64,000 bases of DNA from Hesseltinella vesiculosa (Eukaryota; Mucoromycota; Mucoromycetes; Mucorales; Cunninghamellaceae). The stretch's first letter is position 1, and each line of letters opens with the position of its first letter. The position numbers and the translations under genes are program-made. Below the pieces are notes generated by a model, which was not told where the DNA came from, did no database searches, and saw nothing but the letters and a program-made list of their open reading frames with translations. The stretch lies in contig MCGT01000028.1 in assembly GCA_002104935.1 (NCBI GenBank), positions 186,001 to 250,000 on the forward strand, given 5' to 3'. Below, piece after piece: positions 1 through 64,000 of this stretch.

Positions 1-389
1 GTCTACAAAGGGCTGCGTTCGTTCAGGTAAACCTCGGCGGCACTGGATTTCTGCTATACGCTGCTTGGCTACTCACTATCGTTTTCTATTCAAGGCCGCT
101 GTTATTCTTAGACACCGCTCAGTTATCGGCGGCTCACCATACAGCAGGACTCCCACCTCTTGTCCTGATTCACCATCTTGTTGTTCGATCACAAACCACT
201 GCTCACCCGTTGTCGCTCCCACACACTGTTTATGGCCTGTCGAGGCAGGAATACATGGCTTGGATGGAAGCACAAGAATCCGAAGAAGCAGTGCAGCTGG
301 CGTACGATGCTGTTAAAAGAAGCACTCAAGGAGTGTCTGAAAACGACAATCCAGAATACCGGGTCATATCTACTATTGCTGGCAAATGA
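1..389 (+). CDS. 3' end of a gene, possibly Golgi tethering subunit COG5 (partial)
   Basis: This is the last part of a gene that begins outside the window. One exon (1-26), an 85 bp GT-AG intron (27-111) and a terminal exon (112-389, TGA) join in frame. The C-terminal text has HHLVVRS, then LPHTVYGLSRQEYMAW and an acidic stretch before the stop. This resembles, from memory, the C-terminal region of conserved oligomeric Golgi complex subunit 5, a vesicle-tethering factor for retrograde traffic in the Golgi. I cannot confirm this without the rest of the protein. The frame is chosen because it is the one open across the splice; the competing frames are also open but look unlike protein. Confidence 0.35.
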   Translation, partial: LQRAAFVQVNLGGTGFLLYAAWLLTIVFYSRPLLFLDTAQLSAAHHTAGLPPLVLIHHLVVRSQTTAHPLSLPHTVYGLSRQEYMAWMEAQESEEAVQLAYDAVKRSTQGVSENDNPEYRVISTIAGK

Positions 390-963
390 CTGCTACCTTC
401 AGCTCCTTTTCTTACCCTCAAAAACCCCAGTTAGCTATTAAACTTATAGTTAGGCATTTGCCAGTAGACCCGTTTATTAGCGTTTTTTTTTTTTTTTTTT
501 GGATTTCCCATCCAAAAAAAAAAAAAAGTTGCTATTGTCGTGCAGCGATGTCATAATGATCAGGAGCAGGAAGAAACAAAGAGTAAATATAGCATCCAAG
601 GCATGGCGTTCGACTAAGGCTACTTGCTTATACTTGAGATGGATGTGGTTCTCACAATGACAAAACCGAAAAGTAACGAGAAACAATGAGCACATTTTAT
701 CAAACGCGGAAATCTGCATGCATAATGGAACGAAAAAGCCATCCCCTTTATTCATGAACGCGAACGCTTCAGGGCGTAAAAATGTCACCAAGGGACCTTG
801 TCATTTGTAAACGGTTTATTGAGATCGTAATGGGGGAGGGGGAGGCGGGTCAAGCGTAGGGAAGGAAACAAAAAGGAAAAAAAAAAAAAAAAAAGAATAC
901 ACCAGGGGAGAAACAACAAAATGTACACTGGAACGAGAGGAAGAGGAAGCATTCTTTGAAGGT
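390..963. other. intergenic stretch, no gene seen
   Basis: This stretch separates the first gene from ATG8, which is transcribed towards it. It holds T and A homopolymer runs near 482-500 and 514-527, a long A run near 878-894, and no ORF that looks like protein. It probably contains both 3' untranslated regions. Confidence 0.5.
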
Positions 964-1550
<587 letters not shown>

Positions 1551-2000
1551 GTTTCGAGTCTACATGAAAAGAAAAAAGTGCGTGAGAACCAAAACATGAT
1601 AACAACATGGCTCAAGCGAAAAAAGAAAGAAAGAAAACTTCGCTTGACGGCCTCCGCAGGAGGTCATCCTGACAATGACACCTTGTATCAAACTCAAAAC
1701 CAAAACCCAAAACCACTTACTATGAAGAGTATAAAAGCTGTAATATAAGAAGGTGACCAAAGGGAATAATAAAAAGAAAAAGAAGCGAGGAAAATTAAAA
1801 GAGAGAGGTGTCGTAGCAAAAAATAAAGGGAGGTCTGCACCTTTTTCGCATGTGACCTAGTGGTGTGACCAATGGCCGCAGCCAATGAAAAGGAATGCTA
1901 TTTTCACACATTGGAACAGGTTGTGTTTATTGTTGTTTGCTGCGTGTATCATTGTTTGCTTGGGTTGACAATGGCGCAGCAAACGTGGAAAAAAAAAGGA
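1551..2000. other. ATG8 upstream region, no gene seen
   Basis: This is the 5' flank of ATG8 (minus strand) and the 3' flank of the Myb-like gene. It is A/T-rich with several purine-rich runs. Short ORFs here are low-complexity and I do not support them as genes. Confidence 0.45.
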
Positions 2001-2561
2001 TCAAAGTGATTTGCGCTTATGTTTCTTGGTGGTCCGCATTGTGTAGAGAGAAGCCATTTTGGGTAGCATGAAACGTTGCCATTGGCGCCTACAGTCCTGA
2101 GCCGAATGACTCGGAATGACCTTGGCCATGGCTTTCCAAGGAAACGTGGCCATGTCATCCAAGAGTTTTTCTTTGATCATGGCAATGACAAGCAGCTGTC
2201 TTTCACTGTCTGTCCACCGAGGCTTGGAAACGTGCATCGCATTGACAGAAACATATTGCCGACGTCCAGTGCCTCCAGAGCGAAGTGTACCACGATGCGA
2301 GTCATCTGCCTCAGAGGATACACTACTGGGTTGACCTTCATCGCTTTGGGTGTCAGTGCTTTCACTTTCCTTGTCACTTGAATGGTTGCCTGAACCCAAA
2401 TCTTCGTCATGGGTAGTGTCAGCTTGACTGTCAGAAAGGGTCTCATCCGAGCTGACTTCTTCCTGATGATTATAGTCACATGCGTGGTATAGGTTCATTA
2501 GGGTATGAGCAGCTGTGAGTGTGTGGTGGTCAGGGGTCATGTCGCAACTTGTTAGGACCAT
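2001..2561 (-). CDS. Myb/SANT-like DNA-binding domain protein
   Basis: An intronless gene of 186 residues. The N-terminal two thirds are hydrophilic and rich in Ser, Asp and Glu (about residues 35-110). The C-terminal third has a single Myb/SANT-like helix-turn-helix: PRWTDSERQLLVIAM, then FPWKAMAKVI and CRRQWQRF, with the tryptophan spacing of Myb repeats. A lysine/arginine-rich tail (KKHKRKS) could be a nuclear signal. It is probably a chromatin or transcription factor. I cannot assign an ortholog. The start is the first ATG of the frame. Confidence 0.7.
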   Translation of the reverse strand: MVLTSCDMTPDHHTLTAAHTLMNLYHACDYNHQEEVSSDETLSDSQADTTHDEDLGSGNHSSDKESESTDTQSDEGQPSSVSSEADDSHRGTLRSGGTGRRQYVSVNAMHVSKPRWTDSERQLLVIAMIKEKLLDDMATFPWKAMAKVIPSHSAQDCRRQWQRFMLPKMASLYTMRTTKKHKRKSL

Positions 2562-2731
2562 GTTTATATGTAACTTTGAGAATGAGAGAGAGAGGGAAGA
2601 AAAAGAAGGGCAGAGAGTCTAATGCCCATTGTCCTTTTTTTTATTCAAAAAAAAAAAAAAAAAAAAAAAAAGGTTGTCAATGAAAGCTAATAAAATTAGA
2701 TGTGGGTATCAAAACAATTCAAAGTCTATCA

Positions 2732-4393
2732 TCAATTCTTTAGGAGATTCAACACATTAAAAGTGAGACACACAACCATCACCAAAATCCCATAGATAGC
2801 CAAAGCCAAGGAAGCGATTTTCCCAGTATTCCAAGGGTCGTTTTCATGAATTTTGAAGTAGAACAATCCAGGCAGGATGAACGAGATAGTTGTGGATCCA
2901 GTTGAACCAACAAAGGCAAACACCAGATCCAATTTGGAGACGGTAATAGCGACCAAGTAGCTGGAGACGAGGATAGCCGTCGTCATGGCAAAGTATTTGA
3001 AGGGTGAAGGAAGAGGAGGCACCTTGAGACCTCGGACCTCAGGAGAGCGCCAGGCCAGGACCTTGTCCAAGGAAGCACGGCAAGGATGGGCTTGCAATGG
3101 ATAGCTGAAAATCACCAGGATTACAATAGCCATTTGGCCACCGGCCACAAACAGACTTTGCCGATCTTCAAAAAAAAAAAAGAGGAGGGGTGAGTGTTGC
3201 TGAGCCAATTTCATTTTTTTTTTCGCGCAGCTTTACATTCCGAAATAACATTGCCACTGACGTCCTTGCCAAAGCTAAGGTAGCCCAGAATAGCAATGAT
3301 TTCATAGATAAATGCAGCAGACCCGATGGAGATACCAATGGTTTTGTTAATCACTTTTTGTGAATTGTCCTTCAGCTCATTGTATACAGAGAAAATCTAA
3401 TGCCAGAAAAAAAAAAGGGGGGGTGTCATCAGTTGCCATTGTTTTTATGACTCCTTTTTTTTCCCTTTACGTTTTGATGACAGGTGAACGCAAATACAAA
3501 AACAGGAAGGTGACGGAAGAATTTGAAGGAAAAGTGGACCAACTCGACCGACCCTTCGGGAGGAGGGGTGAAATCCTTGCCAAAGTAGTGCTCAATGACA
3601 ATGGCACATAAATACAAAACAGCAATCAGGGCCACCACACTTGTATACTTGAGTGAATCTAGTTTGCGCAAGAAACTAAGAGGCAAAACTGCTGTGGCCA
3701 TAAACAAAGTGATCCAAAAGCGTCGATCCATCAACACAGCACTCTGTTGAGCGTCAGGGGCAAATGCAGCGACGACCTACTCCGACAGTGAAGTGATTTA
3801 GGACCGGAAGCGCGGAGACGGAAGAAATACCTGAGGCATCAAATCACCAATGATAATGAGATAACTGATGGCCACACCAAAGCACTTGATAGCAATAGCA
3901 AGATCAAACAACACAGCCAAATTGGGCCAAGTTAGCTTGGATATAGCAAAAAAGGAGGCATTGCGGCCATTGGTGTGGCTAGCACAGTTGGATAAGAAGT
4001 AAAGGCCCAAACCGGAAGCACCCGCTGAAAACAATATCACAAAGAAACCAGGAATCAAGCCAACGGAAGCCATGGCGGAAGGCTGTCGTCCGATGTGAGA
4101 AAGAAAGGTCAAAGGAAGGAGCGGAAGAAAACGGGGTTGCTTACCATGGCCAACATGCCTGTGCCTAGAATGGTGTTTGCCAAATTGATGGAACAGCTGA
4201 ATGGAGTGGCGGTAGGGATCAAGTGCTCTGGCGGATCATCATCTTGGATAGGTTGGTAAAGAGAAGAAGCTGCCGATCTTGCCAGCAAAGGTCGTTGGTC
4301 GTCTTCCCAACTTGTAATGTCTGTGGATGTCAACGCTGAAGAAGACGCAGACCGATCGTCAAGACTACCCACGGGTGTGTAGGAATGGCTCAT
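2732..4393 (-). CDS. vacuolar-type amino acid transporter (AVT/SLC38 family)
   Basis: A multispanning amino acid/auxin permease family protein, probably moving neutral amino acids across the vacuolar membrane with protons. Five exons (4145-4393, 3831-4082, 3471-3776, 3237-3396, 2732-3165) join in frame to 466 residues. A hydrophilic N-terminus of about 70 residues with DDRSASSSALTSTD precedes the conserved first helix SINLANTILGTGMLAM. It is followed by GLIPGFFVILFSAGASGLGL, then about nine more hydrophobic segments, including FVGSTGSTTISFILPGLFYF near the end. The layout resembles AVT5/6/7-type fungal proteins and SLC38 relatives. Which AVT it is cannot be decided here. It shares a 190 bp upstream gap with the divergent coiled-coil gene. 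Confidence 0.88.
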
Positions 4394-4586
4394 GGGAAAA
4401 AAGAAAAACCTAAAAATAAAAAAATAAAAAAAGAGGGGAAAGGAAGAAGAAAATGGAATTGAAAAAACGAGCCTTTTTTGTCGGGGCAAAAAAAAAAAAA
4501 AAAAAACCGAGAATGTCATTCATTTTCTGCCCTTTCTCTCTCCTACTTCTATTTTTTTCTGTAACGGATACTTGAAGATTGCGTCA

Positions 4587-5027
4587 ATGATGGCAATACA
4601 AAATGATTATCAGTCGCTGGATGTCCTAGACAATGAAAATCATGTTTTACGAGACGAGATCCAATTGGAAAAGAACAAACAAAAACAAATCTACGCCAAT
4701 CTCCATCAGCTCTTGACACTTCAAAAGATACCCCTTGCATCCGATCAGATCGAAAAGCTTGCCAACCTAGACAAAACCCAAATACCTTCCTGGCTTTCTC
4801 AACTTCAGGCCAAGGCTGATCGACATGAAAAGACACATAAAGCACTTGCGATATACATGGATCAAGGCGAAGCCATCCTCGCCGAGCTTGAAGACCAAGG
4901 TCAACTGGACGATCAGGCATCTACGACAAATGACATGGATACACTATTACAGCAATTGCTTGTCGATCTTGACCAGGTCAATGCCGAACTAAAAGCTTAC
5001 GAATCCCCATCAGTAGAAAGCGAATAA
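4587..5027 (+). CDS. small coiled-coil protein, function unknown
   Basis: An intronless gene of 146 residues, starting at the first of two adjacent ATGs. Most of the protein is charged and Gln/Leu-rich with heptad-like spacing (about residues 12-75 and 85-140), consistent with a coiled coil. It has no membrane segment, metal-binding cluster or catalytic motif that I can see. The C-terminus is acidic (SPSVESE). Small coiled-coil subunits of spindle, kinetochore or trafficking complexes have this look, but nothing identifies one of them. It is head to head with the transporter gene and just upstream of pantothenate kinase. Confidence 0.65.
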   Translation: MMAIQNDYQSLDVLDNENHVLRDEIQLEKNKQKQIYANLHQLLTLQKIPLASDQIEKLANLDKTQIPSWLSQLQAKADRHEKTHKALAIYMDQGEAILAELEDQGQLDDQASTTNDMDTLLQQLLVDLDQVNAELKAYESPSVESE

Positions 5028-5142
5028 AAGAGCGTCTCTTTACAGAGCAGCCTTGGACACCGCAAAACCATGCTGAGTTTTCTCCGAATTTTTCTTTTCA
5101 TTCTTCCTTTCTAACTTTTTTTCTTTTTTTGCTACCCTTGAA

Positions 5143-6770
5143 ATGAATGTCACCGGTGCATCTGTTTCCGAGCTTCATATTGATGCCAGGCATGAAACGC
5201 GAGACATTGTCTTACCTAATCAGACTGAATACGTATCGCAAATCGCTGTAGATGTAAGTCTCTTGCCTATTTTTTTTTTCCTTTTTATTCCGCACTTTTT
5301 CAACACAATACCTACTTTTTATAAACGCGATTCCAGATAGGTGGATCCTTGGCCAAGATTGTCTACTTTACAAAAGGACCGACGGGCGGGCGCTTGCATT
5401 TTAAGAAGTTTGAAACCGAAAAGATTGACAACTGCATCGAGTACATTGTGAATTTACTCAAGGATGCTGATCAACACCAATCTCAGGAACCAAGACCACA
5501 AGATATGGCTCAACCTCCTCGAAGGCATGTGCGTGTTCTCAAAGCCACCGGTGGCGGTGCGTACCTCTATCACGAAAAGCTCACTGCCAACCTACCAGGC
5601 GTGCAAGTGGAAAAGGAAGACGAAATGGACTGTCTGATCACCGGCCTCAACTTCTTCATCACCGAAATTCCTTATGAAGTCTTTACCTATGATGAACAGG
5701 ACCCAGATCCAATGCAATTTGAAGCAAAGTTGACCGATGAACTCTATCCTTACTTGGTGAGCATGCCTCTTCTCTTTTCTTTCCCTCCTGCATAGTCCTC
5801 ATGCTCTTCTTCTCAGCTTGTCAACATTGGCTCAGGCGTCAGGTACAGTCCACCACGGTTTGCCTAGTCCACATCTTTCCTGACGTCTCCTATGAATAGC
5901 ATACTCAAAGTGACAGCGTCGGATGAATATACGCGAGTCAGTGGCACTTCGGTAAGAAAAAAAGTACCTCGCCATTGTCATGCCAATCCTTTTGGTTCCT
6001 TTAGCTTGGTGGTGGAACGCTGTGGGGTTTGATGTCTCTGCTAACCAATGCCACCTCGTTTGACGGTAAGTGCCATGGTATTTTTCATTTTATCTCTGAA
6101 TCTTTCTTCACACTTGACAGAAATGCTCGACATGTCCGTCACTGGCGATAATCGAAATGTTGATTTACTAGTGGGAGACATCTATGGCACCGACTATACC
6201 AAGCTTGGACTCAAAGCGACACGTATTGCCTCGAGTTTCGGCAAAGTATTTAGAATGGGACAGCCTGACCGCAACCGCGAATTCCAATCTCCCGACATCG
6301 CCAAAAGCCTGCTCTTCATGGTCAGCAACAATATTGGCCAGATCGCCTACTTGAACGCACGCCAACACAATGTCAAGAGAATTTACTTTGGCGGCTGCTT
6401 TATCCGTGGCCACCCCATCACGATGAACACCTTATCCTATGCCATCAATTTTTGGTCCAATGGAGAAATGAAAGCCTTGTTTTTACGGCATGAAGGCCAT
6501 CTTGGTGCCACTGGCGCAGTAAGTGTGACTTGCGAGCTCTTGCCTGCTATTTTATACGCTCTCTGACTTTTTTTTTTTTTTTTTTTTTTTAACCAGTTTC
6601 TCAAGTTTCGGCCCATTCGCAAAGCAAGACATTCGTTTTCTTATTCCGAAAACTTTGTACCTGATGCCAACACAAACGACCCTGGCAAGGTCTACTGTGT
6701 CTTGGAAGATACCAACGTCGAGCTCGTCTCTGACCAAGTTTTGGACGATGACAATGACAGTATTTTATAG
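5143..6770 (+). CDS. type II (eukaryotic) pantothenate kinase
   Basis: This enzyme phosphorylates pantothenate (vitamin B5), the first and controlling step of coenzyme A synthesis. Seven exons (5143-5253, 5337-5756, 5817-5842, 5900-5951, 6005-6065, 6121-6518, 6597-6770) give 413 residues. The ATPase-fold signatures are present: VDIGGSLAKIVYF near the start, KATGGGAYLY, VNIGSGVSILKV, SLGGGTLWGL and IYFGGCFIRGHP. The N-terminal tail is short (about 37 residues), as in fungal enzymes. Exon 3 is only 26 bp, and skipping it would break the frame. An AATAAA lies shortly after the stop at about 6787. Confidence 0.95.
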
Positions 6771-6946
6771 TGTTTTGTATTTGAAGAATAAAATGAATTG
6801 GGAATGAACATAACGGTATGTTTTATTGGGCAAACAATCATTGGAAGTAAGGTAAAAAAAAATGTGGGAAGAGAATACATCGAGATGGTTAACTTGCATT
6901 TTTCTTCGCAAATTGTTCATATCGAACGTGCAATGTTTCCGAGTTT

Positions 6947-7969
6947 TTATAATGGATCATATTGGGGTTTCTCAAGCACTTGCGCGTAGCAGGATTTCCA
7001 ATTCATTCTTTTTCGGGTTTTCTTGAATTGCGAGGCGAATTCCATTGTACGGTTATACTTTTGCTCATCATCCGAGAGGCCATCAGTTTCGGTGTCACAG
7101 TCATTCTGATCACTCACTTCCAGGAATTGTCGCTTCACTGACAGTGTTTTTTCCAGGCCATTCTGTGCATCCTGATCGATCGCAGAAGAGTAGGCCAAAC
7201 GCTTGCTAGTATCCAAAATTCCTCGGTATGTTTTTTCATTTGCATCACAAATTGCCTTGATCGCGTTCAAGAGTTGTACTTCACGACCAACATTTTTTTG
7301 CACGATTTCTTTCATGATTTCGAACAGTCGTATCAGCGTGGGATCCTTCCAATTTTGAGCGGCAGTCAATCAAAAACAATGCCAGTGCAGAGAATGGATG
7401 GAGAAGGTGATCAATGGATTTTTTGGCGAAGTCGCTGTTGACAATGTAGATGCTGGGGCCAAATAATTTGCTCGGGATGCCAGTTGTCGAGTTGATACAA
7501 AAAATAATTAAAACAGGCAAGTGATGACAGCTTGACAAATTGTTTATTTCAGCAACACCAAACTGCTCCAGCAAGTCGTAGGGTGGGTTGCCATCAAACA
7601 CCCTTGCATATTTATGGCAACTGCTACATGAAGCATTCACGCATTTTGCCGTGTTTGTGTACGACATTTCGTACAGGTTAATGTCCAAGTCCATCGTGAT
7701 ATTGTTGAATGAGAGATATACGCATAGGGATGTGGAGAACAATGAGATATCCAAATCTTGCACCGCTGCATTGCGCTCAGCATGCGTTGGTCCTTGCGCG
7801 ATTGTCGATAATCAATGTTGACAAAAGCAGGTTCTTCAATCTCCAAAGAGGGTGAAGCTGAATGGGAATCAGATGCGCCCATGAAATCATATATCTTAAA
7901 GATAGCAGGCTTTTCATAACCAAGATCATATTTAGTTGTAGGCATTTTAAGACATGACAGACAAGACAA
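6947..7969 (-). pseudogene. broken copy of an Rpn/PD-(D/E)xK-like mobile-element gene
   Basis: Overlapping minus-strand reading frames (7281-7763 and 6947-7369) together match the C-terminal half of the gene at 25883-26743. Shared segments are LPVLIIFCIN versus LPVLIVYCIN, NWKDPTLIRLFEIMK versus NWQDATLEHLFGVMK, LLNAIKAICDA versus LLDAIASICDA, and VKRQFLEVSDQND versus IKRQFQEIGDEDD. A frameshift at about 7360 separates the two halves. Relative to the other copy, about ten residues are missing there. A further frame change lies near 7740, where frame 7637-7969 gives a possible N-terminus. The segment equivalent to the presumed catalytic IIIEVQ of the other copy is not recognisable, so this copy is probably dead. 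It carries an extra basic tail (KKTRKRMNWK). Confidence 0.6.
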
Positions 7970-8625
7970 TTTGAATTGAATAAAAGAGCTACAGTCGGTT
8001 TCATCATGTTCTTATATATGTTCTTTTTGGTTTTGGTGCAACACTTTTCAAAATCAAAACTAATTCTACCAATTGCATTGCTTCAATTCTCTGCATCAAA
8101 TATCAAGGGTAAGCTGATTGTTATTTTCATGCGGGCTAGAATATGTGGCCGTGCTTTCATCCTCCATTTGTCGACCAAACGTAAATATCATGGATTCCAT
8201 TGGAGGTGCCTTGATTTTGGGCTTCGGAGGACTGCAGACTGGCAACGCGTCGGTGCACGCTATGCTTCGCTGCAATCTTTGCATTGATTTCCTGCCCTGA
8301 TTATGGATTGCTTCAAAGAGGACTTCGTGTTTAATTTTTTTCGAATCTCGGTTGTAATGTCTTTTCTGTTGGGTTGGCGGTCGCTGCTGCGCTTCTTCGT
8401 CTCTTCACTTTTCTAATACAAATTGAATGTCCATGCGAATTTTCGAAGAGATTGAGAGAGACAAACAAATTTACATACATGTAACACCAGAGGCGCTCTG
8501 GAAGGGAAAAGAAGGACTTTATTACTTGTGAACATGAAATTTCGCATCAACAATCAAAAAAAAAAAAAAAATCAAAAATCAAAAAATCATACTATGCTAC
8601 AAAAAGAGAGAGGGGAAACACAAAA
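7970..8625. other. intergenic stretch beyond the broken gene, no intact gene
   Basis: Short minus-strand frames between 8096 and 8300 carry a Pro/Lys-rich peptide but have stops close by on both sides. They could be decayed 5' coding sequence of the pseudogene. An A run follows at about 8557-8571. I see no complete gene. Confidence 0.4.
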
Positions 8626-10456
8626 TCATCGCAAAATCGAGTGCCTATCAATATCTTTTCGAGGAGGTTCGATGGAGCCAAATATATCCCAGAAGCGCAA
8701 GGTCTCATCACCAGCACCAGTCACAACGGTGCTGCCATTTTCATTAAGAGCCATGTACAGCACACGGCTGTTGTGACCAGCCAGTACGGCTACACGACTC
8801 ATGGTTGTTGTGTCCCAAACCACGACTTGGTTGGAGTTACCCACTTGCTGACTGGCATAGCCATGGCTCGAGACAATCTCTTTCGACCGCTTGGACCAGA
8901 CAAGGTTACAGACCTGCGAGCCCGTATCATAAGAATCTAACAGCGAGCCTCGGTTGGTATTCCAGAATTTGATAGTCTTGTCGGCCGTTCCACCCCCACT
9001 GGCCAGCACGCCACGTTCAAATGGACTCCAGGCGATCGCTTTGACGGCAGCAACGTGTTGATTAAATTTGTGGGCTATCAGATCTTGATGGGAGTTCCAG
9101 ATCACCAGATGATTGTCGTTCCCACCTGAGGCTAGTTGTGAACCGTCTGGGCTCCATTTAAGCCCACAGACTTCCTGTGAATGGCCAACCATTTTCCGGA
9201 AATACGGGTCCTTGGCACGCACATCATGATGGAATATCCGGGTATCACGTCCACCTGACGTCAAGATGTTCGAGTTCCAGGCCAGCGCACCAATCCGTGC
9301 TTCATGATTCATCCATGTCCTTACTCTTTCACTGGTATTGACATCCCACAGCATCAAGCGTGCTCGATTGGTGCCGATAGCCAAGAACTTGCTTTCGTTC
9401 GCCCATGATACAGACGTGATGTTCTCGGTCACCAGGTCGCACAGCTTCGTCACCTTGCTTGAATTAGCATCCCATAAATACACGCAGGTGCCAAGGCCAA
9501 CAGCAAGCAGGTCATTCGACCCCCAATCTACCAAGTTGAGATAGAAATCGTCCTGTAGGTCAGGCGCGTCGAGGATCTTTATGGCGGTTTGGTTAATGTG
9601 ACGCTGCGGACGTAGGTGAGCTGACAGGATGCGGTGGCCAGCTTCGCTGATAGGGGATGTGCGGAAACGGTGGGATGAAGTTGGAGAGGGATCTCTGGTG
9701 GTATATTGGGTGTTATTGTAGGATCGACGCTCAGATTGAGGGCTAGAAAATTGGTAAAATCGCCGTACTGTCCGTGAGTTCAACGGAGGTCGTGTTGATG
9801 AGGGCATGCCTAGTGGAGGTTCAGAAGTGATGTAGTCATCTGCAGCATAGCGATCACCAAGACATTCGGCTCGATAAAAGTAGAGCATCCGTCGGCTTTC
9901 TCGTTGTTCTATGACCATCCATCCCATGGAATAAAAATACGGTCAGGGTTCCTCTGCTTCATGCAGCTCTTCTTATTTTACCTTCTTCCGTCTGCTGGTC
10001 CGTTTGGTCTGTGGATTTACGCTTCGGTGTGCGAGGAAAAGGCTCCATCAGTTGAAAATCTCTAGCCAAATGAGGGTCTCGTTGCGGGATAAATCTATCA
10101 CCACCCAACAGAAAAAAAAAAATCAGTAACAAAATCGTAGTCTGGCAATGAATAAATACGTACCGGTCACCTTGGATGGGTTTTCTAGGGCGGCCATAAG
10201 GGGATGGAGGAAAAAAGGCAGTCAGATCAGTAGTGACAATGGGGCTGTTGTTGTCAGTGAGATCAGGTGTCAGGGGCCGTTCCGAGTCATGTAGAAAATG
10301 GGTGGAGTCCGAGTCATCCGATGATTCCTCCTTGCTGGAATTGTTGGCATCAAATAGAGATGACCCATTGGCTGTATCAGGACCGGCCCACGGGAGGGTA
10401 TCATCGTGCTTGCATTTCGTAGCAGACCGCAATTTCATGCGATATTCTTCAGACAT
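8626..10456 (-). CDS. Cdh1/fizzy-related WD40 activator of the anaphase-promoting complex
   Basis: A substrate-recruiting activator of the APC/C ubiquitin ligase, which drives mitotic exit and holds G1. Three exons (10164-10456, 9982-10094, 8626-9908) give 562 residues. The C-box GDRFIPQRD is formed exactly across the first splice site. The seven-bladed WD40 propeller starts at ILDAPDLQDDFYLNLVDW and continues with VSWANESKFLAIGT, GGNDNHLVIWN and VTGAGDETLRFWDIF. The C-terminus is ILR, close to the usual Ile-Arg tail that docks on the APC/C. The C-box text and the long acidic/serine N-terminus fit Cdh1/Ste9 better than Cdc20. It is divergent from HRQ1. Confidence 0.92.
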
Positions 10457-10799
10457 GGATGCTTTTGGCCGGATGGTATCAAAAAATAATAATAAATGAG
10501 CAAAGGTTGCCTTTTACAAAAAGACGATGCTTTCTTCTTTGGAGGAAAAACAAAAGCTGGGCGGGATAGGGGAATATCTTGCTTCTATCCAAATTAATAC
10601 AGCGAACGAACAGAATAGAATGTTAACAATGAAGAAGAGTTCAAAAAGACAAAGAAAAAAAAAAAAGGGCGGGCATTGAGAGCCAATCAAACCGCCATTC
10701 AAAACCGGTCACAAAGCCGGATCTCTTGGAAAACCAATAAAGCCGACAAGCGGCATTTTTGTTGCTGTGCCTTTTTTTCATTTCCCTCGTTTCGCCCTT
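10457..10799. promoter_or_regulatory. shared divergent promoter region of the CDH1-like gene and HRQ1
   Basis: This 343 bp gap separates two head-to-head genes. It contains an ATTGG/CCAAT-type box at about 10683-10688 (AGCCAATC) and another reading ACCAATAA at about 10733-10740. An A run lies near 10654-10666. No ORF here looks like protein. Any co-regulation is inference. Confidence 0.45.
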
Positions 10800-13700
10800 A
10801 TGGCTGGGAAGAGAAAGAGAAAGCAAGTTGATCCTTTAACAGAGGAACTGTCCCGACTTGAAAAGATCTTTTATAAAATATCTCCTGTATGTGCTTTTTG
10901 GGAAGCTCGACTGACGTCTATGCTCACATTGCAAAGTTTGCAACAAGCCGTACCCGACCTGTCGCTAGAAGATCTCGCCAAAATCAAAACGGTCGTCCCC
11001 AGATTTATCCATTACGAATACATAAACGATGGCACAGCTGTTCAAGTTCAATTCGGTAAGCCTGCCACTCGACTTGCTACCCTAGCCAAGCATGCCAGAT
11101 CAGCTGGGGATGGCGGCGATTCTGTGACACGAAGTGAAGCCGCGAAACATCTCACATCAATGAAAACGATGACAGCCACTGTGACAAAGAACAATGCCAT
11201 GTTTACCAAGGCCTTAGCCGCATTCATGAGCAAACATGGCATTGACAAGGCCGATGCTGTTTTGAGCGAAGAAGCTGCCCACCATTTTCTCCCTGCACCC
11301 CAGCACAGCGTCGCCCCGCCCGTGAACGAAACCGCAGCACTCGTTGGTTCGCAGCAAACCTTGCAGGTCGATGACTTGGTAAAAGACATGCGATATCAGC
11401 CCTTTTACAAGGATCAAATGGATTCTCCACAATGTCAAATCACGTTTTCGGCTTCACCTGGAAATTTCGGTAAGGCATCTCCCCAAAAGCGATACGCATG
11501 GCTGACGGACGCTTTATTGTCTTAGGCGAGCTCGCTCTCCCTCTCTCTCCAGAACTGTTAGCTGTGCTGGAAGACAATGGTGTCCATCGGTTTTATTTAC
11601 ATCAAGCCATGGCCATCGACGCGATCCGCAGCAAGAAGCATGTGATCGTATCCACCTCCACTGCCAGGTAAACACCATCCTATTTCATCTTGGAGAAAAC
11701 ACCTAACCAAGCGATCTTCTTAGTGGCAAGTCATTGATTTACCAAGTCCCATTGATGGAGGCTCTGCTTGAAGATCCATCTACACGTGCACTGTTTATCT
11801 TTCCAACAAAATCTCTTGCCCAAGACCAGCAGCGGTCCTTGCAGGCATGGATGGCCTCTGTGCCTTCCTTGGAATCTGTCAAAGTGGCCACCTATGACGG
11901 CGATACCCCATTTGAGCAACGGGCTCGAATACGCGCCACCGCCAACGTGATTATCACGAACCCCGACATGATCCACCACTCCATCATCCCAAACGCCCGA
12001 GACCGCTGGCAGGATTTTTTTCCTCGACTTCGCTTCATCGTTATTGACGGTAGGACCAAGAGCTCAAGGAAAGGGCAGCCTGTCACTAATGTTACACTAT
12101 CTAACTCGTCTTTTTTTTTTTTCCACCAGAAATCCATGTCTATCACGACATCTTTGGTGCCCATGTTAGCCTTATTTTGCGTCGAATGCTCCGCGTTTGT
12201 TGCCATATCTTTAACAATCAAGACATTCGTGTCATATCTTGTAGTGCCACGCTCAAAGAGCCTGATTTACACATGCACCGTCTCGTTGGTCCCACAGTCG
12301 AAAACATTGTTTCCATTGAAGAAGATGGTGCCCCCAAAGTCTAAAAGTAAGAAAAAAAACCCATAAGAAAATAATATCGCGCCATTACACGTAGTTGATA
12401 TCCACATTCTTTCCCCACCCTCGCTGAGAGTAGAAAGTCGTTCTTTGGAATCCTCCCCTGACTGATAGACCAACACCAGGCGTACGACGAAGCGCGATTG
12501 CCGAATCAGCCGACCTGTTAGTGTATTTGGTATCAAGAAACGTGCGCACCATCGTCTTTTGCAAGCTACGTAAGACATGCGAATTGCTGATGAAACAGGT
12601 CCGAGAATTATTAAAGGATCGCCACGATATGTTGTCCAAGATCATGTCCTATCGTGGAGGATATACACCTGCCTCTCGACGCTTGATTGAACAGCAAATG
12701 TTCCGCAATGAACTGTTAGCTGTCATTTCTACAAATGCGCTGGAACTCGGTATTGATATTGGATCGCTAGATGCTGTTATGATGGTTGGCATCCCATGGT
12801 CACTGGCAGCTTTTGTAAAGGGGGACCTAGATCTTCGTACTACATCTTTCCCCCCCTAGTACCTTCCTCACACTTTGTTATTTTTGAACAGTGGCAACAA
12901 TCAGGGCGTGCCGGAAGGCGCCATAATGAATCCTTAACTTTGGTGGTGGCTGACCAGAATCCTCTGGATCAATTTTACGCTGTACGGTCTACAAAGTCAA
13001 GGAAAAAAACACCGTCGTCAGACTCATGCCATTCCTTCTCCAATTTCTACACAGTCTCATCCGCAACAACTGTTTACCCGTTCTATCCCTCCTCTCATCT
13101 TGGAAATCGAGGAGAATCAAATCCTTGAAGATCACCTGCAGTGTGCTGCATACGAGCTGCCGATTGATCTTTTACATGACGGAGCTTACTTTGGCCCCCG
13201 TCTAGGAGCTATATGCACATCCAAACTTAAGTTCATCCCTGAATCAAATGTAAGGAGAGCGGGGAAGGATACGAGGAGAGTAAGGCTAATGCTACATTCT
13301 TTCTATGCGGCTAGTTCTTTCGGCCGCATCCGTCCAAAATATATCCTCATCCACCATCACACCATGTACAAATACGAGGCATCATTGAGAATGAGACTAT
13401 AGCCGTAGTCGATGTATCCAACCCGAACGATCACCGCATCCTCGAAGAATTGGAACCAGCCCGTGTCCCCTTTGAAGCCTATGAAGGCGCCATATTCATC
13501 CACAAGGGCATAACATACCTGGTAAAAGAATGCAATTTGGATAAGCAATTTGTGAAAGTGCAAATGGTCCGGGTGGATTGGATAACACGACAACGCGACT
13601 ATACTAATGTGAATTCGGTGTCAACACAATTCAAGCGTGATTTGGGCCCAACCTGGGTGTCTTATGGCGAAGTTGAGCGAGAGACCGTCGTCTTTGGCTA

Positions 13701-14223
13701 CTACAAACTCGATAAACGAGGTCGGATCTTGGATACATATGAAATCAACATGGATCCCATCTTACGCAAAGGCACTGGACTGTGGATAGATCTGCCAAGC
13801 GACTGCGTGCGTGAACTCGAGACTCGTGATATTGATCCCATGTCGGCCATTCACGCTACTGCACATCTTATGATTTCACAAATTGCGCACTTGTTGTCAC
13901 ACTCTCCATTAATTTCAGGTATCAGCACAGAGTGCAAGAGCCCATTTGCCACCAGACATCGTCCTACTCGTGTCATCCTGTACGAATCCTACGCCGGCAT
14001 CCTGCGCAACGTCTACCAAGGTTTCGAACGACTTCTTTCTCTCTGTTATGATTGCATCAGTCAATGTCCCTGCAAAGACGGATGTCCCCATTGCATCTAT
14101 ATCAGCACCTGCACTGAAGAAAATCTCCTCTGCTCAAAAATCGGCGCTCTAGTCGTTCTCCACGCATTACTCCATTCCCAGAAACCGCGTCCTGAAAATA
14201 AATTTGTTCTAGTCGGAAGATAG
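10800..14223 (+). CDS. HRQ1: HRQ1 (RecQ4-related) DNA helicase
   Basis: A 3'-5' superfamily 2 DNA helicase of interstrand crosslink repair and genome maintenance. Eight exons (10800-11469, 11526-11667, 11724-12049, 12130-12338, 12434-12814, 12892-12981, 13055-13249, 13315-14223) are phase-consistent and give 973 residues. Motifs in order: FYLHQAMAIDAI, Walker A STASGKS (split by an intron), IFPTKSLAQDQ, TNPDMIHHS, DEIH across the third intron, SCSATLKEP, VFCKLRKTCE, and STNALELGIDIG. WQQSGRAGRR follows, then the Hrq1-specific C-terminal domain FEAYEGAIFIHKG, VDWITRQRDYTNV and the cysteine cluster CPCKDGCPHCIYISTC. The intron after exon 4 uses a weak donor (GTCTAA). The start is the ATG at 10800, before MAGKRKRKQ. 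Confidence 0.94.
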
Positions 14224-15336
14224 ATTTCTCATGTTCTACGAAAAAAAAAAAAAAATAAGAAACGCTACACAGCACAATTCAGTGGTTAGATTGCTGTGAT
14301 ATTTTGTAAGGGTGTGCAACATGCTTTGTTGATTAAGTAGCTGAAAAAAATAGGTCCATTAGTGAACGTCGCCCGGCCAACATTTGCTTACTTTCGTTTT
14401 GACACCGTTGGTTCTCCAGCCAAAAAAAAAAAAATGAAAAATCGGCCATTTTCACCAGGGGAACCCCCTGGGCTAACAAGAACCGTGCAATAATTATAGC
14501 TCTAAATAAATTTACCTCAATTATACATACCAGGACAAAAGAATGAGAAATGGCCGTGATTAAAAACTGCAACAGTGTCAGCCACAGGGAAGACAAGGGG
14601 CGTACTTGATTTTACTTTCTCACGCGCTTGAAAACTGGCACACTGTCTTGATTAGTTCACCTGGCAAAATTATATTAATGAAAAGTTTGCGGGTTCAAAT
14701 GAATACCAAGGTAGCGGCCAAATGATGACAGAAATCCGTTGAATTGGTCACACCCAGTTTTTCGGTGTGAACATTGAAATTGGAAATCTTCAAGGTTACG
14801 ATGTGTGGCAACCGGAGCACAATTCAAAATGGAAGCTGCAGTTTCAGTGTAACAATTCCTGGTGATTTTTTCCCAAATGTGATGACAAACACAGTTTCAA
14901 TCGCAAGGTGGTGAACGTAGTATTAAAATAGGATTGCATGGGCAACGCGATTTGACCCTGCATGTGCAGCCCCAGCAGTCTGAGAATGCATTTGATGCCC
15001 GATATGCACTTAATTGTGAACCCCAAATGGAATAGGGTTGACAACTCCAAATGAGGCGTACCAATTTTTTTTTTGAAGTCTTGCCTTTGTGTTAAATAAA
15101 AGAGGGTAGCTGTGGCTGGCAATTGGATCATCACCCTAACAGAAAGGTGATGATTTTTGATAACAAGTCCAAGTGTCGTCTGGGGTCAAAATCTTGAAAA
15201 AAGAAGGCGATTGTAACTGTCACCTCCTTACAAATTTGACTAGTTGATCATTTACTTTTTTGGCAAAAAACTTCGATTGCAAAAATTGGTATAAAACGCT
15301 CACCAAAAAAAAAAAAAAAGTAACTCTCACTCAAAA
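14224..15336. other. gene-free stretch carrying a dispersed repeat copy
   Basis: No protein-like ORF. The first part (about 14263-14485) is a copy of the dispersed repeat described separately. The rest is A/T-rich, with short degenerate frames. An A run at about 15305-15319 lies just upstream of the next ATG. Confidence 0.5.
14263..14485 (+). repeat. copy 1 of a dispersed non-coding repeat
   Basis: It begins near CTACACAGCA and ends near the core ATCGGCCATTTTCACCAGGG followed by a run of C. The same order of blocks recurs at 22520-22760, 23112-23320, 23855-23965, 33850-34325, 34640-34900 and 44340-44640. It has no coding potential and looks like a MITE or foldback-derived element. Confidence 0.65.
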
Positions 15337-16479
15337 ATGTATTTTCCAGAGGAATCATTCAACGGCAGCTATCAGGCGATTGATGTGAAGAGATCTCCCC
15401 TGGCAAATTGCCCTCGTGGCATCATCCTTCACCAGTTTGCCTACGTCTGGAGCTTGCTGCTTTGCCAATGGAATGATGACTTATTCCATGCTTTTTATGA
15501 CATGACACTTTACACAAAGCATGCGCACAGTTGCCGCTGTGGTGCCACCCCAACGTTGGATGGCTATGTGTACTATGCTGAAAAAAACGGCGGCCAAATC
15601 ACCAATGCACCAGAGCTCTGGGAAGACATAAACGCATGGCTTCAAAGCGGTCCCAATAGCCCACCTGCTAGCACAACCAAGGCCAACACGTATGCCTGTG
15701 GTTTGACTGCCTGGCTTGGTGCGCGTGCCTATGGTGGCCATGTTTTGCGCGACCAGGATTATCAAGATGCTGGCCAACTATTACTGGACCACTGCCTCTA
15801 TGAGCGAGTGCTAGCACGCAGGCGCACCATGGACTGTGGTCTAGATGGAGGGGTGCGTGGTATGTCGTTCGATAAAATCTGCCACCAAGTGATTTCTAAT
15901 CGCAAGGCTGCTGTAAACGATATGAAGCACACTGGAAAAACTGCTGGTATGGCTAAACTGCTGCTTATTCATTCTCTTGGCTACTTATGGGTGTATGACT
16001 CTGACTCGTTAAAGCTGCTTTCTATGGACGTTGGTGTTCAAGTCTGCACTCTTGCTCGCCAAGCACAGCTGTACGAAGAGAAAACGGGCATCGTAGATTC
16101 CCACATCTCGGGCGGGCCGTTGGATGCCACTAGCCTTTGTGAAGGTCTCTGGCTGACACCGCGTCAACAAACAACCTCACAGGCCGAATGCTTCACTAAT
16201 CAATCTACGCAGAAAGACAGCGACAGAGCCAACATCATACAAGTGCTTGAGGAGATCCCATGCCAATGCTCTGATGCGTGCGCCAAACGAGTGCGAGCTC
16301 ACAGCTACATCGCGACTCAGGTCTCACAGATTGTCCGGGGTGAGCTGAGTATTGCCGATGATGACATTGATTTCTTGCATGACTCTTGGCAACACCTTGC
16401 CAACCTCTGTATCGGTTGCCCTCGAGATGTTTCTGCACTATTGTACTCCTCCTCCTCTGCTCTATGGCTTATGCAATAG
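15337..16479 (+). CDS. unrecognised cysteine-rich protein of 380 residues
   Basis: A single long ORF with a clear ATG, no obvious intron and good coding texture, but no family I recognise. It has cysteine/histidine groups (HSCRCG near residue 65, then scattered CGL, DHCLYE, MDCGLDGG). A second cluster near residue 310 (CQCSDACAKR) could bind metal. The middle (about residues 195-255) has alternating hydrophobic segments but no clear membrane helix or signal peptide. It sits alone between repeat-bearing DNA and the ATPase gene. It may be a lineage-specific gene or cargo of a mobile element. I assign no function. Confidence 0.6.
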   Translation: MYFPEESFNGSYQAIDVKRSPLANCPRGIILHQFAYVWSLLLCQWNDDLFHAFYDMTLYTKHAHSCRCGATPTLDGYVYYAEKNGGQITNAPELWEDINAWLQSGPNSPPASTTKANTYACGLTAWLGARAYGGHVLRDQDYQDAGQLLLDHCLYERVLARRRTMDCGLDGGVRGMSFDKICHQVISNRKAAVNDMKHTGKTAGMAKLLLIHSLGYLWVYDSDSLKLLSMDVGVQVCTLARQAQLYEEKTGIVDSHISGGPLDATSLCEGLWLTPRQQTTSQAECFTNQSTQKDSDRANIIQVLEEIPCQCSDACAKRVRAHSYIATQVSQIVRGELSIADDDIDFLHDSWQHLANLCIGCPRDVSALLYSSSSALWLMQ

Positions 16480-18313
16480 TTCGTTTTCCAACTGCTTTCT
16501 AATAAAATCATCAAACCAATGGCCTTTCGACCTTTTTTTTTTTTTTTTTTTTTTTCAAATGAGACGTGCATAGCAAGAACAAAGGCATAGCACATTACAT
16601 TGTGAAACGTGTTTAGAATACCCAGATATTTTTTATAAATCAGTTGAAAGAACAGAAAATAAAGGTTCAAAGCCAGGACTTCGAACGCAAAGGCGCCCAA
16701 GAAACAATCTGGTGAATGGAGAAAGTCAATGCCAGCTGCTTTTTGTTTACCATGCTGAGCTTCTTAAGACAGCAATATGCCATGCGTGATTAATATTTCT
16801 GAAGCGATAAGCATGTCAGGGGTAACAAAAAAGATATGCACTGCAGAGGGTCCAGAGCCCACCGCCCATTTTTTTTATGCTTCTCCTTGTGGTCACTTTG
16901 CATAACCAAGAAGAGGGTGCATACGGCAACTTTTATTGGCCAATGTCAGGAGGGCCAGATAATAAGCGCTGATTGGCTCATTTTCAGTGCCACGCTACAC
17001 GTTCATTCCCCGATTACCTGACTGACCTAGGCCAGAGCCGAACCGACCCCTTGGCCGTCAGGTACTCACACGTTGCGTATTTTTGTATCATCGCTTGATG
17101 CTTACCTTATGTACCATGCGCCTCGCCATTCTGTTCCCCTAACAAGCTAGCAGCGTTTTCAGAATAAACTGCGGGAGCTTGGGTCATTGGGAAGGTGGTT
17201 TTCAGCAAGACGCACGTGCTTGCACTGTGTAAACGAAAAGAAAGTAATATTTATTTGCAGATGCCATGCTTATTTCGGTTGCGGAATAAGGTGTAGGATG
17301 GCAACAAAAATGGGTCAGTTCTATCTAAAGAGAGAGAGGTCATGCGCAAAGAGCCTGGGAAAGTTAGTAAAAAGCTCCGGAAAGGGTTTCTTTGAAACAA
17401 ATAAAGGGTTAAAAGTTAAGTGAATAGTGTGTGTGATGTCATTTTATTTACCAACCCGCAAAGGTTGCTTAAAGGCCATGTTTTATTGGCCTTTGTAGCG
17501 TGCCTTAAAGGGATTTTAAGCTTGCAGCAGCAGTTTTTGAATGATTTCTGTGATTCGTTTGCAAAACGATGAAAAAAATCTCGGGGGACCAATTTCCATC
17601 AATCAAAAACACAAGTGATCTTGTCGTTTTGGGCTGAATGAAGGTGTGGCGACCAACCAAATGGACAAAATGCCTCAGTGGAATTTTTTTGCATAACCAC
17701 AAGCCTAAATCCCGCACTACGTCGGCCATTGAATCACAACTTCGCACCCAATGGCTAAAAGCGCTCGCGGCCACCTGTAAACACCTTGTAATATTTTTAT
17801 ATTTGCCAACCAAAAAAAAAAATAAAAAAGATTTGCCAAGCTTGGAAATGAGCCATTTTTTTCTGACAAACCACCAAACCGAAGATCTCAAAATTTTTTT
17901 TCATGATGGCCAACCCCCAAAAAAATATGTGGCTGATAAGAGCCAAAAAAAAAAAAAAAAATTTGTTCCAGTGCAATTTCTTCTTCATTCGACAGCGAAA
18001 AAAGCCAAGACGTCGATCTTTTTTCAAAAGATTTGGTTGATTCAGTTTCAAAATGCGGTAAAAGTTGTAGCAGGTTGACCAGTCAGAATTTTTTTCCAAT
18101 TTTCAGATCAGCGAGGCGGAGGATTGACTGGTGTTGGTTTGGCCTGAGGCATTTTCCCAATTTCCTGAAATGGGCGATTTGCTTCTTTCAGATGTCATGT
18201 ATTGGGTTCTGATTTTTGTGGAGTTGACGCAGACGATCAAATTTTCCACAGATTGTGCTCTCTGGGTTCGAACTTGTTTCAAAAATCAAAGGCAATATAA
18301 AAAACCTCTTGCT

Positions 18314-18344
<31 letters not shown>

Positions 18345-18395
18345 CCTTTTCATACTTCCGCCTTCTTTTTCAAGTGTCACATTATATCTAAAGGA
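16480..18395. other. 1.9 kb intergenic stretch, no gene seen
   Basis: The long upstream region of the P-type ATPase gene. Two CCAAT-type boxes lie near 16936-16944 and 16972-16980. A small perfect hairpin (AAAGGCCA paired with TGGCCTTT) lies at about 17471-17494. Several T and A runs occur, the longest at 16532-16555 and 18317-18344, the latter pyrimidine-rich and just before the start codon. Frames between 17500 and 18380 are low-complexity and not protein-like. Confidence 0.45.
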
Positions 18396-21300
18396 ATGCC
18401 TGGTGCTGATCCTGAGAAACAAATTGTCTCCCACTTGGAATTCCAAGATGCGGTGGCAGTTCATCAACCTCAACGTACTTTATCTCGTCGAAACTCCACC
18501 CAATCCACCACAGGCGAAAAAGTCGAACCCGGTTATGAACAAATCCCTATCAAGTTTCGTACGCTGTCCATCAACGTGACCAACTCGATTGGTGGTGACA
18601 CCGCCGAAACTGTGGGCAAAAAGAAGAAGGATATGGACGATTCCGAATACTTTGCATCGCTCAGCTTCCACAAACTTTCCAACGATGACATCGTCAAGCA
18701 GCTGAACAGCTCTGAAAAGCTCGGTCTGGACTCCACCTCCGCTCAAACCCGTCTGAAGTTGAATGGCCGCAATGTCTTCATCACCCGCCGCCCCAACTAT
18801 GTTTGGAAGATCTTGCGTTATGTGTTTGGAGGGTTCTGTTCCATCTTGTGGATTGGTGTGATTACCTACTTTTTGTGCTGGATGCCCCTCAGTACACCTC
18901 CTATTGTCCCTGGTGGCTCGCCCTCCGTTATCAATTTGGCTCTGGCCATCGTCGTCATGATTGCCATTTTCCTGCAAGCCTCCTTCTCAGCCTTTCAAGA
19001 TTGGTCGACCTCCCGTGTCATGAAGTCCATTTTGGACCTTCTCCCTGCAGAATGTCTGGTCGTCCGTGATGGCCAGACCAAAAAGATTCAAGCCACCGAC
19101 CTTGTGGTGGGTGATATTGTTGAACTTAAGCTCGGAAACAAGGTGCCTGCCGATATCCGTTTGTTGCAAGTATCTAATGACCTGCGTTTTGACCGTGCCA
19201 TCCTGACGGGTGAAGCCGAAGCCGTCGAAGGCGCCACTGAATGCACGGATGACAATTATTTGGAATCCAAGAACATTGCTTTGATGGGCACTCATGTGGT
19301 CAATGGCAGTGGCACTGGTGTGGTTATCTTGACTGGTAAGAAGTCAAACCTCCTATTTTTTTTTCCCTCGGAAGAAGTCCATCATGCTCACCCTCGTTCT
19401 TTTTTATTCCTTTTCCCCATTAGGCAATAACTCGGTGATGGGTCGTATCAACAAACTCACCATGACTGGCAAAGAAAAGAAGACCTTGATTCAGCAAGAA
19501 ATTAGTCGCTTCATTACTATCATTGTTGGGTTGACTATTTTCTTGGTGGCTCTGCTTGTCATTGAATGGGCCGCGTAAGTTTTCCGATGCAATTTATCAG
19601 CTCCGATGGCTTACATCATTGTTTTTTTTTTTTTTCTTCTTCTTCTTCAAAATATAGCTTCTTGCACATCAAATATCCTGACTTCCAAAATGTCGTTGCC
19701 CTGTTGATGAACCTCATGGGCTGTGTTGTTGGTAAGTCCTACAAAAAAAAAGTGATTTGAGCTGAGTTTTTCTTTTTTTTGCTCTGTCTCGCAGCTTTCA
19801 TTCCCGAAGGTGTGCCTGTAGGTGTAGCCATGACCATGATGATGATTGCCAACCGTATGAAGAAGAACAACGTTTTGCCCAAAGGCTTGACCACTGTTGA
19901 AACGCTTGGCTGTGTGAATGTGATTTGTTCCGATAAGACCGGTACCTTGACTCAAAATCGCATGTTTGTGGTCAACACTGGCTTTGCCGATGGCGAAAGC
20001 ACTCCCGACGCCTGTCACGATGTCCTTGTCACCGGCACCAAAAAAGAACTGACAACCTCTATCAAACAATTGCATTTGGCTGCCTATTTCTGTAATAATG
20101 CTTCTTTCGATCCCGATACCATGGACTTGCCTGTGCCTGAACGTGAAGTGAACGGCGATGCCACCGACAGCGCTATTCTCCGCTTTGCTGCTACACTTGG
20201 TCCTGATACCTATGGTGAAGAAGCCTTTGTCCGCACCTTTGAAATCCCCTTTAACTCCAAGAACAAGTGGATGTTGGCCATGTACCAGGCCGGCACCAAC
20301 GCCGCTCCCATGAAGGACATCTTTGGCGGCGAAGTCAGGGACTCGCTCGTGTTCGTCAAGGGTGCCCCTGATGTCCTGATGCCCAAGTGCTCGTCTGTCC
20401 TCTGCTCCGAAACCAACACCGTCGAACCCCTCACCGATGCTTATGCCGAAAAGATCCGTGTCTTGCAAGAAAAGTGGGCCCGCAATGGCCAGCGTGTTCT
20501 TGTGCTCTGCCGCCGCTTCTACGCCTCCAAGCACCCCATCGACTCCAATGCCTTCCAAGATGATATCACCCAAAACGCCGTTCAAGACTTGACCATCATC
20601 GGTCTTGTCGGTATCATGGATCCTCCTCGCCCCGAAATCACCCACACCATTAGCGAATGCCGTCGTGCTGGGGCCCGTTTCTTCATGGTCACTGGTGACT
20701 TTGGTCTGACAGCTGCCGCCATCGCTCGTCAAATTGGCATCTTTACCTCCAGCCGCGACCCTGATACCTACTTGGATGTGACCAAGGTGACTCGTGATGA
20801 TGATGAAAAGTTCCAGGGCACTACTAGTTTGTTGCTGACCGGTGGCGATTTGCTCAAGTTTGGTGATATTGAATGGGACATCGTTTGCAAGGTAAGTTTG
20901 AGCGAAGGCAGGAAACGAGGGAGTCATGAGGAAGGTGGTCTAACGTGATTTTTTATTCCAGTATGAAGAAATTGTGTTTGCTCGTACCAGCCCTACTGAC
21001 AAGCTGAAGATCGTAAAGGAATTCCAAAAGCGTGGTGGCGTGGTTGCTGTGACAGGTGACGGTGTGAACGATGCCCCTGCCCTCAAGGCTGCCGATGTCG
21101 GGGTTGCCATTGTCACCGGTAGTGATGTAGCCATTGAAGCTGCTGATCTCGTCTTGATGGGTCAATTTGATTCCATCACCGAGGCCATCCGTCTTGGCCG
21201 TCTTGTCTTCCAAAACTTGCAAAAAGTCATTGCCTATCTCCTCCCTGCCGGTAGTTGGTCCGGTAAGCATACTTTTCTTTCCCCACTTTTTATTGGCTGG

Positions 21301-22131
21301 ATGCTCATTTATTTTTGCCTGTGCGTTAGAAATCTGGCCTGTGTTGGTTAATGCCTTTGCTGGTGTACCTCTGCCTTTGTCGTCTTTCTTGATGATCATG
21401 ATTTGCTGCTTCACCGATCTGTTCCCTGCTTTGACGATGATTATGGAAGAAGAAGAATTCGATCTTCTTTCTCTGCCTCCTCGTAATGCTAAGCGCGACC
21501 ATTTGATCAACTTGAAGATTTATATCCAAAGCTACCTGTAAGGCAACTGAAAAGGGGAGTGATGGTGCAGAGATGTCAATCTGACGCATTTTTATTTTAC
21601 TTTCTCAGCTTCATGGGCTCTATGCAAACCATCTGCTCCATCGGCATGTTCTTCTACTACCTACAATCTGCCACTGGTCTTACTTGGTACGACTTTGTGG
21701 GCACCTACAGCAACGGTCCTTGGGAAGGCAAAGGTTTCGGTGTCAGCCCTGATGGTGTCGTTCTTAGCGCTTCTGATTTCCAATGGCAACTGCAAATCGG
21801 CCAATGTGTCACCTTTGTCACCTTAGTAATCCTGCAATGGGGTAACCTCCTCACCGTGCGCAACAAGCGTGCTTCCATCCTTCAAGCCAACCCTATCTAC
21901 GGCAAGCGCCGCAACCTGTGGCTCTTTGTCGGCTGTGCTATCTCATTGATCATTGCCTTGATTGTCACCGAAATCCCTTGGTTTAACAGCGTCATGCAGA
22001 CCGGCCCTGTCCCTGTCCGTCACTGGTTCCTGCCCATTCCCTTAGCCGTTGGTATCCTTGCTATCGATGAAGTCCGCAAGATTTTAGTCCGCAGTTTCCC
22101 CAAGAGCATTCTTGCCAAGATCGCTTGGTAG
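18396..22131 (+). CDS. P-type cation-transporting ATPase (type II, Na+/K+-ATPase alpha-like)
   Basis: An ATP-driven ion pump, probably at the plasma membrane, of the fungal relatives of Na+/K+- and H+/K+-ATPase catalytic subunits. Seven exons (18396-19335, 19424-19574, 19658-19731, 19795-20891, 20962-21262, 21330-21537, 21609-22131) give 1097 residues. Motifs in order: the actuator loop [11 protein letters not shown], membrane segment 4 [13 protein letters not shown], the phosphorylation site [13 protein letters not shown], nucleotide-binding [26 protein letters not shown], and [19 protein letters not shown]. Four C-terminal hydrophobic segments follow. The actuator motif is TGEA rather than the usual TGES. 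The ion cannot be read from the sequence; Na+, K+ or H+ are all possible. Confidence 0.9.
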
Positions 22132-22299
22132 ACCACATCATCCATATTATTCTATTACCATCCTACTTGTAAATATATAGCTTGTTAATATCCAATCATT
22201 CAAAAAGTCGCAGAACGTATTTTTGGCGAGCAAACCGATTGATTGTGTGTTCAACTCAATCAGCGGCCTCCAGGAGAAAAAAAAAGGTGGCAACATTTT
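22132..22299. other. ATPase 3' flank
   Basis: This 168 bp stretch follows the ATPase stop and contains TGTAAATATATAG, a likely part of its 3' end signal. Repeat-derived sequence starts somewhere between here and 22330. The left edge is fuzzy. Confidence 0.4.
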
Positions 22300-22519
22300 T
22301 CAGCCTCTTTTGACAAGCCAAGCTAAGGAGTGTGATATCGAAACGGGCATGGAAAAAAGGGTTTGGGATTTTTGGATTACTGTTTAATATCGAGGGTAGG
22401 GTGTTGGTATTATTACCAGCTGCCCTGGTGCATCGGTCACGATTCGAATGCGCTGTGCGGAGATTGATTTGGACCACCAAATTTTTTCGTTTTCATTTTG
22501 GAAAAAAAAAAGCAAAGGA

Positions 22520-22760
22520 TACACTGCACTTTTGAGTGATCAGATCAACCTGATATTTCGTAAGAGGGCACACATGCATGAATTATAATCGTACGGAAAA
22601 GTGCAGGTCAATCGGTGAAGGTCGCCCAGCCAACTTTTGATCATTTTCGTTTTGACATCTCCGATTCCCCTGCTAAAAAAAAAGAAAAATCGGCCATTTT
22701 GGCCAGGGGACCCCCAGGCGATCTGATCAAAATCACAGTGCAAATTTGCTCAAAGTCGAT
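22520..22760 (+). repeat. copy 2 of the dispersed repeat (left outer arm)
   Basis: Same block order as copy 1: a TACACTGCACTTTTGAG block, a GATCAGATCAACCTGA block, then AAATCGGCCATTTTGGCCAG and a C run. Its inverted partner is 34640-34900. Confidence 0.7.
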
Positions 22761-23111
22761 TCGCCTCAAATTTTGTATGCGAGTTCAAAATGATAGGATT
22801 TGACTATGATAAAACTTGCAGCTCTCTCCGGCCGTGGAGGGAAGAGTTAGAAGGTTGACAACCAAATGCCTTGTGTGCACCGGTTCAACCATCAAAGGCG
22901 CTGTGCGGAGATTGGTTTTAACCAGCTAATTTCTTTTTCATCATTGGAAAACCCCTCTGCTCTACTTTTTCAGCAAGCATATCTCTCCAGTGTGGATTGA
23001 CCTCTGTTACAGTTACGTCTCCTTTGCTCGGCATTATCCTGGCGCGCTCGTAATATACTTGTAGAACTCCGACCAAGAGCCTTTCAATCTTTTTTTTTTA
23101 AAAAAAAACTA

Positions 23112-23320
23112 ATGCTACACAGCATTTTTGAGAGATCAGATCAGTCTGAAATTTTTCAAAGGTGTACAAATACGTGAATGAGGAAAGTGCAGGAAATGCA
23201 TGGCAATTGGGGTATGTTGCCCTGCCAGTGTTTTGTCACTTTTGTTTTGACATTTCTGATTCCCCAGCTAAAAAATAAAAAAAATAGTCATTTTCACCAG
23301 GGGACCCCTAGGCGATATGT
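23112..23320 (+). repeat. copy 3 of the dispersed repeat (left arm)
   Basis: Starts CTACACAGCATTTTTGAGAG and ends with TCATTTTCACCAGGGGACCC. The inverted counterpart in the right arm is split by an insertion (33850-33906 and 34155-34325). Confidence 0.7.
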
Positions 23321-23676
23321 CAAGAAAATCTACCACCTCATACGCCAAATTTGGACCTATTGGCTGAGATTTTGACCGTATTTATTCTTCTTGAAGACCA
23401 CTAAAAGGTCTTACTGAACATTCACCTTGGCCAAGCTGAAGTTTATGATAGTCAAGGTCTCCCACCATCTTTTTATCTCTCCTTTTTTTTATTTTTTTTT
23501 GGCAGATGAATCATTTTTTCTTCTTTCGTTCTTGTGAGCGCGCCGATAAATCATCGAAAACCTCTACCAATCTACTCCAATTTTTCATCACGCTTGCTTA
23601 TGTTGAGGGGAATAATGGCTATAAATGCAAGCCTTCCTGACAACATACCGCCGAGCTAAGGCTGAAACAATCCCCA

Positions 23677-23714
<38 letters not shown>

Positions 23715-23965
23715 AGAGATAAAAAGGTAGTGGGAGGCCTTGACTATCATAAACTTCAGCTTGGCCAAGGCGAATCTTCAGTAAGACCTTTTAGTGGTCT
23801 TCAAGAAGAAATACGGTCAAAATCTCAGCCAACAGGTCCAAATTTGGCGCATATGAGGTGGTAGTTTTTCCTGTCATATCCTAGGGGTCCCTTGTTGAAA
23901 ATGACCTTTTTTTATTTTTTAGCTGGGGAATCAGAAATGTCAAAACGAAAGTGACAAAACGTTGA
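23240..23965. repeat. smaller nested inverted repeat around an A-rich loop
   Basis: About 23240-23490 is inverted and repeated at about 23708-23965, with several base differences. The arms read AGACCTTTTAGTGGTCTTCA in one orientation and its complement in the other. The loop (about 23491-23707) contains a 185 bp unit and a run of more than 30 A residues at 23681-23712. This second arm has no counterpart in the right half of the giant palindrome, so it arrived with the inserted block. Confidence 0.7.
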
Positions 23966-24238
23966 CTTCATTTCCGTGAGTTCTGTATGACTCCACAGTG
24001 TCTGAAGCCTGAGACTCATCTGAGTCTCAAAAATACTTGGTGAGACTGAGGTGGCACAAAGGACCTTGACAAAGTCTCATCGATGAGACAGGCCAATCAA
24101 TGTTTTGGTTTATCACAACAGGCCAATCAGACGTCAACAAATGCGGCGCGGTTTCAATATAAACGCGGCGTGTGAGTTTTTTTTTTTTCAACCTCTTTCT
24201 TGTGTCTTGCTGAACAACATCTAACCATACCATTCACT
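23966..24238 (+). promoter_or_regulatory. promoter of the recombinase-like gene with two CCAAT boxes and a TATA element
   Basis: Two copies of AGGCCAATCA lie about 30 bp apart at 24089-24098 and 24119-24128. TATAAACGCGG starts at about 24158, roughly 80 bp before the ATG. Upstream are repeated GAGACT/AGTCTC words (24009-24086), some self-complementary. This is a complete-looking RNA polymerase II promoter in front of a gene that is now broken. Confidence 0.5.
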
Positions 24239-25681
24239 ATGAATAATCAAAAAGAAAAATCCCCTGCTCAGCGATCCACTGTGAATAATGATCGTCTCCA
24301 ACGTGTGCTTGACAATAACTCAGATATGCACTATGCGAGTCAAATGGTCCTGGTTCAAAGTATTGATCGACGACCCGTGAACACGACCAAATCATACGAA
24401 GCTAAACAAAAGGAATGGGTTGTAAGTATTATTTCTGCATTCTTCCACTTCATTGTAGTTAACAATGAATTTTCTTATTAGCAATGGTGTCGTGACAAAG
24501 GCTTTACAGATGGTGAACTTGCCAGCGATCAGAAGCTTAATTATTTTTGTCTGACTTTGTCATGAATCGTGGGCGCAAGTTGCGACGGAACAATGACGGA
24601 ACCCCCATCCCTCTAGGCAAGGCATCAATACTTGCTTATGTAAAGGCTGTATCAGATATTTACAATCAGCAGCATGCACTTGGCACCAACACAAACGGAC
24701 CAGCGGGAGGACCGCTTGTTAGGACATTCCTAGAAAATCTCGACAAAGAACGCGTCCGATCCAAACGCGCTAACTATGAAGACCGCTGAAAAAACACTCT
24801 GAATGACGGATATACGGTGAAAGAGTTAGGCTTGGTTAGCACATACTACTTGACTGAAAAAAACAACCTTGTTGGCTGTCGCGATCGACTTTGTTTTTTA
24901 TTAAGTCATGCAATGCTATGTCGTAGCCAGAATGCTCTTGGTCTTCAGTTTGCAGACTTATTTGCTACGATTGTCGAGGATCAAGGTATGACCGAATGCA
25001 TGGCTTTGGTAGCTACGATGAATTTTGGAAAGACCAACCAACATGGGAAAATCGAAGATGGATCATCTTTGCGGCATCGAGATCCTAATCTGTGCTCGGT
25101 GGGTGGTCTCGCACTTTATTATTTTGCAAGATTTCACCACCAAAATGAACCATTTCCGGATTTTACACGACGAGAGAACTGGTACGACATCTCTCACTCT
25201 TTCCAGGAAATAACGAAAAGACGCCATCTCTTTCAGAACTCAGTTCAATTCATATGTGGAAGCGTTCAAAAAAGTTGGCATACGCACATCTAAAGGTACC
25301 CACGCCAACCGGAAGAGTGCGTTAAACATCATTGCACAACACGTCGTGTCTGGTGACCAACAAAGAATAGTTGGACGATGGGGCACCGATCGCATGGTTG
25401 GTTGCTATGTGTCTAGTCTGCCGATGGAAGCGATGAAGGGCTTGGCTGGTTATGCCAACTTTCGCGGCAATTACTTTGTTACGCGGGCTGTGGTGCAGCC
25501 ACCTTTGGAATTGCAACGCCTTATATTTCCAAAAATTGAATATTGGATAGAAAGGTTCCATCGTGGGGATGGGATTCAAGACGACATAGCATGCCCAAAC
25601 TTCCTCGATCTTCTCAATCGACTACGTGTGGTTTTTCTTCAGGTAAATATAAATATATATAATATTAAGCTGGTTTACTAA
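24239..25681 (+). pseudogene. degenerate Crypton-like tyrosine recombinase
   Basis: The text matches Crypton/Ndc10-type tyrosine recombinases. It has an N-terminal segment with YEAKQKEW joined across an intron (24422-24481) to WCRDKGFTDGELASDQK, then RGRKLRRNNDG and a catalytic-core-like LLSHAMLCRSQNALGLQF. Further on come CSVGGLALYYFARF, GTHANRKS (the His-x-x-Arg motif), GRWGTDRMVGCYVSS (the Trp and Tyr region) and PPLELQRLIFPKIEYW. It is broken: one base is lost in a T run near 24550, a TGA sits at 24787-24789 in an otherwise open frame, and frame changes fall at about 25190-25240. The putative catalytic Arg, His-x-x-Arg and Tyr are all still readable. The last exon ends at a donor after VVFLQ (25642). 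Confidence 0.75.
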
Positions 25682-25696
25682 CAATGTAATATATAG

Positions 25697-25875
25697 GATT
25701 CCGTTTCCATTCCGTTTCCATTCCGTTTCCATTCCGTTTCCATTCCGTTTCCATTCCGTTTCCATTACGTTTCCATTCCGTTTCCATTCCGTTTCCATTC
25801 CGTTTCCATTACGTTTCCATTCCGTTTCCATTACGTTTCCATTACGTTTCCATTACGTTTCCATTACGTTTACGT
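25697..25875 (+). repeat. 11-bp minisatellite, about 16 units
   Basis: Tandem units of CCGTTTCCATT, with a variant ACGTTTCCATT that becomes dominant towards the 3' end. It starts directly after a plausible splice acceptor (TATATAG, 25691-25697), where the recombinase coding sequence should resume with Asp-Ser-Val. The array therefore seems to have grown from coding sequence. It has no unique spacers and is not a CRISPR array. Confidence 0.9.
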
Positions 25876-25882
25876 TTTTTTT

Positions 25883-26743
25883 ATGACATCCTCTTCATCC
25901 TCTTCAATTTTTCAGAAACCTCCAGAATGGCGTCCTGGATTCGATCTTGCGAGCAAGAATCTGCTCAAGCATCAGGACGTCAAGGACATTGTGACAAGAG
26001 CAGTTGTCAGTACTGCAGGTGAAATGTACTCTTTGGGCGACACGAACTGGCCATATGGCTCGACATCGGACGTCGTAAATGCTTCTCAACACCAATTACT
26101 CGACCACCCCCCTATAATAATTGAAGTGCAATACGAGGTCACGTTTGACTTTATAAATCGGGACATTCGATATTGCACAATGGCATACAATCGCTACAGC
26201 AAGCTGCCCGTTCTCATCGTGTACTGCATCAATAAGGTCACTGGCATTGCCTCCAATTTGATTCAACCCAGCATCCTTCCATGCTCAACCTCCTTGGTGT
26301 GTGATCTGTGGGCTCGCAAGTGCATTATCATCAGCAAGGATCTCGTCCAGTCATGGATTGGCAAGCCGCTTGTCCCGTTTGCGGCGTTGACCATCTTTAT
26401 GGTTTCAAAAGAGGAGTGCTTGGTGGCGAGTGCGAACTGGCAAGACGCGACATTGGAGCATCTTTTTGGAGTCATGAAACAAATGATCAAGAGTAAAATG
26501 GACCGCGAGGCACTGCTCCTCGATGCAATTGCGTCCATCTGTGATGCCAGCACGAAACAATTTGACAGCATAATTGATACAAGTGAGCGCCTCGCGTATA
26601 CGTCTACGTCTACGATCATCGATGAAGCACATAACGGAAAGAAGAAACTCCTGGCCATCAAGCGGCAATTCCAGGAGATTGGCGACGAGGACGACGAAGG
26701 CCAGGCTTGCGTGTTAATTTTTAGGGTATTTTCTCCGCGCTGA
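25883..26743 (+). CDS. Rpn/PD-(D/E)xK nuclease-like protein of a mobile element
   Basis: An open frame of 286 residues right after the minisatellite. A serine-rich start (MTSSSSSSIFQ) overlaps a possible splice acceptor (TTTTCAG, 25911-25917), so the first residues may be intron and the gene may continue the recombinase upstream. The core reads HPPIIIEVQYEVTFDFINRD, then RYCTMAYNRYSKLPVLIVYC. The order Glu-x-Gln, then an Arg...Tyr segment, then LPVL resembles Rpn/YhgA-type PD-(D/E)xK nucleases, as I remember them. The C-terminal part (about residues 185-275) is helical and charged and ends in an acidic stretch. A broken relative lies at 6947-7969. The nuclease assignment is inference. Confidence 0.5.
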   Translation: MTSSSSSSIFQKPPEWRPGFDLASKNLLKHQDVKDIVTRAVVSTAGEMYSLGDTNWPYGSTSDVVNASQHQLLDHPPIIIEVQYEVTFDFINRDIRYCTMAYNRYSKLPVLIVYCINKVTGIASNLIQPSILPCSTSLVCDLWARKCIIISKDLVQSWIGKPLVPFAALTIFMVSKEECLVASANWQDATLEHLFGVMKQMIKSKMDREALLLDAIASICDASTKQFDSIIDTSERLAYTSTSTIIDEAHNGKKKLLAIKRQFQEIGDEDDEGQACVLIFRVFSPR

Positions 26744-27063
26744 GCCCAGTCTCAGTCTTGAGACACAGAAATTTGGCTGGCGTGAGTCCGACACTAAAAT
26801 ACCTGTGCCCGAGAAAATTTTGGAAATTTCACTCAATTTTCGAACATTTTTTAAGCATCAACAAGTTTATTTTTTATCCTGTGCTTATCTAAAGACATGC
26901 CATTACTTGCTTGTTGTTGCTCTAGCAATTGCACGGCTTCGAGAAAATTTGGAAATTTCCTTTTTTTTTTATTTTTTTATTTTGTATTTAACACACTGGA
27001 CATTTCCTAACATTTTTTAAGCATCAACGGTTGCGAGTTTATTATTGAACAATGTCTATGTTT
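26744..27063. other. 3' flank of the inserted recombinase block
   Basis: This stretch contains CAGTCTCAGTCTTGAGACAC just after the stop, echoing the GAGACT words in front of the recombinase promoter. Two imperfect direct copies of a GAGAAAATTTGGAAATTTC-type segment lie at about 26812-26830 and 26940-26958, each followed by a related CATTTTTTAAGCATCAAC block. No gene. Confidence 0.4.
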
Positions 27064-27257
27064 GCTATGAAATTAGCCATTTTCTTCTTTCGTTCTTGTG
27101 AGCGCGCCGATAAATCATCGAAAACCTCTACCAATCTACTCCAATTTTTCATCACGCTTGCTTATGTTGAGGGGAATAATGGCTATAAATGCAAGCCTTC
27201 CTGACAGCATACCGCCGAGCTAAGGCTGAAACAATCCCCAAGCAAAAAAAAAAAAAA
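27064..27257 (+). repeat. direct duplicate of the 185 bp unit at 23506-23690
   Basis: Both copies run from TTCTTCTTTCGTTCTTGTGA to CAATCCCCAAGC followed by an A run, with one or two differences. An inverted third copy is at about 33485-33660. The two direct copies flank the inserted block 23691-27244, so they mark where the left palindrome arm was interrupted. Confidence 0.8.
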
Positions 27258-27954
27258 AAAAGCGGTCATTCAAAACGGAGCTCTCTCCATTTCTCTGTGT
27301 GTGCCAGCATTCCCGTGCGCGTCATGATGGTAATCTATGATGGTTAAAAACATAGAACGCATAGCTTACTTGGTTCATAAACACTTGCACGTGTATCGTG
27401 TCAGAATACTTGCCGCCTGCCAAATTTTGGGGGTGGCGCCTAGTGCAAAATTTAAACTCAAGAAAGCAAGGAAGTAGGTTGCTATAGCAACCGGCAAATA
27501 CTCAATTTGGAGACTGAGTCGGGAACATGGTGCTAATGTGAAAACGGAAATGAAGCAACATCTTTTACAAAGGCCAGTATGGCATCTGGAACATTGTGCA
27601 AAAGTCAATCACGTGGCAATACACAGCGAAAACCAAAAAAAAAAAATGAAGTGATGCCGGTGCGCGTCACCTTGTAAACAAATGCACGGTGTCATGGTGG
27701 CGAAAAAGAACAAATCGCACTTCTATTGATAGACTTGGCAATGTAACGCGTTAGATGCAGGTGGTATTCTGTAGCTATGAAATCCTTTGTGAAGCTTCAA
27801 ACGGTGCCTTCGATGCCAGCAAAAGTAAAAGACATTTCAGGAAAAAACTGGAGACGCAAATGCTCTCTCGAAAATATCTGAATAGAAAAAAAGCTGCGCT
27901 GTCAAAAAAATAACCACTCAAAATCATTCTGATTAAGCCAGGGTACACTATTTT

Positions 27955-28614
27955 ATGAACAAAGTGCACTCATTTTTGAAAAATAGCTACTCAAAATCAA
28001 TTTGACAAAGCCATGGCAGGTCGTTTTACGAAAAAAAAGTAGGAATTTTTGTCAACAGAGTCCCCGGGACACGCGTGAAAAACGTCAAGTCTGAAGAAGC
28101 AATGCGGGAGTTGAAAGCAGGTACATCCCAGGTTCGAAAAAAAGTCCAAATTTAGACATAGCAAGAAAAGTGTCATTTTTAAACAAATACTTACCTTCAA
28201 AGGGAATAAAAATAATTGTGAGCGATATATTTTTCTTTATATGGGTGGTGGATTTTTTGAAAATATACTTTCCTTTTTACGACAATTGACCCTTTTATGG
28301 AATGTATATTTTCAAAAAATCCACCACCCATATAAAGAAAAATATATCGCTCACAATTATTTTTATTCCCTTTGAAGGTAAGTATTTGTTTAAAAATGAC
28401 ACTTTTCTTGCTATGTCTAAATTTGGACTTTTTTTCGAACCTGGGATGTACCTGCTTTCAACTCCCGCATTGCTTCTTCAGACTTGACGTTTTTCACGCG
28501 TGTCCCGGGGACTCTGTTGACAAAAATTCCTACTTTTTTTTCGTAAAACGACCTGCCATGGCTTTGTCAAATTGATTTTGAGTAGCTATTTTTCAAAAAT
28601 GAGTGCACTTTGTT
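27955..28614. repeat. perfect central palindrome
   Basis: Arms 27955-28267 and 28305-28614 are exact inverted copies as far as I can read, around a 37 bp loop (28268-28304). Two identical mirror-image 67-codon frames (27997-28200 minus and 28372-28575 plus) result from the symmetry and are not supported as genes. Confidence 0.85.
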
Positions 28615-28661
28615 CTCTTTTAATCCGAATAAAATGACGGATTCACAGAATTATACGAGTA

Positions 28662-28758
28662 GACAAGACCTAGATTGTGTTGTACTTTTCTTTATTCAAA
28701 TTCCGATATATTAAAAAAAAATAAATGTCAGAGAGAGTGTCAAAAGTGTAAAGTTATC
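28662..28758 (+). repeat. left inverted terminal repeat of the DIRS element
   Basis: Runs from GACAAGACCTAGATTGTG to AGTGTAAAGTTATC and is the inverse of 32658-32754 with no difference seen. Outside it, the left end has a further 47 bp (28615-28661) that is not in the right end but is represented in the internal complementary region. Confidence 0.85.
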
Positions 28759-28790
28759 AAATATAAAGAAGGGAAAGGGAGGGGAGGGCC

Positions 28791-28888
28791 AATCTAGGTC
28801 TTGTCTACTCGTATAATTCTGTGAATCCGTCATTTTATTCGGATTAAAAGAGAATTATACTTCATTGGCGACAAGACCTAGATTGTGT
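28791..28888 (+). repeat. internal complementary region of the DIRS element
   Basis: Its left half is the reverse complement of the element's left end and its right half that of the right end. The two halves meet at AAAGAGAATTATACTTC, the sequence expected of a circularised element junction. In DIRS elements this region templates completion and circle closure of the cDNA. Confidence 0.85.
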
Positions 28889-28915
28889 GTTGCAAGAAAT
28901 ACCATCGATGAAGTG

Positions 28916-30181
28916 TTATTCCTGGCGGAGCACTGTCGAGGTAATGTCGGAGGAGTGGGCAGAGGACAAGCGGTAATGGTCATGGAAGACGTTGCGGGAG
29001 GTCCAGTTCCCTTGAACCAAGATATCGTCAATAGCCACTCCCCTGATGGCGGCAAGGGTGGATCCCAGTGCCCGTGCCTTTGGGCGTTTGACGTGGGCTG
29101 GACGAGGGATCAAATCAAGGAAGTGGCGTATGTGGCGTCGGATGGAGTCAGGGGAGACCGTCAAGGCAAGGTTGCCCAAGTTTCGGATCAGTGGGGTGAA
29201 GAAAGGCTTGGGTTTGTTGTCGAAGTCCGGGAAAGGTTGTTGACATGGAGCTGGTGTGCGCTCGCAGTAGGTGTTATAAGCACGCACCGGGCAAAGCATA
29301 GGGTCCTGGGCGAAGGGGGCGATCGTAATTTCCTTCGTGATCGAGAAACCCTGACGGCGTTCCTCCGGGTTGATGATTGACAGGTGAAGGTAGCCGGTGA
29401 CACCATGGATGTACGAGTCATCCCTGTCGATGGAGTTGATATCGGCGGCTCGTAAGAATCCCGTGATGCCGAGTAAGAAACACACCTTCGCGGTCAGAAC
29501 CCGTAACGAGAGCTGGGGGTTGTCGTGATCCGTACGGATGCTGTCCAAGACAGGGGTGATATCGAAACGGCTGTAGGGTGCAACCCGAATGTGCGTTTTT
29601 CGCAGTGCGAGGAAGTACTCCGTGAATGTTGCGTCGAACATAATCCTCTGGCGGTGGGCTTTGTCTGGAATAAGTGCTAGGATGGCGAATTTTGCGGTGG
29701 CGCATGTCGGTGGTTGCCAAGGGCGTGTTGATCGCTGGCGGGAAATAAAGGACATGATGTCCGCAGGGGAAGGGGAGTAAGGGTTCACCGGCGGGTTGAC
29801 AGTTGAGGACCACTTGATAAATGCGTCTTGGAAGTACTTGTAGTTAGTTTTTCCTTGGGTGCTTTCGCCTCTGATGATGACGTCGATAGAAGCGCTGTCC
29901 AGTCCTTGTGCCTCGAGGTGTTGCCGTTTACGTCGAAGGCGAGAATCCTCCAAGGCATCAAGGGAGGGACGTCGCTTACCGGATCGTTGACGATATGTTG
30001 GCACGGAATAAGGATGGGGCGGCGTCGGGTCGTCATTCTCATAAGGAGGGGCCACCAAATCGCACTCGTCCAGAGGGGAGCCACAATGGTCGCTGGTTGG
30101 CGAGAGTCGTGGAGACGTTGGAGGACTGGAAGAAGTAAGTTCCATGGGGGACACAGATAAGGCCGATGCCAAGCTGTCCAT
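28916..30181 (-). CDS. DIRS tyrosine recombinase
   Basis: 421 residues from the ATG at 30181 (MDSLASALSVSPMEL). A Pro/Ser/Arg-rich N-terminus precedes a DNA-binding region (residues about 130-200) and the catalytic domain. The domain has LGITGFLRAADI (first Arg), YLHLSIINPEE, CPVRAYNTYCERT, RPKARALGSTLAA (second Arg box) and GNWTSRNVFHDHYRLS (Trp and nucleophile Tyr region). It overlaps the reverse transcriptase ORF by about 400 bp in another frame, as in DIRS1. The same frame stays open far upstream to 32605. I take the internal ATG as the start because the upstream text is not recombinase-like. Confidence 0.88.
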   Translation of the reverse strand: MDSLASALSVSPMELTSSSPPTSPRLSPTSDHCGSPLDECDLVAPPYENDDPTPPHPYSVPTYRQRSGKRRPSLDALEDSRLRRKRQHLEAQGLDSASIDVIIRGESTQGKTNYKYFQDAFIKWSSTVNPPVNPYSPSPADIMSFISRQRSTRPWQPPTCATAKFAILALIPDKAHRQRIMFDATFTEYFLALRKTHIRVAPYSRFDITPVLDSIRTDHDNPQLSLRVLTAKVCFLLGITGFLRAADINSIDRDDSYIHGVTGYLHLSIINPEERRQGFSITKEITIAPFAQDPMLCPVRAYNTYCERTPAPCQQPFPDFDNKPKPFFTPLIRNLGNLALTVSPDSIRRHIRHFLDLIPRPAHVKRPKARALGSTLAAIRGVAIDDILVQGNWTSRNVFHDHYRLSSAHSSDITSTVLRQE

Positions 30182-31794
30182 GGGATCGTCATGGCGTCTG
30201 TGCCCTGGGCTGATGGGTCGTATCGCCAGGTCAAGTAATGGGGTAGGTGATGGTTCCTGCTGGAAGCAAAGGCGTCTACGTCGTGGGGGCCCCATCGGTG
30301 ATCTAGTTTGCGAAAGCTCACCGGAGAGATCGACCATTCGGAATTCTTCGTTAGGTCCAGGCGAGAAGGGCTGTCGGCTGGGTTCAATGCGGAAGGTATG
30401 AATGTAAGGTGAAGACGCGTGTTGTCCGCCAAACACTGTTTCCAAATCGTGATGGCTAAATCGCGTAGTTGTGTTGAGTGTGTCCCGCCCCAGTGGTTGA
30501 TGTAGGCAATTGCCGTCGTATTGTCGCAGTGTAGGTGTACCGCTTGGCCACGGATTTGTGGTAGTTGGATCAAATACTTCACGGCGAGTAGCTCCTTCAT
30601 GTTGATATGGAGTTGTGCTTCCTGAGGCGACCAGGGGTATGACAAGTGGTGGGTACCTATCCAAGCCCCCCAACCTAGATCCGATGCGTCCGTGAATGCT
30701 TCTACCGTAGGTGGTTCGGCTATGAAGGATTGTCCGTTCCAGGAAGAGAGGTGAGAGATCCACCAGCGCAATTCCTCTTTCGCAGGTTGGGACAATGTGA
30801 TTGGTGCAGACCAATGATGGTGTGATTCCCACAATGTCGTGCGGAGTTGGAATAAATGTTGCAGATACAATCGGGCTGGGCGAATCGCAGGAGACGCCGC
30901 TTGCGCCATACCAATAAAGGAAGCCAGGAGGCGGAGGGTGGCTGGCTTGCGCAAGAGATACAATGCCTTGCGTCGAATGTCCCGGAGTTTGGCTCCTGGG
31001 ATCGTCAAGGACATTTGCTGGCTGTTGATCCTGAAACCCAGGTGTTCTATTATCTGCGCCGGCGAGAGGCATGACTTCCTCATGTTGATCAGGAAGCCTA
31101 GAGATTGTAGCTTGTGTTGAACCATTTGGGTGTGTTTGTGCGCCAGGTGTGATGTCGGAGCAATGATGATCAGATCGTCGAGGTAGGCCGATATTCTTAT
31201 CCCCAAGGATCGAGCCCACTGGAGCACCGGGCGGAGAATTTTGGTGAATACCAAAGGGGAGAGTGACATGCCGAAAGGCAGGGAGCGAAATTGGTATTGC
31301 TGGTCCTTCCAGGCAAACCGGAGCAGGTGCTGCGAGTTCGGATGGATGGGGACGTGGAGGAAGGCGTCCTGAAGGTCGAGGCTGGTCATGTAATCCCCCG
31401 GTTGAATCAGTCGACATACCTCCTTGAGCGTTTCCATGCGGAAATGAGTAGGTTGAACGTAGCTGTTGAGATTGCGTAGGTTGATAACTGGCCGTAGGTC
31501 GCCTGATTTCTTCGGGATCACGAACAGGGAGGACACGAATCCCGGGGACGGAGTAGCGGTAGTAATGGCGCTCTTCGTGAGGAGTGTGTTTATTTCTGTC
31601 TGGAGGGCAGATGTTATTGGCGATGTCGTCGGGGACGTCTTGGGATTTGTGGATACGGAGACTTTGGATGTTGGCTGTAGCGGAGGTAAGGTAATTAAGG
31701 GAATGAGGTACCCTTGAGTAACGACGTTGCGCACCCACTGGTTTGAAGTGAGAGCGTTCCATGCGGAAGAAAAGTGTTGTAATCTTCCACCCAC
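29785..31794 (-). CDS. DIRS reverse transcriptase-RNase H with C-terminal domain
   Basis: About 670 residues with no ATG at its start. The frame overlaps the end of the gag-like ORF, so expression probably needs a frameshift or reinitiation. Order of parts: PVGGRLQHFSSAWN lead, RT with FVIPKKSGDLRPVINLRNLN, SLDLQDAFLHVPIHP, FRSLPFGMSLSPLVFTKIL and the active-site YLDDLII. The RNase H domain has EAFTDASDLGWGAW, NMKELLAVKYL and HCDNTTAIAYI. The C-terminal part reads WGPHDVDAFASSRN and CPPWNLLLPVLQRL, the region often described as methyltransferase-like in DIRS elements. No stop or frameshift was seen. Confidence 0.88.
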   Translation of the reverse strand: MGGRLQHFSSAWNALTSNQWVRNVVTQGYLIPLITLPPLQPTSKVSVSTNPKTSPTTSPITSALQTEINTLLTKSAITTATPSPGFVSSLFVIPKKSGDLRPVINLRNLNSYVQPTHFRMETLKEVCRLIQPGDYMTSLDLQDAFLHVPIHPNSQHLLRFAWKDQQYQFRSLPFGMSLSPLVFTKILRPVLQWARSLGIRISAYLDDLIIIAPTSHLAHKHTQMVQHKLQSLGFLINMRKSCLSPAQIIEHLGFRINSQQMSLTIPGAKLRDIRRKALYLLRKPATLRLLASFIGMAQAASPAIRPARLYLQHLFQLRTTLWESHHHWSAPITLSQPAKEELRWWISHLSSWNGQSFIAEPPTVEAFTDASDLGWGAWIGTHHLSYPWSPQEAQLHINMKELLAVKYLIQLPQIRGQAVHLHCDNTTAIAYINHWGGTHSTQLRDLAITIWKQCLADNTRLHLTFIPSALNPADSPSRLDLTKNSEWSISPVSFRKLDHRWGPHDVDAFASSRNHHLPHYLTWRYDPSAQGTDAMTIPWTAWHRPYLCPPWNLLLPVLQRLHDSRQPATIVAPLWTSAIWWPLLMRMTTRRRPILIPCQHIVNDPVSDVPPLMPWRILAFDVNGNTSRHKDWTALLSTSSSEAKAPKEKLTTSTSKTHLSSGPQLSTRR

Positions 31795-31802
31795 CGGTAT
31801 CT

Positions 31803-32612
31803 TTAAGAGCGTGGGGTCGACGGTTTTGGGTTTGTGTGCCTGAAGGTTGGCCGAAAATCCCGCTTGGCTGAGTCGGGATGGATAGGTTGAGGTTCTGGTC
31901 GTGCGACCGTTGATTGGGGCGAGTTAAATCGCGCTTTTCCCTTTCTGGGTTTAGGTCCCAGCTGGGTACGAATGGCTTTTTGGAGTGAAGCATGTTCCAG
32001 TAACTTCTTGGCAGGAAGAAGGGGAGTTTGTTGAGAATCTTGGGGGGCAGCATCTTCCCATGTTGATTCCAGTTGAATGGGCTTGAGCTTTTGGGCCCTG
32101 CACGCGTTGTCAATGCGGTATTGAGATACCAGGGTTGCTGTGTCCGCCAACAATGCTTCCACCGTGCGGACCAGAAGTAAAATGGTGTCAGGGGTGGTGC
32201 TACCAGGAGCGCCACGAACCACATCATGAGCAAAGACATCCAATGGTCGAGTGATACCAGAGAGGCGGTATTGTATTTCACGCAGTTGTTTATCCAGTCG
32301 TAAGGCATCTGGTGGTAGGTCCAGATCGCCAAGAGGAGGAGCTGCGTAGTCCCTGTCAAGGACTTGAGGACAGCCCCTGAGGATCTGCTTCCGTTCAGAC
32401 TCGGGGAGTGGGGAACGGAAGAAAGGCTGTTCGAGCTGAGGTAGGGCGGCTCGTAGTGCTGGGTAAGGGCGTAAAATCGTGGCCGGTTGAACCACAGTGA
32501 CATGCTCATCTTCTTGGATGGTAGTGAAGTCGTGTTCGGATGGTCCAGTTGACAGGCGAGTCTCCAAGGAGTTAATACGATTAATGAGCTGTTGTATAAG
32601 TTCATCAGACAT
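31803..32612 (-). CDS. DIRS gag-like protein
   Basis: 269 residues from the ATG at 32612 (MSDELIQQLINRINSLE). It has a short N-terminal coiled coil, a central helical region with RALDKQL-like repeats and a basic Gln/Pro-rich C-terminus ending PKPSTPRS. There is no zinc knuckle, as is usual for DIRS gag proteins. The frame is open further upstream to 32774, but the ATG at 32612 is the first after the terminal repeat. The stop lies inside the 5' overlap with the reverse transcriptase frame. Confidence 0.75.
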   Translation of the reverse strand: MSDELIQQLINRINSLETRLSTGPSEHDFTTIQEDEHVTVVQPATILRPYPALRAALPQLEQPFFRSPLPESERKQILRGCPQVLDRDYAAPPLGDLDLPPDALRLDKQLREIQYRLSGITRPLDVFAHDVVRGAPGSTTPDTILLLVRTVEALLADTATLVSQYRIDNACRAQKLKPIQLESTWEDAAPQDSQQTPLLPAKKLLEHASLQKAIRTQLGPKPRKGKARFNSPQSTVARPEPQPIHPDSAKRDFRPTFRHTNPKPSTPRS

Positions 32613-32657
32613 CTCTCTTGATCGATGGTAAATGAGCCGAAAGGCGATAAAGAAAAA

Positions 32658-32754
32658 GATAACTTTACACTTTTGACACTCTCTCTGACATTTATTTTTT
32701 TTTAATATATCGGAATTTGAATAAAGAAAAGTACAACACAATCTAGGTCTTGTC
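32658..32754 (-). repeat. right inverted terminal repeat of the DIRS element
   Basis: Inverse copy of 28662-28758. A further 17 bp to 32771 belong to the right end only and are present in the internal complementary region. Confidence 0.85.
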
Positions 32755-33906
32755 GCCAATGAAGTATAATTCATAAAATAGTGTACCCTGGCTTAATCAG
32801 AATGATTTTGAGTGGTTATTTTTTTGACAGCGCAGCTTTTTTTCTATTCAGATATTTTCGAGAGAGCATTTGCGTCTCCAGTTTTTTCCTGAAATGTCTT
32901 TTACTTTTGCTGGCATCGAAGGCACCGTTTGAAGCTTCACAAAGGATTTCATAGCTACAGAATACCACCTGCATCTAACGCGTTACATTGCCAAGTCTAT
33001 CAATAGAAGTGCGATTTGTTCTTTTTCGCCACCATGACACCGTGCATTTGTTTACAAGGTGACGCGCACCGGCATCACTTCATTTTTTTTTTTTGGTTTT
33101 CGCTGTGTATTGCCACGTGATTGACTTTTGCACAATGTTCCAGATGCCATACTGGCCTTTGTAAAAGATGTTGCTTCATTTCCGTTTTCACATTAGCACC
33201 ATGTTCCCGACTCAGTCTCCAAATTGAGTATTTGCCGGTTGCTATAGCAACCTACTTCCTTGCTTTCTTGAGTTTAAATTTTGCACTAGGCGCCACCCCC
33301 AAAATTTGGCAGGCGGCAAGTATTCTGACACGATATACGTGCAAGTGTTTATGAACCAAGTAAGCTATGCGTTCTATGTTTTTAACCATCATAGATTACC
33401 ACCATGACGCGCACGGGAATGCCGGCACACACAGAGAAATGGAGAGAGCTCCGTTTTGAATGACCGCTTTTTTTTTTTTTTTTTTTTTGCTTGGGGATTG
33501 TTTCAGCCTTAGCTCGGCGGTATGTTGTCAGGAAGGCTTGCATTTATAGCCATTATTCCCCTCAACATAAGCAAGCGTGATGAAAAATTGGAGTAGATTG
33601 GTAGAGGTTTTTGATGATTTATCGGCGCGCTCACAAGAACGAAAGAAGAAAAATGATTCATCTGCCAAAAAAATAAAAAAAAGAGAGAGATAAAAAGATG
33701 GTAGGAGACCTTGACTATCATAAACTTCAGCTTGGCCAAGGTGAATCTTCAGTAAGACCTTTTAGTGGTCTTCAAGAAGAATAAATATGGTCAAAACCTC
33801 AGCCAATAGGTCCAAATTTGGCGCATATGAGGTGATAGTTTTTCCTGTCATATCGCCTCGCCCAGGGGTCCCCTGGTGAAAATGACTATATTTTTTTATT
33901 TTTTAG

Positions 33907-34154
33907 CTGGTGTTCAAGTTGCCAAATATGGGTTCATCATCCCGAGTATTGAAACCTTGTTGTCTTCCCTTTTTTTTTTAACTCTTTTTTTTTACCTTTT
34001 TCTACTGCTTCTTTTTTATTTCCAAGGTTAAGCACCGAAACGGATTCGGTAGGTTGCTTGTTTAACATCTTTTCACTTTGTCTTAAAATGCTCATTCTTA
34101 TTTTTATCATGAATAAAGGTGCTATTTTCACGTTTAGCAGTCAGACACACAACA
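33907..34154. other. about 250 bp insertion in the right palindrome arm
   Basis: In the left arm, copy 3 reads straight from the AGCTGGGG-type block into the AATCAGAAATGTC-type block. In the right arm these are separated by about 250 bp of unrelated T-rich DNA, beginning TGTTCAAGTTGCC and ending ACACACAACAC. No coding sequence or obvious terminal repeats were seen. It could be a small non-autonomous element or filler DNA. Confidence 0.6.
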
Positions 34155-34639
34155 CTGGGGAATCAGAAATGTCAAAACAAAAGTGACAAAACGCTGGTTG
34201 GGAAACATACCCCAATTGCCATGTATATTCCTGCACTTTCCTCATTCATGTATTTGTACACCTTTGAAAAATTTCAGACTGATCTAATCTCTCAAAAATG
34301 CTGTGTAGCATTAGTTTTTTTTTAAAAAAAAAAAGATTGAAAGGCTCTTGGTCGGAGTTCTACAAGTATATTACGAGCGCGCCAGAGCAAAGGAGACGTA
34401 GCTGTAACAGAGGTCAATCCACAATGGAGAGATATGCTTGCTGAAAAAGTAGAGCAGAAGAGTTTTTCAATGATGAAAAAGAAATTAGCTGGCTAAAACC
34501 AATCTCCGCACATCGCCTTTGATGGTTGGGCCGGTGCACACAAGGCATTTGGTTGTCAACCTTCTAACTCTTCCCTCCACGGCCGGAGATAGCTGCAAGT
34601 TTTATCATAGTCAAATCCTATCATTTTGAACTCGCATAC

Positions 34640-34900
34640 AAAATTTGAGGCGAATCGACTTTGAGCAAATTTGCACTGCGATTTTGATCAGATCGCCTGG
34701 GGGGTCCCCTGGCCAAAATGGCCGATTTCTCTTTTTTTTTAGCGGGGGAATCGGAGATGTCAAAACGAAAATGATCAAAAGTTGGCTGGGCGACCTTCAC
34801 CGATTGATCTGCATTTTTCCGTGCCATTATGATTCATGCATGTGTGCCCTCTTACAAAATATCAGATTGATCTGATCACTCAAAAGTGCAGTGTATCCTT
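34640..34900 (-). repeat. copy of the dispersed repeat (right outer arm)
   Basis: Inverted partner of 22520-22760, with the core reading CTGGCCAAAATGGCCGATTT on this strand. Similarity to the left arm continues with decay to about 35090. Confidence 0.7.
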
Positions 34901-35090
34901 TGCTTTTTTTTTCCAAAATGAAAACGAAACAATTTGGTGGCCCAAATTAATCTCCGACCAGTGCATTCGGTTCCACTCTCGCTATTAAAAAGCAATCAAA
35001 ATTGCAAAATCCAACCCACCATTACAAACTGTTCCAATGCCATAGATTTCTTGCTTCTATGTCGGTCACCTCAGCTTGGTTTGGCAAAGA

Positions 35091-35345
35091 TAGATAAGTC
35101 ATATGCTGACCAGATGCAATCGACACATGCGCTGGGAATGACCTTTGAAGGCTATAGCGATACGGGTTCGTCGCACTCAAGTAAATAGCAGTGTGCATTG
35201 GCGTTGTCGGTATGGCAGCTATTTTTAAGGTTTGCTGCAGTAATGCAGACGGTTGGGAAACAGTCGACGTTTCGTCTTTCGCTGGTGATTCTTAAAATGT
35301 AACCTTTTATTTTATAAGAAGGGCGGTCGAGGGTGTCGATTCTCT
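35091..35345. other. 3' flank of the porphobilinogen deaminase gene
   Basis: A transition from repeat-derived DNA to unique sequence. TTTTATTTTATAAG lies near 35305-35318 on the plus strand. On the minus strand this puts an AATAAA-like signal about 40 bp after the deaminase stop. Confidence 0.4.
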
Positions 35346-36382
35346 TTATCGGCCAAGTAAGGCAGCAGCACCAGCTGCTAGTAACGCGTTGGCCACCTTG
35401 GCACCCAATTGGTTGGCTTGCTCGTAATCGGTTTCGGGAGAGGTGCCTTCAATGGCGGCTTGGTCGTTATCCTCAAGCACCTTTTGGCCATCCAAGCTCG
35501 AGACAAGGCCACGCAGCGTCAGTACACCGTTTTCGAAGTTCGTGTTAACACCAATAGGTACACTGCAGCCGCCTTCCAGGGTGCGCATGAACGAGCGTTC
35601 ACATGTACAGGCCACACGGGTGGTGTAGTCATTGACAGAGGCAAGGAGGTTGAGGCACTTTGTGTCGTTTTCACGGCATTCGACACCAAGGGCACCTTGG
35701 GAAACGGCATGTAACGATTCATCAGGGGTGAGGATGTGTGTGATGCGGTGACCCAGATCAATGCGAGTGAGCCCAGCCACAGCCAGAACAATGGCTGCAT
35801 ATTCACCTTCAGGATCGTCTAACTTGGCAAGTCTCGTGTTCCTGTTAAAAAGTTAAAAAAAAAACGGAGAAAGATGATTAAAAAAATAAATAAATGGATT
35901 TTGACTTACAAGTTGCCACGGATGTCCTTGTATTCGAATTGAGGGTACTTTCGCTTGAGTTGAGCAATACGGCGCAAACTGCTGGTACCAATGACAGAGC
36001 CAGCAGGCAAATCACTTAGCTTCTTGTCCTTGTTACTGGGAGACATGACCACGGCATCGTGAGGATTCTCTCGTTTGGTGACGGCGCCCAGGATCATACC
36101 AGGAGGCAGGGTGGTGGGTAAATCCTTCAAGCTATGCACAACGAAATCAACACGACCATCCTCCAATGCAACTTCAAGTTCCTTTGTGAACAGTGACTTT
36201 TCGCCAATCTTGCTCAGTGATACGTCCAGGACCTTGTCGCCCAATGTTGACATGGGCACGATTTCAAATTCACATTCAGGGTAGTGTGATTGCAAGGTCT
36301 TTTGGATGAAAACTGTTTGCACCATGGCCAATTGTGACTTACGGGTACCGATGCGAAACACTTGTTTCTCTACTGTTGACAT
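35346..36382 (-). CDS. HEM3: porphobilinogen deaminase (hydroxymethylbilane synthase)
   Basis: The heme pathway enzyme that joins four porphobilinogens into hydroxymethylbilane. Two exons (35910-36382, 35346-35841) give 322 residues. Signatures: [15 protein letters not shown] at the N-terminus, [45 protein letters not shown] and the intron-spanning [14 protein letters not shown]. The dipyrromethane cofactor loop is [18 protein letters not shown], whose GGC cysteine binds the cofactor. Length is normal for the family. Cytosolic. Confidence 0.96.
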
Positions 36383-36998
36383 GTTGAAATAAATAGTAAA
36401 TGGCCAGGGGGAGAAAAGTGTTGAAAAAAAGTATGGAGCACAAAAAAAAAAATACCCTTGACTCCGCACAAACGGCGCTGCTTATGGCTACATGAGGCTG
36501 GAGTTCCAAGCACTTTTAAGAATGTACTGTTATTCTTTAGGAATCAAATTACCTCTAAGCGCGAAGAAGGTGTGCTGCTATGCTCTTCCAGAGGGCAGTG
36601 GGGAGACGCTATCGAGTTTGATAATTAAAAGTCTTCGACCCTCACAGTACGCACCCTGTAAATTTCAGTTCAAAAAGGACCGCCACGCTGTATGGACTTG
36701 GTCTGGACCGTTGTTTGCCATGAATACGCAGCTGATCAGATCGTCTGATACCATGACATGGTAAATGAAGGCTCATCTTAATTAGGATCAAGGCAGCGTC
36801 AAACATGGACTGTCAGTTCTCTACACCCTGCACCTCCAACAGCAAAGAAGGCTGATGGGACCTGAAGTGGGTGATTTAGTGCAACTTTGAACGCGAAAAA
36901 AAAAGAAATGGGAGGCAAAAAAAAAAAAAAGCAAGAGAGGGGGTAACGGCATTAAGGTTAATAATATATAGCACATGCTTCTAAACGAAGGGTTGCTT
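36383..36998. other. intergenic stretch between HEM3 and SYS1, no gene seen
   Basis: HEM3 upstream region and SYS1 downstream region. A plus-strand frame at 36492-36764 is open but has no recognisable features. A-rich runs occur at 36899-36930. Confidence 0.45.
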
Positions 36999-37795
36999 TT
37001 AAGAGCTGGAGGGCATGCTGGACATGGGAATTGTTTCGTAAGAATCGTTGTTGGCTGACCACAGCTGCTGGCTTCGGTCGAGAATGACCTTTCTTGCCTT
37101 GCCAACAGCCTCGGTCAAAGGACCTTTTTCAGTATGTTGGTCACGTCTTTCAGCATCGGACACTTTGCGTTTGGGTTTATGGCTGCTGGAAGGTTCATCG
37201 GTGTCGTCTTCATCCAAGGCCCGCTGATCTGTGCCGGTCATGCGAGACGGAGGGGATGTTGTCGAGGAGCTACCCATGAGAAAGATAGGTTTCATTTCAT
37301 GACGCATACATGCCCATTCGCCGCCAAGAGTCATAATCAAGATCGTCAAGCCTTGTACGATCCACCATGTCATTGTCCAAGGAAACTGGTGTTCATAGAT
37401 GCAGCAAAACAGCAAATGGCATCCGTGCAGGGTAAGTACAAAATCAAGTACTTGGCGAGCACGCTGGACAATCATCACTAGCAAAGGAATCAGCAAGACT
37501 GCTGTTACCATCCATACAAGGCCCAGTGTCCATCCAAACACGTTGTCCGTCTGTAATACTTCAGCTTTAAATATCGCATCCATAGTCATTGGTAGGCCAC
37601 TGAGATTGACGGCAATAAACAACAGCAAACTGACCAGCAGGTAATACAGCGCTTGAATTGAAATAATCTGGGGCCAGTAGAAAAGATGTGCATCGTCAAC
37701 CTCTCATTGCCATGCTATCTTATATTACATTAGAATATTACCTGTGAGATGATCAGGATTGGATCCCATCCAGAAAGACGAAACGAAGATGCCAT
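36999..37795 (-). CDS. SYS1: SYS1-like Golgi membrane protein with an extended tail
   Basis: A Golgi multispanning protein that in other organisms recruits the GTPase Arl3/ARFRP1. Two exons (37742-37795, 36999-37667) give 240 residues. The N-terminus FRLSGWDPILIISQ, formed across the intron with IISIQALYYLLVSLLLF, is typical of SYS1. It is followed by four hydrophobic segments, VLDFVLTLHGCHLLFCCIYE, WWIVQGLTILIMTLGGEWAC and RHEMKPI. The family core ends there at about residue 155. The remaining 85 residues are a hydrophilic, Ser/Asp/Lys-rich cytosolic tail not usual in SYS1. Divergent from CSN3. Confidence 0.87.
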
Positions 37796-38186
37796 AAAAA
37801 AAAGCTCGGAAGGAAGGAAGGCCAGTTCTCAAAGACAGCAGATTGAAAGGCAGCCAAGCCCTGGAAGCAACAGCTGGAAGTGCTCCAGAGCTTGCCGAAA
37901 ATGGCCCTTCCAGCATCCTCAATTTCGCGATCCGTTCGAGAAACCAAGCTTCGACCATATTGTCTCCGCATAGCCTCGAAATCTAGTTTTGACGTGGGGA
38001 TTGGCAGCATCTGCTGGTTACGTCGACATTCTGATATAGCCTGTGAGGCTCAGTAAAGCATTAAAAAAATAAATAGGGGAGCAAAGAATCAAAAAAATTC
38101 TGCATACGCAGCGTTATTTTGTTATTTTTTTTTTCCAAAAAAAAAAAATAAAACTTGGTTCCCCTCATTCTCTCCTCTAAAATAAC
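37796..38186. promoter_or_regulatory. shared divergent region of SYS1 and CSN3
   Basis: About 390 bp between head-to-head starts. A-rich and T-rich runs at 38120-38150 lie close to the CSN3 ATG. A minus-strand open frame (37753-38010) overlaps the SYS1 start in another frame; I read it as untranslated leader, perhaps with an upstream ORF. Confidence 0.4.
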
Positions 38187-40085
38187 ATGGCGCCGCCTGT
38201 GGATGTCGATACAGTTATTGGAACGCTCTTATCCATTACAAGCATTAGCGATCTACGAGGACATGACGTATGTCAACAGCTGGAAACCCTCAACGACCAG
38301 CAATTGACCTCGAATGGATGTCAACCGTTACAGGTTCTCACTCCTTCACAGCATTCACTTGGTTATCTTTATTTTATGCAAGCTCTTCCTTCTCATCTCG
38401 GTTGACAACAAGCACTCATCCACCGTCCTTGCTCTTGTTTTACTAGAACGGCAGCTTGTCGTAAGGCAGATGAAACTGCAGCGCAAGAATTGTATTTTAT
38501 GCTCGTCCAGTTTATCCATGGAGCCGATATCGATCAGCTCAAACTGGCCGGTAAGCAAAGTAAGTCCTTACATTATTGAAATTCGTACTGTCACGTTATA
38601 AAATGACCAACCTCTTCATGTCATAGTGAATCGTATAAGCTTGGCCTTGGAACATTTGGCCGAAGTACAGGGCAACGTAAGGTGCTTCGTTTTTTTTTTT
38701 TTTTTGAAGAAAGAGATACTCAAGTATTTTCTCCTCAAAGCCTATGTTAGTGTTAGCCCCGTTGCGTACATTGATTGAACGATTGACCGATGCCGATGAA
38801 CCTGTGCTTACGCCATTTCATTCTGTACTTGCAAAGCATGCCCTATTATCCAAAATGTACAAATATCCTCTCCCTATATTGAACAATTATATTATAGAAG
38901 TCGATCCAAAGGTAAGAGTGGTAAATAAAAAAATATACGCAAACTCGTGAATTTTTTTTATATGGTACAGATGTATGGGACAAGCATTCAAGACTACCTA
39001 GAATATCATTATTACGGTGCTGTAGTGTTCATCGGCAACAAGCTCTTTGCCAAGGCGTTTGATTTCCTACTTTTGGTGATTGCGGCTCCTCAACAAAAAG
39101 CTTTCAGTGCCATTCAACTGGAAAGCTACAAGCGATTCATTTTGGTGTCCTTGATTTTGTTTGGTTCGGTAAGAAAGAGAGAAATTGGAGAGAGACTCTC
39201 CACTCACACGTTTTTTTTATCGGCAGCTCAAAACCTTGCCAAAATATGTGCCTCATGTCATTGAAAAGTTATGTCGGAAACGCCATCCAGCTTACTTTCA
39301 ATTGCTCCAAGCCTTCCAAGATGATAACATGAATAGTTTGAACCGCACTCTCCAAACCCAACAACAAACCTTTAGCAACGTAAAACAGGCCAGAATGTCA
39401 CGAACATTTAGAGTTGAAAAATCTCACATGTCTTCCCCAAATTTTACAGGATGGACTCTTTGGCTTGGCCAAGCAATTGAAGAATGCGTTGTATCGCAAA
39501 CGCATCCAAAATCTTGCCAACGTGTATTGTAAAATCTACCTCAAGGACGTGGTAAAATCGATCTCCCATCGCGCTCATCCAATTGCCGCTCCTGCTGCGG
39601 AAATTATGATTCTTGACATGGTAAAAAAAAAAAAAAAAATTGAAAAATTCAATGCTGACCTTTCTATTCTATTCTAGATCCACAAACAAGAATTAAGAGC
39701 CCAATTGTCTACCGTTATGATGAACAATACCCCATTGAAGCTTTTGACCTTTCAAGATAGCCAAGATGCCAAAAGGGACACGCCAAAGGATCATGCCACC
39801 CTCTATGCCCGTCTTCTCGCCACCATGTCCGCCAATACCAGATTATCAGCTATGGATAAAAGTGAAGGCCTAGACAAGGGTTTCCAAACAAAGGTACAAA
39901 CAAAGTAGTGTGTAAAGAGGTATTGATGGACGGTGTTCATTTTTTATTTTTATTTTTATTATCTTTTTTTTTTTTTGAAAAAGTTTTTGTCTTTGGGCGC
40001 AGCAAGACAACGAATGGGGAATACAGCAAACACAATGGACGAAGAAATGGAACAAACAATGGAAGAAGATGGCAAAGTGTATTGA
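38187..40085 (+). CDS. CSN3: COP9 signalosome subunit 3
   Basis: A scaffold PCI-domain subunit of the COP9 signalosome, which removes NEDD8 from cullin ligases. About eight exons. The conserved text includes VDTVIGTLLSI, then LALEHLAEVQGN, MLVLAPLRTLIERLTD, SIQDYLEYHYYGAVVFIGN, FLLLVIAAPQQKAFSAIQLE and YKRFILVSLILFG. It continues with CKIYLKDVVKSISHRAHP, the PCI end, and then TRLSAMDKSEGLDKG. Two places are uncertain: the first intron (donor GTTCTC at 38334; acceptor at 38446 or 38465) and the last exon, where one frame ends MDEEMEQTMEEDGKVY at 40085 and another runs on. Confidence 0.85.
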
Positions 40086-40221
40086 TATCATTTTAGTCTA
40101 TAGTCTAAAATAAAGCTCACGATGACTTGGATCTAAACGTTTCGTGCAAAAAAAAAAAAAGAAGGGGATGGCAGTCAACGACTATGAAATTTGAAAACAA
40201 TGGTATGCGATTACTTATCAC

Positions 40222-41198
40222 TTACATTTGGGCTTTACTTTTCTTCTTCTTGATAACCGACACTGGGGCATGGGATTTGTGCAAAAGATAACTGGACACC
40301 GAGCCCAAAAACAACCTTTAAAATAAAAAAAAAAAATCAGGTCCGCAGCGCCCACTCTTTTTCCCCCATTGCCCTACCCTTTCATTTTGTTTCTACCACG
40401 GGAGCCACAGATGACAAGGGTGAATGAATTATCCTTGATGAACTGGTAAAGCGATTCCTTGATTCGGCCAACCATGGCGTACGAGGTGAGTGTGACATTG
40501 AATAAAAGCATCTGACCCAATACGGCTTGAGCTCGTTCCATAATTTTTTCCGCGCCCATTTTCATCTGTGTTGATACTTTGGTGAGAAGAGATGGGGGAG
40601 GTTCAGATAAAGTTACCTCGGAGGTCAGGGAAAGACCTTGTTTTTTGACAGTTTCAGGATTATCTTCTCGGTTGAGCACAGACACGATATGCAGCTCATC
40701 GCCGTCACGCAGCATGGACCCCATTGTCCATTCCATTGCATAAAAACTTTCTTCGGAAAAATCACATGCCACCATGTACGAACGAGGTCGTCGTGTGATT
40801 TCTTCCTTTTCAGTGCCTTGCGAGCCGGCGCCATAGGTGGTAGAGATCACGTAGCGGTCACTGGTTTGGGTTATCGAAGGCGTATCCTTGAAAACGAGCA
40901 AATCGTTCCGGGAATTGCGTTTCTTGGTGATCTGGCGAGTCAGTCGTCGAGTCATGTCAGGGGTGAAAGGGATACTCTTGTTGGCTTGCGTGGTCTTCCA
41001 GAGATCTTCATCGATACTGTCCTCGTCCTCGTCAGAGCTGTCGTCAGTGAGCAAGTTGGGATTAGGTTGATCATGGATGATGGCTACGCTAGAATCGGAA
41101 TCAACTGGCTCATTCACATGCTTTGCCTGTTCTTGGAACAGTTCGGGAACATCATTTGATGGCTCCTCTGTTGTAAGAGGATGTTCATGCTCCAGCAT
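40222..41198 (-). CDS. universal stress protein (UspA) domain protein
   Basis: 304 residues in two exons (40378-41198, 40222-40315). The first 130 residues are acidic and disordered (DDSSDEDEDSIDEDLW). The UspA domain follows: SYMVACDFSEESFYAMEWTM, GDELHIVSVLNRED, MVGRIKESLYQFIKDNSF, then VICGSRGRNKMKG joined across the intron to LFLGSVSSYLLHKSHAPVSV. The G-2x-G-9x-G(S/T) nucleotide-binding pattern of ATP-binding Usp proteins is present at GSRGRNKMKGLFLGSVSS. The protein ends in a lysine-rich tail. Its function is unknown beyond possible ATP binding in stress responses. Convergent with CSN3, divergent from PEX3. Confidence 0.88.
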
Positions 41199-42286
41199 TT
41201 TATTTTCTGAATGAAAAAAAAAAGAAAGAATAAAAAATTTCACCAGAACTAAACCAAGTATTACTTTAAACGCCGCTTTTTCTGCTTTGTGTTTTATTGT
41301 TTTTTCCGTTCATGTTGGCTACTGTAAAAAGCATCCCATGCCGGATAAAAGCATCAAGCACATCCTTGCTGGAGTAGATGGCAACTATGGGATGCTTTGG
41401 AGAATAAAAATAAAATCTAAATGACAAGAGTGGCTGGGGCGTCGGCACGGCAAGGCCATAGGGTGTTGCTCGTGTTGGAAGAGGTGCTGGCCAATGGATA
41501 CCATGCTGCAAGTCGCCATCGCATCCCGGTCAAATAAGGCTGCACTGGAGTTGCACCGCAGAAGTGCTACCATTCATGACTGGGTTCTTGTTTGGGCCAT
41601 AGCACACAAAGCAGAGCTGCGTTGAAGGAGTAGAGTGAGTGGCCTTGTTGCTGTTAGTGTGGCTCTTTTTTACCTACCTAGCTTGGTCTGAACTCATTTA
41701 ACAAGATAACTGCAAGCTTTCCCTGTCATTGTTGGTCGTCCAATTGGCTAAGCACCAGGGAAGATGAACAAGGAGGTTGCTTTTTCAGAGGCGCAGCTTC
41801 CGGTCCTTGCGGCCAACACCAAGAAGATCATTCTTTGACTGGGATACTTTGTCACGCAAAAAGTGAAGCCGCGTGCTTTTTTTTATTTGTGGTGCATGTC
41901 TCCAATGGGAAAAAAATTAGCACAGGCGGACCTCCTGAAAACCATGACGACTTGATGCTGAACCTTGGTCATCTGTTGAAAAAAAAAATAAAAAGTCCAA
42001 GGGTGAAAAAAATTGTGAGTATCCATATCCTGCTGTTTATGTCATGGGCATGCCTTTCACTATGCTCTTTTATATTTGGTATATTAATCCAAGGTATATG
42101 ACTCGGTTTCTACTTTTTTCTGCAAGCGGATCATTGCATACTTGAAACTGACTCTTTGGCTGGCTTCTTACGTTTTTGGGAGGACAGGAGGCACCTTCGT
42201 TTTCATTGGCTCGTCGGTGTTGAGTGTGGTTTGTCATTTTTTTCTTCTTCTTTTGCTTTGTCTCCTTTTTATTGGCTTTTTTTTTC
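41199..42286. other. 1.1 kb divergent intergenic region between the Usp gene and PEX3
   Basis: No protein-like ORF. The stretch next to PEX3 (42235-42285) is a T/C-rich leader. Frames at 41266-41573 and 41835-42101 are short with no recognisable content. Confidence 0.45.
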
Positions 42287-44279
42287 ATGGCGATACTGAC
42301 ATCGGTTAAGGATTATGTGAAGCGACATCGCCGTGGGTTGTTTGTGACAGCCACGCTTGCGGGTGGCACCTACCTGGCTGGCCGTTATGCATCCAACAAA
42401 CTGAAAGAGTTCCAAGAAAAGTCTACATCAGAACGTCTTGCCAAAGAAAAGTAAGCTGTCTTACTTGATTTTTTGCATGTACCTACCCCAACATTTCTTC
42501 TATGTATCATCAATAGCCTGAAGCGGCGCTTCCAGCAAAATCAAAATGACTGTGTCTTTACTGTCTTGTCCTTGCTGCCTACGCTGGGTGATCAGGTGTT
42601 GATTGAAATGAACATCGAAGCCTCGTGGGCCAAGCTACAGGAATCGCGCAAGCTTGAAAAGTTGGCAGAAAAGAAACGTAAAGAAAAAGAAAAGCGCAAG
42701 CAAGATCGTCTTGAACAGCGACAAGAACGACATGCACGCCGGGAACAAGAGCGTTTGGAGAAAGAGCGTTTGGAGCAAGAGCGCCTGGCCAACGCCGCTC
42801 AACAAGAGGAACAGGCTGACAGAGCAGCCCCAGACAGTGATGCTGGAACAGGCGGCCACGAAAATACTGCGGCTGATGTGGGTAAGGATGAACAATCAGA
42901 CGAGCAGCCATCGCCTGCCGCGACCGAACAATCACCCCTGGACATGAGCATAGGCAGCATCGCGGACTCTGTACACTCCACCACTACCTCGTCCTCGATG
43001 ATTGTTGTCGAGAACCAAGACGCCGACTCGGAAGAAGAGGATGAGGATGAGGATGACCTTGCTTTAGATGGCTTGTTGGACAAAAAGGCCAAATACCACT
43101 TGTGGGAAGATATCAAATTGGACAGTGAGTTTTCTGAGGGAAAAAAAAAAAGAAGTTGCTGACACGTGATTTCACCTTGATTAGGCTTCTCAAGAACTCT
43201 CGTGTCGCTTTATTCTGTGACATTTTTGACCTTGCTTACACATGTGCAATTGAATTTGCTGGGCCGCTTTACGTATGTATGGTCAGTGTCTGTATTGAAC
43301 AAGAGTGAGCCTACAATCCGTCTACAATACGGAGACGACCAGCAAGACAACGGTTTTTTGGACGCCAAGACCGAGCGTATGTTCTTGAGTGTCAGCTGGT
43401 GGCTGTTGCATCGCGGCTGGCGCAAATGTGCCGAACGTGTTCAAGAAGCAGTTCAGCAAGAAATCAAAGGGTAATACATAGTTTTTTTAAAAAAAAAAAT
43501 TCAGGGAACGCATCTGCCACCGTGCTCATTTTTTTTTCTTTCACACAGTCTGCCATTGAAGAGTATCATTACCTATGAAGGGGCTCAAGATATTGTCAAG
43601 AACTTGCGACATCGTATTGAATACGAAGAGGATGGTACAACACCGTATAGGTAAGGTTAACCTCTCGTGAAATGAAGGGGACGGTCAAGGTGTCTGATTT
43701 CTTCTGTTCAGTTTCCGATCATGGATGTTGCCTGATAGTCAAGATGAAGAGTTGGAATTCCTTCGTGAAAGTGGCTTTTCATCTCAAGATATCAAGGAAG
43801 CCACAGCTGGCGTGTCACTACGCCAATTACTAGACGAAACGAAGGATTATCTTGATAGGTACGAGGGACTGGAGCGGCTCCCATGGAAGCATTCGCTTAC
43901 CAACTTTTTACGCTTGTAGTCCCGATTTTGTATCGGTTTTGTCTTGTTGTTTGGAAGAAGTGTACGGTATCTTCAATCACAATGTGTTTGGTAAGGCACT
44001 TTTGGCAGGTCCTTTGGATCCTAGCGTGGAACGTATTCAGGAAATCAAGGATGATGCCAGCGCTGGCGATAAGAAAATGACCTTAGCCAATTTGTTACCC
44101 TCGATCAGTCGTCAATCACATTTGATCATTGCTGGAAACGAATACCTCAATGTACTACTGCTGACCAGTAAAAGCTTCAAAACTTAACATTTTTTTTTTA
44201 GGGATTTGCTTATATTAAAGAATTGCAAGCGTTCTCTGCTATGGTTTACACTCAGTACGGTGAAGAAATCGAAAATTGA
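42287..44279 (+). CDS. PEX3: peroxisomal biogenesis factor 3 (peroxin-3)
   Basis: A peroxisomal membrane receptor for the chaperone PEX19 that inserts membrane proteins. Seven exons (42287-42450, 42517-43124, 43185-43470, 43549-43650, 43712-43858, 43920-44151, 44202-44279) give 538 residues. The N-terminal targeting and membrane part is VKRHRRGLFVTATLAGGTYLAG then RYASNKLKEFQE. NDCVFTVLSLLPTLGDQVL and YSVTFLTLLTHVQLNLLGR follow, then the C-terminal SFSRTL-to-YIKELQAF region. An insertion of about 130 residues (residues ~85-215) is a charged, partly coiled region ending in an acidic run (EEEDEDEDD), longer than in most relatives. Confidence 0.93.
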
Positions 44280-45304
44280 TCTATCCTCCCATGTAGATTT
44301 TTACAGTTTTTCCAAAACAATGTCAATAAATATCAAAATTTGGAGCGAATTGACCTAGTGCAATTTTGCACTGTGGTTTTTGATCCGATCATCTGGGGTT
44401 GCCACGGGGGAAAATGGCCGATTTTTCATTTTTTAAGCTGGTGAATCGGATGTGTCAAAATAATACTGATCGAATGTTGGCTGGGCAACCTTCACCAATC
44501 GACTTGAGTTTTGCAGCACCATCATCATTCATGCATTTGCGTTCCCTAACAAAATTTCAGGTAGATCTGAAACTCAAAAGTGCTGTGTGGCATCTTTTTT
44601 TTTTTTTTTTTCAAAATGAAAAATGTAGAAACTGGTGGCCAAATTCAATTTCCGCACAATGCCGGTCATCAGCGAATCCTACCTTTCCTCGATATTAAAA
44701 AGTAATCCAAAAGCCAAAAGCCAATGTCACCCTTTACAAACGGTTCCATGCTGGTGATATCTTCTTTTGATGTCGTGCCTGTTTCAATGTCACTCTCCTC
44801 AGCTTGGCTTGACAAAAGCAGCTCAAGAATGTAGGTCATTTGGAGGTGGTAAAAATGGTTTTGCGTGCACTTGATTTTACTTTGGCGCGCACTAGAAAAT
44901 AATTTAGCGGTTCACCCGATTGCTTTGCCTGCTAAAAAAATATATTCACGGCTTAAAAATGGACCTGATTCCCGCCAAATGTTGGCGGAAATCCTGTATC
45001 TCATGTTTTTGCTTTGCAACATTTCATTTTTTAGCTTGCGACAAACTTTAATGTATAAAGTGTAAAGAAAGATCATATAATTCAAAGAAAATCTACTGGA
45101 AAGCCACGCTCAAAATTGTGGAAATTTCTTCTGGGAAACAGATACTGTAGATTGGTTAGCGACATCATTTTTGATTGCTTGTGGGAGAGGAAAAAAGGGC
45201 CACTGGTGGGATGGGTCGTTTTTTCAAAGCGGGGAAAAAAATGAGCTTTTTTTTTTTCTCTCTCTCTTTATCTCTTTTTTTTTATATTCTAACTGCAAAG
45301 ATCG
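44280..45304. other. 1 kb stretch with a repeat copy, no gene seen
   Basis: The PEX3 3' flank is followed by a copy of the dispersed repeat (44340-44640, similarity fading to 44830). A/T-rich DNA with a T/C tract at 45248-45285 precedes the Rho gene. Nothing coding was seen. Confidence 0.5.
44340..44830 (-). repeat. copy of the dispersed repeat outside the palindrome
   Basis: Inverted relative to copy 1. The core GGGGAAAATGGCCGATTTTT is followed by GTGTCAAAATAATACTGATC, GCTGGGCAACCTTCACCAAT and CTGTGTGGCATC. Its continuation (44690-44830) matches the outer palindrome arms at about 22300-22420 and 34970-35090. This copy therefore shows the full length of one arm unit at a third site. Confidence 0.65.
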
Positions 45305-46483
45305 ATGGCAGAAATTAGAAGAAAGCTTGTGATTGTAGGTGATGGTGCATGTGGCAGTAAGTGAAAGATATATAGAAATGGGCTGCAGCATGATATAAAC
45401 AGGCCAGACGTGAAACCTCCTTAAATATATGACATTGACTTTATCTTTTATAGAGTAAGTTCACGGATATTATAGCGAATGACAGAAGATGGAATAGTAG
45501 CGACAACCCAACAATTGACCAGAAGAAAAAAAAAATGACAAAAAGGAACTAAAAACGAGAAGGGAGAGAGGAAGAGACTACCCTTGCGTCGAGAAACCAA
45601 CACCTTTTTTGCTCCTTATTCTTGGGGTTGAATATAGGGTAAGCTGAAAAAAAAAAAAGAGATAAAAAACGGTCCTATGATATTGATATGCGCCCTTTTT
45701 TATGAATAGACTTGTCTCTTGATTGTGTTCTCCAAAGGCACTTTTCCTGAATTTTATGTGCCTACTGTGTTTGAAAACTATGTTGCTGACGTTGAAGTGG
45801 ATGGCAAGCATGTGGAATTGGCTCTGTGGGATACTGCTGGTACGATATAGGAAAATAGGAAAAAAAAATTGGGAGTCCAACCACCTCCAATAGCCCCTTT
45901 TTGACTCGTCTTTCTTGAATCTCTAGGCCAAGAAGATTATGACCGTCTTCGTCCTTTGTCTTACCCTGATTCACACGTTATTTTGATTTGTTATGCCGTC
46001 GATTCACCCGATTCCTTGGAAAACGTTCAAGAAAAGGTAAAAAAAAAAAAAAATCGCCCTGAAACTTTATTAATTTTTAATGGTTGGCAGTGGATCTCGG
46101 AAGTTCTTCATTTCTGCCAGGGGTTACCCGTTCTGCTTGTTGGCTGCAAAAAGGATTTGCGAAATGACCCTGCAACCATTGAAGAGCTCAGACGCAACTC
46201 CCAACGTCCTGTTTCCATGGAAGAAGTAAAATCTTGATCTTTCATCAAATGATTTCTTTGTCCACAACTTTTTTTTTTAAATAGGGTGCCTCGGTTGCTC
46301 ATCGAATCAGCGCCTATAAATACTTGGTAAGCCCTCTTGTCTTTTCATTTGATATTCACTCGTTTCCCTCAGGAATGTTCGGCCAAGACCGGCGACGGTG
46401 TTCGTGAGGTATTTGAACACGCAACAAGAGCTGCCTTGATGGTCAACAAGAAGAAAAAGAAGGGCGGTTGCACCGTATTGTAA
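45305..46483 (+). CDS. Rho1-type small GTPase
   Basis: A molecular switch for cell wall synthesis and actin polarity. Exons recognised: 45305-45356, 45710-45839, 45927-46036, 46091-46225, 46285-46326, 46373-46483. Text: [13 protein letters not shown], then [20 protein letters not shown] (switch I), [10 protein letters not shown] with [17 protein letters not shown] (switch II), [33 protein letters not shown] and the polybasic CAAX end [11 protein letters not shown], which should be geranylgeranylated. The exons sum to two bases too few: the P-loop lysine codon between exon 1 and 45710 has only its first base accounted for. No canonical GT-AG choice that I can find restores it (see findings). 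Confidence 0.88.
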
Positions 46484-46608
46484 AAAAACAAAATGGGATG
46501 AAAATAATAAAAAAGCTCTCTTTTCGTTTCTGTCTTTTTTTTTTTAAAAAGAACAACACTGACGCCTGCTCTTCTGCCTGCATATTATTCTTTCTATCCT
46601 TTTCGCTA

Positions 46609-47781
46609 ATGTCATCGCTGGGGAAACGTGAATATGATGGCAACGGTGCTGCGAGCAGCAATAAACGACAACATCGAGATGCTCGAGAACCTTCGATATT
46701 CAATGTTCGACCCATGGACGACATCACCCGCTTGATTTCAGATCTAATTTCAAAATACTGCGATCAAGACAACGTCGAGGTAAAAACATGGCGAAATAAA
46801 AATACCCACACTTACACAATATACCGCTCTTCATCATATAGATTGAAGCTAAACTTGGTGTGTTTGTTGATAAACAAACCAAACAACGCATCTCCTTTGA
46901 ATGTCAATCAGAAACAGGTGAATTGACTGAAAGCCACTCTTACAGCCCAAAAGTAAAACGTCTCACCACTTTTTTTTTTCCACGCTGCTCTCTAGTGATA
47001 CCTAAGCATCTAACTCGACAGTGCCGATTTGAATCAAACATGCCTTTGGAGCAACACAAATATTACAACGAACTGCTAAACGGCTTGACAAACAAGGCGC
47101 ACGATAGAGACTTCAAAGGCGAACGCATCAAGTATTGTCACACCCGCGAAATTGACCAATTCTACAACGTATACGACAAAAAGTATCGTGTGACAATTGA
47201 TGAAAAGACCCGGCAGGTAACATAAAAAACGAGCTAGGCTAAGCATGTCTAATATTTTTTTTTGCATTCAACAAAGGTTATTCCAGGTGGGATTGTGGAA
47301 AAAATTCGATTGGAAAATTTGGATATCCATTCTCCGTTGACTCCCATTGATTTCAGAATATCGGTGAACCTTGAATTGACCCGTATGTCAAGCAACGATT
47401 CGAGTGGAGAACTGATATTTTATTTCGCCTTTTCTCTCAACTAGGGGAGCAGCCTCATGGCCGCATCAACTTTGAACGGCACAAAGACCGCATCTCATAT
47501 CAACATGGCGGCTTAAAATTTGATTTGACCCAAGTCAAAGAAGATGGATTGGTAAGACCCAGTGCTTTGTTGTTCATAAGTATGTTAACCTGAATTGATG
47601 ATATATGGGAAAGGATGGCGCCCTGCGCCATGAATTGGAGGTGGAATTTGTGAATGCTGAGCAGCTGAACGAAGAGAAACGCAAAAACGACCGCAATGAA
47701 CCGTCGGAATTTGTGCCCAGCATTGAACGTTTTGTGAACAACATTCGCCTCTTGGCAAAACATGCCAAACGAATGGCTTAG
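46609..47781 (+). CDS. mRNA-capping RNA 5'-triphosphatase, beta subunit (Cet1 family)
   Basis: This enzyme removes the gamma phosphate of nascent pre-mRNA in the nucleus, the first capping step. Six exons (46609-46779, 46842-46917, 46996-47216, 47277-47382, 47445-47551, 47614-47781) give 282 residues. The tunnel-fold metal ligands are visible: IEAKLGVFVDKQT (motif A, Glu-x-Lys side), KIRLENLDIHSP, DFRISVNLE (motif B region), RHKDRISYQHGGLKFDLTQV and HELEVEFVNAE (motif C, alternating Glu). The short N-terminus lacks the long extension of the budding yeast protein. The fungal metal-dependent type is distinct from animal capping enzymes. Confidence 0.92.
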
Positions 47782-47976
47782 ACCCAACCCAGTTTATTTT
47801 TTTTTTTCTTGAGTATTACAGTTAGAGACTGTTCAGTGAAGATTGGCGCGCAGGATAAAAATTTCAGCAGGCAAAATAAAGTCTTTGCAGTACCGAAATG
47901 GCAGTTTAGAATAAAGCCTGCATTTAATGTCAGTGATGAAGAAAGGGCACAAATTTGGGTGTGATAGGGGGTATGT

Positions 47977-49486
47977 TCAGGTGCCATGGTAGTCCGAGAC
48001 GTCAAATGTAGAAACAGCATCCCCTTGCTCATTGAAATGGAAAGGCTGGAAGCACTGTTTGCAAAAGTAGCAAGGTGAGAAACCACTGAGATAGTCGTTG
48101 GTAGTGATATATTCGGCCGGATAAATGGTGCACATAGTACACTTGTATCTTGTAAAACGCCAATTGTAGACAACCAGGGGGTATTTGTCACAGTCTCGTT
48201 CATCATAAGCACCCATCAAACTGATCAAAAGAGAAAGGATAAGTTAAGTTACCCACAGCTTTTGGCCGCTCTCATCGTTTTTTACCGGATGCTACGCACG
48301 ACCATGAGATGCTGGCAAAAATGTTGATGGCTGAATAGAAAGGGTTGGTCAATAACTAAATCAAGGTCACGCAACTTGATAGAAGACATGGGCAGCGTCG
48401 GCTGCTGTTGCTGTGCATCTGAAGAGGACATATTGTCGCGCACCCAGGTGCGTAGCTTATCCAGTTGGCTGTACTGCTTTTGGCCCGGCTCGCGTTCGTC
48501 TCTGTAAAACTGATCGTTGATATAAAAATAACTGGCTGATTTCTTAGCCTTGGGTGTGTTCAGCAGAAGCCCATCGCGTTCTCGGTCAAGGCGATCGCCG
48601 TAGCTAACAAAATCCGTTCGACAGAACAAGCTATCGCGCAAGTCTTGAAGCGTTTGGTCGCCAGTAAACTGGAACTCCTGCATGCGCCGGCTAGGCGTAT
48701 GGGCTTGAAAGATAGCAATGTTGTAGATAAGGATTGGGGAGTCCGGTAGCGGGTGTGGGGTCTGAGGCGTCTGGCTAGGCATGGCATAGTTGCCTTGGAT
48801 GCGATGTCGTGGCAAAGTGTCCGATAAGAGGCGAGAGCGCAGGGTGCGCAGTGGGCTTTGTTCAAGCTCATTGACCATTTGGGAAAACTTTCGATAAATG
48901 CGAGTCTCTGGGATGTTGTCGGCAGGTGTGGCTGAAGGTGGCTGGTCCAGGAGGTTGAAAGTGGAGCGCTGGGCTTCGTCATTGCTGGGCGTGGCGACAG
49001 TCGGGCCGTGCTCAGCAAAATAGCGTCGTTTCTTTGGCACCTTTGGATTCACGTAATAAGACGTGTTTTCTGGATCATGTTGTGATTGTAGCTGTTTCCA
49101 ATAATCCTCGTCTTGTTCATCGAGCACTCGCATTGGCTGGACATCTTTGGCTTGGGGCTTATTGCGTACAAACGGATCGCCATTATAAGCACGTGTGCGT
49201 CGGATCTGCTGTCGTTTTACCACCCGAGTATCATTGAATTGTCGCAGCAGGGAAAATAATGTTGGATCGACAAACAATTCAGAGATCTCATCCAAGTTTC
49301 GGCTGGCCGTTAGTCTAAATTAAAAATAAACCTGAGGTTACATGATTATCAATACCTTGGCCTTGTTTACTCTTACTCTTGCGCTTTGGCATTTGATTCA
49401 ACCTGTTGCATGTCCAATGTATCCTCTTCCTTTTTTTGTGCAGCAAAGAGTTGCTGCCATTCAGATTCAAAGTCGGCTCCTTTCAT
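47977..49486 (-). CDS. snRNA-activating protein complex subunit 3 (SNAP50)
   Basis: A zinc-binding subunit of the complex that binds the proximal sequence element of small nuclear RNA promoters. Three exons (49377-49486, 48286-49314, 47977-48220) give 460 residues. The conserved C-terminal region starts at ILIYNIAIFQAHTPSRRMQE with QTLQDLRDSLFCRTDFV, then ASYFYINDQFYRDER. HFCQHLMVVRSIRLMGAYD is formed across the second intron, followed by YPLVVYNWRFTRYKCTMC, NDYLSGFSPCYFCKQCF and PFHFN. The Cys/His spacing fits the SNAPC3 zinc site. The N-terminal 230 residues are poorly conserved. Finding it supports a metazoan/plant-like snRNA promoter system in this fungus. Confidence 0.9.
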
Positions 49487-50027
49487 TCTTATAAGCGAAA
49501 GAAAAAAAAAAATCAGACGACAGTCCGTCGTAGAAGAAAAAAATTGTTTGTGCTTGGATTCAAGTGCGCACTACAAAGTTGCTTTTGTTGGCTTTCGGAT
49601 TGAAGAATGGGAAATCTAACCGAAGAAACGTGGACATTCTGATCATTATGACACCTTTTTAATCTTTTAGCACGTCATAAAGGAGCAAACCATTGCAAAG
49701 AGTGAAGAAAGAATGCTTCTGCGAGCCACGTACCTTGAAACAAATGTGGTTGCTGGATGAAATCGGATGCGTTTTAAGGTTTGAAGAAACAGACGATGCG
49801 ACGGATAAATATTCGAAACAGGGTGTGGGCAATTGTACGAATAAAGTTCAAATTCAAACCGCCAACATGGAGTTTCCCCACAATTGGCCTTTGCTCGGAA
49901 CCAACGGACAAATGCTGGCTTGATCGAATTGGAGTTAAAAGGCCGCCGTTTTTTACCTTTTTTGAAAGCGTTTTTTTTTTTTCCTTCTTTGTTTCCTTCT
50001 TTTTCTTTGATTTTTAGCCTCATTACC
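49487..50027. other. divergent intergenic region between SNAPC3 and carnitine acetyltransferase
   Basis: About 540 bp with no supported gene. A plus-strand T/C-rich leader (49970-50020) precedes the transferase ATG. An ATTGG (CCAAT) box lies at about 49882-49886. Confidence 0.45.
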
Positions 50028-52557
50028 ATGACACAACCTTCTTTATATGATGCTCCCGAGCCAGTGACTTTTAAATATCAAGATAAACTTCCTAAACTTC
50101 CCATTCCTGACTTGAATGATACTGCCACTCGTTATTTATCTGCCCTGAAACCATTACAAGTAAGCCTTGCTCCTCTAAATTAGCCCCTGCGTCCTAATCA
50201 TGTTGTTACATTAGAGTGAGCAAGAACATGAAAAGACAAAAACCTCTGTCAAGGCGTTTTTGGAACAAGAAGGACCTAATCTTCAAGAAAAGCTACAAAC
50301 TTATGCCACAGATAAATCGTCCTACATTGAAGAGTTTTGGTAAGCAAAAAAAAAAAAAAAAAAATCGGAAACGCGGTCACTAAGCTCACACTTTTTTTGT
50401 CCTGTCACCAGGTATGATTCCTACTTGCAATACACTGATCCCGTGGTGTTGAACTTGAACCCTTTCTTTTTATTGGAAGACGACCCTACTCCCCAACGAA
50501 ATGATCAGATTATCCGTGCGTCCTCCTTGATTGCATCCACCGTCACCTTTATCGATGCCCTTCAGCGTCAGACTCTTGAGCCGGATGTCTTTCGTGGCAT
50601 CCCTCTTTGTATGTCCCAGTTCACCCGCATGTTTGGTACGACCCGTGTGCCTACGGAAGAGCATGGCTGCTACATGAGCACGGCCCCGCGTGACACTGCT
50701 CGCCATATCGTTGTCATGGTTCATTCCCAATGCTACCACTTTGACGTCTTTGACGAGCAAGGTTACGTTTCTCTCAGTGAAAAGGAAATCGCCAACAACC
50801 TTCGCGCCATTGTCCACGATGCCAAGCAAGTCCAAGTGAATGACATTGCCAAGAGCGCTGTGGGTGTCCTCACCACTGAAAACAGACGCAACTGGGCTCA
50901 TTACCGCACACACCTCCAAAAAGACCCTGTCAACCGTGATGCTCTGCAAGTTGTCGAATCTGCCCTGTTTGTCGTTTGCTTGGACCATGTTGAACCTGCC
51001 AACATTGAAGAACTGAGTACCAACATGCTTTGCGGTACTTACAAATTAGAACGCGGTCTGCAAGTTGGCACTTGCACCAACCGCTGGTATGACAAGCTTC
51101 AGGTAAGAAAGACACCTTTTCTATGGAATCTCGCTGTATTAATCTTCACGTGCCACTTTTTTTTATTTTTATATTTATTAGATCATTGTATGCAAGAACG
51201 GAAGTGCTGGCATCAATTTCGAGCATACAGGTAAAAAAAAAAAAAAAAAAAAGGTTTGTTGGGTACCATGCATGGCTTATGTAACGTTTATCTGATAGGT
51301 GTGGATGGTCATACCGTTTTGCGATTTGTGTCTGATATTTACACTGATACCATTCTGCGATTTGCCAAAACAATCAACAGCCAAACAAAATCGATCTTCC
51401 ATTCCCAACGTAAAACGTCTAGCCCCCCACCTCCTGGTAAAACACGCCGTGATAGCGAAGCCTCTGGCCACGACAGCAACCCCCGCCGTATAGAATGGAA
51501 CATGACTCAAGAACTGGCCCTTGGCGTGCGCTATGCTGAAACTCGTCTTTCAGATCTCATTTTGCAAAACGAAGTGAAAGTCCTCGAATTCTCAAAGTAT
51601 GGCAAATACTTTATTACCGACATGAAGATGAGTCCTGATGCTTTTGTTCAGGTAAAATTTTGGCTAAATGAACCAGCTTCCCTTCTAATGCCATGCCCCT
51701 TTTACCAATGCAGATGGCTTTCCAGGCCGCTTATTACGGGCTGTATGGCAAGGTGGAATGCACATATGAACCTGCCATGACAAAGACCTTTTTGCACGGC
51801 CGAACGGAATCCGTGCGTAGCGTGACCGATGAATCTGTGAAATTTGTCATGTCCTATCATGATAGCAAGGTCAGTGCCCAGGACAAACTCAATGCTTTAC
51901 GTCTGGCCCTCAAAAAACACACCCAATTGACCCGTGACTGTGCTCGTGGTCAAGGCCAAGACAGACATTTGTATGCCCTCGAATGTTTGCACGAACGTTT
52001 GCACAAGGGCGAAAACAAACCTTTGATCTTTACCGATCAAGGCTGGCGCACACTCAACAACACTGTCCTCAGCACTTCCAACTGTGGTAACCCAGCTCTC
52101 CGTCTTTTCGGCTTTGGTCCTGTCGTATCCAACGGCTTTGGTATTGGTTACATTATCAAGGAAGATGGCATCGCTGTAAGTCTGAAAAGAGATGGCCGTG
52201 ACACAAAAAAAAATCGCATACCGTGGGAAAGTTGTTGCTTGACACTTTTTTTTTTCGGATGGGTCCCAGTTTGTAGCCTCATCCAAGCACCGACAAACGG
52301 AAAGACTGCTGGCCACCTTGGACGCTTATCTGCTCGATATTCGGCAATTGCTCTTGAAAGAAAAATATCCTGGAGGCATGTCCCAGCGCCAACGTCTCTT
52401 GGCCATGGAAGAAGCCCACGCTGCTGTCAATGGTTACTCCTACTTTGACAACGGTGAAGACAGTTATTCCGTTGGCACCTCGGCTTCTTCGGATGATAAT
52501 GGCACGCCCAGAAACCGAAAGGTGGGCAAGCGTTTGATGATTCGTGAAACCGACTAG
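50028..52557 (+). CDS. carnitine O-acetyltransferase (YAT-type)
   Basis: Transfers acetyl groups between CoA and carnitine for moving acetyl units between compartments. Seven exons (50028-50159, 50215-50339, 50412-51102, 51182-51230, 51299-51651, 51714-52175, 52270-52557) give 699 residues. Landmarks: LPKLPIPDLNDTATRYL at the N-terminus, YDSYLQYTDPVVLNLNPFF, QFTRMFGTTRVP, and NGSAGINFEHTGVDG with the catalytic His. FQAAYYGLYGKVECTYEPAM, then TFLHGRTESVRSVT and LSTSNCGNPALRLFGFGPVV follow. There is no peroxisomal C-terminal signal (it ends RETD) and no obvious mitochondrial presequence, so a cytosolic Yat-like enzyme is the likeliest reading. A Ser/Pro-rich insertion lies at residues ~365-400. 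Confidence 0.93.
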
Positions 52558-52970
52558 TCATGTCCATCGATATACTTTTTTTTTTGTTTCCATATTCATC
52601 CCACTCCCCCATTCCATTCAATAAATGATACATTTTCCCCTAGTCATCAAATTCACCGAGACCATTCAAACGACGCAAAGCTCGCTGGTCGGGCTCACTT
52701 TCTTGGTGCCCTTGCTTGGCCAATTTTTTCTTAGGGATGAGCCATCGCCACATTGGTAATATGAGAAAGAGTGAAAAAAAAAAAAAAACAGTGCGCAGAG
52801 GTAGTGGGACGCAAAGCTGCAATTTCGATTGGAAAATGACGCATGAAACATCCATTCTCAGAAACCCATGGAGAAATTCTTTGGATCCACTCTTATTTTC
52901 CTTCAAGCTTTTAGCAAATCCTTGGAGGCCTTTTTTTTTTCTTTCCATTCATTGGACACAGCTTCACACA
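52558..52970. other. intergenic stretch upstream of NF-YA, no gene seen
   Basis: The transferase 3' flank contains AATAAATG at about 52620. The rest is the NF-YA 5' leader, with an A run at 52774-52788 and a T run at 52930-52940. Confidence 0.45.
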
Positions 52971-53725
52971 ATGGCTGATACAAGTAACCACTCTTCAGCC
53001 TCGTTAATGCCTTCAGACTATAACACACTGGCTTCCTTTCAAGCCAATCATTCCACAGCCATGGATCCTAGATCTCAGCTCGCCTATCAGCCCACCACGA
53101 GCAATTACTCTCTGGTAAAAGATAAATAATGGTTGGAGCAAGACAAAAAAACAAGTATTCACTCTTATCTTGGACTAGCAACAGCAGCCAGCCACCACCG
53201 CCACCTCCTTGCTGAGCTCTCAATCGCTGTATAGAACGGCTACCCAGTCACTCAGCCAGACTCAACCACAGACACAAATCCAAGCAAGTCAAGCTCAAGC
53301 TGCATCAGACGAGCCTCTCTACGTCAATGCCAAACAATATCACCGTATTCTAAAACGACGAGCAGCCCGAGCCAAGTTAGAAGAGATGCACCAGGTTGCA
53401 AAAGCAAGAAAACCTTATCTGCATGAAAGTCGGCATAGACATGCAATGCGTCGACCTCGAGGACCGGTAAGTAAATCGCATGGCTCTATACTGGCATCTC
53501 ATACTACATTTATTTATTCTTCCCGTGATCAGGGTGGCCGATTCTTGAGTAAGGACGAACATGGTCATCGTCTGAAAAATAGGCAGCTGATTGTATTTTC
53601 TCTTCTCACTTTTTTTAGCTTCGGCCGAGATCGCTGAACTGGAAAGTCAAGGGAAATTGCCCAGAGGTGATGATGAAAAGGATGAGCCCAAGGCAGACGA
53701 TCCTGCAGAACACGCGCATGCCTGA
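52971..53725 (+). CDS. CCAAT-binding factor subunit A (NF-YA/HAP2)
   Basis: The DNA-contacting subunit of the trimeric CCAAT-box factor. Four exons (52971-53114, 53179-53466, 53533-53548, 53619-53725) give 184 residues. A Gln/Ser/Thr-rich N-terminus precedes the core [20 protein letters not shown] (subunit association), a linker, then [20 protein letters not shown] and GGRFL (DNA binding). Exon 3 is just 16 bp and encodes GGRFL; it is essential for the domain. The acidic C-terminus is short. CCAAT boxes occur in several promoters here, including that of the Crypton-like gene. Confidence 0.94.
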
Positions 53726-53821
53726 TTTTTATTCGTCAAATAAAAAAAAGGGTCCTGGAAATGGAAAGTGCAATGGTCTTTTACACTTCTTTTTTTTATA
53801 CTTTTTCGTTAAAATGCGCTT

Positions 53822-55693
53822 TCACCAATTATCAAAGTTGCCGTAGCTAGAGGGCTTGGGCTTTTTCACAGCGCCTTGAACGCCAATGGTATCGTCTTGA
53901 GTTATGTGGTCGCTATCTCGTTTCCTTGACCCAAGATACTTCCCCACACCAGCTGATGATAAGTCTGTAGGCTTGTTGCGCGCAGACAGGTTGGGTCCAA
54001 ACCAACCCATCTTGTTCAATTTTGCCTCTTGTTTCTCTTTCTCAGCTTGGATGCTAGCCGCATTGGCTTCCTTTTCCATCTTGCTCTTCAAGCGATCCTT
54101 GTAAACTTGGAATGGATCCACCAAGACTTCAACTTGTTTCATCCGTATCGTTCGCTCCGGGCGATCGCCATCGTCAGCAGGTACAGCCTCCATCTTGTCC
54201 AGTATATTCAGGCCACCGACGACGCGACCAAAGACTGTATGTTTCTTGTCTAGATGGGTACAGGGGCGATAGGTAATAAAGCTGCCAAAGACAAAGTCAG
54301 TATATGTTATGCCACGACAAACGCAAATTTCTTACAATTGAGATCCATTTGTATCCTTCCCATGGTTAGCCATACTGAGAATCCCCCTGTCATCATGGGA
54401 AAGGCCTGGTTTGAATTCGTCTGGGAAGGCTTGCTTGAAATAGGATTCACCTCCACGACCTGTGCCTGATGGATCACCCCCTTGGATCTACGAATATTTA
54501 AAAAAAAAAAAAAAAAGTCAGTGGCTGTGACAGCAGCACGAGGCAAGGCTACATTACCATGAAATTTTTGATACTACGATGAAAGATCACGCTGTCATAG
54601 TACCCATTCTTAGCCAACATTATAAAGTTATAGCAAGTCCTTGGGGTCTACAAAAGGAAATAACTGTCAATTTCGCTTGTTTGGATTTCCGTACACGTCT
54701 CCTACTACCTTGTCACAATGCAATTCCATATTGAGGTTACCGAAATTAGTGACAATGCGTACGTAGCCCTTGGTTTTGATTTTTTTGAACATGTACTCGT
54801 CTTCGTTGATGAGGGCTCGTTCATTGACAGTGACTGGAGCGCCGACTGTCGACGTCAGTGATTCGGCTACAGCACCTGTGGTGAAATGGGCTGCGTTGTA
54901 AACATTGGCTTGATTGACTGGCTGGTGATAGCTGACGCTGGGTTTATCCTTGACCACTGGTTTGTCTTTGAGTTTGTCCTCCTTTGCCTGCAGCTCATTA
55001 AAAATACGCCCTGCTGTACTGCCCATTCCTTTGACATTGATATTGTTGATTGGTCTGCGTTTTTCTCGTTCTTCGGCTTCGTCCACCACCTTGAGATTAT
55101 TCTTCAAATAGTGAAAGTTCGACATATCCCGTTTCTCTAAGTTGTGGGGATCCTATGGACAAAAAATTAAGAATGAGAGGGCTTGTTTAGAGTGAAGCCT
55201 TTCTAACCTGAATCATGATAATATCTTGGCGAGTAAAAGGGTCATCGGTGAGAAGATCTTTCCAATACTTGGCTTTGATGTTCAGCCGTTCAATGGTGTC
55301 ATAAGCAAACACATTGCCAGTAGATTTGATGGCGGCAATGGCAGTGTGATCAGTGAACGTTTTAAAGGTGACAGGGCAGTAGAAATCGCCATTGTCGTTC
55401 TTGTGAAACTGCAGTTTGTTCAGGTCTTTGGTTTCAAGCTTGGCACCAGTTACAGGATTCGTACCGTATTTTTTGATGTAAGGGATAATGTTGACAAGAT
55501 CAAACACAATGCCATCGTCGGTACACACGGGATGATCAAAAGGCTGCAACGATAATGAGCAACAGTAAAATGGCAATCGTTTGAATCCTTGGCTGACTCG
55601 CTTCCCCGTTTTCCCACTGGAAGCTGAATGTTGTCCTACTTCACCGCTCCATTCCGAGTGCGTTATATACAGCTTATCTGTCCACTTCCCCAT
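53822..55693 (-). CDS. U-box cyclophilin (PPIL2/CYC60 type)
   Basis: A nuclear, spliceosome-associated prolyl isomerase-like protein with a U-box E3 ligase domain. Start [15 protein letters not shown], then [39 protein letters not shown] and [16 protein letters not shown] (U-box), with [16 protein letters not shown] ending exon 1. [20 protein letters not shown] opens the cyclophilin domain, followed by [42 protein letters not shown] and a C-terminal YGNFDNW like the family's last residues. It is split by about six introns. Convergent with NF-YA, only 96 bp apart. Confidence 0.93.
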
Positions 55694-56005
55694 GGTATTT
55701 CAAAGTGAAATATGAAAAAGAATGGGAAAAAAAGTGTTGGTCAGACCGATCACTGAACACCTTGGAAGGAAAAACAGCGCAACCAATTAAATAGCCAGCT
55801 GCATAAACGCTGCTAAGCGCACTAAAATGATCCGCTTGAAAAGAGTTTGCCGCTTCTTTCTTTCTACAAGGCAAAGGGAGAGGCATGCGCATGCCATTGG
55901 CATAATGATATGGATAGACGCAATTTTTTTCGCCCTGGAGCATTTTTTTTACTGAGGATGACGAAGATTAAAATGGCAGAGGGACACGGCAATCACCTTT
56001 TTTTA
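55694..56005. other. short intergenic stretch, no gene seen
   Basis: PPIL2 5' flank and NEPRO 3' flank, about 310 bp. Nothing coding was recognised. A CCAATTAAAT box is at about 55782-55791. Confidence 0.45.
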
Positions 56006-57084
56006 TTAGTTCATGGCAGGCTCGATCGATTTTAAGACTTCACCCAGGTCGTCATTGTCTTTTTCTGCCATTGAAAAGAAGTTCATTGGAGAATCGGAAG
56101 GTGGGAGGCTGGGTGTGGATGGCTTGGCGGCAGTCTCGGAAGCACCATGGGTGAGGTAAGATTCAAAATGAACCGGTTTCTTAAAGGACACCCGGTTTTC
56201 GGACCACTTGGAGGCGATTTGTCGTTGGCGGGTCATTGTATCAGGTAAACATTCGTACCGATTCGCTCGCTTGGAAGCTACTGGGAATGCCAGATGCCAT
56301 TGCTGGAGTACAGTATAACAATCATCCAGCTCAGCGGCCCACTTATGTGCCAGTGTGCCTAGCCGTGCACATATGCCCATGTGCACCATGGCCATGGACA
56401 TAAAGTGCTGCAGTCGGAAGAGGGTCGTGTATTCCCTGTGCTCACAAACATTCACGATAAGTAGACAGCACAGCAACCTCTCCATCCTTCCTCTTCCTCT
56501 AGCCTTACCTATATATTTCCACGAGCACCACTTGAAGCTGATAAATTTGCCAAATCAATAAAAAAAACTGCATGCCACTCTTGATGGTCGGGGACAACGA
56601 CTTACTTTATCTAGGATCACAACTGCAGAAATGAGCTTTTGCATGGTGAATTCGCATAGTTCTCTACATGGAATAGAGAGCCATGAACGTTGCTGTTGGT
56701 GTGAGTGCGAATCGTTGCCGTTCCAAAAACATGCATACAAGTCATTCATCATGTGATCTAGTGCAAGACGTTTGAATCGTTTTAGTAGACGTCGCGCCTA
56801 GTAATGATGATTTACACAAAAAAATATCAGTAACATGTCTTTGTATGCATTAGAAAGGCTCATACTTCAGCAGTACGCCGAAAGCGATGGAAATGGCGAT
56901 GCTGGTTGTTATTCTTGTAGAAAAGTCGATCCAAAATGGCGACGTCGATCCAGAGCTTGGATTGCGCTGCAAATGATCGTCTATAGATCCCAAGACGAAT
57001 CAAGTTTTGATCATGATCAGCATGTGCTTTTTTATCTATTCTTTCCTTGGGAAACCATTTCTTTGAAGTGATGTGTGATGTCAT
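56006..57084 (-). CDS. NEPRO-domain protein (nucleolus and neural progenitor protein family)
   Basis: 303 residues in four exons (56866-57084, 56606-56797, 56509-56537, 56006-56477), all in phase. The N-terminal half carries the family hallmark LWIDVAILDRLFYKNNNQHR, followed by FRRTAEARRLLKRFKRL formed across the first intron. A helical region continues to about residue 230. The C-terminal part is Ser/Pro-rich. Family members are nucleolar and have been linked to ribosomal RNA processing; the exact role here is unknown. Exon 3 is only 29 bp. Confidence 0.75.
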
Positions 57085-57323
57085 TTCCTAATGAAAGACA
57101 ACGGCACGGTACTGTATTTCCAAAAAGAAAGACGCAATTCAAAAAAGCGAAAAGTGTGCAGGGGGCTACAAAAGAAGGAATAAACAGAGTCAGCTTAGAA
57201 AGGACGACCAATTAGATATTGCACTCACCAAGTAATGGGATAGCACCAGATAGGTGGAGAAAAGAGTGAGAGGATGGTGAGTCGTTCGTCCAAAAAAAGA
57301 ACACACACACTTACGGGAAAGCC
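57085..57323. other. region after the Fanzor stop: candidate guide-RNA/element end
   Basis: 239 bp between the Fanzor stop and the NEPRO start. In known Fanzor and TnpB systems the non-coding guide RNA overlaps the 3' part of the gene and runs to the element end. I see no clear terminal inverted repeat or stable hairpin by eye, so the right boundary is open. Confidence 0.3.
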
Positions 57324-60300
57324 CTAAACTTGTACATTTTCACTATGTACAATGGGGGAAGCGGTAGGAGGAGGGTTGTCCATCGGGTCGGGGTCATTGG
57401 GTGCACCTTGGACGTCACCGTCTTGATCGGTTACCTTCTGAGAAAGGACTTGGGGACGGGAGGCACCTTCGATGGCAAGACGCGCAACAGACAGGATGTT
57501 CCTCGCAGCATTGCAGTCGCGCTGCCACATCTGTCCACAGTGTTGGCACACAGTGACAGAGTGCAGGTTTGATCCAGCAATTTCAATGGGCTTGCAACCT
57601 TGACGGCCACACTTGCTGCACACTTGAGTTGTCCACTTTTCGTCCGTGGACAACAACACCAGCCGATCTTCTCGATCTGCTCTTTGGAGCAGTTTCTTCA
57701 AGCGGGCGGCCAGGCCGCTGGGATGGCCTCGAAACGAACGACGACCAAATTTACCATCACCCAAGCAAACCAGGGTTACCTTGCTCTTTGGTGTTGCAAC
57801 AAATTCCTGCTTCCTCCATTTTTGTCTATAAAATATATCAGTTATCGTTCAAGGCTGCACTACATCAAAACATACCGAGGAAGGGGTGGTGGGGTATTCA
57901 CATTGGTCAAGACATCAGGATCATTTGCGAAACTCTGATGTGCATGTGGGCTTGGAGCAGTTTCGCTACGCTGGCGGGAGGACGAATCGATAATTGGCTG
58001 TAAGAACAGCGGTGAGGTCGAGGCCAAGGCGAATGCAGTGTCACCCACATCTACAGCAACACTGGGCTCAGAAGACGTTCCAATGATTGACACCGAAGGA
58101 TTGTCATTTTCAATCGGTAAAGAGACTTGTGACGTGCTGCTACCAGAGGATATGTTGATCGAGGGAGCACGGTTGCCAGCAATGGCAATGGCAATCGCGT
58201 TTTGTGAAGCTGCAATGCTAGTGGCACTTCCACGGCCCATTTGGACTGAAGGCTGGGTAGAGATCAATGGCATCGCAGGAGTAACTTGCTGCAAGGTTGT
58301 TGTCGCTCGGGTCCCGGTTTGCATTGGCTCTTAGGGCTGGGGATTATCGATAGAAATTCTGATCGAAGGGGCGTAGCCTTCCGCAATAGCGATAGCGATA
58401 GCGATAGCGCCATGTGCGGTGGCATTGGCAGTGGCGCGACTTGTTGGGTTGGTGCCCACGCTTGGTTGTGATGTTGCATGCAGTGGAGCGGAGAGGACGG
58501 GTGACAAGGCCAAAGGGGGTGCGGATTCTGACGTAGCAGTAGCATGTGGGCCATCATGCTCATAGGCGTCCATATCAACTTGCTCTTCTTGAAGAGATTG
58601 CATTGACACATTTCCTTCTGGCACAGTAAGATCTACCAGTTCTCGGTCGCTCTGTCGTCCATACTTGTTACCGCCCGTCAAGAAGATATTGACGAGTTCC
58701 CCATCAGCTTTCTGGCGGCCTCTGTAGTTCAGGAATCGAAGAGGTGGCAGATGTTCAGCGTAAAAATCTTTCAGTAGCTGAGCTCGTTCCAGGACAGCCT
58801 TCGTATACAGATCCAACTTTGATAGGTCCATGGTGCAGGGGGAGGGGATCGCGCTTTCCAAGGTGTCGATGCCATGCTGAGACTTGAGGTCACGGATCCG
58901 TTGGTTGGTCCTGTGGAAGCCTGCGTCGTGGAAGTATTCCTTGGAGGAGTAGCGGCGCATTTCGTGCCGGGGGTCAGAGGCCATAGCTCCTTCATTGTCG
59001 TAGATCGATGTATCGGAACCGTCAACAGCAACGTATACTTGTCCAACACCAGGGTCAACACCCCATACTCTGCACTCAGACAGGTCGTCGGTATCGATAT
59101 CTTCCAAAGTGAGGGGCGCTTCTTGATTAACAGGCTTCAGTTTTTTAAATGTTGCCGAGACTGCGTACCCGTCAGACATCAGAGAGTCTTCGAACACCCC
59201 TTGGCTAAATAGAAGAATTAAGAATGAGTACCATCTTTCCCTTCCCACCCCTACTTACTTTTTAAACTTTGTCATGTCAAGCAGGCCGAAGTTCTTGTGA
59301 GGAGCGGCAAGAGCTCCAGGCTGGTTTTCATTGCTTGACGATGACTGTGGAAGCAGGTGGTGGAGGCCAAAATGATGCAAAAGGGTCCCCATTGTGGAAG
59401 CGTTGATGCGGACATAGCGAAGTCGGAAGCTAGGAACAGGTAGCAAGGTAAACATGCGGCACGGGGGACTGAAGAGGTAGGCGGGCGGCTTGAAGCAGTC
59501 TTGGGCCAGTTGCTGCTTTGCAGTTTCCACGGTATCTTTGACCATGGTACGAGAATCGGCATCAAAAGCAGGCGGGAGTTTGTTGGCATCAAAACGGGCC
59601 GACTGGCTGTTGATTATCTTTGCAATGGCCGAGACAAGTCGCGTTCGTTTCTGGTGTCCAAGTTTTGCCCAACCAGGTATTTGTGATAATTCATGCCGTA
59701 CCCAACTGAGTGATGCTTCCTTCTGGTTGGTTGCTGGCTGCTCTTCGTCGGCTTTGTTCCACATCTCAAACGTACCTAATACCTTTGCCATGACGGGTAA
59801 AAATAAATGTGGCCATCCAGAATACGTGGCAGTCGTCAGCATAACATTGTTGTCACCATCAGCAATGCGGAGGGCAGGTTGGTCGTCCGGGGCACTGCCA
59901 GCATTGCTACTAACATCAGAGTCAGAAGCAGCTACAGATTGCAAGTTCAAGCCACCAAATCGGGTTGTTGCTGAGACTGACAATGCTGTATCAAGGGACA
60001 TCATGTCGTCATCACCGTCTAGATCATCAGACGCCAGCGGTTCAAGCGGGATCCAAGGGGCGGTAGGCGTGTTGTGCGAGGAGGAGGCTGTGGCAGGTTG
60101 GGTGGATGCAGTAGCTTCCCGGCTTGCTTGCTCAAACGTTTGCTTTCGATGGCGCTCTTCGGCCAGCGCCTGCCGTTCTCGTAGATCTTCTTGAATTTGC
60201 CGAATGGCCGGCTCCAGTAGCGCATGGCAGTCATTGATGATCAGGTTAAATTTGCTTTGGACTTTTTCCTTCAAACGTGAATCCATTGAGGTATAGTCAG

Positions 60301-61201
60301 GTAATTCGGGTTCGAATTTTGGGTCTTGTGCAATGCGATCATAGATGTATAAAGCATAAGCTCGGGCCTGTCCACTCTTCAGTTCCTGCTCAAAAAAAAA
60401 AAAATTAGAACCGCGTTTTCTTTTTCTGCCTCCACTATAAAACGTCATTACTGGGACTAAACGCAGAAGCTTTGCTGACATGAAAGTCACAAGACATTGT
60501 GACATTCCTTCCACAATATGGTTCTTCCAATCCTTTGCGCATTGCATAGCTGTCGATGAGAATGCACTGGAAAACGTCACTGGGCGACGGCCAACAGGGG
60601 ACGCGACGGGTGGGCACCATGGCTGGTTTCCAGGTGGACCATACTCTGTGCGAAATGTAGCAAATGCCGAGGTCAGATCTGCCCGTAATTCTTGCGACAA
60701 GGTTCTTGTGTTCGTCACAGCTTTTCCCATTAGCAGCTGGAAGACAGAGGTGAAGAAAACTTGGTCGAACAAGGCAGGTGGGAGGCTATCATTTGGTCGA
60801 CACAACAGTGTCGTCACAAAATGGCGAAGGAACAAGTGTGAGAGGATGACGATGTCTCGGTTGTGAGACGCCAGCGACCTGACGGCAGAGATGAACGTAG
60901 GTGGCACGGTGGAGTCAAGGGCATCATTGGCTGGACGCTTTATGAGATTTGCAAGACCATGCTTCAGAGTGTGCTGGCGCGTGGTCCCGCCAAGCTTTCT
61001 CTTTGTCAACACACGTTTAGTGGACTTGTGCGAGGGGCAGCGGTGGCTGGAGGCTCTGGAATGCGTTTGTGCGATCCGGCGTCGGATTTCGGCGGCTGCC
61101 AAGGAGGCTTCATCACCTAGCTTTTCCAGTCTATCCACTTCTTGGACAGGGTCGTTGGTCGCCAAATTTTGGAAGATGGGCGGAAAACTCAGTTCTGGCA
61201 T
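57324..61201 (-). CDS. Fanzor: eukaryotic TnpB-like RNA-guided nuclease, interrupted
   Basis: Four exons (60452-61201, 59259-60385, 57876-59204, 57324-57825) are phase-consistent over 1236 codons, with one in-frame TAA at 58331-58333. The N-terminal ~600 residues are Fanzor-specific (SVFQLLMGKAVTNTRTLSQE) and helical. The RuvC-like nuclease begins at CRVWGVDPGVGQVYVAVDG (first Asp), continues with HRTNQRIRDLK and LRFLNYRGRQKADGEL, and resumes after a 330-residue low-complexity stretch. There it reads KVTLVCLGDGKFGRRSFRGH, STDEKWTTQVCSKCG (second acidic residue and zinc ribbon), CQHCGQMW and QRDCNAARNIL (third Asp). All three acidic residues and the CxxC pairs are present. The low-complexity insert has Ala-Ile repeats. 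A guide RNA is expected from the 3' end but cannot be delimited. Confidence 0.88.
58383..58411 (+). repeat. hexanucleotide tandem repeat within the Fanzor linker
   Basis: Four to five units of GCGATA on the plus strand encode Ala-Ile dipeptides in the Fanzor frame. A related shorter run (GCAATG units) lies at about 58176-58200. The two flanking protein segments, EGYAPSIRISI and GNRAPSINISS, are similar, so a stretch of about 200 bp seems duplicated within the linker. Confidence 0.7.
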
Positions 61202-61633
61202 CTTGCTTGGCTTTCTTTTCGTCAGCACTTTGCATTCGTTTTACAGTGCTTCTTGATCTTCCTGTTCTTTGACGTTTTGATCCTGAATCTAGACAACCTC
61301 ATGTGAATCAGATCTTTGTATTGTTTATCTTGATTAGCTTACGTGTTGCACTTTGCGCTTCGCTTGCTTCTTGACGTTCTAGTCTTATCCTTCTTTTCCT
61401 AAACATTCTTTGCTTAAAGTTGTGCGTTTCAATCGTCATTTCAAACAAATCTTGAAAGCTTGGGAAAAAGGGATGAATGAAAAGTGAAAAAGAATAAAAA
61501 GGAACATCGGAGTGAGAAAAAAAGTAAAGCAGCCAGCTGCACGCGTACAGCATTGGTAAACAGATGGTTTTTATTCAGTAGCTATTTTAGTTCAGCAAAG
61601 ACGCTTTTTCTATATCCTCTTTACGTTCCTTGT
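61202..61633. other. upstream region of the Fanzor gene
   Basis: A minus-strand frame at 61308-61553 encodes a basic peptide (FRKRRIRLERQEA) with a splice donor after SATR. It could be a 5' exon of the Fanzor gene, but the frame it would feed into ends at about 61140, so I do not join it. Confidence 0.35.
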
Positions 61634-61930
61634 TTATATCTTAGTCCTTTCGTTCACTCCTACTGTAAAAGTACTTGTCACCTTCCTCTTATTTTCAACT
61701 AATTGTTTAATTCTTTTCGTTTGACCCCATGTCTCTTTTTTTAACCTGTTGTCTTTTCTAGACCCCAGCGAGTTACTTCTTGGAGGATCATAGGCTGCTC
61801 GTAAAAGCTGCTTCGAGGCCTTGCCGTAATTCTCTGTCACAGTCTTCTTGTTGGCGGTGTCGTTCCCCATCAACAATTGAAAGACGGAAGCGAATTCATG
61901 CTCCATTGTCATATCAAGGAAGTATGGTTC
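61634..61930 (-). pseudogene. relic of a second Fanzor N-terminus
   Basis: A minus-strand frame reads FASVFQLLMGNDTANKKTVT then LLRAAYDPP. This matches FTSVFQLLMGKAVTNTRTLS and FRTEYGPP of the adjacent Fanzor (residues about 150-190). The similarity stops on both sides and no nuclease domain follows, so this is a fragment of a related copy, in the same orientation, directly upstream of the larger gene. Confidence 0.6.
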
Positions 61931-62113
61931 AGTTCGTCATCGCATACTAAACTTACCCAGGAATTTGTAACTCCGGGAGGCGACTCAACACCAGACAATG
62001 CGGCACTAAAAGAAAGACTGAAAATGAAAAAAAAAAAAAATGAAGGGTTGGGCTAGACGTTTTCTCTTATTGTTTTTTTTTTTTTTTTTTCACTTACCCA
62101 CTCTAGATTCACC
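61931..62113 (+). promoter_or_regulatory. BOLA3 upstream region
   Basis: Includes an A run at 62027-62040 and a T run at 62072-62090 just before the start codon. The T/C-rich leader before the ATG is typical of this window. A decayed minus-strand exon with a GTAAGT donor (about 61960) may be part of the Fanzor relic. Confidence 0.35.
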
Positions 62114-62472
62114 ATGTATTCTCGACTTGTCCTGGGATCCATTCGCCGATCTTATTCTACCTCTGCCCCTGAAGGTCTAAGCGCGGGTGAACTGAATATT
62201 TACAACAAACTTAGCAATGAATTCAAACCTATTCAATTACGAGTAGCCGATGTCTCAGGTGGTTGTGGTTCCATGTATGCCATTGAAATCGTCTCCAAGG
62301 CTTTTGAAGGAAAAAGCATGGTAAAACAACATCGATTGGTCAATGACTTGTTAAAACAAGAAATCAAAGATATGCATGGCTTGCAGGTAAAGACAGCTGT
62401 GATTGAGAGAAACTGCCGTCACCTCACCTCCATTTTTTGTCCGTACACTAGCTCCGTACCTCGAGTAAATGA
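62114..62472 (+). CDS. BolA-like protein 3, mitochondrial
   Basis: An iron-sulfur cluster maturation factor that acts with glutaredoxin 5 and NFU1 to load [4Fe-4S] clusters on mitochondrial enzymes. Two exons (62114-62386, 62452-62472) give 97 residues. The first 20 ([20 protein letters not shown]) form an Arg/Ser-rich amphipathic presequence. The BolA fold follows: [20 protein letters not shown], with the conserved cysteine, and [20 protein letters not shown], with the His used as cluster ligand. The C-terminus is HGLQLRTSSK. An AATAAA lies 25 bp after the stop. Confidence 0.93.
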
Positions 62473-62602
62473 TTTTTTTCATAGTCCATGCAAAGAATAA
62501 AAGGCTGTGTATTATATTTCCATATGGGGGCAATGGATATGGGCAATAGATGGTTTGGGCATGAAATGAATACAGATGAAGATGATATAAAACCAAGGGA
62601 GT

Positions 62603-63173
62603 CTATGAGTTGACAGAGAACTTGTACCTAAAGAGTTTACATGATGAGCGCCTATTTGGAATAGCTGCCAAATAAATCACATACCCGCATTTTTTACAGT
62701 TGTAGAAGACTGTTTGGCCTTCATCAGCAGATCGCAGCTGCATGGTATGGTAAGCCATTTCGTCGTTGCCACATTGAGGACATTTTTCCTTAATCTACAA
62801 ATAATAATAGGGCACAAAGGGTGAGTTTGGCCAGTGTACTACGAAGCGGTAGAAGCAACCGCTTTACCATGGCTTGATCTTCTCGTTGCTGTGTGTTGTT
62901 TTGTACAAGTTGACGCTTGGCCTTTAGTGCTGACTGAAATGCTCGTTCTGAAGAGGCTGTAATAACCTCAATGGCCTTGTCATCTATGACAGTTAACAAA
63001 TGAAGTGTCAGCTACATCAAATCGTTCAGGATGACTAGCCGCATACTTGATAATTCGTGACCATAGCCACACGATTGGCATCGAATAATATCCTCTGTGT
63101 CGCCAGGCATGTCTAGCAAGTTGCCACATTCGTTGCAGAATATGAGGGACCCAATAACATTGCCTTGATTCAT
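62603..63173 (-). CDS. RNA polymerase I subunit RPA12 (A12.2)
   Basis: The small Pol I subunit needed for RNA cleavage and termination. Four exons (63047-63173, 62868-62983, 62685-62794, 62603-62627) give 125 residues. The N-terminal zinc ribbon is FCNECGNLLDMPGD with RCQSCGY. The C-terminal TFIIS-like ribbon is EKCPQCGNDEMAYHTMQLRS, then ADEGQTVFYNCKKCGYKFS, where Asp-Glu is the acidic pair of the transcript cleavage site. Length matches the family. Convergent with BOLA3. Confidence 0.95.
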
Positions 63174-64000
63174 TTTGGTACTGATGCACGTCGAAGAGAG
63201 GGATGTCAGGAAAAATAAAAAAAAAAAGAGGGAGTGGAAGCTGACCTGCAAAAAAAGCCACAGGCAAGATAAAAAAAAGCCAACTGCCCTTTTCATTCCT
63301 CTTTTTTTTTTTTGGTTGGATATCTTGGCTTTTGAAATGGGCAAACATAGGTTCCCAATTTCTACACTTAACAAGCTTCTACTGACTCGCACCAGGATTT
63401 TCTCCCGAAAGTCTTCACAGCAGCTTGAATGTGTGAAGGGTCCAACACTTCACCTCTCCCTACCACATACCAAACTATGGCTCGATCCAAGTGGAATTGA
63501 GTAAATCTGCCCTTCCTACCAGCAGTGCTATTATAGTAATATGTGTGTTACTATTGCTCAGCGTTACGCGGTAGTAATGGGTTCGCCAGTATACGGTGGA
63601 TTTGGGCTAAATAACTTTCAGTTTAATTATTATCTCTCGGGTTGGCCGGTTCATAAACCCGTTTGCCGCACGACAACAGAAAATTGCCACTGCAGTTTCC
63701 CTGTCGGTAGCTATGAGTTTCATTTTTTCTATATGGAGCAGCAGAATGGCTTTCGCGTGCATTATGATTTGTTTTCGCGCGCACTGCAAATCACTTTCTC
63801 GCAAACTGGAAATTGATTTGGCAGTTTGTTCCAATTGGCTTTCCCCTTTAGTATTTTTTTTGTGTTTCCAAGTTTGGAGGGTTGACCTTTTTTTTACTAC
63901 AGTAAACGCGCGCAATGTAAAAAGATTGGCAGAATTCTCACAACCTTGGCTACAAAAAAAAAAAAAAATGCTAGAGCTGCATGACAATGGAGTGCCCTGA
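63174..64000. other. right edge of the window, no gene recognised
   Basis: The RPA12 5' flank and beyond. A plus-strand frame at 63541-63816 and a minus-strand frame at 63607-63987 overlap; neither has recognisable content. A 12-residue A run is at about 63954-63967. A gene may start outside the window. Confidence 0.4.

Follow-up and report, generated by a model that had tools for sequence, protein, structure and literature searches.

The minus strand of the analysed window, a 64,000-nt stretch of the genome of Hesseltinella vesiculosa (Mucorales; Cunninghamellaceae), carries a 4909-bp element with a four-exon gene for a Fanzor-type nuclease. Fanzors are eukaryotic RNA-guided nucleases that are studied as genome-editing tools. 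The Fanzor element at this locus is real but inactivated: its gene, a genuine one, is dead in this copy and survives intact elsewhere in the Hesseltinella genome. Its features are as follows.

57112..62020, minus strand: whole Fanzor element, 4909 bp; similarity among the seven near-full copies stops at these borders
60452..61201, minus strand: exon 1 as first annotated; the start-codon stretch of the other near-full copies (about 61144) is absent here
59259..60385, minus strand: exon 2, N-terminal and presumably REC-type region; GT..AG in seven of seven near-full copies
57876..59204, minus strand: exon 3, which encodes RuvC-I and the insertion; broken in the window copy by the stop at 58331..58333
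59054..59056, minus strand: predicted RuvC-I catalytic Asp codon (GVDPG), invariant in five of five family members
57876..58633, minus strand: insertion of about 250 residues in the split RuvC domain, low in complexity and containing AIAIAIA...APSIxIS repeats
58331..58333, minus strand: in-frame TAA stop in exon 3 (codon 917), which kills this copy
57324..57825, minus strand: exon 4, with the RuvC-II Glu, TNB zinc ribbon, RuvC-III Asp and tail; PF07282, E=4.3e-11
57639..57641, minus strand: predicted catalytic Glu codon at the alternative RuvC-II position (STDEKW); six residues lie between it and the first CxxC
57516..57518, minus strand: predicted RuvC-III catalytic Asp codon (QRD), invariant in family members
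57166..57228, minus strand: putative 63-nt 3′-UTR intron, GTGAGT ... CTAAGCTGAC ... CTTTTGTAG, proposed from a comparison of several Fanzor families
57112..57165, minus strand: 54-nt terminal block, candidate guide-RNA scaffold by its position and between-family similarity
57110..57111, minus strand: right-end target dinucleotide, TA; on its left side the window copy has TT instead

The four exons are joined across introns of 66, 54 and 50 nt with GT..AG borders, which are kept in all seven near-full copies of the element, and make up 1236 codons, stop included. These borders reproduce the model drawn in a first-pass annotation of the same DNA; the start that it placed at 61201 is unsafe, and its statement that the exons are in phase across 1236 codons overlooked the TAA at codon 917, which none of the six other near-full copies has. 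All six also carry, at 61144, an 11-bp stretch with an in-frame ATG; this stretch is missing from the window. Two NCBI proteins of H. vesiculosa derived from other copies, P0001 (1246 residues, contig C17) and P0002 (1180 residues, contig C67), both begin at this ATG; P0001 uses all three splice junctions and P0002 differs at the first. Because of the in-frame stop and the missing start region, the protein first drawn could not be made from the window copy. Two of the seven near-full copies (L012 on contig C2 and L013 on C1) have, with the other start, a spliced frame of 1215 residues free of interruptions, and the other five are broken: the window copy by its stop, L010 by a single frameshift near the C-terminus, and L011, L014 and L015 by frameshifts.

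The assignment of the gene draws on several lines of evidence. All the motifs first annotated (GVDPG, STDEKW, two CxxC pairs and QRDCNAARN) lie at their given places on the minus strand, and a Pfam scan matched exon 4 to the Cas12f1-like TNB family PF07282 with 43.3 bits (cut-off 26.3), the window pieces of exons 1–3 matching no Pfam family. The Fanzor pattern E-x6-CxxC-x(8-60)-CxxC-x(4-8)-D had a single match in a six-frame search of the window (57641, minus strand) and none in any of 20 dinucleotide-shuffled windows. Six residues separate the Glu from the zinc finger (E-KWTTQV-C), and six separate the zinc finger from the following Asp (CQHC-GQMWQR-D), within the 4–8 allowed by the pattern. 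We aligned the core of L013 with those of four further Hesseltinella family members, on contigs C34, C5, C78 and C85 (78%, 50%, 49% and 38% identity to L013, respectively); the four Cys residues and three acidic ones, namely the Asp of RuvC-I and the Glu and Asp that respectively precede and follow the zinc ribbon, are invariant in all five, as is the DPG motif (GVDPG in four, GIDPG in one). PMC10711439, in the text available, describes a DPG motif and a Glu placed six residues ahead of the zinc finger as setting Fanzors apart from most TnpBs; an Asp 4–8 residues beyond the zinc finger is a further criterion from that paper.

A profile of these five cores, searched against PDB sequences, found the Fanzor1 SpuFz1 of Spizellomyces punctatus (PDB 8gkh) first, at E=3.6e-8 over 240 chain residues (707–946, aligned to profile positions 191–450), so that homology extends beyond the zinc ribbon. 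LaTranC (3.1e-5), TnpBs (from 2.3e-4), Cas12m (2.9e-4) and GtFz1 (9.3e-4) came next, and two unrelated chains reached E=0.15 and 0.52 only. With one exception, all matches with E<0.01 were to TnpB, Fanzor, TranC or Cas12-type models; the exception is a PADLOC model labelled Csx1, at E=1.8e-5 over the zinc-ribbon region. The consulted part of PMC11423790 classes as Fanzor1 both of the Fanzors that the PDB search matched, SpuFz1 and GtFz1. The best matches thus fall inside the Fanzor/TnpB clan and the three acidic RuvC residues are in place, the two points on which the first-pass annotation had let its Fanzor call depend, and the contigs are those of a fungus, as it had supposed, with the gene set between transposon ends in a eukaryotic genome. 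By these sequence features the nuclease is Fanzor-type and Fanzor1-like, an assignment to Fanzor1 that rests on best matches and element type.

Within this known kind the Hesseltinella protein is an oversized form. The 1215 residues predicted for the intact copies are about twice the usual Fanzor1 length, most Fz1 proteins having 600–700 residues (PMC11423790, consulted in part). The order Asp, Glu, zinc ribbon, Asp is that of SpuFz1. The catalytic residues are predicted to be D658, E1111 and D1152 in L013, and the corresponding SpuFz1 residues are reported as D383, E541 and D606; the interval from the RuvC-I Asp to the Glu is 453 residues here versus 158 there (PMC10432273, consulted in part). 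Both oddities that had been noted in the window, an unusually long N-terminus and a large insertion in the nuclease domain, hold up: the former is about 275 residues longer than that of SpuFz1, and the latter, of about 250 residues, lies within the split RuvC domain between RuvC-I and the TNB part and holds two AIAIAIA...APSIxIS units and other repeats. Diverged segments that look similar by eye stand at the same place in the L051 and L049 families, the L049 sequence having in-frame stops, and a segment of this size is absent from L050 and from P0005, a 755-residue unnamed protein product of the Mucorales fungus Absidia cylindrospora that is 26% identical over 92% of the core; the label Fanzor is given to P0005 by our analysis, not by its record. 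PpFz1, a Fanzor1 from another Mucorales host, Parasitella parasitica, also has an extra RuvC segment, the FRI, which the consulted part of PMC11423790 reports only from Parasitella and Rhizopus. That segment is folded and of about 100 residues, versus a low-complexity, repeat-rich stretch of about 250 here, and the two are likened by description only; no chain named for Parasitella appeared among the PDB sequence matches listed. An AlphaFold prediction of P0002 from six sequences (mean pLDDT 33.4, pTM 0.25) was too poor to judge the fold. The protein searches scored capped sets of candidates (7990 and 7999), too narrow a basis for saying that oversized Fanzors occur in H. vesiculosa alone.

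The span 57324..61201 first assigned to the locus does contain the gene, and the element extends further, from its left end at 62020 (CAGTCTTTC) to its right end at 57112 (GGAAATACAG). An inner motif, (A)ATGTCGCAtTG, at the left and its near-complement at the right make up imperfect inverted repeats. The genome-wide copy search proposed in the first-pass annotation yielded seven near-full copies on seven contigs and defined both the element ends and their TA flanks. Pairwise identity among the copies is 97.1–98.7%; their spread was therefore recent. Of nine left ends read, TA|CAGT stands at five (L010–L013 and L043) and TT|CAGT at that of the window copy, and L014, L015 and L044 are without CAGT. 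TA directly follows 10 of the 13 right ends read in family 1, to which the window element belongs, the remainder being L024 (TT) and L055 and L056, which have no recognisable end. TA flanks both sides in five of the eight copies with both ends read, and only the right side of the window copy. A 10-bp match on both sides of L043, TAGTCTTGGT, raised the possibility of a longer, MuDR-type target duplication, which we rejected; TA was kept as the target because L010–L013, with TA on both sides, share only TA.

A 16-base right-end pattern, allowing one mismatch, was found at 28 places in the genome versus one for the reversed control. All nine exact matches are family-1 elements; of the 19 inexact ones, seven sit about 0.4 kb from a TNB match, and among the eight read of the remaining 12, L066, L067 and L069 have Fanzor-like coding remnants. 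Because the pattern itself includes TA, it is uninformative on the TA preference of the other families. The TA beside the Hesseltinella element differs from the CATA motif reported for SpuFz1 (PMC10432273, consulted in part). The elements resemble the PUl-4-type Fanzor1 elements of Bao and Jurka (2013), which have Mariner-type ends and, as far as the consulted part of PMC3627910 goes, are likewise TA-flanked with inverted ends and a Fanzor gene only; they differ in host and protein size, in the imperfect ends seen here, and in that no mariner partner with the same ends was found.

No transposase was recognised in the ORF list inside the element. The genome holds at least 164 DDE_3 matches, and no DDE_3 transposase with matching ends was found among them. 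A DDE_3 element beside the L051 Fanzor was considered as a partner through TACTGTAGTTAATGTCGCA, an internal sequence taken as a common end, and was rejected, because similarity between the DDE_3 copies continues past both sides of it. A Tc1-like element at L054, which has a right end resembling those of family 2 about 0.45 kb away, carries 47-bp perfect ends of a different sequence.

Very probably, then, the window holds an inactivated copy of a TA-targeting transposon with a Fanzor1-like gene and no detected transposase, in which the protein of the intact copies would be an RNA-guided, RuvC-cutting nuclease that preserves the element. This would proceed as follows. The four-exon gene of the intact copies would yield a protein of about 1215 residues that binds a guide RNA, the scaffold of which would terminate at the right end of the element, with flanking DNA serving as the guide; by analogy with SpuFz1, a guide RNA would be expected at the right end here too. 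The RuvC domain (D658, E1111, D1152) would cut matching double-stranded DNA, the cut would lead to the element being copied back or retained at its site, and a Tc1/mariner-like transposase supplied from elsewhere would move the element.

Several families have splice-like signals in common near the right end. In families 1 and 2 these are GTGAGT, CTAAxCTxAC and a pyrimidine-rich tract closing in TAG, with a further GTAAGT after the stop codon; GTAAGT and the TAG tract occur in family 3 as well. The simplest reading is a 3′-UTR intron whose putative acceptor lies 42–57 nt before the right end (57 nt in L067, by count). We defined an acceptor-like site as at least nine pyrimidines among the 12 positions directly before YAG, 46–60 nt before the end, and of the 13 tails listed seven have it, including two that are copies of one family; L062 and L065 have a site at 42 and 45 nt, outside this range, and L066 fails on pyrimidines. 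In a shuffle test of eight tails, five were positive, with a shuffled rate of 6–12% for each of the five. The predicted acceptor signal is therefore a modest one, and the relatedness of the families lowers its weight further.

What the terminal block does is where the readings part. The block may consist of the inverted repeat and splicing or polyadenylation signals only, any guide RNA lying elsewhere, for instance overlapping the coding end, and we give this a sizeable chance, somewhat short of even. It agrees with the inverted-repeat motif that the block has in common with the left end, with the guide RNA of GtFz1, which overlaps the coding end of its gene (PMC10432273, consulted in part), and with the RNAalifold result for ten right ends, in which no structural covariation was found (−2.2 kcal/mol, covariation term −0.08; a six-pair consensus, one pair with a two-sided change). 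The 3′ region folded as a single strand gave a z-score of −1.06. Against this reading, the guide RNA of studied Fanzors ends at the right end (PMC10432273), and a block of 42–57 nt is close to the very short scaffold of PpFz1; because the guide part of the PpFz1 RNA includes nt 50–58 (PMC11423790, likewise consulted in part), a scaffold of about 42–57 nt is plausible. A candidate helix between the branch site and the splice site was rejected, as one of equal length arose in 19–94% of shuffles across ten tails. A search of 56500–62600 against Rfam at E up to 1 gave a Plasmodium RNase P as sole match (34.4 bits versus a gathering threshold of 100), which we take as chance.

A guide scaffold at the right end, as we prefer, might also arise in a specific way: in these Fanzor families the transcript of the nuclease itself might supply the guide RNA as its final exon. 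Splicing of the 3′ UTR, or its failure, would then determine where a short scaffold begins, and this scaffold would continue into the flanking DNA as guide. We regard this as a long shot. If true, the spliceosome would couple production of the nuclease mRNA and of the guide, and a splice-like right end that shapes the guide RNA would show a eukaryotic transposon deriving protein and guide from one transcript.

We compared L013 with L043, the diverged copy on contig C34, from which the NCBI protein P0003 of H. vesiculosa also comes; the L043 model retains the unspliced intron 2, which falls in an alignment gap of the comparison. Values were dN 0.31 and dS 1.91 for residues 1–232, dN 0.063 and dS 0.51 for residues 608–798, and dN 0.079 and dS 0.32 for residues 1049–1215, and two segments within 233–607 were saturated. 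The resulting dN/dS of 0.12–0.25 in the three measurable segments outside the insertion points to strong constraint. It speaks against the unlikely case of a plain transposon relic, in which all copies drift and the nuclease is functionless in Hesseltinella, as do the recent spread implied by 97–99% identity across seven contigs and the L051 relative, which is stop-free over the 1100 residues modelled (its start not being fixed). Such a relic would fit the five of seven near-full copies broken by a stop or frameshifts and the dN/dS of 0.67 in the intact pair L012/L013, a value that is uninformative on recent selection because the changes are few (16 synonymous, 34 nonsynonymous). Takeover of the gene by the host for a cellular function would suit the retained introns and large extra segment and the cyclophilin binding reported for the RuvC insertion of a Mucorales Fanzor (PMC11423790, consulted in part), and is highly improbable for an element with several recent copies that have defined ends at different sites and a window copy that lies broken between two host genes; for the window copy itself, the stop codon refutes this reading.

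In the insertion, dS between L013 and L043 is only 0.075. At the DNA level, element positions 3106–4446 are 92–98% identical to L043, against 57–70% upstream (739–2955) and 73–91% downstream of this block, from which we infer that the insertion and its neighbourhood were probably exchanged recently between families by recombination or conversion.

The presence in one Mucorales genome of several related Fanzor families, some about twice the usual length, shows how far this protein can be stretched, and the repeat-rich segment inside the nuclease domain is part of that stretch. The window locus itself is unsuitable as a template; the intact copies and the common right-end layout are the parts worth following, and intact and broken copies form natural pairs for testing. 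Among open-licence papers in PMC, none treats Fanzor together with Hesseltinella, and those matched on transposable elements of H. vesiculosa are unrelated by title.

Beyond the right end of the element, at a distance of 27 bp, stands the start codon of a gene that matches NEPRO_N only weakly (16.9 bits, against a cut-off of 24.9). On the other side, the coding sequence of a BolA gene (54.8 bits, cut-off 25.7) starts 93 bp from the left end. Judging by the positions of these neighbouring ORFs, the element seems to have inserted into the short common upstream region of two divergent host genes.

Beyond the family found in the window, the genome carries further Fanzor families. A second oversized family is represented by the copy at C5:203000-210500 (L051), which has no stops across 1100 modelled residues, contains a repeat-rich insertion similar to that of the window's family, and is followed immediately downstream by an inserted DDE_3 transposon. 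A third Fanzor family comprises copies on contigs C78 and C45 (L067 and L069), with the motifs IDEFRTSRVC and IDPG and the right end GGAAAAACAG, which has the same splice-like layout as the right ends of families 1 and 2.

In the 5′ leader of the window's element, a 92-codon ORF occupies positions 61634-61912 on the minus strand. This ORF was present in all seven near-full copies, with an internal stop in one (L015). Comparison with P0004 gave 43% over 46 residues (E = 2e-8, valid for this single comparison only), and the ORF resembles part of the Fanzor N-terminus. Alignment of an intact copy (L013) with the diverged family member on C34 (L043) revealed a sharp-edged block at element positions 3106-4446 that spans the RuvC insertion and probably reflects recombination or conversion.

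On its left side, the other intact copy (C2:117772) is inserted at the TA that ends an inverted-repeat element present in many copies, next to a DDE_3 match. The right flanks of two family-2 copies (L057 and L063) have a common sequence at or near their TA, which by eye looks like another mariner end. TAs at transposon ends may be preferred sites of Fanzor elements.

Two further genes were noted in the window:
62980-63400, minus strand: zinc-ribbon gene
54667-55693, minus strand: neighbouring gene whose first piece matches U-box/zf-NOSIP

The former presumably resembles RNA polymerase I subunit RPA12, and the latter probably resembles the U-box cyclophilin PPIL2. This second likeness would be a noteworthy coincidence, because cyclophilins are bound by a Mucorales Fanzor, according to PMC11423790.
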